Shown piece after piece: positions 1 to 29,011 of a stretch of 29,011 nt of DNA (the first letter of the stretch is position 1; each line of letters opens with the position of its first letter). The DNA comes from a virus: IMG/VR virus record IMGVR_UViG_3300035701_000206, positions 1 to 29,011 of that record, one strand, 5' to 3'. Both the position numbers and the translations under genes were made by a program. The notes under the pieces are model-generated. The model saw only the letters and a list, made by a program, of their open reading frames with translations, was not told the origin of the DNA and did no database searches.

Positions 1-1
1 C

Positions 2-358
2 CGGTTCAACTGGTCGGCGTCGGGATCGACGGCCGCGTTCACGAGTCGGCAGGTCAACTTCACGCTGTCGGACGCGACCGACTACATCGCGGGCAACTAC
101 TTCGACATCGCAGTCTTCAATCAGCTCGCCGGCGGCAAGGTGGTCGCGTGGGATCCGACGACGTACGACGGCCGACACACTGCGGACGGCGTGCTCTACG
201 ACAACGTCGATGCCTTGGCCAGCGACCTGGCGGGTGCCATCGTCGCGCGCGACGCGTCGGTGATCAAGGGATCGCTCGAATGGGCCACGGCGATCACGGC
301 GGCGCAGAAGGAGTCCGCCTATCTCGACCTCGCGGCGCGTGGGGTCATTGCCCGGTAG
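2..358 (+). CDS. Head decoration protein (lambda gpD-like), 5' truncated
   Basis: The frame is open from the left edge to a TAG stop, so the N-terminus is missing and about 118 residues remain. The visible part reads VNFTLSDATDYIAGNYFDIA, then a WDPTTYDGRHTADGVLYDNV stretch and a C-terminal helix. This is the pattern of the phage head decoration (HDPD) family, whose trimers sit on the capsid and stabilise it after DNA packaging. It lies directly before the major capsid gene, as D precedes E in lambda. The first ATG or GTG inside the window (140 onward) is an internal codon, not the true start. The family call rests on motif memory and gene order. Confidence 0.8.
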   Translation, partial: RFNWSASGSTAAFTSRQVNFTLSDATDYIAGNYFDIAVFNQLAGGKVVAWDPTTYDGRHTADGVLYDNVDALASDLAGAIVARDASVIKGSLEWATAITAAQKESAYLDLAARGVIAR

Positions 359-391
359 GTCAGTGCCCAGGAGGGCGAGGAGACACACATC

Positions 392-1417
392 ATGCCGCAA
401 CTCGACATCTTCACCGGCGACGCCTTCAGCATGCACTCGCTGACGGCCGCGTTCATCAAGCTGCCGTACCAGCCCATGCGTTTGGGGGCACTCCGGCTCT
501 TCCAGGAGGCTGGCGTGCGCACCACCTCCATCGATGTCGAATCGATGGACGGGCGCCTGTCTCTGATCCAGACCTCCCCGCGGGGCGGCGCCGCGCCTGA
601 TCCGGTCGGCGCGAACAAGCGCAAGATGCGGACGTTCCGCGTGTACCACCTGGAACGCGATTCGAAGGTCTACGCCGACGAGGTGCAGAACGTCCGGGCA
701 TTCGGCTCGGAGACGGAACTGCAGCAGGTCGAAGCGCTCGTGCAGGAACGGCTCGCCGAGCTGCGCCCGATGCACGAGGTCACTCTGGAGTATCACCGCG
801 TGAACGCACTCCAGGGCATCCTGCTCGATGCCGATGGCGCGACCCTATTGAACCTCTTCACTGAGTTCGCGGTCTCGCAGCAGACCTACGACTTCGAATT
901 CACTGACCCGGATCTCGACGTGCGCGGGGCCATCGTGGCGGCCAAGCGGCTGGCCGAAGACGAGCTCGGCGGGAGCGTCATCACCGGGTGGCGCGGCATC
1001 TGCTCGGCTGGCTGGTTCGATGCCTTCGCCGGTCATGACAACGTCCAGGAGGCGCTCAAGTACCAGGAGTCGCTTGTGCTGCGGACGGACATCCGCACCG
1101 GGTACGAGTACGGCGGCGTGATGTGGGAAGAGTACCGGGGCTCGGTGACCAAGCCGGACAGCGTCGGCGGCGGATCCGCCGCGTTCATCCCGGCGAATGT
1201 CGCGTTCCTGGTGCCCGTCTCGGCCCCGTCGATTTTCATCACGCGGTTCGCGCCGGCGGACTACGAAGAGACCGTCAACACGCTCGGCCTGCCGCTCTAT
1301 GCGAAGCAGGTGGCCGACCCGAGCGGGTTGAACAAGTTCCGGCTGATCAACACGCAGAGCAACCCGATTTGCCTCTGCCTGCGGCCGCGCGCGGTCATCA
1401 GGTTGACGAAGAGCTAG
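392..1417 (+). CDS. Major capsid protein, lambda gpE family
   Basis: This 341-residue protein is the main shell protein of the phage head. Its length is that of the phage capsid E family. Family-like features are the N-terminal FTGDAFSMHSLTAAF segment, the KLPYQP stretch, a middle LEYHRVNALQGILLDADG segment and a C-terminal SNPICLCLRPRAVIRL strand. A GAGGAG ribosome binding site near 376 precedes the ATG at a good distance. It follows the decoration gene and precedes a second decoration gene, so it belongs to the head operon. No HK97-type prohead protease domain is fused to it; the protease would lie upstream of the window. Confidence 0.9.
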   Translation: MPQLDIFTGDAFSMHSLTAAFIKLPYQPMRLGALRLFQEAGVRTTSIDVESMDGRLSLIQTSPRGGAAPDPVGANKRKMRTFRVYHLERDSKVYADEVQNVRAFGSETELQQVEALVQERLAELRPMHEVTLEYHRVNALQGILLDADGATLLNLFTEFAVSQQTYDFEFTDPDLDVRGAIVAAKRLAEDELGGSVITGWRGICSAGWFDAFAGHDNVQEALKYQESLVLRTDIRTGYEYGGVMWEEYRGSVTKPDSVGGGSAAFIPANVAFLVPVSAPSIFITRFAPADYEETVNTLGLPLYAKQVADPSGLNKFRLINTQSNPICLCLRPRAVIRLTKS

Positions 1418-1455
1418 CGCAGGATCGTCCTAAGCGAGCGTGGAGAGTTGACGCA

Positions 1456-2355
1456 ATGAACACGACCCAACGCGCACGATTCACGGCCCCGGGTGGCGGC
1501 GTCACCAAGGGCCTGGGCTATCTGATCGGCTCGCTGTTCGTGGTGGCGCGACACGACGCAGCCGCGGCGGCCCAGTTCACCGGCGCGACCGCCGGGATCT
1601 GGACGCTGGTCAAGACGTCGGCGCAGGCCTGGACCCAAGGCCAGAAGGTCTACTGGAACACGGGCACCAGCAAGGCGGACAGCGACGTCACGACTGGGCC
1701 GCTGATTGGCGTGGCCGCCGCGGTGGCGGCCAATCCGTCCAGCACCGGCCGCGTTCGGCTGAACGCGGCCTCGCCGGGCACGGCCGAAGGGCTGGGTCTG
1801 GACGCAACCGAGTACGGCCGGCTGAATGGTGCCCTAGCGGGGACGCAGGTTGCCGGGAAAGCGGTCATCGCGGATTCCAACGTCAACACCGGCGTCTCGA
1901 AGGTGACGCAGCTCCACATCGGCGCGACGGGCGCCGAGGTGCAGGTCACCGCGACGCCGGCGCAGTTGAACGCGCTGGCCGGGTCGATCGGGGGTCTCGC
2001 CGCCGCGGTCGCCGCCGGACTCGGCGGGTCGGACTCGATCCTGAAGACGGAGGCGGCCACCCACACCTTGGTGGCGGCGCACGCGACGAAGGCGCGCGCC
2101 TGCCTGGTCGTGGTGCGGGTCGACGAGACCTACGCCGTCGGCACCGGCACCTTGCCGACGGTCAAGGTCGGCGAGACGGACGCCCTCGAAGCCGCGATGG
2201 CCGTCACGGTCCTGGATACCGAGGCGGCGGGCACCGTGCTCGTCTTCGCCTTCACGAACACCGCGACCAAAGCGATCGTCGCGACATCAACGGCGAAGGT
2301 GGGCGATGCCACGGGCGGCTGCACGGTCACTGTGATCGCGATTCCGACGACCTAG
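1456..2355 (+). CDS. Second capsid decoration protein, DUF2190-like N-terminus plus extra domains
   Basis: This is a 299-residue protein from the ATG at 1456; the open frame extends further upstream but would overlap the capsid gene. Residues 1 to about 115 match the DUF2190 capsid-cement pattern: FTAPGGGVTKGLGYLIGSLF, then AQAWTQGQKVYWNT, LIGVAAAVA and GRVRLN. A middle linker with VQVTATPAQLNALAG is common in phage structural proteins. The last 100 residues form an Ala/Thr/Val-rich beta domain of unknown fold. DUF2190 proteins are usually only about 110 residues, so the C-terminal extension is unusual and may project from the capsid. It sits between the capsid and head-tail joining genes. 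Confidence 0.72.
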   Translation: MNTTQRARFTAPGGGVTKGLGYLIGSLFVVARHDAAAAAQFTGATAGIWTLVKTSAQAWTQGQKVYWNTGTSKADSDVTTGPLIGVAAAVAANPSSTGRVRLNAASPGTAEGLGLDATEYGRLNGALAGTQVAGKAVIADSNVNTGVSKVTQLHIGATGAEVQVTATPAQLNALAGSIGGLAAAVAAGLGGSDSILKTEAATHTLVAAHATKARACLVVVRVDETYAVGTGTLPTVKVGETDALEAAMAVTVLDTEAAGTVLVFAFTNTATKAIVATSTAKVGDATGGCTVTVIAIPTT

Positions 2356-2382
2356 ACCGCGCGACGCGCCTAGGAGACGAAC

Positions 2383-2715
2383 GTGGGGGATCTGCGACCA
2401 GCACTGAACCCGGCACTCTCGGCCTTCGGGGTGCCGGCCACGGTGACGCGGCCGGCCCCGGACAACACGCCCGTTCCGACCACTGGCGTGTGGGTCACTG
2501 CCCTCGAGGAAGAGCGACCAGTGGGTACCGACTTTCAGCGGCGCGAGCCCAGGCGACTGATGGCGCTCCCACGCAGTGGACTCTCGACGATGCCGCGCGG
2601 CACGTCCGTAGTGGCTCCCGAACAGGCCGGGGCCACGGCCAAGACCTGGAAGGTGGATGGCCTGGAGCGCGTCGAGGCGGACGCCTGGCGCGTGATTCTC
2701 GTACCGAGCAGTTGA
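2383..2715 (+). CDS. Head-tail joining protein-like
   Basis: This 110-residue protein starts at GTG 2383, with an AGGAG ribosome binding site near 2372. It has a short N-terminal helix followed by beta-rich sequence (TTGVWVTA, AKTWKVDGLERVEADAWRVILV), like the small gpFII-type joiners that connect the head completion ring to the tail. The position between the decoration protein and the gpZ-like tail gene is the classic one for such a joiner. Sequence similarity alone is weak, so the call leans on size, beta content and order. No other function suggests itself. Confidence 0.55.
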   Translation: MGDLRPALNPALSAFGVPATVTRPAPDNTPVPTTGVWVTALEEERPVGTDFQRREPRRLMALPRSGLSTMPRGTSVVAPEQAGATAKTWKVDGLERVEADAWRVILVPSS

Positions 2716-2722
2716 TCGGACC

Positions 2723-3310
2723 ATGATTTCCATCACGATCGAAGGCGCCGATACCCTGGTCGCCGATCTGAAGGGCGCGAACGGCCGCATCGCGGTGGCC
2801 CTGGTCCGTGCGCTCAACCGCGCCATCGGTAGCGCGCGGACCGTGATGGTGCGCGAGATCGCCCGGGACATCGGATTGAAGCAGAAGGACGTACGCGACG
2901 CGCTCCCCCTGCGCGAGGCCACGTTCACGCGGCCGGAAGCCACGCTCGCCGCGGGGCTCAAACGGATTCCGCTCATGGATTTCCGCGCCACAGGACCTGA
3001 GCCCTCGCGCGGCCGTGGGCGCGGGGTGAGCTACCGCCTCCAGGGCGGGCGCAGTCGCATTCCGAGCGCGTTCATCGCCAGGATGCAGAGTGGGCATCGG
3101 GGCGTCTTCGCCCGGACGAAGACATCGCGTCTGCCCATCAAGGAGCTCTTTGGTCCATCGCTGGGCCATGTGTTCGCGAAGTATCGAGCGCTCGGCCTGG
3201 CACGCGCCGAGGAAGTGTTCATGAAGAACTTCGACCATGAGTTCACCTTCGCCGCCCAGCAAGGTGGCGTCGAAATGGGAGCGCAACAGGATGCCGGCGG
3301 AGCCGATTGA
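2723..3310 (+). CDS. Minor tail protein Z-like (tail completion)
   Basis: This 195-residue protein resembles the prophage minor tail protein Z family. It has an N-terminal MISITIEGADTLVADLKG strand-helix, a helix with ALVRALNRAIGSARTVMVREIARD, then KDVRDALPLREAT and a basic central part. A C-terminal helix (AEEVFMKNFDHEFTFAA) follows. GpZ-like proteins act at the head end of the tail during connector assembly. It starts 7 bases after the joiner gene and overlaps the next gene by 20 bases, so the three genes are probably translated from one message. Confidence 0.75.
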   Translation: MISITIEGADTLVADLKGANGRIAVALVRALNRAIGSARTVMVREIARDIGLKQKDVRDALPLREATFTRPEATLAAGLKRIPLMDFRATGPEPSRGRGRGVSYRLQGGRSRIPSAFIARMQSGHRGVFARTKTSRLPIKELFGPSLGHVFAKYRALGLARAEEVFMKNFDHEFTFAAQQGGVEMGAQQDAGGAD

Positions 3311-3770
3311 ATATCAGATCGTCCGCAACCTGCAGAGCGCGCTGCAGCTCATCACCGTCGTGGGGGGCTATCACTTCACGGTGGCGGCGACGGCGGTGAA
3401 GCTCGATCCGAACCAGGGCATCGAGGCACTGATCGCGCCCACCGGCCCGCGTCCCTTCATCGTGATCGAGGTGAAGCCCGAAACGCGGAGGTACAGCCCG
3501 GCCAAGCGCACACGTCTCGTACTCCCGGTGACGATTCACTGGGTGAGCGAGTCCACACCGACGATCGACGAAAGCCGGCTGCAGACGTACTTTCGCGGTT
3601 GCGCGGACGTCGAACGGGCGATCGCGATCGACATCGGGCGCGGGGGGCTGGCGACGGACACACAGATTGTGGACTGTGTGTATGACACGGCGATCGACGG
3701 GGCGCAGGTGTGGGCGCAGATCAACATCGAAATCAGCATCAACCGCATCTATGGACAACCCGACGCATGA
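3291..3770 (+). CDS. Tail terminator protein (gpU-like)
   Basis: The chosen start is ATG 3291, giving 159 residues. The frame is open to an ATG at 3237, but that would extend the overlap with the gpZ-like gene; GGAG near 3278 supports 3291. An N-terminal helix (IEYQIVRNLQSALQLI), alternating strands, the FIVIEVKPE segment and a C-terminal VWAQINIEISINRIYG strand fit the terminator fold that caps the tail tube. The order Z, terminator, tail tube matches lambda Z-U-V. The family call is made by order and secondary structure, not a catalytic motif. Confidence 0.62.
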   Translation: MPAEPIEYQIVRNLQSALQLITVVGGYHFTVAATAVKLDPNQGIEALIAPTGPRPFIVIEVKPETRRYSPAKRTRLVLPVTIHWVSESTPTIDESRLQTYFRGCADVERAIAIDIGRGGLATDTQIVDCVYDTAIDGAQVWAQINIEISINRIYGQPDA

Positions 3771-3794
3771 CGGCCGGCTGATGAGGATGAGATC

Positions 3795-4037
3795 ATGAAT
3801 CTCCAACGCGCGCGCGTCACCCTAACCGTTCATGCCGGGGAAGCCTCGCGCACGATCCTGGCCGGCCAGCTCGTGGACTTCGAGGATGAGATTCGCCCGG
3901 GCGTGAGCCTCGGCGGCTGCGTCCGGCCGGAGCACTTCGATCCTGAGCTGCCATTGCCGGCGGAATCGCTCGCGTTTGAGGCAAGCCGCGTCATCCGACC
4001 CCCACGCCGATCGACCCTTGAGCGCGGGAAGCAGTGA
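3795..4037 (+). CDS. Small protein of unknown function in the tail operon
   Basis: I do not recognise this 80-residue protein. The first half is beta-rich and reads ARVTLTVHAGEASRTILAGQ, then FEDEIRPGVSLGGCVRPEHF. The last 25 residues are basic and probably unstructured. A GAGGATGAGATC stretch before the ATG can serve as the ribosome binding site. It sits 24 bases after the tail terminator and 19 bases before the tail tube gene, so it is likely co-expressed with tail proteins. It may be a small virion or assembly factor. Confidence 0.6.
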   Translation: MNLQRARVTLTVHAGEASRTILAGQLVDFEDEIRPGVSLGGCVRPEHFDPELPLPAESLAFEASRVIRPPRRSTLERGKQ

Positions 4038-4056
4038 GGAATGAGGAGCTGACATC

Positions 4057-5556
4057 ATGAGCGTCAATACCCCGTTCATTGGCCGGCTTGGCCAGGCCTA
4101 CGCCAAGGTCGAGGCGACCTACGCCGCGGATGTGGTCCTCGCGGCCACGGATGCCTTTCGGCATCTCGACCTCGGGTTGGTCTACAGCCCGCGGAACCGC
4201 AAGAACGCGTCGGATCGACTGATGACGCCCGACTTGCGCCGCCGCATCACGCAGCGCGCCACCGCCAGCTTCGATGTCCGCCAGGCGTTGATGTGGCCGA
4301 GCGGGACGCTCAACACGCCCCCGGAGCTCGATCTCTTCCTCACCCATGGGTTGGGTGCCAGGACGAACGTGACGCTCGCGACGACGTTTGCGCCCAAGCC
4401 GCCCGTCGCCGCGCTCGATGCCGTCGCAGGCCTGGTAACGAGCGGCACGCATAGCTGGAAGGTGACATTCTCCGATGCGATCGGTGAGACCAAGCCCTCC
4501 GCGAAGTCAAACGTGCTGACGACCGTTGAGGCCGATCATGGTAAGGCGACTCTCACGATCCCGAAAGGACCGACCGGCACGATCAAGCGGACGATCTACC
4601 GGACGATTGCTGGGGACACGGGCCCATGGAAGAAGGTGGCCGACGTAAGCGACAACACGACGGTGACCTATCAGGACAATATCGCGGACGGTGCGTTTGG
4701 AGTCGATGCGCCGGCGGCCGATACGTCGATGCTTCTCACGACGACGGGCGGTTTCGTGGCTGACGCCGGGACGCTGGCTGTGGGAGACGCGGTGCTCATC
4801 ACCCGGAACAGCGTCAAGTACCCACGGTTCGTGACGGCCGTCTCGACGACGAACCTGACCTGGGCGCCAGCTCTCCCGACCGCGGTCATGGCGAGTGAGG
4901 CGTTGAAGGGCGGCGTGACGTACAAGCCGGCTACCAATCCGGCGAGCTCAATCACGATCGCCCATTACCTCGCCATGGACGCGGGCGGCGGCGCCCAGAC
5001 CTTCACCCGCGAACTGAAGGGTTGCGTCGTCGACAAACTGACGATGGACTTCGACGCAAACGAGGAGCCGACCATCAGCCTCAGCGGCCCGGCGCGCAAC
5101 CAAGTTCGGCCCGCGCAGGCCACGCCCGGCGCGTTCACGACCATTGGGACGGCGATTCCATCGGGCATTTCCGGTGAACTGCTCGTGTCCGGCACGGCAT
5201 ACCCGTTCCTGAAGGCGCAGATCGGCCTGATCAACGAGATGGTGTTGCGGAACGCGGAGTACGGCACGAGCCAGGCAAACGGGTTCTATCGCCGTGGTCG
5301 TCGCGTCGTCGACATCTCGATCGACGCGTATGTGGAGGATCCGGCGCCGCTCTACGCGTTCGGGGAATCGACGGTGACTGTTCCGATCTTGCTGCAAACC
5401 GGCATGACGGAAGGCCAGATCTGGGCGGTCTACTGCCCGCTCGTCGAGTTCGAACTGCCGACGACGCCGGACAACCTCGAAGAGCTGCAGTGGAGCTTCA
5501 AGGGGATCGCGTTGGGGAACAACGGAAACGACGAAGTGTACCTCGCCGCCTTATAA
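4057..5556 (+). CDS. Major tail tube protein with inserted FN3/Ig-like domain
   Basis: This 499-residue protein is the likely subunit of the tail tube. The start MSVNTPFIGRLGQAYAKVEATY and the C-terminal half, with CVVDKLTMDFDANEEPTISLSG and a final EELQWSFKGIALGN strand, are typical of large siphophage tube proteins. Residues about 113-222 look like an inserted fibronectin/Ig-like domain: GTHSWKVTFSDAIGETKPS, then TGTIKRTIYRT and TTVTYQDNIADG. Such inserts are found on phage surfaces and often bind glycans. At 499 residues it is much longer than lambda gpV (246). It directly precedes the chaperone genes, with a broken endonuclease between. Confidence 0.75.
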   Translation: MSVNTPFIGRLGQAYAKVEATYAADVVLAATDAFRHLDLGLVYSPRNRKNASDRLMTPDLRRRITQRATASFDVRQALMWPSGTLNTPPELDLFLTHGLGARTNVTLATTFAPKPPVAALDAVAGLVTSGTHSWKVTFSDAIGETKPSAKSNVLTTVEADHGKATLTIPKGPTGTIKRTIYRTIAGDTGPWKKVADVSDNTTVTYQDNIADGAFGVDAPAADTSMLLTTTGGFVADAGTLAVGDAVLITRNSVKYPRFVTAVSTTNLTWAPALPTAVMASEALKGGVTYKPATNPASSITIAHYLAMDAGGGAQTFTRELKGCVVDKLTMDFDANEEPTISLSGPARNQVRPAQATPGAFTTIGTAIPSGISGELLVSGTAYPFLKAQIGLINEMVLRNAEYGTSQANGFYRRGRRVVDISIDAYVEDPAPLYAFGESTVTVPILLQTGMTEGQIWAVYCPLVEFELPTTPDNLEELQWSFKGIALGNNGNDEVYLAAL

Positions 5557-5561
5557 AAACC

Positions 5562-5903
5562 ATGCATCGCGCTAACTTACTTGGCCATCGGTTCGGACGT
5601 TTGGTTGTGGAGACCCTTCAAGGGACCGTGCAAAGTCCCTGTGGCACAAAACGGCTGGTCTGGCGCTGTGGCTGCGATTGTGGAACGGAGAAGACGGTGC
5701 GCGGCGCTGATCTCGTGAATGGTGCCGTGCGTAGCTGCGGATGCCTGAAAGCGGAGGCGGCTCGCGAGCGGCGGACGAGGCACGGACACACGGCTTCTGG
5801 TCGCATGAGCCCCGAGTATCAATCTTGGGCCGGCGCGAAGAAGCGCTGCGTGTTTTCGGCCGGCTCAGGTGTGGCTGGCCAGTGGAACGGGCGCTGGGTT
5901 TAA
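5562..5903 (+). pseudogene. Truncated HNH homing endonuclease remnant
   Basis: From ATG 5562 the 113-residue frame has the typical N-terminal module of phage HNH endonucleases. It reads LLGHRFGRLVVETLQG, then WRCGCDCGTEKTVRGADL and VRSCGCLKAEA, followed by HGHTASGRMSPEYQSWAGAKKRC. In intact relatives this last motif leads into a YGGRGI...CERW segment and the HNH catalytic core. Here the frame ends about 20 residues later and none of the core is present. No HNH core is readable in the next 160 bases in any frame. It is most likely a dead endonuclease gene left between the tail tube and chaperone genes. A DNA-binding remnant is the alternative. Confidence 0.7.
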
Positions 5904-6066
5904 TGACGTAGTTCTTTCGCGTTGGCGTTCGTGGCTGTCATGCCTGGGTGCCGCCTCGTGGCGGTTCCTACCGGCCAGGTGCGGTGGCCATACCCTCACG
6001 CTGGCGCTCCTGTCAGGGCGATTGAATTCAGCCATGCGGCCTCTCGCCGCACAACAGGAGCGTGTG

Positions 6067-6642
6067 ATGAGTGAACCCTACAAGACGACGGTGACGATTG
6101 ACGGCCAGTCGGTGACGCTGGCCATCGCGCGCCTCAGTTTGAGTGAGGCGATTCCCTTCCGGACCAAGTTTCGGCAGACCGCCGAGCGGTCGAAGCGCAC
6201 CGACCACATGAAGATCATGGCGGAGACTGACGAGGAATACGACCGGATCCTCGCGCGGGAGGTCCAGGAGGAAGAGGCCGCTGCGGCGTTCATCGCCGAG
6301 TCGATTCGGCGGTATGTCTCCGTGCCGGAGGAGACAGATCTCCGAGATGCGGGGGAGCGCCTCCGCACGGGCGAGGATCTGCTGCGGGCCTACGGAGCAC
6401 GCCAAGGCGTACTCACCCAACTATTGAGTGCGATCTTCGTCGAGAACGTGCTTGGGGAGTCCGAAAAAAAAGCCTTGCGGTCAGCGCTCGCTTCCTCGCC
6501 TGGCTCGGCAGCGCCAAACGAGGCACCAAATGGGGCGAGACCCGAGACGATTGCACCAAGTGCCTCAAGCTCGGGTACGACGGAGAACGGGGATGTGACG
6601 GGCGACCCCGCGACCAAGCCGTCTGGACCCAAGGTCCACTGA
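6067..6642 (+). CDS. Tail assembly chaperone, zero-frame product (gpG-like)
   Basis: The ATG at 6067 gives 191 residues. The open frame continues upstream to 5869, but that part has no protein-like features, and an AGGAG at 6056-6060 fits this start. The first 135 residues are mostly helical and charged and open with MSEPYKTTVTIDGQ. The last ~55 residues are low-complexity (Ser, Pro, Ala, Gly, Thr) and look disordered. It lies between the tail tube and tape measure genes, the usual place of the chaperone that wraps the tape measure. A slippery run inside the gene (6465-6471) allows a fused longer form. Confidence 0.78.
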   Translation: MSEPYKTTVTIDGQSVTLAIARLSLSEAIPFRTKFRQTAERSKRTDHMKIMAETDEEYDRILAREVQEEEAAAAFIAESIRRYVSVPEETDLRDAGERLRTGEDLLRAYGARQGVLTQLLSAIFVENVLGESEKKALRSALASSPGSAAPNEAPNGARPETIAPSASSSGTTENGDVTGDPATKPSGPKVH

Positions 6643-6920
6643 GGCTCAAGACCTGCCCGGTGCTCGAGCTGACACCGGCCGTGCGTGCAGCGCTGGAGTG
6701 GTTCGAGGCGACGCATGACATGCGCTACGACGAGGGGATCCCACGCTGGATCCGGATTGCGTTGCCAAGGGCAGGCGGGGCGGGCGAGCAGGACGCGAAA
6801 CTGATGGAGACCTTGGACTATCTCCTCGGCATCGAACAGGCGATCTTGCAGCGGCGGGTCAAGGTCGAATTGCGCGCGCGGCGAGAGGCGGGTAGAGGGA
6901 AGGAACATCGTCGTGGCTGA
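6067..6920 (+). CDS. Tail assembly chaperone, -1 frameshift fusion product (gpGT-like)
   Basis: Slipping back one base at 6465-6471 moves ribosomes from the chaperone frame into one that is open to TGA 6918-6920. The fused protein has about 284 residues: 135 from the first frame and 149 from the second. The second frame looks like true protein. It has a Cys cluster (CTKCLKLGYDGERGCDGRP) and helices with VLELTPAVRAALEWFEATHD and DAKLMETLDYLLGIEQAILQ. It has no credible start codon or ribosome binding site at its own beginning. In lambda the GT fusion links chaperone, tape measure and tube. The end overlaps the tape measure start by 8 bases. Confidence 0.75.
6454..6471 (+). promoter_or_regulatory. 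Programmed -1 ribosomal frameshift site
   Basis: The zero-frame codons GAA AAA AAA GCC contain the canonical slippery heptamer A AAA AAA at 6465-6471, within a run of eight A (6464-6471) in otherwise GC-rich DNA. A GGGGAG at 6454-6459 lies just upstream and could act as an internal Shine-Dalgarno stimulator, although the gap is shorter than usual. A downstream stem or pseudoknot was not worked out. Confidence 0.78.
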
Positions 6921-9900
6921 GCGCAGCATCAACATCACGATCTCGGCCCGCAACCTCACCAAGGAGGTCTGGGACCAGCTCGCCGCCGCGGCGGAGAAGA
7001 CCCAGAGCAAATTTGAAGGCGCCGGGAAAGCCGGTGGCGTCTTCACGAGCATCCTCGAATCCGGCTTTGCACGCCTGACGGCAGCGCTTTCGGTCGCCAA
7101 CCTCGTCAACAAAGCCGTCGATGCGGTCCTCAACTTCGCGCATGCGGGCTGGGGGGCCGGCGACATGCTCGTCAGCATGGCCGCAAAGACGGACCTGTCG
7201 ATTGGCTTCCTCCAGAAACTGCAGTTCGTCGCCGCGACGTCGTCGACGTCGCTCGAGAGCCTCACCAACCTCGCCTATGTACTTGGCGTGAACTTGGCCG
7301 GTGGCGACGCGAGCGTCGTCGCGGCGGTGAATAAGGTCGGTCTGTCGTTCGAGGCGCTGCTGCGCATGTCTCCCGATGAACAGTTCGAGGCCGTCGTGGT
7401 GGCGCTCGAGCATATGACGAACGCGGGGGAACGCAATCGTGCCGGCAACGCGTTGATGGGGCGAGCATATCGAGAGAACGCGGCGGCGTTGGCCCACTGG
7501 ACCGAGAAGAGCCAGGGCTTCGTGGGCGCGAGCGATGACGAGGTCCAAGCGCTCGCCAAACAGAAGGAAGCTTGGGAGGGCCTGAAACAGAGGATCACGG
7601 ACACCATGACGGCCAGGCTTGGCCAGATGGCCCTCGGCCTCGAGCAAGGGAAAAAGGAAATCGACGTCTACAAGTCGATGACGGCGGAGCAGCGGGCATA
7701 CTACCAGGAACTCTCCCGGGCGGGACTTGGCCAGCAATATCTTGCGAAACTTGCCGAGGAGCGGGCGGCGAAGGAACATGCCGCAAGCGTCTCCCAGCGA
7801 CAGGACGTCGCGCTGCTCTCCCCAGCCCAGGAAGCGGCTGCCATCATCACGGCCGCGCTCGCCGAAGCGCACGTGAAACTGAGTCCGGCCATCAGAGGCG
7901 CGGCTGAACAGTTGCTCAGGATGGGCCTCTCGGCCGATGAGGTCTTCGCCAAGTTGAAGGCGGGCGGCCTCGTGACCGAATTGCAACACAAAGCGATCAC
8001 CGTACTCGGCGAGGCTCACAAGAGCACGGGTGAAGCAGCGAAGAAACACGCAGAGGCCGTGACCGCGTACACCGAGAAAGTGACGCCCTCGAACGCGGAA
8101 TCGCGGGTGGCTGCCGAAGTGCTCCGAAAAGTCGGCGATGCGGGCATTCACCTGTCTCTGGGTCTTGAGAAGCTTCCGGGTCGCCTGATCGCCGTGTCGC
8201 TCGTGCTGAATGACATCGAGGAGCACGCCGCCTCCTCTCTCATCCCTCTACAGGACTTCGGATTTCTGGTCGGGCGGCAGATTCCTATCGCCGTCGAAGA
8301 TGGCGTGTTTTCACTCAACGCATGGGTCGACACCCTGCGGAAACTTCCGAAGGAAGCGAAGCCCGCGGGGTCGGCCGTCAGAGAGAGTTTCGATAAAATC
8401 GCCGAATCGCTCGTCCAGCTCGCGCAGGTGTCCGGCGACTCGTTTAGTTCCGTGCTGCAAGACATCGCCAGTTTCCTCGTCGCGATGAAGATGACGGATG
8501 AAGCTGGCAAGGGACTGAACAAGTCCTCCGGCGAGATCGGCGCGGCATTCAAAACCGGCGACCTGAAGGGGGGAGTCGCAGGTTTTGCCAACCTGGCCTC
8601 AAGCGCGCTGCAGGCCGGAGCCGCGATGGCCCAGGCCACCAGTAGCGGCAGCCAAGGGATGCGGGCACTCAAGGGGGCGGCGACCGGAGCGCAGATCGGC
8701 ATGGCATTCGGGCCAATCGGCGCGGCCGTGGGCGCGGCCGTGGGCGCGATCGTCGGCGCCATCCGCGGCCGGCAGAAGGAGTTTCAGAAGATCGCCAGTG
8801 ACATCGGCCGCGACATGGGCGTGAATATCAGCGAGGGGTTAGCAAAGGCGATCGAAGTCGACAGCAAGCGCCTCGGGGATCGGGTCGCGGCGTCGCTCCT
8901 GCACATCAACGACATCATCAAAGAGGCGGGAGGTGTCGAAGCCTTCGGCGTCGACAAGGCCATCGCGAAGACCCGGGACCTGTTCGTCCAGATTGCCACC
9001 GGCAAGCTCTCCGTCACGGAAGCGGGGAAGGCGTTCGACGAGGCATTCGGTGCCATCATCCCGGCGGCGATCGACAAGACGACGGGGTTAATCTCGAAAC
9101 AGGCCCTCGAGCTGATCCAGCTCGACGAGAAGTTCGGCACGCACGCGGCGAGCGTCGCGCAGTTTGTCGGCGCGCAACACACGAGCATCATCGGCGGGTT
9201 AAAGGCCTTCACTGACAATGCCGTCGTGACATCAGAGGGCGCGGCGAGCGGGCTGGCCGCGGCCGTCGCTGCGGCCTTCGCCCAGGCACAGGCCCAGGGT
9301 CTCTCGACGATCGAGGCGCTCAAAGAAATCGATCCGGTCGTCGCGACCCTTGAGGCGCAGTTCAAGGCGGCCGGCCTGTCAGGGGGCGACGCCTTCGGTT
9401 CGATCGCCAGCCTGGCGGCGGTCGCCCGCGACGAGATCGTCGCCAAGGGCATCACGGCCGTCGAAGGCCTCCGGCAGGTCCTCGTCGGCACCTACAACAC
9501 CGGGATCCTGAACCAGGAGATGTTTGCTGGCTTGGCGACGCAGATCAGCGACACGTACACCAGCCTGGTCGCGCAAGGGAAAGATGGGAACGCGATTCTG
9601 CGGCTGATGCAACCAGAACTACAAACGATCTGGGAACTCCAACAGAAGACGGGCTACACCGTCGACGAAACGACCCAGGCCCTGATCGACCAGGGCATCG
9701 CGGCCGGGATCGTCGGATCCGCGCACAAGAGCGCCGCCGATCGTGGGGCCGATGCGATGGAACGCGTCGCCGATACCCTCGATCGGATCGCCGACAAGAT
9801 GGGTGTGGCTGGGGACGCCGCCGGCACAATGGCCAGCAAAGTCACAAAGGCGATCGACCAGGTGCCCACGGATATTGACATCCGCTTTCATGCCAACTGG

Positions 9901-10194
9901 ACGCCGCCCGGTTCGCCGCCGGAGCCTGAATCTGAACCCACGCATCAAGCCGGTGCGGTCATCACGCGGACGCACCGGGCCCGGGTGCACGCCGGCGAAA
10001 TCATCGGCCCCGTGAGTTTCATGCGCGAGGCGCTGGCGGGGGCGCTCGCCGAACTGCGCGGATCGATGGGCACCGGGTCGGCCGGCGACAGACCAATCGA
10101 GATCACGGTCATTTCACAGCTGGAGGGTCAACAGGTGGCACGCACGGCCGTGCGATTCCTCCCTGATGAACTACGGCGGCTGGGGCTCGCATGA
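6913..10194 (+). CDS. Tape measure protein
   Basis: This is the longest gene, 1,093 residues, from GTG 6913 with an AGGGAAGGAA ribosome binding site just before. Tape measures set tail length and are ejected with DNA. Long helical, Ala-rich stretches run through the protein. Residues about 593-620 form a Gly/Ala-rich hydrophobic hairpin (FGPIGAAVGAAVGAIVGAI), the usual membrane-active part. The C-terminus (RARVHAGEIIGPVSFMREAL) has the short His-Ala-Gly-Glu motif common at tape measure ends. By lambda scaling, a protein this long suggests a tail somewhat longer than lambda's. It overlaps the next start by 4 bases. Confidence 0.9.
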   Translation: MAERSINITISARNLTKEVWDQLAAAAEKTQSKFEGAGKAGGVFTSILESGFARLTAALSVANLVNKAVDAVLNFAHAGWGAGDMLVSMAAKTDLSIGFLQKLQFVAATSSTSLESLTNLAYVLGVNLAGGDASVVAAVNKVGLSFEALLRMSPDEQFEAVVVALEHMTNAGERNRAGNALMGRAYRENAAALAHWTEKSQGFVGASDDEVQALAKQKEAWEGLKQRITDTMTARLGQMALGLEQGKKEIDVYKSMTAEQRAYYQELSRAGLGQQYLAKLAEERAAKEHAASVSQRQDVALLSPAQEAAAIITAALAEAHVKLSPAIRGAAEQLLRMGLSADEVFAKLKAGGLVTELQHKAITVLGEAHKSTGEAAKKHAEAVTAYTEKVTPSNAESRVAAEVLRKVGDAGIHLSLGLEKLPGRLIAVSLVLNDIEEHAASSLIPLQDFGFLVGRQIPIAVEDGVFSLNAWVDTLRKLPKEAKPAGSAVRESFDKIAESLVQLAQVSGDSFSSVLQDIASFLVAMKMTDEAGKGLNKSSGEIGAAFKTGDLKGGVAGFANLASSALQAGAAMAQATSSGSQGMRALKGAATGAQIGMAFGPIGAAVGAAVGAIVGAIRGRQKEFQKIASDIGRDMGVNISEGLAKAIEVDSKRLGDRVAASLLHINDIIKEAGGVEAFGVDKAIAKTRDLFVQIATGKLSVTEAGKAFDEAFGAIIPAAIDKTTGLISKQALELIQLDEKFGTHAASVAQFVGAQHTSIIGGLKAFTDNAVVTSEGAASGLAAAVAAAFAQAQAQGLSTIEALKEIDPVVATLEAQFKAAGLSGGDAFGSIASLAAVARDEIVAKGITAVEGLRQVLVGTYNTGILNQEMFAGLATQISDTYTSLVAQGKDGNAILRLMQPELQTIWELQQKTGYTVDETTQALIDQGIAAGIVGSAHKSAADRGADAMERVADTLDRIADKMGVAGDAAGTMASKVTKAIDQVPTDIDIRFHANWTPPGSPPEPESEPTHQAGAVITRTHRARVHAGEIIGPVSFMREALAGALAELRGSMGTGSAGDRPIEITVISQLEGQQVARTAVRFLPDELRRLGLA

Positions 10195-11825
10195 TACCCG
10201 TCTCCCTCACAATCGCGGCCGCCGCGAAAACGATGCTGCCGGGCTGGTCCGTTGATGCGGTCGCCAACGGCCGCGACACGTTGACGTGTGACGTGTCCTC
10301 TCCGGATGGTTCGTATCGCCCGGCTCTGGACGATGAACTCATTGTCGTCGAAAACGTCGGGGCATCTGCGTCCTCGCTCACGGTCGGGACCGGTTCTAAA
10401 ACCTTCGCAACTCAAGCGGGCCTTCCGCTGACCGTCGGCTTGCGCGTCCGGGCGTATAGCGAAGCCAGCGAGACGACCTGGATAGAGGGCGCGATCACGT
10501 CCTATTCGGGCACGACGCTCATCGTGAGCATCGATACGACGAGTGGAACCGGCACGTACAGCGATTGGCATATCGGCCCGCGGATCTTCGGGGGCGTGAT
10601 TCAAACGCCAGATGAACGCGGCGAAGACGATTGGGGCGGGCCGCCGATTCTCACACGCATCTCTGCGATCGACTTTAACGCGCTCGTGGACCGGCGGTAC
10701 ATCACAGCGACGATTCCAGCGGGCACGCTGAAAGCGGCGCTCCTGGTCGTTGAGCCGTATCTAACGACGTATGGGGTGACGCTCGATCCGGGTCAGGCGC
10801 CTGGGCCGAATCTTCCTGAGTTGGTCTATAGCCGTGCGAAGGCGGGCGACGTGTTCACGGAGTTGGCCACGCTGTCCGGGTACGTGTGGGAGATCGACTA
10901 CTACAAAGTCCTCCGGATGTTCGCGCCCGGGACCGTCTCGGCGCCGTTCAACATCACGACGGGCGACGGCCACGCAATCGGGGACATCACCACCGTCACG
11001 TCACGGGCCTCGGCGGGTATGGTGTACGCGAACCGCGTCATCGTGCAAGCGGGCACCCCTGAAGTGCCCATTGTCGCGCAGGCGCCGCTTCCGGCGTCCG
11101 AACCGACGGCCGAGCAGATCGCGCACGGGCTATGGGAGATCGTCATCGCCGCGCCCACGATCTTCGACCAGGCGACGGCGCAGGCACTCGCCGACGCCTA
11201 TCTGCTCCAGCGCACGCCGACGCCGAAGACCGTCAGGTATCAGACCAATGATGCGGGGTTGAAGCCCGGACAGACGCAGACCATCAACATCCCGACGCGA
11301 AACGTGAACAACGTCTTTATCCTCACCGAGGTGCGCACGCAGCAGGACGGGGATCTCTTGCTCCGCGCCGTGACAGCGCTCGAGGGCTCTATCTTTCAAC
11401 CGGGCTGGCGCAATCTCTATCAGCAATGGTTGCAGCCGTTGACGCAAGTGACGGTCGTACCAGGCGCGGCTGGCGGCGGGCGCACGGTGCATTTCTTGGG
11501 CGGTAGCGCCGTGGAATACGTCCAGTCGCCAGGCCCGGACTGGATTCCCGCGTCGGCCATTCAGGTCATCCTGGACACCATAGCAAGAGGCAGCGCGGCG
11601 GCGACGATCACGGTGCGGTTGCGCGCAACGGCCGGAAGCGTGACGGCCAGGCTGCGCAATCTGAGCGATGGAACGACGGTGGGCACGAGCGCGGCCGTGT
11701 CGTCCACAAGCTGGCAGACCGTCACATTCTCTTGCACGTTGACTCCGGGCAGTAAGGTGTACGAAATCCAAGTGTTAAGTTCCATTGCGGACACGGATGT
11801 CGCGTGCGTGGCCTATCTTGAGTGA
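10191..11825 (+). CDS. Tail tip hub / distal tail protein with C-terminal beta domain
   Basis: This 544-residue protein starts in an ATGA overlap with the tape measure. Residues 1-130 are beta-rich (ALDDELIVVENVG, RIFGGVIQTP). Residues 150-300 carry the pattern ISAIDFNALVDRRYI, AALLVVEPYLTTYGVTLD, LSGYVWEIDYYKVLRMF and GMVYANRVIV, which I associate with gp27-like hub proteins of phage tail tips. The last ~110 residues look like a jelly-roll carbohydrate-binding module (ITVRLRATAGSVTARLRNLS, WQTVTFSCTL). Its position after the tape measure agrees. It probably forms the ring at the end of the tube to which fibres attach. No lysin motif was seen. Confidence 0.65.
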   Translation: MIPVSLTIAAAAKTMLPGWSVDAVANGRDTLTCDVSSPDGSYRPALDDELIVVENVGASASSLTVGTGSKTFATQAGLPLTVGLRVRAYSEASETTWIEGAITSYSGTTLIVSIDTTSGTGTYSDWHIGPRIFGGVIQTPDERGEDDWGGPPILTRISAIDFNALVDRRYITATIPAGTLKAALLVVEPYLTTYGVTLDPGQAPGPNLPELVYSRAKAGDVFTELATLSGYVWEIDYYKVLRMFAPGTVSAPFNITTGDGHAIGDITTVTSRASAGMVYANRVIVQAGTPEVPIVAQAPLPASEPTAEQIAHGLWEIVIAAPTIFDQATAQALADAYLLQRTPTPKTVRYQTNDAGLKPGQTQTINIPTRNVNNVFILTEVRTQQDGDLLLRAVTALEGSIFQPGWRNLYQQWLQPLTQVTVVPGAAGGGRTVHFLGGSAVEYVQSPGPDWIPASAIQVILDTIARGSAAATITVRLRATAGSVTARLRNLSDGTTVGTSAAVSSTSWQTVTFSCTLTPGSKVYEIQVLSSIADTDVACVAYLE

Positions 11826-11831
11826 GGAACG

Positions 11832-14510
11832 ATGATGTTGAGACGAATCCTCGCGCCGGCGCTTGTGCTGCTCACGGTCGCGCCCGCATCTGCGCAGAGC
11901 GTCCGGGCGGATCGCGTGATCACACCTTTGCTGTACGCCAACATCACCAAGTCCCTCACGCTGGGCGGCACCGGCATAGAAGGCTGCATCACGAATCCGC
12001 CGACGACGGCGAATTGCGAAGCGGTGAGCGTGAGGCTTGCATCGGCCTTCCTCGAACAGCGGCTCATCACCGACAGCACTTTCCGGACGCAGTGGTTTGT
12101 CGGCACGGACGGCGGGCACGTGCGCGCGTACAACGGCGGCGGATGGATGCCGCTGAAGCTCGACGGCGGGCCGGTGCAGGTGGGCGGCGGCGGGCTCCAC
12201 GTCGGGACGTCGGACATCATCGACCCCGGCGCCGGCAACACGGCGCTCGACGGATACGTCGGGCTGCCGGGCTACGTGTCGCAGACCACCGGCTGGCGCG
12301 TCGACAACGCGGGTGGCGCCGATTTCCGCTACATCTTCACGGACGAGCTGCACGCCAAGAAGTTCATCGCCGACTTGGAGCAGGCGCTCGCCGGTGGGCA
12401 GATCATCGCCAAGAGCGTCGCGCAGATCGGCGCGATCTTTACGGCGCCGGCTCCAGGCTCGATCAGCACGCTGACTGTCAAGGATCTTCCCTCGGCGGCA
12501 GGCATGGCGGTGTTCGAGGCGGGCGACTACCTTCGCATCCGGACCTTCTCCCGATCCGGCGGAAGTCTCAGCATCACTGATGCCTGGGGCACGGTCGCCA
12601 GCTATACCGATCTCGACGGCGGACTCCAATCGTGGCAGTTCACGCGGCTGATCACCAACGGCGGGGCCATGACCACGGGCACGGAGATCGAGATTGATTC
12701 GATCGTGCTCGACTACGGGATCAGCGGGAACGGGTTCTACGAAGTGTCGGCCGTCGATGGCGTGTATGGCATCAATTCGCCCTACGCGCAGATCGTGACG
12801 TGGGCGGGGAACTCGCCCATCGCGGCGAATCAGACGCTGCGGGCCAGGCTCGGGAACCTGCGCGGGATTACCGGGACGACGGGCGAGTACGGTCTGATCG
12901 CCGGCACCTACGCAGGAACCGGCGGCACGTACTTCCGCGCGAGCAACCAAGCGTTCGAGCTGCACGGCATCGACCTCAAACTCTGGAACGGCACCACGAA
13001 CGTCTTGCGGCTGGACCACACGACGCCCTACTGGTCGATGGGCAATCCGGCGCCGACGACCTACAGCAGCGGGACGGGGTGCTGGTCGGGCATGGACGCG
13101 GGCGCGTACAAGTGGCGGTGCGGCAACCCGGCGGGCCAGATCATCGACTGGAACGGCACCACGCTCACGATCGTGGGCGACGTGCAGATCGTCGGGGAGT
13201 TGCCCGACGCGGCGAACTCGGCGAAGCTCGGCGGTGTGGCCGCGAGTGTGTTCATCGCGGCGAAGGACCGGGTGAACCTCGGCCTAGATGCGAGCGGCAA
13301 TCCGGCGATCCCGGCAGTGGCGGCGCCGAGCGGCAATGGACTCTACCTCTCGTCCGACCATGTCGGCTACTACGGATCGGGCGCGTGGAAGACCTACATG
13401 GACAACGCCGGGAACTTCTACCTGGGCGGCACGGGCGGGAATCTGACATGGGTGTCCGCGACGAACACGCTGACGATCTCGGCCACGCTCAGCGGGAGCG
13501 GCGCGGGCATCACGGCGATCAGCGGCGGGAACATCACGACCGACTCGATCACGGCGACCCAGATCGCCGCGAGCGCCATCACGACCTCAGAACTCGCGGC
13601 GAACAGCGTCACCTCGGCGGCCATCGTCGCCGGGACCATCGTCGCCTCGGACATCGCCGCCGGAGCGATCACCGCGTATGAGATCGCGGCGGTCACGATC
13701 ACCGGGGCGAACATTGCGGCTGGGACGATTACGGCCTCGAAGATCGCGGCAAATACTCTGACGGCGGCGGTCATCGACTCCGGAGCGATCGGGACGGATG
13801 AACTGTACGCGCAGGCGGTGACGGCGGACAAGATCGCTGCTGACACGATCACGGCCGGTCAGATTGCGGCGAGCGCCATCACGACGTCGGAGCTGGCAGC
13901 CCTCGCGGTGACGGCGGACAAGATCGCTGCTGACACGATCACGGCCGGTCAGATTGCGGCAAACGCCATCACGACCTCGGAGCTGGCGGCCAGCAGCGTG
14001 ACTGCTGACAAGCTGTCTGTCTCGACCCTCTCGGCCATCAGCGCCAACATTGGTACGGTGACGGCGGGGAGTATCAGTGGCGTGAGTCTTCGACTCGATG
14101 CGGGCGCATTGGGCGTGTCTTGTTCTGGTTCATTCCCCACGTCGTGTAAGTTCTTCGTGGCAGATACCGGATTGGTCGTGGCGGAAGATCTTGAGGCCGG
14201 TGATCTCTACGTCTACAACGATTTGCGGTTGACTGACTCCGATAGCCAGGTCTACATAAACAACCCTAGCACTACGGATTCTGCCGACTATCCGCTAGTC
14301 TGGAGTTCCGGCAACGGATGGGTGTATCGCAAGACCGACGGGGTTAACACGACGATCTGCGGCGGCGGCGTGGCGGGCCTCACGATCGAGCGGGGGATCG
14401 TGACGGACTACACCTGCGCCGCGCCCGAGCTGACGCCGGCCGCCCTGCTCGCGCGGATCGAACAGCTCGAAGCGCAACTCGCCGCGCTTCGCATAGAGGG
14501 ACGGCGATGA
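11832..14510 (+). CDS. Tail fibre protein with signal peptide and tandem repeats
   Basis: This 892-residue protein starts at ATG 11832 (or 11835) after GTGAGGAAC. The first 22 residues are a textbook Sec signal: MMLRRI, a hydrophobic core, then PASA before QS. Residues 150-370 resemble fibre/tip proteins (WRVDNAGGADFRYIFTDELH, FIADLEQALAGGQIIAKSV). About 565-735 is an array of short repeats of the type ITTSELAAxxVTADKIAADT. The C-terminus holds a heptad coiled coil (LLARIEQLEAQLAALR), useful for trimerisation. It probably contacts the host surface. A signal peptide on a virion fibre is odd, as assembly is cytoplasmic. A secreted or surface adhesin is the alternative. Confidence 0.75.
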   Translation: MMLRRILAPALVLLTVAPASAQSVRADRVITPLLYANITKSLTLGGTGIEGCITNPPTTANCEAVSVRLASAFLEQRLITDSTFRTQWFVGTDGGHVRAYNGGGWMPLKLDGGPVQVGGGGLHVGTSDIIDPGAGNTALDGYVGLPGYVSQTTGWRVDNAGGADFRYIFTDELHAKKFIADLEQALAGGQIIAKSVAQIGAIFTAPAPGSISTLTVKDLPSAAGMAVFEAGDYLRIRTFSRSGGSLSITDAWGTVASYTDLDGGLQSWQFTRLITNGGAMTTGTEIEIDSIVLDYGISGNGFYEVSAVDGVYGINSPYAQIVTWAGNSPIAANQTLRARLGNLRGITGTTGEYGLIAGTYAGTGGTYFRASNQAFELHGIDLKLWNGTTNVLRLDHTTPYWSMGNPAPTTYSSGTGCWSGMDAGAYKWRCGNPAGQIIDWNGTTLTIVGDVQIVGELPDAANSAKLGGVAASVFIAAKDRVNLGLDASGNPAIPAVAAPSGNGLYLSSDHVGYYGSGAWKTYMDNAGNFYLGGTGGNLTWVSATNTLTISATLSGSGAGITAISGGNITTDSITATQIAASAITTSELAANSVTSAAIVAGTIVASDIAAGAITAYEIAAVTITGANIAAGTITASKIAANTLTAAVIDSGAIGTDELYAQAVTADKIAADTITAGQIAASAITTSELAALAVTADKIAADTITAGQIAANAITTSELAASSVTADKLSVSTLSAISANIGTVTAGSISGVSLRLDAGALGVSCSGSFPTSCKFFVADTGLVVAEDLEAGDLYVYNDLRLTDSDSQVYINNPSTTDSADYPLVWSSGNGWVYRKTDGVNTTICGGGVAGLTIERGIVTDYTCAAPELTPAALLARIEQLEAQLAALRIEGRR
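13815..13994 (+). repeat. Tandem 90-bp repeat inside the fibre gene
   Basis: Units 13815-13904 and 13905-13994 share an identical 56-base block (13815-13870 and 13905-13960), followed by 34 bases with several differences. The period is 30 codons. They encode two copies of AVTADKIAADTITAGQIAA. Older, more diverged units extend from about 13530 to 14030. The near-identity suggests recent duplication and possible length variation of the fibre shaft. Confidence 0.85.
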
Positions 14511-15016
14511 GACGAACGTCGGTTGTGTTGCTGGCTGTGCTCCTGGCCGCGTGCGGCGGGCCTGGGCCGGTTGTGCCGACGGCGCCCACGCCGCCTGTGC
14601 CTGCGAGCATCAGCGGGCGCTACGCGGGCCAGGTGACCGTGAGCGACGTTCGGGGCGACCCCTGCGCGGCGCAGCAGCTGAGCGCAGCCGCGCGGATCGA
14701 CGCCACCCTGCTCGCGGCGGGCACCACGCTGTCCGGCGAGGTCCGTTCCGGGGACTTCCCGAGGCTCGACTGCGACTACGCGGGCAGCTCGACGCCGGAG
14801 GGGTTCATCGCCCTGTCCACGCGCTGCGCGGTCGTCGCCGTGGAGGTCATCGGATGCCCCGGCGGGCGCCGCGCGCTGCAGTTGTTCAGCCAGCAGTTGG
14901 CATCCTATTGGATCGGCCAGCGGACCATGACCGGCTGGCACGTGGAGACGTGGAGGGACGGCGAGACGCTCCTGACCGTGACCCACACGTTCAGACTCGA
15001 TAGGGTCGGAGGATAA
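14507..15016 (+). CDS. Lipoprotein between two fibre genes
   Basis: This 169-residue protein has a type II signal: MRRTSVVLLAVLLAAC, with lipobox LAAC and Cys16, followed by a Gly-Pro-Val-Val-Pro-Thr linker. The mature part is beta-rich, starts with ISGRYAGQVTVSDV and has four further Cys that could form disulfides. The gene begins in an ATGA overlap with the fibre gene, so its translation is coupled. Its function is not recognised. A lipoprotein beside receptor-binding genes recalls T5 Llp, which blocks the receptor after infection; that is inference only. It would sit on the inner or outer membrane of the host. Confidence 0.7.
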   Translation: MRRTSVVLLAVLLAACGGPGPVVPTAPTPPVPASISGRYAGQVTVSDVRGDPCAAQQLSAAARIDATLLAAGTTLSGEVRSGDFPRLDCDYAGSSTPEGFIALSTRCAVVAVEVIGCPGGRRALQLFSQQLASYWIGQRTMTGWHVETWRDGETLLTVTHTFRLDRVGG

Positions 15017-15020
15017 AGAC

Positions 15021-16289
15021 ATGAAGAGACGCGCATCGTGGCTCATGCTCTGCGCCCTGCTGTGGACCCCGCTGGTCTACGGGCAGGTCGTCATCGCCCC
15101 GTCGCCCGTCCCGGTCTGGACGAACAACTGCGTCGTCCAATACTGGACGAGCGACACCCAACTCCACTGCGTGGCCATCTCGGGGGTCTCGCAGCCGCTC
15201 ACCGATAGCGTGGGCCTCATCGCCGACAGCGCGAACGCGACGAAGATCCTCGCCTTCGAGGTCTCGGCCATCGCAAACGCGACGACGCGCACCTGGACGA
15301 TCCCGAACGCGAACATCACGATCCCGACGACGATCGCGAGCCTCGCGGCCAACACGTTCACCGGGCTGCAGACGGCGAACGGCGGAATCGCGGGGACGAC
15401 CGGGACGTTCAGCAGCACGGTGGACATCACCGGCAAGCTCACGCTGAGCGCGACGAACAACGCGGTCGGCACGGTCACGAGCGGGGTGTGGAACGCGGGG
15501 GCGGTGACGAGCAGCGGCGGGATCGCTGGAACGACGGGAACGTTCAGTTCGACGTTAGGAGTATCAGGAAACACGACTCTCTATATTCCCAACGCTGCTG
15601 GTGCTTTTGTGCCGTTGAAGTTGAGTATGGCGCCGGGTGGTGTTACTGGTTCACAGGCTATTGAACTTGGTTTGTACGATGGCGACTATGGGGCGTCAAT
15701 TAGAGCCGCGTACAATTATAACTCAGCGATCAGCGCGACCCTGATTTTCGCCACCTCCACGACGGCCGGGACAAAGACCGACGCGCTGACCGTTGGGGCC
15801 ACCCAACTTGTGCGGATGCACGCCTACGGCGCAGGCACGGCGACCTTCGACGCCTCGGGCAACATCACCTCCGTCTCGGACGAACGGATGAAGGTGATCC
15901 TCGGCCCCTTCACGCCCGGCCTCAACGCGCTGCTCGGCCTCCGACCCATCCTCCACCGGTACACAGAGGCCTCGGGTCTCGACACGGAGAACGTCTACGC
16001 CAGCTTCTCTGCGCAGAACGTCATGGGCTACATCCCCGAGGCGGTCGGGAAGAATCTCGATGGGCGCTATTCGATCAACATCGTCCCAATCGTGGCGGCG
16101 ACGGTGACGGCCGTGCAGGAACTGTCCCGCGAGGTGGACGAGCTGCGCGCGGCTGCGAACCTGCCCGCGAGGAACCGCGTCGTCGCCAAGGTGACGGACG
16201 AGAAGCGCATCGTGAACAGCGCCACGCCGAAGCGACTCGCGGAGATCGCCAAACAGAACGCCAAGAAAGCCAAGGAGATCATCCGATGA
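15021..16289 (+). CDS. Tail fibre/spike with signal peptide and S74 intramolecular chaperone
   Basis: This 422-residue protein starts at ATG 15021, with GGAGGA just upstream. Residues 1-21 look like a Sec signal (MKRRASWLMLCALLWTPLVY). Two copies of GGIAGTTGTFSST (about 121-133 and 166-178) lie in a beta-rich shaft. The C-terminal domain has VSDERMK at 285-291, the S74 peptidase signature with Ser286 and Lys291, then ALLGLRPILHRY, FSAQNVMGYIPEAV and a final coiled coil. S74 domains trimerise the fibre and then cut themselves off before the Ser. So a mature fibre of about 265 residues is predicted. DNA of 15550-15730 is less GC-rich than its surroundings. Confidence 0.8.
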   Translation: MKRRASWLMLCALLWTPLVYGQVVIAPSPVPVWTNNCVVQYWTSDTQLHCVAISGVSQPLTDSVGLIADSANATKILAFEVSAIANATTRTWTIPNANITIPTTIASLAANTFTGLQTANGGIAGTTGTFSSTVDITGKLTLSATNNAVGTVTSGVWNAGAVTSSGGIAGTTGTFSSTLGVSGNTTLYIPNAAGAFVPLKLSMAPGGVTGSQAIELGLYDGDYGASIRAAYNYNSAISATLIFATSTTAGTKTDALTVGATQLVRMHAYGAGTATFDASGNITSVSDERMKVILGPFTPGLNALLGLRPILHRYTEASGLDTENVYASFSAQNVMGYIPEAVGKNLDGRYSINIVPIVAATVTAVQELSREVDELRAAANLPARNRVVAKVTDEKRIVNSATPKRLAEIAKQNAKKAKEIIR

Positions 16290-16639
16290 CCTGCCGTCCC
16301 CGTCTCCCCGTCGTCGTCTTCGCCGTCGTGGGCCTGCTCTGGCTGGCGGTCCCGGCCGCCGCGCAGGAGAAGCCCGCGCCGCCCAAGCCGCCCGAGGTCG
16401 CGGCCGTCGCACCCGAGAAGCCGCCGGCCCTGGGCGAGGTCCCGAAGCTGCAAATCCAGCTCGCGATGAAGAGCATCGAGAACGCGCAGCTCCGGGCGCA
16501 GCAGGCGGCGGCCGAGTTCGAGAAGGCGCGGGGAGACCTGCTCGCGCTCGTGCAGGCGCACCAGGTCGCCGGCTATGAGCTCGACCTCCAGACGCTATCG
16601 TATATCCAAAAGAAACAGCAACCCGAAGTGAAGAAGTGA
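16286..16639 (+). CDS. Small secreted coiled-coil protein
   Basis: This 117-residue protein begins in an ATGA overlap with the S74 fibre gene. It has a clear Sec signal (MTCRPRLPVVVFAVVGLLWL, then AVPAAA before QE), a Pro/Lys/Ala-rich segment and a long helix from about 50 to 100 (LQIQLAMKSIENAQLRAQQ, FEKARGDLLALVQAH). I do not know the family. The helix could form a coiled coil in the periplasm. It might be a chaperone or spanin-like factor, but no lipobox or transmembrane anchor supports the spanin idea. Confidence 0.65.
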   Translation: MTCRPRLPVVVFAVVGLLWLAVPAAAQEKPAPPKPPEVAAVAPEKPPALGEVPKLQIQLAMKSIENAQLRAQQAAAEFEKARGDLLALVQAHQVAGYELDLQTLSYIQKKQQPEVKK

Positions 16640-17217
16640 TGAGTGTCGGAATGGGACGAGCGTTGGTTCAGAAACGATGCGAGCGCTGCGGGCAAGAGTT
16701 CTCTGCGCGTGTGGCTGCTCTCAAGATTGGCAAAGGAAGATTCTGTTCTCATAAATGTGCCAACACGGTTAATTCCAGGCTCGCACGAAAGCCTGCTCGG
16801 CAAGGGCAACAAGCGAAGCGCGATTATATGCGCGCGTGGAATCAAAAGAACGCAGTCAAACAACGCGAACGGCGGAAGCAATATCGACTCGCAAACATGG
16901 AGCAGGTTCGGTCGACCCTACGGCGGTACACCCTTAAGCGTCGGTACGGCATCACCGAGGCCGACTATCAGCGGATGTTAGCGGCACAGGACGGTCGATG
17001 CGCAATCTGTCGAACCAACGAACCTCCAAAACACAAGGATGGATCGCCGAAGCGGTGGCATGTTGATCATGACCATCTCACCGGAGTCGTTCGCGGGCTT
17101 CTGTGTAGATCGTGCAACAACGGCCTCGGGCACTTTCGCGATAGCGCTCATTTGCTGATGGCTGCCTTGACCTATGTCAAGAAGCCGACTGAGCCGCCGA
17201 AAAAGGAGATCCCATGA
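16639..17217 (+). CDS. Endonuclease VII-like HNH nuclease with N-terminal zinc finger
   Basis: This 192-residue protein starts in a TGATG overlap. Residues 14-40 hold a CxxC...CxxxC finger (CERCGQEF, FCSHKC). The middle is a basic helix. Residues 121-163 carry the recombination endonuclease VII signature: CAIC, then WHVDHDHLTG, VRGLLCRSCNNGLG. Cys121, Cys124, Cys156 and Cys159 should bind zinc, and His144 with nearby Asp residues forms the active site. T4 endonuclease VII resolves branched DNA. Here the late-gene location and the finger favour a free-standing mobile endonuclease. Its DNA is visibly less GC-rich than the fibre genes. Confidence 0.8.
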   Translation: MSVGMGRALVQKRCERCGQEFSARVAALKIGKGRFCSHKCANTVNSRLARKPARQGQQAKRDYMRAWNQKNAVKQRERRKQYRLANMEQVRSTLRRYTLKRRYGITEADYQRMLAAQDGRCAICRTNEPPKHKDGSPKRWHVDHDHLTGVVRGLLCRSCNNGLGHFRDSAHLLMAALTYVKKPTEPPKKEIP

Positions 17218-17447
17218 ACGGCGCGGAATGGGCAGTGATGATGGGGATTGCGACAGGGCTGGGACTACCGGGGCTCGGGGGGCTCATCTTCATCGTCCGG
17301 ATGGAGAGTCGTGTGACCGCGATTGAGTCGCGTCACGAAGAGGACACGAAGTGGCACGGGTGCGTCGACAGCAAGCTCGCGCTCATCGCGCGGGATGTCA
17401 ACCGGCTGATCGGGCGGTTGGGAGCCACAGACGAAGGGGACCGATAG
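17214..17447 (+). CDS. Small membrane protein, possible holin or holin partner
   Basis: This 77-residue protein starts in an ATGA overlap. One hydrophobic segment (about residues 6-28, Gly/Leu/Ile-rich) is followed by a charged, probably helical tail with a Cys (HGCVDSKLALIARDVNRLIG). The next gene, the endolysin, starts inside its stop codon. A single-span protein directly before a peptidase suggests a role in lysis, such as a holin or an XhlA-like partner. The sequence cannot settle it; 19949-20164 is a second candidate. Confidence 0.6.
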   Translation: MNGAEWAVMMGIATGLGLPGLGGLIFIVRMESRVTAIESRHEEDTKWHGCVDSKLALIARDVNRLIGRLGATDEGDR

Positions 17448-17860
17448 TGACGATCACGGCCTTCGATCTCGCCGCCTGGCGCTGGCCGCATGTCGATCCC
17501 GTGAGGGAATGGGCGTGCAAGGGCACGGGACGGATCATGGTCGAGACGGACTTCCTCGACCGCTTCGAGCGCCTGCGCGTCGCCTTCGGCCGACCGCTCA
17601 TCATCACCAGCGGGTACCGATCGCCCGAGCACAATCGCCAGGTCTCGGCGACTGGCGACGACGGCCCGCATACCACGGCGCGCGCCGTGGACATCCGGAT
17701 CTACGGGACGTGGGCGCTCGACGTGATTCGCCGCGCGCTCGACGAGGGGTTCACCGGGATCGGGGTCATGCAGCTGGGGCCGCGCGGCGGCCGGTATCTG
17801 CACCTGGACGATCTTCCGGACGCGCCGGACCGGCCGCGGCCGTGGATCTGGAGTTATTGA
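17447..17860 (+). CDS. Endolysin, peptidase M15 family (murein L,D/D,D-peptidase)
   Basis: GTG 17447 overlaps the previous TAG stop and gives 137 residues; the longer open frame upstream overlaps the small membrane protein gene. Residues 52-66 (IITSGYRSPEHNRQV), HTTARAVD with His75 and Asp82, and YLHLDD with His119 are the M15A zinc-site pattern. The end RPWIWSY is also typical of the family. The protein cuts peptide bonds in the cell wall to release phage. It has no signal peptide, so it needs a holin for release. It lacks a separate wall-binding domain, as usual for phages of Gram-negative hosts. Confidence 0.88.
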   Translation: MTITAFDLAAWRWPHVDPVREWACKGTGRIMVETDFLDRFERLRVAFGRPLIITSGYRSPEHNRQVSATGDDGPHTTARAVDIRIYGTWALDVIRRALDEGFTGIGVMQLGPRGGRYLHLDDLPDAPDRPRPWIWSY

Positions 17861-17877
17861 CGTAGGAGGAGATCCGC

Positions 17878-18156
17878 ATGATGATTACGCTGAAATCTTT
17901 TCACGGTAAGTATGTTTCGATCGATCCGCTGGGACGCGTTGTGGCGGATCGTGACGTGGCTCGCTCGTGGGAGCAAGTCACGGTTGAACCCATCGCCGCG
18001 CCCTCGCCCGTTCCTGGCACTCGCCTGGTCGCGCTGAAATCGGCGCATGGCAAGTACCTGTCGGCACAGCCCGACGGTTCGCTCATCGCTGATCGAGACA
18101 TCGTCGGCGCGTGGGAGCAGTTCGAGGTGGCTGCGGATTTTCTCGCCGGCCTCTGA
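17878..18156 (+). CDS. Small two-repeat protein, fascin/beta-trefoil-like
   Basis: This 92-residue protein follows a strong AGGAGG ribosome binding site (ATG 17878 or 17881). It is two copies of a ~45-residue unit. The first reads LKSFHGKYVS, then VVADRDVARSWEQVTVEP. The second reads LKSAHGKYLS, then LIADRDIVGAWEQFEVAA. This HGKY(L/V)S...ADR...WE pattern is that of fascin-type beta-trefoil repeats, which in other proteins bind actin or sugars. A full trefoil needs three or four such units, so this protein probably forms a dimer or half fold. It follows the endolysin gene, so a wall- or glycan-binding role is possible. Confidence 0.65.
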   Translation: MMITLKSFHGKYVSIDPLGRVVADRDVARSWEQVTVEPIAAPSPVPGTRLVALKSAHGKYLSAQPDGSLIADRDIVGAWEQFEVAADFLAGL

Positions 18157-18208
18157 TCGGTCCACTCAGGATCGAGGCGGGGGCCTTTGTTGATGATGGA
18201 GATCAGGC

Positions 18209-18799
18209 GTGAGGCTTAAACCAAGGAAGACACTCGCGGATCGGTTATGGCCACATGTTCGCAAGACAGACACATGCTGGCTCTGGACAGGATACAGAGA
18301 TACTAACGGTTACGGACGCATCTACGACTACACCGAGGACGGCCCCACATGGTCGCATCGAGCCGTGTGGGAACTTGTGAATGGACCTATTCCGAGTGGA
18401 CTGTGCGTTCTACATCACTGCGACAATCCAGGGTGCGTCCGACCCGATCATCTCTTTCTCGGCACGATGGCAGACAATGCACACGACATGGTGGCGAAGG
18501 GGCGTCACTTAATTGGCCGCATGATCGGTGCAAACAAGATATGCGGCGATGCAAACGGGAGCAGATTACACCCAGAGCGATTAGATCGCGGCAAAGACCA
18601 CTGGGCCAATCGGATGCCGGAACGTATCCCGCGGGGCTATCGGCATTCCAGTTCTAAACTTAATCCCGAGGCGGTCGCGCAGATTCGCAGCTTACGCGGT
18701 CATGTTTCATCATCTGCTCTTGCTCGACGCTTCAGGGTTGGAGGGTCAACTATCAAGCGTTGCTGGCGCGGTAAAACATATCGCGAGGTCGCTGCATGA
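18209..18799 (+). CDS. HNH homing endonuclease with C-terminal helix-turn-helix (copy A)
   Basis: This 196-residue protein starts at GTG 18209 with a weak ribosome binding site. Residues 23-100 form the HNH_3 core: CWLWTG, GYGRI, HRAVWEL, IPSGLCVLHHCDNPGCVRPD, HLFLGTMADNAHDM and KGR. The C-terminus (about 152-196) looks like a DNA-binding helix-turn-helix (LNPEAVAQIRSLRG, SALARRFRVGGSTIKRCWRG). The same architecture occurs at 20832-21314. Such genes cut at a target site and spread by repair. It sits between the trefoil-like gene and the glycosidase-like gene and ends in an ATGA overlap with the latter. Confidence 0.85.
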   Translation: MRLKPRKTLADRLWPHVRKTDTCWLWTGYRDTNGYGRIYDYTEDGPTWSHRAVWELVNGPIPSGLCVLHHCDNPGCVRPDHLFLGTMADNAHDMVAKGRHLIGRMIGANKICGDANGSRLHPERLDRGKDHWANRMPERIPRGYRHSSSKLNPEAVAQIRSLRGHVSSSALARRFRVGGSTIKRCWRGKTYREVAA

Positions 18800-19935
18800 G
18801 ATGCGTTCTCCCTTGTTTGTGCCACGCCGGTGATCTGCTCGCGCTCTACTCGCGCGATCCGGCATGGGCCGAGGCCGAGTTGGATGCTATTGCATCGGCC
18901 GGCTATCTTGGTGTGCGGACGTGGACCGAGCTGTCCGGCGAGTGGTGGGACGGACTCGGGCGATCGATTGGCCCGGACCAGCCGGGATACCTGGACGCCG
19001 TGCGTGGCTTCGCCGCTGCGCTGCGAGCGCGTGGCCTGCGCTGGCTCGTCTCTCAGGGCTGGCGGATCACGCTGGCGACCATGACGGAGCTGGCCGAGAC
19101 GCTGCGCGACGCAGGTGGGCTCGACGTCGTGCTCGGCGTGGATGGCGGGAACGAGGCGTGGCACCTGCCGGAGAACACGCCCGAACATCTACGGCTGTGC
19201 GTCGATGCCTTCAGGTCGGTGCTGGACGTGCCGATCTGGTCGCTCGGCTCGCCGCCAGGAGAAGACCGCGACGAGCTGAATCGCTATAGCGGTTCCGTCT
19301 ATGATGTCCACGGCTGGCGCGGCGGGCACGTCGCGGACAAGATCCGGCACGCCTTCGGGGTCGCGTACGAGCAGCGCCCCGCCTGCCGGCTCGGAATTCA
19401 GTCCGAGCCGCCGGGCGCATGGTCGGCAGGATCATTGGTCTCCATCATGGAGCACCACGAGGAGATGGACGCCGAGGCGATGGCGCTCCTGACCGCGATG
19501 CACCTCATGAGCCGGCAGATGAGCGTCTACTTCTCGTCGCCGGGCGTCTCGTGTCGGGAGCGTGGCGAGTTCGCGCGGATGCCGGGGTTCCGCGAGGCCG
19601 CGGCGATTGCATCCGTATTGCCGACTGATCTGATGCAATTCCAGACGCTTACGCACGGCGGCAAGCGCGGTGAGCGCGTGCTCTGCGCGACGGGTGAGGG
19701 GGATTACTTGATTCGGGTGGATCACGCCATCCATGACGACGGGCGATTCATGGCTATCCCCTATGCAGCCACCCCGGGCGATTGGGTCGTCGGGCTGAAA
19801 GTCGAACGCGGGTGCGAGCTGACCGTCATTAATCCGGCGACGCGCCAGGCGTTCGGGCCGGTTCGCTACTGGCCCGCCGACATGCTCGGCCTGCACTTTC
19901 ACCACGGGCGGATCGTGAGGGGGCAATTACTGTGA
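18796..19935 (+). CDS. Glycoside hydrolase-like TIM-barrel protein
   Basis: This 379-residue protein has no signal peptide. It shows the order expected of a clan GH-A barrel: strand GYLGVRTWTELSG (36-48), LRWLVSQGWR (81-90), VVLGVDGGNEAW with Asn119-Glu120, VYDVHGW with His172, then LGIQSEPPGAW with Glu204. In that clan the Asn-Glu pair holds the acid/base and the later Glu the nucleophile. The last ~90 residues form a beta domain. I cannot name the substrate. It may digest host surface or wall glycans. Position between lysis-type genes supports that, but a virion enzyme is equally possible. It starts in an ATGA overlap with an HNH gene. Confidence 0.6.
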   Translation: MRCVLPCLCHAGDLLALYSRDPAWAEAELDAIASAGYLGVRTWTELSGEWWDGLGRSIGPDQPGYLDAVRGFAAALRARGLRWLVSQGWRITLATMTELAETLRDAGGLDVVLGVDGGNEAWHLPENTPEHLRLCVDAFRSVLDVPIWSLGSPPGEDRDELNRYSGSVYDVHGWRGGHVADKIRHAFGVAYEQRPACRLGIQSEPPGAWSAGSLVSIMEHHEEMDAEAMALLTAMHLMSRQMSVYFSSPGVSCRERGEFARMPGFREAAAIASVLPTDLMQFQTLTHGGKRGERVLCATGEGDYLIRVDHAIHDDGRFMAIPYAATPGDWVVGLKVERGCELTVINPATRQAFGPVRYWPADMLGLHFHHGRIVRGQLL

Positions 19936-19948
19936 CTGTGAGGACACC

Positions 19949-20164
19949 ATGATCACCAGAGACTCGTACGTGTTGTGGGTGGGGCTCGCAGCGGCCATCC
20001 TCGGCTACCTCGTCACGGCCGGTGCGCCGCCGACCGAGTGGTCGTACATGCAGTGGCTCCAGGCTGGCTCCGTGTTGTTGGCCTGGGTCTCGGGCAAGCT
20101 GGCGACCTCACCCCTCGCGGGCGAGAACGACGCCAACAAAATCAAAAATGGAGGCACATCGTGA
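19949..20164 (+). CDS. Small membrane protein, holin candidate
   Basis: This 71-residue protein starts at ATG 19949 after GTGAGGACACC. Residues about 7-24 (YVLWVGLAAAILGYLVTA) are one transmembrane segment and about 35-52 (MQWLQAGSVLLAWVSGKLAT) a weaker second one. The tail is short and polar. Two spans with a small charged tail fit a class II holin, which would release the M15 endolysin. It is separated from the endolysin by three genes, so the call is tentative. It overlaps the next gene by 4 bases (GTGA). Confidence 0.55.
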   Translation: MITRDSYVLWVGLAAAILGYLVTAGAPPTEWSYMQWLQAGSVLLAWVSGKLATSPLAGENDANKIKNGGTS

Positions 20165-20478
20165 AGGAATTTTTCTCGTTTCTCGGCAAGTTGATCGGCA
20201 TCGTCGGCAAAGGCAGCAAATTGTGGGGACAGGGCCTCGCGCTGCTGCCGCATCTCGTGCAGATCATGATGGCCGTGCAGATGCTACATGGACCCGGCAC
20301 CGGCGCGGAGAAGCGGGCGCTCGCGATCAAGCTCTTCCGCGAACTGCTCGCAGCCGAGGGGCATCTCGCCAAGCCGCTGTCGCCTGAACTGGCGGCGGTG
20401 CTGGAGAATGCCATCGGCGCGTGCGTCGATGCGGGGATGGCGCTGGACAAGGTGATCGCGACGATCAAGGCGGAATGA
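20161..20478 (+). CDS. Unknown small helical protein
   Basis: GTG 20161 is preceded by GGAGGCACATC, a good ribosome binding site lying inside the previous gene, and gives 105 residues. The N-terminal 50 residues are hydrophobic and amphipathic (FFSFLGKLIGIVGKGSKLWG, then LPHLVQIMMAVQM). The rest is a charged helical domain ending LDKVIATIKAE. It may associate with membrane and act with the preceding holin candidate. I recognise no family. Confidence 0.6.
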   Translation: MKEFFSFLGKLIGIVGKGSKLWGQGLALLPHLVQIMMAVQMLHGPGTGAEKRALAIKLFRELLAAEGHLAKPLSPELAAVLENAIGACVDAGMALDKVIATIKAE

Positions 20479-20656
20479 TGAGCGTCAGGTGCCGATCGCG
20501 TCCGCAAACACGAGAAGCCCGTGAGCGCGTGCGGCGTGCTTGGGCGCGACGGTAGCGGGAAATCTTGGCCGCCGTGCTCTATATGGCACGATGCTGGGAC
20601 CGAAAAGCATGAAGGGTATGCGAAGAGTCGCAGGCGGCCCATAGGAGCATAGGGCA

Positions 20657-20854
20657 TTGTCTCAGTTCGCACGCCTTCCGTCGCCGCCTTGTCCGTCTTG
20701 CGGATGTCCGACTCTCACGATGTGGGTGCGTGACGTGAAGCTCAGCGATGGCCGGCGGATCAAGGAGTACTCTTGTGATGCCTGTGGTTGTGGATTCAAG
20801 ATAGAATCAGCGGACGCGCCGGAGTGTAAGCATGAGATTTCACAAGCCCGCTGA
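20657..20854 (+). CDS. Zinc-ribbon protein
   Basis: TTG 20657 gives 65 residues, with GGAG at 20645-20648. The sequence PCPSCGCPTL, then KEYSCDACGCGFKIE is a two-knuckle zinc ribbon (CxxC at about 12-15 and again about 40-43). It overlaps the following HNH gene by 23 bases. Small zinc-ribbon proteins of this type are common in phages, with unknown partners. The start codon choice is uncertain, since no ATG is available upstream of the first CxxC. Confidence 0.55.
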   Translation: MSQFARLPSPPCPSCGCPTLTMWVRDVKLSDGRRIKEYSCDACGCGFKIESADAPECKHEISQAR

Positions 20855-21314
20855 GGAACGTTTCTGGCTCAAAGTAAGGCGGACGCAGCAGTGTTGGGAA
20901 TGGGCCGGTTCTCGAGTGAACACTGGCTATGGAGCTTTCAACGTCGGTTCGTCGCTGAATCATAGGCGCGGCCATTCCGTTGGTGCGCATCGGTACTGTT
21001 GGGAATTGCACTACGGAAAGATTCCAGCGGGGCTCTGTGTTCTCCATCATTGTGATAATCGCGGCTGCGTTCGACCAGATCATCTCTTCCTCGGCACGTT
21101 CGCTGACAACGCTCAGGACATGATTCGCAAAGGCCACCGATTTCAGCCAAAGACCGCTGGCGAATCTCATGGCGAGGCCAAACTGACAGATTTAGACGTG
21201 CGTCGGATTCGCGCATCGCAGGAATCGGGACGTCAGTTGGCAACTATGCTTGGTGTGAGCCCATCTCTTGTCTCGTCAGTTCGGCTTCGGAAGACCTGGA
21301 GACACATCGCGTAG
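20832..21314 (+). CDS. HNH homing endonuclease with C-terminal helix-turn-helix (copy B)
   Basis: This 160-residue protein is a relative of 18209-18799. Residues 21-102 hold CWEWAG, TGYGAF, AHRYCWELHYG, GLCVLHHCDNRGCVRPD, HLFLGTFADNAQDM and KGH. The C-terminal part (about 113-157) has HGEAKLTDLDVRRIRASQ and RQLATMLGVSPSLVSSVR, a helix-turn-helix often fused to phage HNH enzymes. Its DNA is lower in GC than its neighbours. It is the last rightward gene before the leftward small-gene operon. Confidence 0.85.
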   Translation: MRFHKPAEERFWLKVRRTQQCWEWAGSRVNTGYGAFNVGSSLNHRRGHSVGAHRYCWELHYGKIPAGLCVLHHCDNRGCVRPDHLFLGTFADNAQDMIRKGHRFQPKTAGESHGEAKLTDLDVRRIRASQESGRQLATMLGVSPSLVSSVRLRKTWRHIA

Positions 21315-21401
21315 GGGCTCTGCGGAGGATCTGGGCGCGTGGATCGGGATTTCGGACGAACGCTCAGGCGACGCGCGAGGCCTGCGGGCAGGGGTTTCGG
21401 C

Positions 21402-21605
21402 TCAGCGACGAGCACCCGACTCGCCGCTCCTTGCCCCTGGGGTCGCAGCGGTCGTCGTAGCCGGCCGGCGCGGCCGATCCCAGTACGGGGACCGGCACTT
21501 GGCGCAAGTCATCGGGCGCGCGGGCAAACGCTGCAGCCATTCGTGGCTGCAGCGTAGACAGCGGCAGGTCGTAACGGTCGCCGCCGCCACGCGGTCAGCA
21601 GTCAC
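21402..21605 (-). CDS. Small zinc-ribbon protein (SPYWDRPR type)
   Basis: This 67-residue protein has CRCLRCSHEWLQR, then MTCAKCRSPYWDRPRR. This is the conserved phage/prokaryote zinc ribbon with CxxC pairs and an SPYWDRPR tail. The N-terminal 14 residues and the Ala/Gly/Arg-rich C-terminus are not conserved-looking. Its ATG overlaps the stop of the upstream gene 21602-21814, so it is the last gene of a leftward operon. The function of the family is not known. A perfect hairpin lies inside the coding part. Confidence 0.7.
   Translation of the reverse strand: MTADRVAAATVTTCRCLRCSHEWLQRLPARPMTCAKCRSPYWDRPRRPATTTAATPGARSGESGARR
21529..21554. other. Perfect 11-bp inverted repeat with TTCG loop
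   Basis: Arms 21529-21539 and 21544-21554 are exact inverted copies (CGCTGCAGCCA and TGGCTGCAGCG) around TTCG. On the + strand this would fold as a stable stem with a UUCG loop. No T-run follows, so a standard intrinsic terminator is not evident. It falls in the Cys/His/Trp segment of the leftward zinc-ribbon gene. Confidence 0.7.
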
Positions 21606-21814
21606 CGGTCCTCGCGATCGGCACCGACTTCGGACGCAAATGTTTCAGCGTCCGCCTTGATGGCGGCGACGAGCGCCGCTATCGACGCAAATCGAACAGG
21701 GAAACTGTTGGCGCTTTCCTTCAGTTCGTATCCGCCGCGAATTTTCTTTACGAGTGCCTCGGGGGTGTAGGTGTCCATCGCCCGGGCGTTGAGCTGTCGC
21801 AATGTGATCGTCAT
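21602..21814 (-). CDS. Unknown small protein (70 aa)
   Basis: The start at 21814 (MTITLRQLNARAMDTYTPEA) is fixed by GGAGGTAGAGAG upstream. The long open frame that extends to 22048 has no support. The protein is helical and charged (LVKKIRGGYELKES, IAALVAAIKADAETFASEV). It starts in an ATGA overlap with 21811-22071 and ends overlapping 21402-21605. I recognise no family. Expression as a middle gene of a leftward operon is likely. Confidence 0.62.
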   Translation of the reverse strand: MTITLRQLNARAMDTYTPEALVKKIRGGYELKESANSFPVRFASIAALVAAIKADAETFASEVGADREDR

Positions 21815-21829
21815 CTCTCTACCTCCATC
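21810..21829 (-). repeat. 20-bp gene-leader repeat, copy 1
   Basis: On the - strand this reads GATGGAGGTAGAGAGATGAC. It contains the ribosome binding site and first codon of the 70-aa gene. The identical 20 bases recur at 22067-22086 and, with one change, at 22741-22760. Confidence 0.85.
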
Positions 21830-22071
21830 TCCATCAAGAACGCGGTCGCACATCGCAAGCAGTGTCGCGAGCCAGAAGTGTATGACGGTGCCTCCCATAG
21901 ACACTCTATGTACGGCTCCCCGGGTTGGATCGTCCGCGAGCAAGTGGAGACATGGGCTTCGTATGCCCGGGCTATCGTCCCGTCGCCTCGACATGGATAC
22001 GCGCGGCGAGCACGACGGAGGATCAGGCCATCCGGGAGTGAGGGACACACCGGAGATGGTATCTGCGTCAT
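21811..22071 (-). CDS. Unknown Cys-rich small protein (86 aa)
   Basis: ATG at 22071 follows the repeated leader with GGAGGTAGAGAG. Cys residues are spread through the protein (near 9, 27, 44, 57 and a CLRC near 71-74), with a His in between. This suggests a zinc-binding fold, for example a treble clef. Features include ARRAYPCRGDGTIARA, then GEPYIECLWE and HCLRCATAFLMEME. It overlaps the next gene by 4 bases. Function unknown. Confidence 0.6.
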   Translation of the reverse strand: MTQIPSPVCPSLPDGLILRRARRAYPCRGDGTIARAYEAHVSTCSRTIQPGEPYIECLWEAPSYTSGSRHCLRCATAFLMEMEVER

Positions 22072-22086
22072 CTCTCTACCTCCATC
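22067..22086 (-). repeat. 20-bp gene-leader repeat, copy 2
   Basis: Identical to 21810-21829. It forms the ribosome binding site and start (at 22071) of the 86-aa Cys-rich gene. Confidence 0.85.
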
Positions 22087-22101
22087 CCACGTAGCGCGCG
22101 G

Positions 22102-22281
22102 TCAGCGGGCCTCATCATCGTTCCCGCGCCGCCACGCGGCGGCGATCCGCTTCGCTTCGCGCAAGGAACTGATTTGCGACGCGACCTCGACCTCTTGGCG
22201 CTCGGGGTAGACAGTCCCGGTCACGCGATAGGGCGCGCTGCCTGTCGGTCCAGTCTGGATGGTGATCGTCCTGTTGGTCAT
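22102..22281 (-). CDS. Unknown small protein (59 aa)
   Basis: Chosen start 22281 (MTNRTITIQTGPTGSAPYRV), with GAGGG nine bases before; an ATG at 22296 is the alternative. The N-terminal half is beta-strand-like (TITIQTGPTG, YRVTGTVYPE). The C-terminal half is a basic helix (SLREAKRIAAAWRRGN). I do not recognise the family. It is co-directional with the other leftward small genes. Confidence 0.55.
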   Translation of the reverse strand: MTNRTITIQTGPTGSAPYRVTGTVYPERQEVEVASQISSLREAKRIAAAWRRGNDDEAR

Positions 22282-22307
22282 GGTCTTCGCCCTCATTTCG
22301 CATCTCG

Positions 22308-22745
22308 TCAATCGATCTTGGTGGTCAACTCGACGCTCGGGATGTCCGTCGCATGCTCGGCGAGTCCGGTGTACTCGCCCTGGCCGATCGAGCCGAGCAG
22401 CCCCGCGCAGCGCATGCAGTAATAGGCGGTCACTTGGACGCGCGAGCCGACCAGCCGCGTCCACTCTTGCTGCCGGTAGCTGGTCGCGCCGTCCACCTGG
22501 CATCCGCACCGCTCGCAGGTCTCATCGTGGCGCTCGATCTGCTCCGTCCGGACGTTGTGCTCGGTGATGAGTCTGGCGATGTCGGCGAGTGAGGGATGGC
22601 CGAGGTGGGTCGCCAGTGTAGTCATCGGCACGCGGCTGCCGATGTAGCAGCGACCGTCCGTAACATGATCGATCTCGATGATAGTGATCGCACCCTTGGC
22701 GGGGGCATCGGCTCTGGCGGTCTGGAGGCTGGGGTAAGTCGTCAT
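22308..22745 (-). CDS. Unknown protein with Cys-pair domain (145 aa)
   Basis: This is the first gene of the leftward operon; ATG 22745 has the leader GGAGATAGAGAG. Residues 1-70 are mixed alpha/beta (AITIIEIDHV, TLATHLGHPSLADIARLITE). Then come CERCGC at about 77-82 and YYCMRCAGLL near 109-118, a likely zinc-binding pair. Function unknown. A promoter is predicted 26-54 bases upstream. Confidence 0.65.
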   Translation of the reverse strand: MTTYPSLQTARADAPAKGAITIIEIDHVTDGRCYIGSRVPMTTLATHLGHPSLADIARLITEHNVRTEQIERHDETCERCGCQVDGATSYRQQEWTRLVGSRVQVTAYYCMRCAGLLGSIGQGEYTGLAEHATDIPSVELTTKID

Positions 22746-22760
22746 CTCTCTATCTCCATC
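22741..22760 (-). repeat. 20-bp gene-leader repeat, copy 3 (one mismatch)
   Basis: On the - strand it differs from the other two copies by GGAGAT in place of GGAGGT. It covers the ribosome binding site and start (at 22745) of the 145-aa gene. Confidence 0.8.
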
Positions 22761-22770
22761 CTACAGCTAC

Positions 22771-22799
22771 AGTATACACATATGAGAGACAGAGCGCAA
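22771..22799 (-). promoter_or_regulatory. Putative promoter of the leftward small-gene operon
   Basis: On the - strand TTGCGC (22794-22799), a 17-base spacer and TATACT (22771-22776) precede the 145-aa gene by a leader of about 18-20 bases that carries the ribosome binding site. The -10 includes a GTATAC palindrome also found in the 23678-23706 promoter. The -35 is a weak match. Confidence 0.5.
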
Positions 22800-23414
22800 G
22801 GGGAATCGGCAGGCAGGATACCGATTTTGAAGGGAAAGCGACCGGAAAGCGATATAATAGCGAAAGTGGCTGAAAAGTCGAGCATTTATGAGCGTTTCAA
22901 GGCCGCCCATCCTGGTTATTGGGCCACTTACAATGCACGGTATTACTCTGAACACGCCGACGAGATAAAGGCGCGAACGCGAGCAAATTATCAGAAGAAG
23001 AAGGCGGCGTATGCCACCCGTTACCTTGTGAGACGGGAAGCCATCGCCGAACGCAACAGGACTCGCCGGCAAGTCATCGCTGATGTACTTCGCGCGAGGG
23101 CTCGTGCCGGTTATGCACGAGATCCTCATTCAGCCATCGCGAGAGCGAACAAACGCCGCGCGCTGAAGTCTACAGCCGCCATCGGAACTGATCGTGCCGC
23201 CTATCAAGCATTCGTAAAACTGGTGCGACAAGCTGAGATGATCGCTTGTCACTGGTGTCGAGCCCCGGTTCCAGCCTCAGAACGTCGCATCGATCACATC
23301 ATTCCACTCGTCAAAGGTGGCCCCGACGCCGTGGAGAATTTGTGTTGTGCTTGCCGCCTTTGTAATGCGAGAAAAGGCGATAAATTACCGAGTGAATGGA
23401 TGGAAGATGGATAG
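22782..23414 (+). CDS. HNH endonuclease (classical CxxC zinc type)
   Basis: The longest sensible form is 210 residues from ATG 22782, which lacks a ribosome binding site. GTG 22866 (182 residues) is the better start, because a TATAAT lies 8 bases before it. The first half is a basic helical region (FKAAHPGYWATYNARYYSEH). The C-terminal core has ACHWCRAPV, then RRIDHIIPLVKGGPDAVENL and CACRLCNARKGD: the HNH motif with two zinc Cys pairs and Asp-His. It is probably a free-standing mobile endonuclease. It points away from the leftward operon and meets a convergent zinc-ribbon gene, with a hairpin between them. Confidence 0.82.
   Translation: MRDRAQGESAGRIPILKGKRPESDIIAKVAEKSSIYERFKAAHPGYWATYNARYYSEHADEIKARTRANYQKKKAAYATRYLVRREAIAERNRTRRQVIADVLRARARAGYARDPHSAIARANKRRALKSTAAIGTDRAAYQAFVKLVRQAEMIACHWCRAPVPASERRIDHIIPLVKGGPDAVENLCCACRLCNARKGDKLPSEWMEDG
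22827..22858 (+). promoter_or_regulatory. Putative promoter for the HNH gene
   Basis: A perfect TATAAT lies at 22853-22858. The best -35 is TTGAAG at 22827-22832, spaced 20 bases, which is longer than ideal. The predicted start of transcription falls at or next to GTG 22866, so a leaderless message is likely if this is used. Confidence 0.4.
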
Positions 23415-23420
23415 GTCAGA

Positions 23421-23445
23421 CCGGGGCGGGTTCAGGCCGCCCCGG
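23421..23445. terminator. Hairpin between convergent genes
   Basis: CCGGGGCGG (23421-23429) and CCGCCCCGG (23437-23445) form a perfect 9-bp GC stem with a 7-base loop. It sits between the ends of the rightward HNH gene (23414) and the leftward zinc-ribbon gene (23461). No clear T-run follows on either strand, so termination strength is uncertain. Confidence 0.5.
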
Positions 23446-23460
23446 CTGGCGGATCTTATG

Positions 23461-23670
23461 TCAGGCGGCGCGCGACGGGAAGGGCACGGCGGTGCCGGCG
23501 GGGACTGGCGGCTCGAGGAGATAGACCCGTCCGCAGTCGGCGCAGCGGGCATACTGATAGTCCTCCCGGTCCGGGATGGGCTCGAGCGGGCGGGCACAGA
23601 GCGGGCAGGTCATCACGGCCGGGCAGAAGGGTAGGCCAGATTCGGGTGGTCGGACCCTTGCGTGCTCCAT
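23461..23670 (-). CDS. Small zinc-ribbon protein with own promoter
   Basis: ATG 23670 gives 69 residues. CPLCARPLEPIPDRED and YARCADCGRVYLLE show two CxxC pairs of a zinc ribbon. An internal ATG at 23613 (50 residues) begins right at the first pair but has no ribosome binding site. The start at 23670 is favoured because a near-consensus promoter places transcription initiation at that codon. The open frame continues upstream to 23748, through the promoter, with no support. Partner and function are unknown. Confidence 0.58.
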   Translation of the reverse strand: MEHARVRPPESGLPFCPAVMTCPLCARPLEPIPDREDYQYARCADCGRVYLLEPPVPAGTAVPFPSRAA

Positions 23671-23677
23671 GCGCAAT

Positions 23678-23706
23678 AGTATACGAAGTATACATTTCGC
23701 GGTCAA
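23678..23706 (-). promoter_or_regulatory. Strong promoter with GTATAC inverted repeat
   Basis: On the - strand TTGACC (23701-23706), a 17-base spacer and TATACT (23678-23683) form a near-consensus promoter. The -10 lies 7 bases before ATG 23670, so transcription should start at the codon itself. The palindrome GTATAC-GAA-GTATAC (23679-23693) overlaps the -10 and may be an operator. Confidence 0.65.
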
Positions 23707-23722
23707 GGACGACTGACTCAGC

Positions 23723-23744
23723 CTGGGCGCCAGCGCCCGGTTTT
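23723..23744 (+). terminator. Putative intrinsic terminator (rightward)
   Basis: A 7-bp stem (CTGGGCG with CGCCCGG, one wobble) around CCAG is followed by TTTT at 23741-23744. It would stop rightward transcripts entering the attachment region. The T-run is short. Confidence 0.45.
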
Positions 23745-23835
23745 CCACCAGGCCTTGCCCGTTGCCCGCGTCCCGACCTGGGTGTGTCTATGGCCCATCC
23801 TGCCGCCGATCACCAAGAGAGGAGGGCGTACTCAC

Positions 23836-23867
23836 TGACGTACAGCGGCTGATGGAGTGACGTACAG
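23836..23867 (+). repeat. Candidate integrase arm-type sites (two direct repeats)
   Basis: TGACGTACAG occurs at 23836-23845 and again at 23858-23867, 22 bp apart, two helical turns. AGTGACGTAC recurs at 24075-24084 on the other side of the att core. Paired direct repeats flanking the core are expected of arm-type binding sites. Confidence 0.5.
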
Positions 23868-23909
23868 GATTCAGAAATTGGCCGTAAGCGCTTGCAGTAA
23901 AGAGAGTTA

Positions 23910-23955
23910 TGGAGCCGGCGATCGGACTCGGACCGATGACCTGCTGATTACGAAT
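23910..23955 (-). other. attP core: 3' part of a tRNA-Thr gene
   Basis: On the - strand these 46 bases run from the last base of the 5' anticodon stem through loop TTCGTAA (anticodon CGT), variable loop, T-arm and acceptor to an encoded CCA. The rest of the tRNA is absent. The T-loop reads TCCGAGT where TTCGAGT is normal. Integrases often use tRNA 3' ends, and the integrase gene ends inside this block (stop 23948-23950). No second copy is seen and phage-like genes lie on both sides, so this is attP rather than attL or attR. Confidence 0.75.
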
Positions 23956-25249
23956 GCGGGGGACCTGGCGGGGTAACGTGCGCGCGCTCAGTAGGTTGCG
24001 TGTGCTCCTGGCATTCATCGGGCCGGCCGCTCTCCGTGCGTTTGGCCGAATGTTTCGGCGTGGCACCGGAACCCAGTGACGTACGAAGCGGCGTACGGGA
24101 TCGGCGCTTCTTCGGTCGCGCCGGCGCCGCCAGGGCCGCGTCGAGCGCGAGGGCCGTCGACAGATCCTCGAGCGGCGCAACCTCGTCGCGCGCCGCCAGG
24201 TGCGTGTAGATTTGCGTCGTCTGGACGTCGGCATGCCCCATGAGCTGGCGCCGGATGGCCTCAGGGAGGCCCCACTGCGCGAGCAGCGTGGCGATCGAGT
24301 GGCGCAGGGTGTGATAGGTCGCGCCGTTCGGCGATCGCAAACCGTAGGGCACGCCAGCCGCCGCGGCCGCGCTTTTCAGCGCGGTGCGTAGTGAGTGCAC
24401 GGGCCGGCGCCGGAATCGCACGATGGAGCCGGTGCGCGCCTGCCCGCGGGCGGCCGCGAGGATCCGCTGAAGCCCGGCGCTGATCGGGACGACCAGCGGC
24501 AGGCCGTCCTGATCGGTCTTGTGGTGCCTCACGGTGAGCCGCGTCAGGTCGGCGTCGCAATCCTCCCAGCGCAGCCCGAGGACGTTTGCGAGGCGCAGTT
24601 TCGGGGCGAGCGCACCGATCGCGAGGGCGAGCCGGACGTGTGGGGCGGCCTGGCTAATCCACGCTTGGATCTGCGTGGGGCTCAGGACCACGAGCCGGCG
24701 CCTGGTCCGCTCACGCGGGAGGTGGTCACAGGGACTCGTCGTCACGCGGCTCAGGCTGCGGTACATCGGGAGGAGCGCCACGCGGTAGCAGACCGAGAGC
24801 GCCGAGCGCGCGTGGTTGCGGGCCGCCGGCGAGCGGAATCGGACCTGGAGCCAGTCCTCGAACTTCGCCATCCAACTCGGGTCGGCGATCGGGTGGCCGA
24901 GTCTGAGGTCGTGGTAGGGTGTGCGCGTCGGATCGGCCGGCGCCGCGGCCGGCCGCGCGCCCCAGAACTGCAGCATCACGCGCAGGTCCCGCTCGAGGAG
25001 GTCCGGCCGCTTCAGCGTGCGCGTCTTCTGCTGGAGCACTTTCTTTGCCCAGTGCACGAACCGCGGCGTGTCGATCGGGTCCGCTGATTCGAGCCCCGCG
25101 GCCTGGCGGCGGAGGCGATCGCGTTTGTGCTTGACGAACGTCTCCGCGTCCTTCCGCGTGAGCTGGCGCGTCGAGCCGGTGTAGCGCCGGCGCATCCAGT
25201 AGAAGTTGTATTCCCACGATGGGCGGTGCGGGCGTTTGTAGAGCGTCAT
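23948..25249 (-). CDS. int: Tyrosine recombinase, phage integrase
   Basis: This 433-residue protein integrates and excises the phage. The N-terminus (MTLYKRPHRPSWEYNFYWMR) and residues 60-180 form the arm- and core-binding parts. The catalytic domain shows Arg219 (KLRLANVLGLRWED), Lys244 in HHKTDQDG, His313 and Arg316 (YHTLRHSIATLL), His339 (QLMGHADVQTT) and Tyr348 (QIYTHL). A basic, Pro/Thr-rich tail of ~70 residues follows, longer than usual. The stop codon lies in the tRNA-derived att core. The gene is 20 bases downstream of a lipoprotein gene in the same direction. It likely targets a host tRNA-Thr. Confidence 0.93.
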   Translation of the reverse strand: MTLYKRPHRPSWEYNFYWMRRRYTGSTRQLTRKDAETFVKHKRDRLRRQAAGLESADPIDTPRFVHWAKKVLQQKTRTLKRPDLLERDLRVMLQFWGARPAAAPADPTRTPYHDLRLGHPIADPSWMAKFEDWLQVRFRSPAARNHARSALSVCYRVALLPMYRSLSRVTTSPCDHLPRERTRRRLVVLSPTQIQAWISQAAPHVRLALAIGALAPKLRLANVLGLRWEDCDADLTRLTVRHHKTDQDGLPLVVPISAGLQRILAAARGQARTGSIVRFRRRPVHSLRTALKSAAAAAGVPYGLRSPNGATYHTLRHSIATLLAQWGLPEAIRRQLMGHADVQTTQIYTHLAARDEVAPLEDLSTALALDAALAAPARPKKRRSRTPLRTSLGSGATPKHSAKRTESGRPDECQEHTQPTERAHVTPPGPPHS

Positions 25250-25269
25250 CCGAGGCGGCGCCTGAAGCG

Positions 25270-25923
25270 TTATCGCACTTCTTCAAAGGACCAGGAGACA
25301 CCGCTCGAATTGGTGATCGCGACCACGCCGCCACCGCCGGTCAGGAGCGTCCCGTCATACCGCGTTGTGCCCCAGCCGATCCCCAAGAGTTCATTGACGA
25401 TCAGGCGACCGCCGATCTTGACGATGAAGTTCGAACTGTAACCGCTATAGGTGCCGATGATGCGGACGCGCGCGATCGACGTTGGCATATCGAACACTGC
25501 ATCTCCCACGCCGGTTCTGGTCCAGGGGATGAAAGGTTGCACCCGGAACGTCTGGCCGGCCATCTTCCCTTGGTAGACGGCGACCACGTCGGCCTCGCCA
25601 GCGTTCCTGATCGTCACCAATCCCGTCGTACTCACGGTCGCGACGTTCGCGTTCGTTGAACTCCACTGCGCTTGAGTGGTGATGTTCTGCGTCGTGCTGT
25701 TCGAGAGTTGCGCAGTGGCCGTGAGTTGAACGGTGCCGCTTCCTGCGATCGCGGCGCAGATGCCGGCAGCACAGCCCGGGCCGGTGACGGTGAGACTCGT
25801 CACCGTCACGGTCGGGGTCGGGATTGACGGAGTTGTCGGAGCTGTAGGGGTCTTCGTCGCATCTCCCCCGCAGGCCGCCAAAACCACGCCGAGCGCCACC
25901 GCGCCGAAGTACCGCAGTTTCAT
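25270..25923 (-). CDS. Lipoprotein with Ig-like (BIG2-type) domain
   Basis: This 217-residue protein has an AGGAGAA ribosome binding site and lipobox VLAAC with Cys18, followed by GGDATKTPTAPTTP, a linker to the surface. Residues 35-110 resemble a bacterial Ig-like group 2 domain (VTSLTVTG, GTVQLTATAQLSNS, AQWSSTNANVATVSTTGLVT). The C-terminal ~100 residues are a beta domain (ARVRIIGTYSGYSSNFIVKI). It lies between integrase and repressor, a typical site for genes expressed in the lysogen. It may change the host surface or exclude other phages. Style and linker resemble Acidobacteriota lipoproteins. Confidence 0.78.
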   Translation of the reverse strand: MKLRYFGAVALGVVLAACGGDATKTPTAPTTPSIPTPTVTVTSLTVTGPGCAAGICAAIAGSGTVQLTATAQLSNSTTQNITTQAQWSSTNANVATVSTTGLVTIRNAGEADVVAVYQGKMAGQTFRVQPFIPWTRTGVGDAVFDMPTSIARVRIIGTYSGYSSNFIVKIGGRLIVNELLGIGWGTTRYDGTLLTGGGGVVAITNSSGVSWSFEEVR

Positions 25924-25992
25924 GGTCGTGTTCTCCTGATGTAGTCACTGAACCGCAGCACGCGACTCAAGGTCGACCGTTGCACGCCGGAT

Positions 25993-26355
25993 CTATCTTG
26001 TTCCCTCGGCCGGCGATCGAACTGAGGAGGCTTCGCGCCGGCCGGATCCACGAGGCGCGGCAGGATGCCGCGCTTTCTCCTCTGGTATCTCTTGCTCTGG
26101 CTCGACGGATTCGCCCACGAGTCGTCGTGTTTCTTCTTCGATGTCTGCCAATGCGTAACCGAGGCCGTGCGCGATCTTCTCCAGCGTATCGCGTTGAACT
26201 ACCCGCGCTCGATTCTCGCTCCGCTCCAGAATGCTGATCGTGGCCTTGTTGACGTGGGCTTGCTTCGCCAGCGTCTTGATCGTCAGCCGCGGCGTTCGGT
26301 TCTCACGAATCTTTCGGAGCACGTCCCCGAGGTGCCAGCGTAGTCCAAGAAGCAT
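25993..26355 (-). CDS. XRE-family repressor (CI-like)
   Basis: This 120-residue protein has an AAGGA ribosome binding site just before ATG 26355. Residues 9-65 form the helix-turn-helix domain (LTIKTLAKQAHVNKATISIL, LEKIAHGLGYALADIEEE). The tail (about 75-120) is Arg/Pro/Ser-rich and appears unstructured. It has no S24 self-cleaving domain, so RecA-driven induction as in lambda is not expected; induction may use another route. It faces away from the Cro-like gene across a 128-base switch region. It is the best candidate for the lysogenic repressor. Confidence 0.78.
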   Translation of the reverse strand: MLLGLRWHLGDVLRKIRENRTPRLTIKTLAKQAHVNKATISILERSENRARVVQRDTLEKIAHGLGYALADIEEETRRLVGESVEPEQEIPEEKARHPAAPRGSGRREASSVRSPAEGTR

Positions 26356-26365
26356 CGCATCCTTT

Positions 26366-26393
26366 CTTATAACAGGTTCACGCTGCCTGTAAA
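26366..26393 (-). promoter_or_regulatory. Leftward promoter for the repressor
   Basis: On the - strand TTTACA (26388-26393), 16 bases, TATAAG (26366-26371). ATG 26355 begins 11 bases after the -10, so the predicted leader is only 3-4 bases. Inverted copies TTATAAC (26367-26373) and GTTATAA (26401-26407) lie over and beside it. Confidence 0.6.
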
Positions 26394-26421
26394 TGTCTCA
26401 GTTATAAACAGTTACCAAAGG

Positions 26422-26445
26422 ACGCTCGTAGGCGTAATTGAACGC
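26422..26445. promoter_or_regulatory. Operator-like half-site array at the switch
   Basis: Half-sites ACGC (26422-26425), GCGT (26432-26435) and ACGC (26442-26445) alternate at exactly 10-base steps. The block GCGTAATTGAACGC (26432-26445) directly abuts the -35 of the rightward promoter. A near copy is at 26486-26499. Confidence 0.6.
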
Positions 26446-26474
26446 TTGACAGGCTTCCCCGGTATGTGTAGTAT
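26446..26474 (+). promoter_or_regulatory. Rightward early promoter
   Basis: Perfect TTGACA (26446-26451), 17-base spacer, TAGTAT (26469-26474). ATG 26484 is 10 bases past the -10, which predicts a leader of 2-4 bases. Operator-like sites lie on each side. Confidence 0.72.
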
Positions 26475-26483
26475 TCCGCTTGT

Positions 26484-26699
26484 ATGCGTAAGAGAACGCC
26501 TCTCGCCGATCTCCGACGGGCGCGAACTTTGAGCCAAGCAAACATGGCGCGCCTGCTCCGCGTCAGCCAGCAGACCTACAGCAAGTACGAATCGGGGCGA
26601 CTTCTGGCGCCTCCGCACGTACAGGCTCGTATCGCAGCGCTGCTCGGTGTCGGGCGGGCCGAAGCTTTCCCCGTTTCCAATCAAGAGGCTGTGTCGTGA
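26484..26699 (+). CDS. Cro-like XRE regulator
   Basis: This 71-residue protein is almost only a helix-turn-helix domain: LADLRRARTLSQANMARLLR, VSQQTYSKYESGRL, PHVQARIAALLGV. The promoter at 26446-26474 places the transcript start next to ATG 26484, and no ribosome binding site exists. Divergent from the repressor, it fits Cro, which opposes the repressor and favours lytic growth. It overlaps the next gene by 4 bases. Confidence 0.75.
   Translation: MRKRTPLADLRRARTLSQANMARLLRVSQQTYSKYESGRLLAPPHVQARIAALLGVGRAEAFPVSNQEAVS
26486..26499. promoter_or_regulatory. Second operator-like site inside the Cro-like gene
   Basis: GCGTAAGAGAACGC matches 26432-26445 at 12 of 14 positions. It begins on the last base of the start codon at 26484-26486, 54 bp from the first site. 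A bound repressor would block initiation. Confidence 0.6.
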
Positions 26700-26893
26700 A
26701 GCTCCAGCAGCTGCTCGAGCGCACGCAACGCTTGGCGCAGGCGACGCCGCGCGCGGCGCACGCGCCACGTCTGCCGGTGAAGCTCCAGCGCGAGAGCGTC
26801 TGCCTCTGCGGTGTTCCGCTGCGCGCTCACTTCGACCGGCGGAATCGCTTTGTGAGCTGCGAGACGCTCCAGCGTCGGCGGCAGAAGGCGTGA
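26696..26893 (+). CDS. Unknown small basic protein
   Basis: GTG 26696 overlaps the Cro-like stop (GTGA) and gives 65 residues. It is Arg-rich, with a CLCG near 37-40 and a later Cys (FVSCETLQRR). I recognise no family. It may be a small DNA-binding early protein. The antisense frame at 26681-26911 is also open, so the call is moderate; coupling with the Cro-like gene favours this one. Confidence 0.5.
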   Translation: MKLQQLLERTQRLAQATPRAAHAPRLPVKLQRESVCLCGVPLRAHFDRRNRFVSCETLQRRRQKA

Positions 26894-26897
26894 CGTC

Positions 26898-27248
26898 ATG
26901 GCCACCAGCATTGCCGAATCCTCCGCCCTCAGTCATCACAAGAGACTTGAGAACCTGCAGCCCTCAATGGCGAAGGCGGATCTCAAGAAAAATGAGATGC
27001 CGTGGCGCGAACAGATCGGCCGCGCGATCGAGCGGTGCTTTTCGCTCGCAGGACTTTCGCAGAAGGAAGCGTCCGCATTGCTCGATCGCGATCCGGCACA
27101 AGTGGCGCGGTGGGTTTCGGCGGCGGAGCGGCCTCAGTTGGATGCGCTCCTATCTATCGACCAGTTCCGGCAGCCGCTGATTCAAGCCTTGTCGGAGTGC
27201 GCTGGCGCCGAGGTCGAGGTCACGGTCCGACTGCGGAGGGCCGTCTGA
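26898..27248 (+). CDS. Helix-turn-helix early regulator
   Basis: This 116-residue protein (ATG 26898; ATG 26967 is an alternative) has IGRAIERCFSLAGLSQKEAS, then ALLDRDPAQVARWVSAAERP, a helix-turn-helix of XRE type. The C-terminal 38 residues (PQLDALLSIDQFRQPLIQAL, then a beta strand VEVTVRLRRAV) form a second domain. That C-terminal part is repeated in the separate 43-aa gene at 27727-27858. A TGATG overlap links it to the HNH gene. Confidence 0.65.
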   Translation: MATSIAESSALSHHKRLENLQPSMAKADLKKNEMPWREQIGRAIERCFSLAGLSQKEASALLDRDPAQVARWVSAAERPQLDALLSIDQFRQPLIQALSECAGAEVEVTVRLRRAV

Positions 27249-27730
27249 TGGGTCTCGGGCGTATCGCCAGAACGTGCGCGGTGTGTGGTGCTCAGTTCCT
27301 CGCACGCCGAACAGATGTAAATCGCGGCCGTGGAGCGACGTGTTGCTCAAAACACTGCTCGGCAACGCTCGCCGGTCGTGCTCGCGCGAAGCAACGTGGT
27401 GACCAGCACGGCCCGGACAATGTCCGTTACAAACACGGATTGTCGCGCGCTCGCCAGATGATCTCGGAGTACGAACGCAACGCCCGCGAGAAGTATCCGG
27501 CCGCATTCACCGCCAAGTCTCTGGTCCGCTACGCGCTGGAGTTCGGCTGGCTGAAGAAGCACCCGTGCGAGCAGTGTGGCAGCTCCAACGCTCAGACGCA
27601 TCACCAGGACTACGACGAGCCCTTGCGCGTGCGGTGGCTGTGTGCGACGTGCCATGTAGCCGAACACCGCCAACTGCGAGCCGCAGGCGTGGTTGTCAGG
27701 AGGCGCTCACGGCCGGAGGTGGCCCAATGA
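27248..27730 (+). CDS. HNH endonuclease with N-terminal zinc finger
   Basis: This 160-residue protein runs from ATG 27248. Residues 10-37 form a zinc finger (CAVCGAQF, then CCSKHC). A central basic part follows (NVRYKHGLSRARQMISEYER). Residues 107-136 hold CEQCGSSNAQTHHQDYDEPL and RWLCATCHVAEH, the phage HNH core with two Cys pairs and His118-His119. It overlaps the gene after it (ATGA). It lies between two related regulator-type domains, see the separate finding. It is likely a mobile endonuclease, or one used in DNA handling. Confidence 0.8.
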   Translation: MGLGRIARTCAVCGAQFLARRTDVNRGRGATCCSKHCSATLAGRARAKQRGDQHGPDNVRYKHGLSRARQMISEYERNAREKYPAAFTAKSLVRYALEFGWLKKHPCEQCGSSNAQTHHQDYDEPLRVRWLCATCHVAEHRQLRAAGVVVRRRSRPEVAQ

Positions 27731-27858
27731 AACGCCCGCAGATGGACGCGATCTTCGCCGTCGAGACTCTGCGCCAGCCGCTCGTGGTCGCCTTGTCGGA
27801 GATCGCGGGTGCGGGCGTGGAGATCGAGACCATCGTCAGAATTCGAAGGAGCGCATGA
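27727..27858 (+). CDS. Small protein, copy of the upstream regulator C-terminal domain
   Basis: Only 43 residues: PQMDAIFAVETLRQPLVVAL, then GAGVEIETIVRIRRSA. It lines up along its length with residues 79-116 of the 26898-27248 protein, with about half the residues identical. It starts in an ATGA overlap with the HNH gene and ends overlapping the next one. It has no helix-turn-helix and may be a dimerisation partner or inhibitor. Confidence 0.6.
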   Translation: MKRPQMDAIFAVETLRQPLVVALSEIAGAGVEIETIVRIRRSA

Positions 27859-28115
27859 CGCAGCTCCTGACGATCACCGAAGCGGCCCAGCGACTCGGGC
27901 GACCGCGCGACTTCCTCTATGGGCTGGTGGCGCTTGGGCTCCCGACGTTTCGCTTTCATCCGCGCGGGACGCACTACATCGACGCTGCAGAGCTCGACAC
28001 GTGGTTGCAAGGCCGGAAGACATTGGCTGTGGTGGCTCCGCCGGCTGTCCCGGCCACCGACGCCGAGGAATGCGCGGCGTTGGGCATCCCGGTTGAACAT
28101 GAATTTACCAGGTGA
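27855..28115 (+). CDS. MerR-like helix-turn-helix protein, excisionase candidate
   Basis: This 86-residue protein opens LLTITEAAQRLGRPRDFLYG, then FHPRGTHYIDAAELDTWLQG, the winged helix pattern of helix-turn-helix 17/excisionase proteins. The tail is Pro/Ala-rich. An excisionase would bend attP and steer integrase to excision, but other DNA-binding roles are possible. It starts in an ATGA overlap. Confidence 0.65.
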   Translation: MTQLLTITEAAQRLGRPRDFLYGLVALGLPTFRFHPRGTHYIDAAELDTWLQGRKTLAVVAPPAVPATDAEECAALGIPVEHEFTR

Positions 28116-28122
28116 AGTGATC

Positions 28123-28317
28123 ATGCAGACGATGTGGGGCCTCAGAAGCGCGAGCCAGGCCGAGCTGGTCAATGAATTACTCGGCGCATCGCCCTTGTTC
28201 CTGCGCTGCTGCGCACTCGCAGAATTGCTTCCGAAGCGACGTCAAGCACGGAAATGGCTACAGGGCAAGGGACGGGCTCGAACCTTCGTTCATGTCGCGC
28301 AAGGTGAACAGAAGTGA
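28123..28317 (+). CDS. Unknown small protein (64 aa)
   Basis: Start ATG 28123, with AGGTGAAG eight bases upstream, preferred to ATG 28099 which overlaps the previous gene. It is helical, then basic (SQAELVNELLGASPLFLRCC, PKRRQARKWLQGKGRAR). I recognise no family. It overlaps the next gene (TGATG). Confidence 0.55.
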   Translation: MQTMWGLRSASQAELVNELLGASPLFLRCCALAELLPKRRQARKWLQGKGRARTFVHVAQGEQK

Positions 28318-28586
28318 TGACGCTCCAGCAACTCGCGGAGGAGTTCGCGGAGCACACCGACAGACACGCAACCGTCAAGTTTGTGATTGAGCATCACGAC
28401 GAGATTCAAGCCGCCCTGAACGCGGCTGCGTATTGGAATCAGGGTAGTTGGGTGCTAGCAACGGAACACCGCGCAGAGGTTGCTGCTGCGCGCCAGCGGA
28501 CGCTGGAGGAATACGAGCGGCTGATCGTGCAGCATCAAGGAATGTATCGCGCGTTACTGGGCGCCATCGCGCGGCTGAAGGGGTAG
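28317..28586 (+). CDS. Unknown small helical protein (89 aa)
   Basis: ATG 28317 (a GTG at 28314 is also possible) follows a stop-start overlap. It is a mostly helical protein rich in Ala, Glu and His (LQQLAEEFAEHTDRH, then AAARQRTLEEYERLIVQHQG). It is probably a coiled-coil early protein. No family was recognised. Confidence 0.6.
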   Translation: MTLQQLAEEFAEHTDRHATVKFVIEHHDEIQAALNAAAYWNQGSWVLATEHRAEVAAARQRTLEEYERLIVQHQGMYRALLGAIARLKG

Positions 28587-28589
28587 ACG

Positions 28590-28793
28590 ATGACGCCCTA
28601 CCAGATTCGCGAACGCCAGCGCCTCCAGAGCGAGTCAGATAGGCAGGCGCTCGAAGGCATCGCGCGGGCGCGCCGCGCGGCGCTCGAGCGGGACGAGGCG
28701 CTCGCGCGGAGGCGGCGGTGGCTCTTGATCTTGGTCGCCCTCGGGCTGACGGTGCTAGCGGTGATCTTCGGCTGGTGGAGGGAGATCAGATGA
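28590..28793 (+). CDS. Small membrane-anchored protein
   Basis: This 67-residue protein has a charged helix (QIRERQRLQSESDRQALEGI, then ARARRAALERDEALA) and a C-terminal transmembrane segment (WLLILVALGLTVLAVIFGWW). The topology suggests a tail-anchored protein with its helix in the cytoplasm. The function is unknown; such early proteins may act in exclusion. It overlaps the next gene (ATGA). Confidence 0.6.
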   Translation: MTPYQIRERQRLQSESDRQALEGIARARRAALERDEALARRRRWLLILVALGLTVLAVIFGWWREIR

Positions 28794-29002
28794 TGGAAGA
28801 GCCGATCGTCTGTTCGATGGAAACGCGCTTTTCCTACTGCGCGATCTGTGACCAACCCGGGCGCGTGGGTGCCGTGAAGCTCAAGGGCTGGCCGCATGCC
28901 CCACTGATCTGCGCCTCGTGCCTGCGCGGCATGGCGACGACGATCGAGCTGGATGGCACATCACCCGCGATCGCGCGGGTGAACGAGAACGGAGACGCCT
29001 GA
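28790..29002 (+). CDS. Small zinc-finger-like protein (70 aa)
   Basis: ATG 28790, with GGAG upstream. CAICDQPGRV and LICASCLRGM give two CxxC pairs, a likely zinc ribbon, separated by GAVKLKGWPH. The end is Glu/Asp-rich. No partner is known. It is the last complete gene in the window. Confidence 0.6.
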   Translation: MMEEPIVCSMETRFSYCAICDQPGRVGAVKLKGWPHAPLICASCLRGMATTIELDGTSPAIARVNENGDA

Positions 29003-29011
29003 AACGACGGG

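Follow-up and report, generated by a model that had tools for sequence, protein, structure and literature searches.

The window, that is, the whole stretch of 29,011 nucleotides of viral DNA that was analysed, carries a tail hub gene followed by a fibre gene, a lipoprotein gene, a second fibre gene with an S74 end, and a gene for a small coiled-coil protein, here called the partner (Table 1). The genes are closely packed, with 6 bases between the hub stop and the fibre start at 11832, 4 bases 5' of 15021, and ATGA overlaps at 14507-14510 and 16286-16289. An earlier note had claimed that secretion signals open four consecutive adsorption-region genes, and both the starts and the N-termini agree with that claim: MMLRRILAPALVLLTVAPASA precedes QSVRAD in the fibre, MRRTSVVLLAVLLAA precedes CGG in the lipoprotein, MKRRASWLMLCALLWTPLVYG precedes QVV in the S74 fibre and MTCRPRLPVVVFAVVGLLWLAVPAAA precedes QEK in the partner. 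A home-made caller, based on n-, h- and c-region rules with AxA or lipobox sites, was positive on all four, calling a Sec signal peptide on three of them and a lipobox on one; n, h and c regions and a signal peptidase site are present in the fibre, the S74 fibre and the partner. Positives amounted to 5 of the 22 window genes, the fifth being another lipoprotein, and the same caller made zero signal calls in the remaining 17. For five positive genes out of 22, the probability that four or more lie in a row is 0.012. Internal in-frame starts of related fibre genes passed the caller in 22 of 5844 cases, and residue shuffles of the signal N-termini still passed in 5-25%; composition is therefore the weaker control, and the stronger evidence lies in relatives, where signal and site are conserved and cysteines are paired.

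Table 1. Features of the adsorption region and the second lipoprotein of the window (a slash marks the predicted cut).
Feature	Position	Strand	Basis
Tail hub (gp27/lambda-J-like), directly upstream of fibre, without signal peptide	10191..11825	+	Foldseek, PHROG
Hub C-terminal beta-sandwich domain, carbohydrate-binding-module (CBM)-like	11508..11822	+	CBM60, Foldseek, profile
Tail fibre, 892 aa, predicted exported	11832..14510	+	PHROG 892 tail fiber, E 1.9e-22; L001 homologue
Sec signal peptide of fibre, predicted cut after residue 21 (ASA/Q)	11832..11894	+	Caller; retained in L001
Lipoprotein, 169 aa, accessory	14507..15016	+	Lipobox call; missing in L001
Lipoprotein signal peptide, lipobox LAA/C	14507..14551	+	Caller
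Second fibre, 422 aa, S74 (endosialidase chaperone-like) C-terminus, predicted exported	15021..16289	+	PHROG 1980, 8jov, L001
Sec signal peptide of S74 fibre (VYG/Q)	15021..15083	+	Caller
S74 domain	15876..16046	+	21 bits against cut-off 22, E 4.3e-4
Coiled-coil partner, 117 aa, predicted exported	16286..16639	+	AlphaFold2, family A9
Sec signal peptide of partner (AAA/Q)	16286..16363	+	Caller
Other lipoprotein of the window	25270-25923	minus	Script type SP, yet lipobox LAAC

The hub model is of low confidence (mean pLDDT 48) and was used only for its hub-type and CBM-type matches. Its top Foldseek matches were the MuSo2 43-kDa tail protein (3cdd), the HFTV1 tail and the lambda tail tip, and a PHROG tail protein was matched at E 0.0027. 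The C-terminal domain matched CBM60 at E 0.0013, under the cut-off, and Foldseek returned CBM4, CBM6 and the EclA sugar-binding domain. This domain is almost confined to loci with signal-bearing fibres, and profile matches of E < 0.001 occur only there; since signal-bearing phages supplied the sequences for the profile, the distribution could be explained by kinship of the tail modules. Joining of hub and fibre by readthrough or frameshift was considered and rejected: the window has both in one frame around a TGA, but in several other loci the two genes overlap by ATGA and differ in frame, so the arrangement is not conserved.

The fibre aligns with its homologue in L001, the nearest relative, at 59% across 624 aa, and the S74 fibre aligns with its L001 counterpart from residue 1 onwards (54%). 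The S74 fibre was matched by PHROG 1980 tail fiber at E 1.2e-10 and, over its S74 end, by the PDB tail fibre 8jov at E 1.5e-4; the S74 fibre of L018 is likewise signal-bearing. The treatment of the four genes as one unit in the earlier note did not hold, as the lipoprotein at 14507 is missing in L001 and the viral collection contains no relative of it. Pfam and PHROG gave no match for this protein, plasmid searches with both window lipoproteins returned nothing useful, and by sequence comparison it is an accessory insertion.

Two scans with fibre-core sequences, in which the N-terminus was ignored, retrieved 131 fibre loci. Homologues that keep the signal, as the earlier note had proposed to seek, were found in 19 distinct lineages, besides the window, L038, L018 and L026. 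Nearly all of these lineages share a basic n-region and a predicted cut site with small residues, followed by Gln at +1. The fibre at signal-bearing loci is a separate gene and not a hub extension. Signal-bearing fibres cluster on the core trees, where each of the two fibre-core families requires about five changes of state and well-supported branches force at least two changes. Each tree offers only two supported independent pairs, a number that does not suffice for a test; the pairs are favourable in the one family and weak in the second. Signals are carried by 14 of 44 genes within the three that follow signal-bearing fibres; the figures are 3 of 121 for upstream genes and 9 of 244 for genes behind signal-less fibres. 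This association, like the other signal associations, is not independent of descent. Most relatives of the fibre core are without the N-terminal segment, an absence that had been named beforehand as counting against export. Those relatives, however, are laid out otherwise, either as fused hub and fibre or with ordinary fibre N-termini, and where a partner gene occurs beside them it is signal-less too. The core also lies within hub-fibre fusion proteins of Salinibacter phages that are annotated structural, so its ancestral role was probably that of a virion fibre. When 50,697 phage records were searched by tblastn with the fibre, the hub and the partner, no cultured or proteomically characterised member emerged; the matches were confined to Salinibacter phage fibres that lack a signal, to short repeats of fibres and to weak similarities with hubs or tails. 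Two separate scans of genome collections gave no relative.

The cysteines of the signal-bearing fibres lie in mutual nearest pairs in 98 of 113 cases, as compared with 162 of 407 for relatives without a signal; for the signal-bearing set, random placement gave 47 +/- 6 paired with a maximum of 62 in 500 draws. At least 75% of the cysteines are paired in 13 of 17 signal-bearing fibres as compared with 4 of 78 signal-less ones, and the cysteine number is even in 17 of 20 (odd in the other 3) as compared with 35 of 74. In the window and L001 the fibre reads GTGCWSG...KWRCG, where signal-less L002 has GDGVWMG...KWRVG at the same positions. Such local pairing resembles that of disulphide-bonded exported proteins.

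The partner comprises the signal, a proline-rich linker, a single long helix (residues 51-91) and a C-terminal beta hairpin (97-108), modelled by AlphaFold2 on 13 homologues with a pLDDT of 82.5. Members of its family, A9, have no Pfam or PHROG family in common, the PDB profile matches were generic coiled coils, and despite the confident model Foldseek gave no match; neither homology nor fold match to a known chaperone was found. The gene is present at 13 of 16 loci with a signal-bearing fibre versus 5 of 85 signal-less loci. Its N-terminus is hydrophobic in 16 of 16 cases beside signal-bearing fibres and in 0 of 5 beside signal-less fibres (L146, L148, L154, L156 and L159, about two lineages), and most signal-bearing partners have an AxA/Q-type cleavage site. 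The signal state of the partner predicts that of the fibre and can be used as a test. The partner, encoded downstream of the fibres and in every case predicted to share their compartment, is most likely a dedicated assembly or trimerisation factor for them.

Folding and assembly of tailed-phage fibres are assumed to take place in the cytoplasm, and we know of no tail fibre that has a signal peptide or assembles elsewhere. A full-text literature search of limited extent yielded no account of tailed-phage fibres with signal peptides. Missing signal peptides have been taken as an argument that variable proteins of phages are of phage origin (PMC6199706). The present loci share the order tape measure, hub, fibre, as well as fibre repeats and the S74 tail, with lambda-like siphophage fibres (PHROG 892 and 1980; S74), from which they differ by the predicted cleavable signal and the paired cysteines; the core domain is the same as in the fused hub-fibre proteins of Salinibacter phages. 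Fibre assembly chaperones include T4 gp57A/gp38 and Tfa, which resemble the partner in being encoded by a small gene by the fibre, in being mostly one helix and in sharing the fibre's compartment, whereas the partner has undetectable homology to them, predicted export and a C-terminal beta hairpin. Filamentous phage coat proteins are made with signal peptides, and virion proteins of these phages pass through the inner membrane before assembly, as is proposed here; those phages, however, assemble at the membrane, while the window belongs to a tailed phage.

What the sequences themselves show is that signals are present and recur, that cysteines are paired, that the partner matches the fibre in signal state and that the hub has a linked C-terminal domain. 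The analysis suggests that tailed phages, namely the window virus and about twenty uncultured others, produce part of the apparatus for gripping the host at a site outside the cell interior. Export of the fibres, the part of the earlier proposal that stands, is highly probable from the relatives, the paired cysteines and the partner's matching state. A description of these loci as a recurrent variant of the siphophage adsorption module, with exported fibres, the partner as a probable chaperone and joining probably at lysis, is evenly balanced in our estimate, and the chance that exported fibres are joined to the virion at all is put at even or slightly under. In the proposed order of events, the hub would be synthesized and assembled in the cytoplasm, while the fibre, the S74 fibre and the partner would cross the inner membrane via cleavable Sec signals, with signal peptidase I cutting before Gln. 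The fibres would fold in the periplasm, where local disulphides would form, with the partner acting as their chaperone; at lysis, holin and endolysin would mix the compartments and the fibres would most likely dock on the tail tip. More tentatively, and somewhat short of an even chance, some tailed phages may finish their virions outside the cytoplasm by a transferable route, in which fibres and their own chaperone pass through Sec, undergo periplasmic oxidation and trimerisation, and attach to a special hub C-terminal domain at lysis; the spread of the trait between different fibre cores argues for such a route and not for a single odd phage. A widespread exported class, if true, would add a morphogenesis route and explain the making of disulphide-stabilised fibres. 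Hub, signal-bearing fibre and signal-bearing coiled-coil gene offer a genomic mark for finding more, and receptor-binding proteins of soil phages may be overlooked if signal-bearing proteins are discarded as host genes.

An unlikely but serious alternative is that the exported fibres stay off the virion and, freed at lysis or through a host outer-membrane system, act as decoys or mask receptors on debris, kin and neighbours, with the virion attaching by its hub domain. The sugar-binding-like hub domain, tied to signal-bearing loci, could itself be the receptor binder and leave a fibre encoded by a separate gene without a virion role. A phage lipoprotein also lies among the genes; T5 Llp and Cor are superinfection-exclusion lipoproteins, small and phage-encoded like the lipobox-bearing product at 14507. 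Ltp of TP-J34 is a further such lipoprotein; it blocks superinfection, and its gene adjoins the integrase (PMC3952083). The window lipoprotein, however, has no homologue found, lies away from the integrase and is not conserved together with the fibres. The genes belong to a late tail operon 5' of the endolysin and not to a lysogeny module, and a folded trimer would be without visible outer-membrane passage before lysis.

Lysogenic conversion, whereby host-like adhesins acquired by the phage would be displayed on the infected cell or lysogen, appears improbable. The window phage is probably temperate, as it encodes an integrase and an HTH regulator, and a precedent exists in lambda Lom, a signal-bearing, lysogen-expressed outer-membrane protein whose gene is flanked by J and the side tail fibre gene (PMC12309495), directly after the hub as here. 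Lom, however, is an outer-membrane barrel, and genes of its type are accessory and independent of the fibre; here it is the fibre that bears the signal, and in many phages this fibre has a constant position behind the hub. A partner that tracks the fibre's state bears a signal too, and the fibre cores are homologous to virion proteins of other phages.

It is more improbable still that the hydrophobic N-terminal segment is an uncleaved tail-binding or membrane-piercing virion helix and no signal: its absence from most relatives makes it dispensable for the fibre core, but the tail-binding helix raised in the earlier note is disfavoured by the recurrent cleavage site with its n-region and Gln at +1, and paired cysteines and a partner N-terminus in step with the fibre would be left unexplained. 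The least credible reading makes the partner an Rz-type inner-membrane spanin beside the fibre by chance, since like Rz/Rz1 two-component spanins it is an exported helical protein, with hydrophobic N-terminus and helical ectodomain, encoded last before probable holin/endolysin genes (L001, L113, L123), but in place of an uncleaved anchor it mostly has the AxA/Q-type site of a predicted cleavable signal, and its five signal-less homologues could not function as spanins from the cytoplasm.

A small beta protein encoded between fibre and partner was also observed, signal-bearing in L117, L047 and L026; its copy in L037 is signal-less, so that it does not strictly track the fibre and was omitted from the argument.

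The 29 kb virus fragment encodes a major head protein, tail tube, tape measure, hub, fibres, M15-type endolysin and integrase, and the genes for the fibre, lipoprotein, second (S74) fibre and small coiled-coil partner lie between the hub and the endolysin. The coordinates and N-termini of these four, read in an earlier note as a row of secretion signals, were confirmed on re-reading of the window. A signal caller based on n, h and c regions plus an AxA or lipobox site was positive for these four genes and an integrase-adjacent lipoprotein, and for none of the others among the 22 window genes (P = 0.012 for a run of four, given five positives); 22 of 5844 internal starts passed. Since hydrophobic N-termini were often still called as signals after in-place shuffling, this check by itself is modest evidence.

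The closest relative of the window, the uncultured phage L001 (IMG/VR 3300024187_000021), has the identical gene order of hub, fibre, S74-protein counterpart and partner, and retains signals on all three genes after the hub. The fibres match at 59% over 624 residues; the first 144 residues of the counterpart align with the S74 protein, beginning at residue 1 (54%), and its C-terminus is different. The lipoprotein (14507-15016) is absent from L001 and had no relative in the viral collection, which leaves fibre, second fibre and partner as the conserved unit. A different phage, L018, carries an S74 fibre and partner with signals on both, and in L037/L041 and L038, found via the hub, the fibre immediately after the hub is also signal-bearing. 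An exported accessory protein can be encoded after J, as with lambda Lom (PMC12309495), and variable proteins encoded by phages were noted in one survey to lack signal peptides (PMC6199706). Within incomplete literature coverage, no report of a signal peptide on a tailed-phage fibre was found.

For sampling blind to the N-terminus, searches with fibre-core segments only (A7, A8) yielded 131 loci. Signal-bearing fibres occur in 19 distinct lineages, of which L125 is doubtful; the remaining fibres had ordinary fibre N-termini or were fused to the hub. Gln was the first residue of the predicted mature chain in nearly all signal-bearing fibres, the predicted cut in some having been shifted by eye to a nearby A↓Q or G↓Q site. 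On the core trees the trait was clustered and required about five changes per fibre-core family, of which at least two fall on branches with good support.

Fibres, if exported, would be expected to meet an oxidising compartment. Cysteines were compared between 20 non-redundant full-length signal-bearing fibres and 77 signal-less relatives. Mutual nearest pairs within 45 residues held 98 of 113 cysteines in the former (random placement 47 +/- 6) and 162 of 407 in the latter (123 +/- 10), with even counts in 17/20 and 35/74, respectively. At one aligned site, C...C in the window and L001 is V...V in signal-less L002. Mostly paired cysteines were found in 13/17 signal-bearing versus 4/78 signal-less fibres, with only two supported independent contrasts per tree; shared ancestry may contribute to these differences, as the tests do not remove it.

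The initial partner profile was made from four coiled-coil proteins, and further members turned up adjoining signal-bearing fibres. Once enlarged to 13 members, the family (A9) showed a proline-rich linker, a single helix and, at the C-terminus, a hairpin that often reads PGYxL...YV; its AlphaFold2 model is confident. Of 16 signal-bearing loci whose sequence extends far enough downstream, 13 carry the partner gene, versus 5 of 85 others. This ratio is somewhat inflated, because four of the 13 joined the profile after the region following signal-bearing fibres had been inspected, and the 16 include a few near-copies. L161, counted among the five, proved to have a signal-bearing fibre broken by frameshifts. 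Its hub and partner are frameshifted as well (8472-12100), a pattern suggestive of uncorrected indels in the assembly. In the remaining four signal-less loci and in L159 (weak match) the partner begins at the linker, without a hydrophobic segment; such a segment was found in 16/16 listed loci with signal-bearing fibres, weak in L114. Because the partner's N-terminus follows the fibre's signal state, the partner is predicted in the fibre's compartment in both cases, a placement consistent, from sequence, with action on the fibre. A spanin identity does not fit a partner sharing the fibre's compartment either way.

Although of low confidence, the hub model gives matches to phage hubs (3cdd, lambda tail tip) and, in its C-terminal part, to carbohydrate-binding modules. 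At E < 0.001, a profile of this domain matched only in signal-bearing-fibre loci, always at the hub end, a distribution to which tail-module kinship may contribute since signal-bearing phages were the source of the profile; signal-less L156 scored marginally. The hub continues straight into the fibre in fused relatives, for example L039. The C-terminal domain may serve as a docking site, or the phage may use it to bind its receptor.

The main rival explanation is that the fibre is a released decoy, never part of the virion. In Salinibacter phages the same fibre core lies within hub-fibre proteins that carry a structural annotation, which suggests that its ancestral role was probably that of a virion fibre; for this reason a split-and-export route is favoured. 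By this route, hub and fibre would separate into two genes, fibre and partner would be exported, the fibre would be oxidised and trimerise in the periplasm, and it would presumably dock at lysis, once holin and endolysin open the cell. Probable holin and endolysin genes come next after the module in L001, L113 and L123.

Other features of the window and related loci
Locus	Position	Strand	Feature
Window	13530-14002	+	degenerate tandem repeats inside fibre, units such as ITAxQIAA
Window	16636-17217	+	endonuclease VII/HNH
Window	17878-18156	+	small fascin/FRG1-like beta-trefoil protein, directly after M15 endolysin
Window	18209-18799	+	endonuclease VII/HNH
Window	20832-21314	+	endonuclease VII/HNH
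Window	22596-23414	+	endonuclease VII/HNH
Window	25270-25923	-	lipoprotein (MKLRYFGAVALGVVLAAC), Ig-like Big_2 domain, adjoins integrase
L117	12731-17380		1549-residue signal-bearing protein, 20 cysteines, downstream of module
L117	11421-11792		small-protein family, between fibre and partner
L047	12516-12881		small-protein family, between fibre and partner
L026	10718-11065		small-protein family, between fibre and partner
L037	14408-14698		small-protein family, between fibre and partner

The small-protein family shares the C-terminal motif LNxANLTTRSLxxRL...DG...GTVxGxPR, with signals in three members and none in the L037 copy; it had no PHROG match. When the whole fibre was searched, its matches to fibres of Geobacillus, Mannheimia and Paracoccus phages fell in and around the repeat segment. 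Phage lipoproteins are able to exclude superinfection (PMC3952083). The integrase-adjacent lipoprotein is a candidate lysogenic-conversion or superinfection-exclusion gene. The four endonuclease genes within 7 kb, one overlapping the 3' end of the coiled-coil gene, make up a burst of homing-type endonucleases within and beyond the lysis region. The beta-trefoil protein is unusual for the lysis region of a phage.
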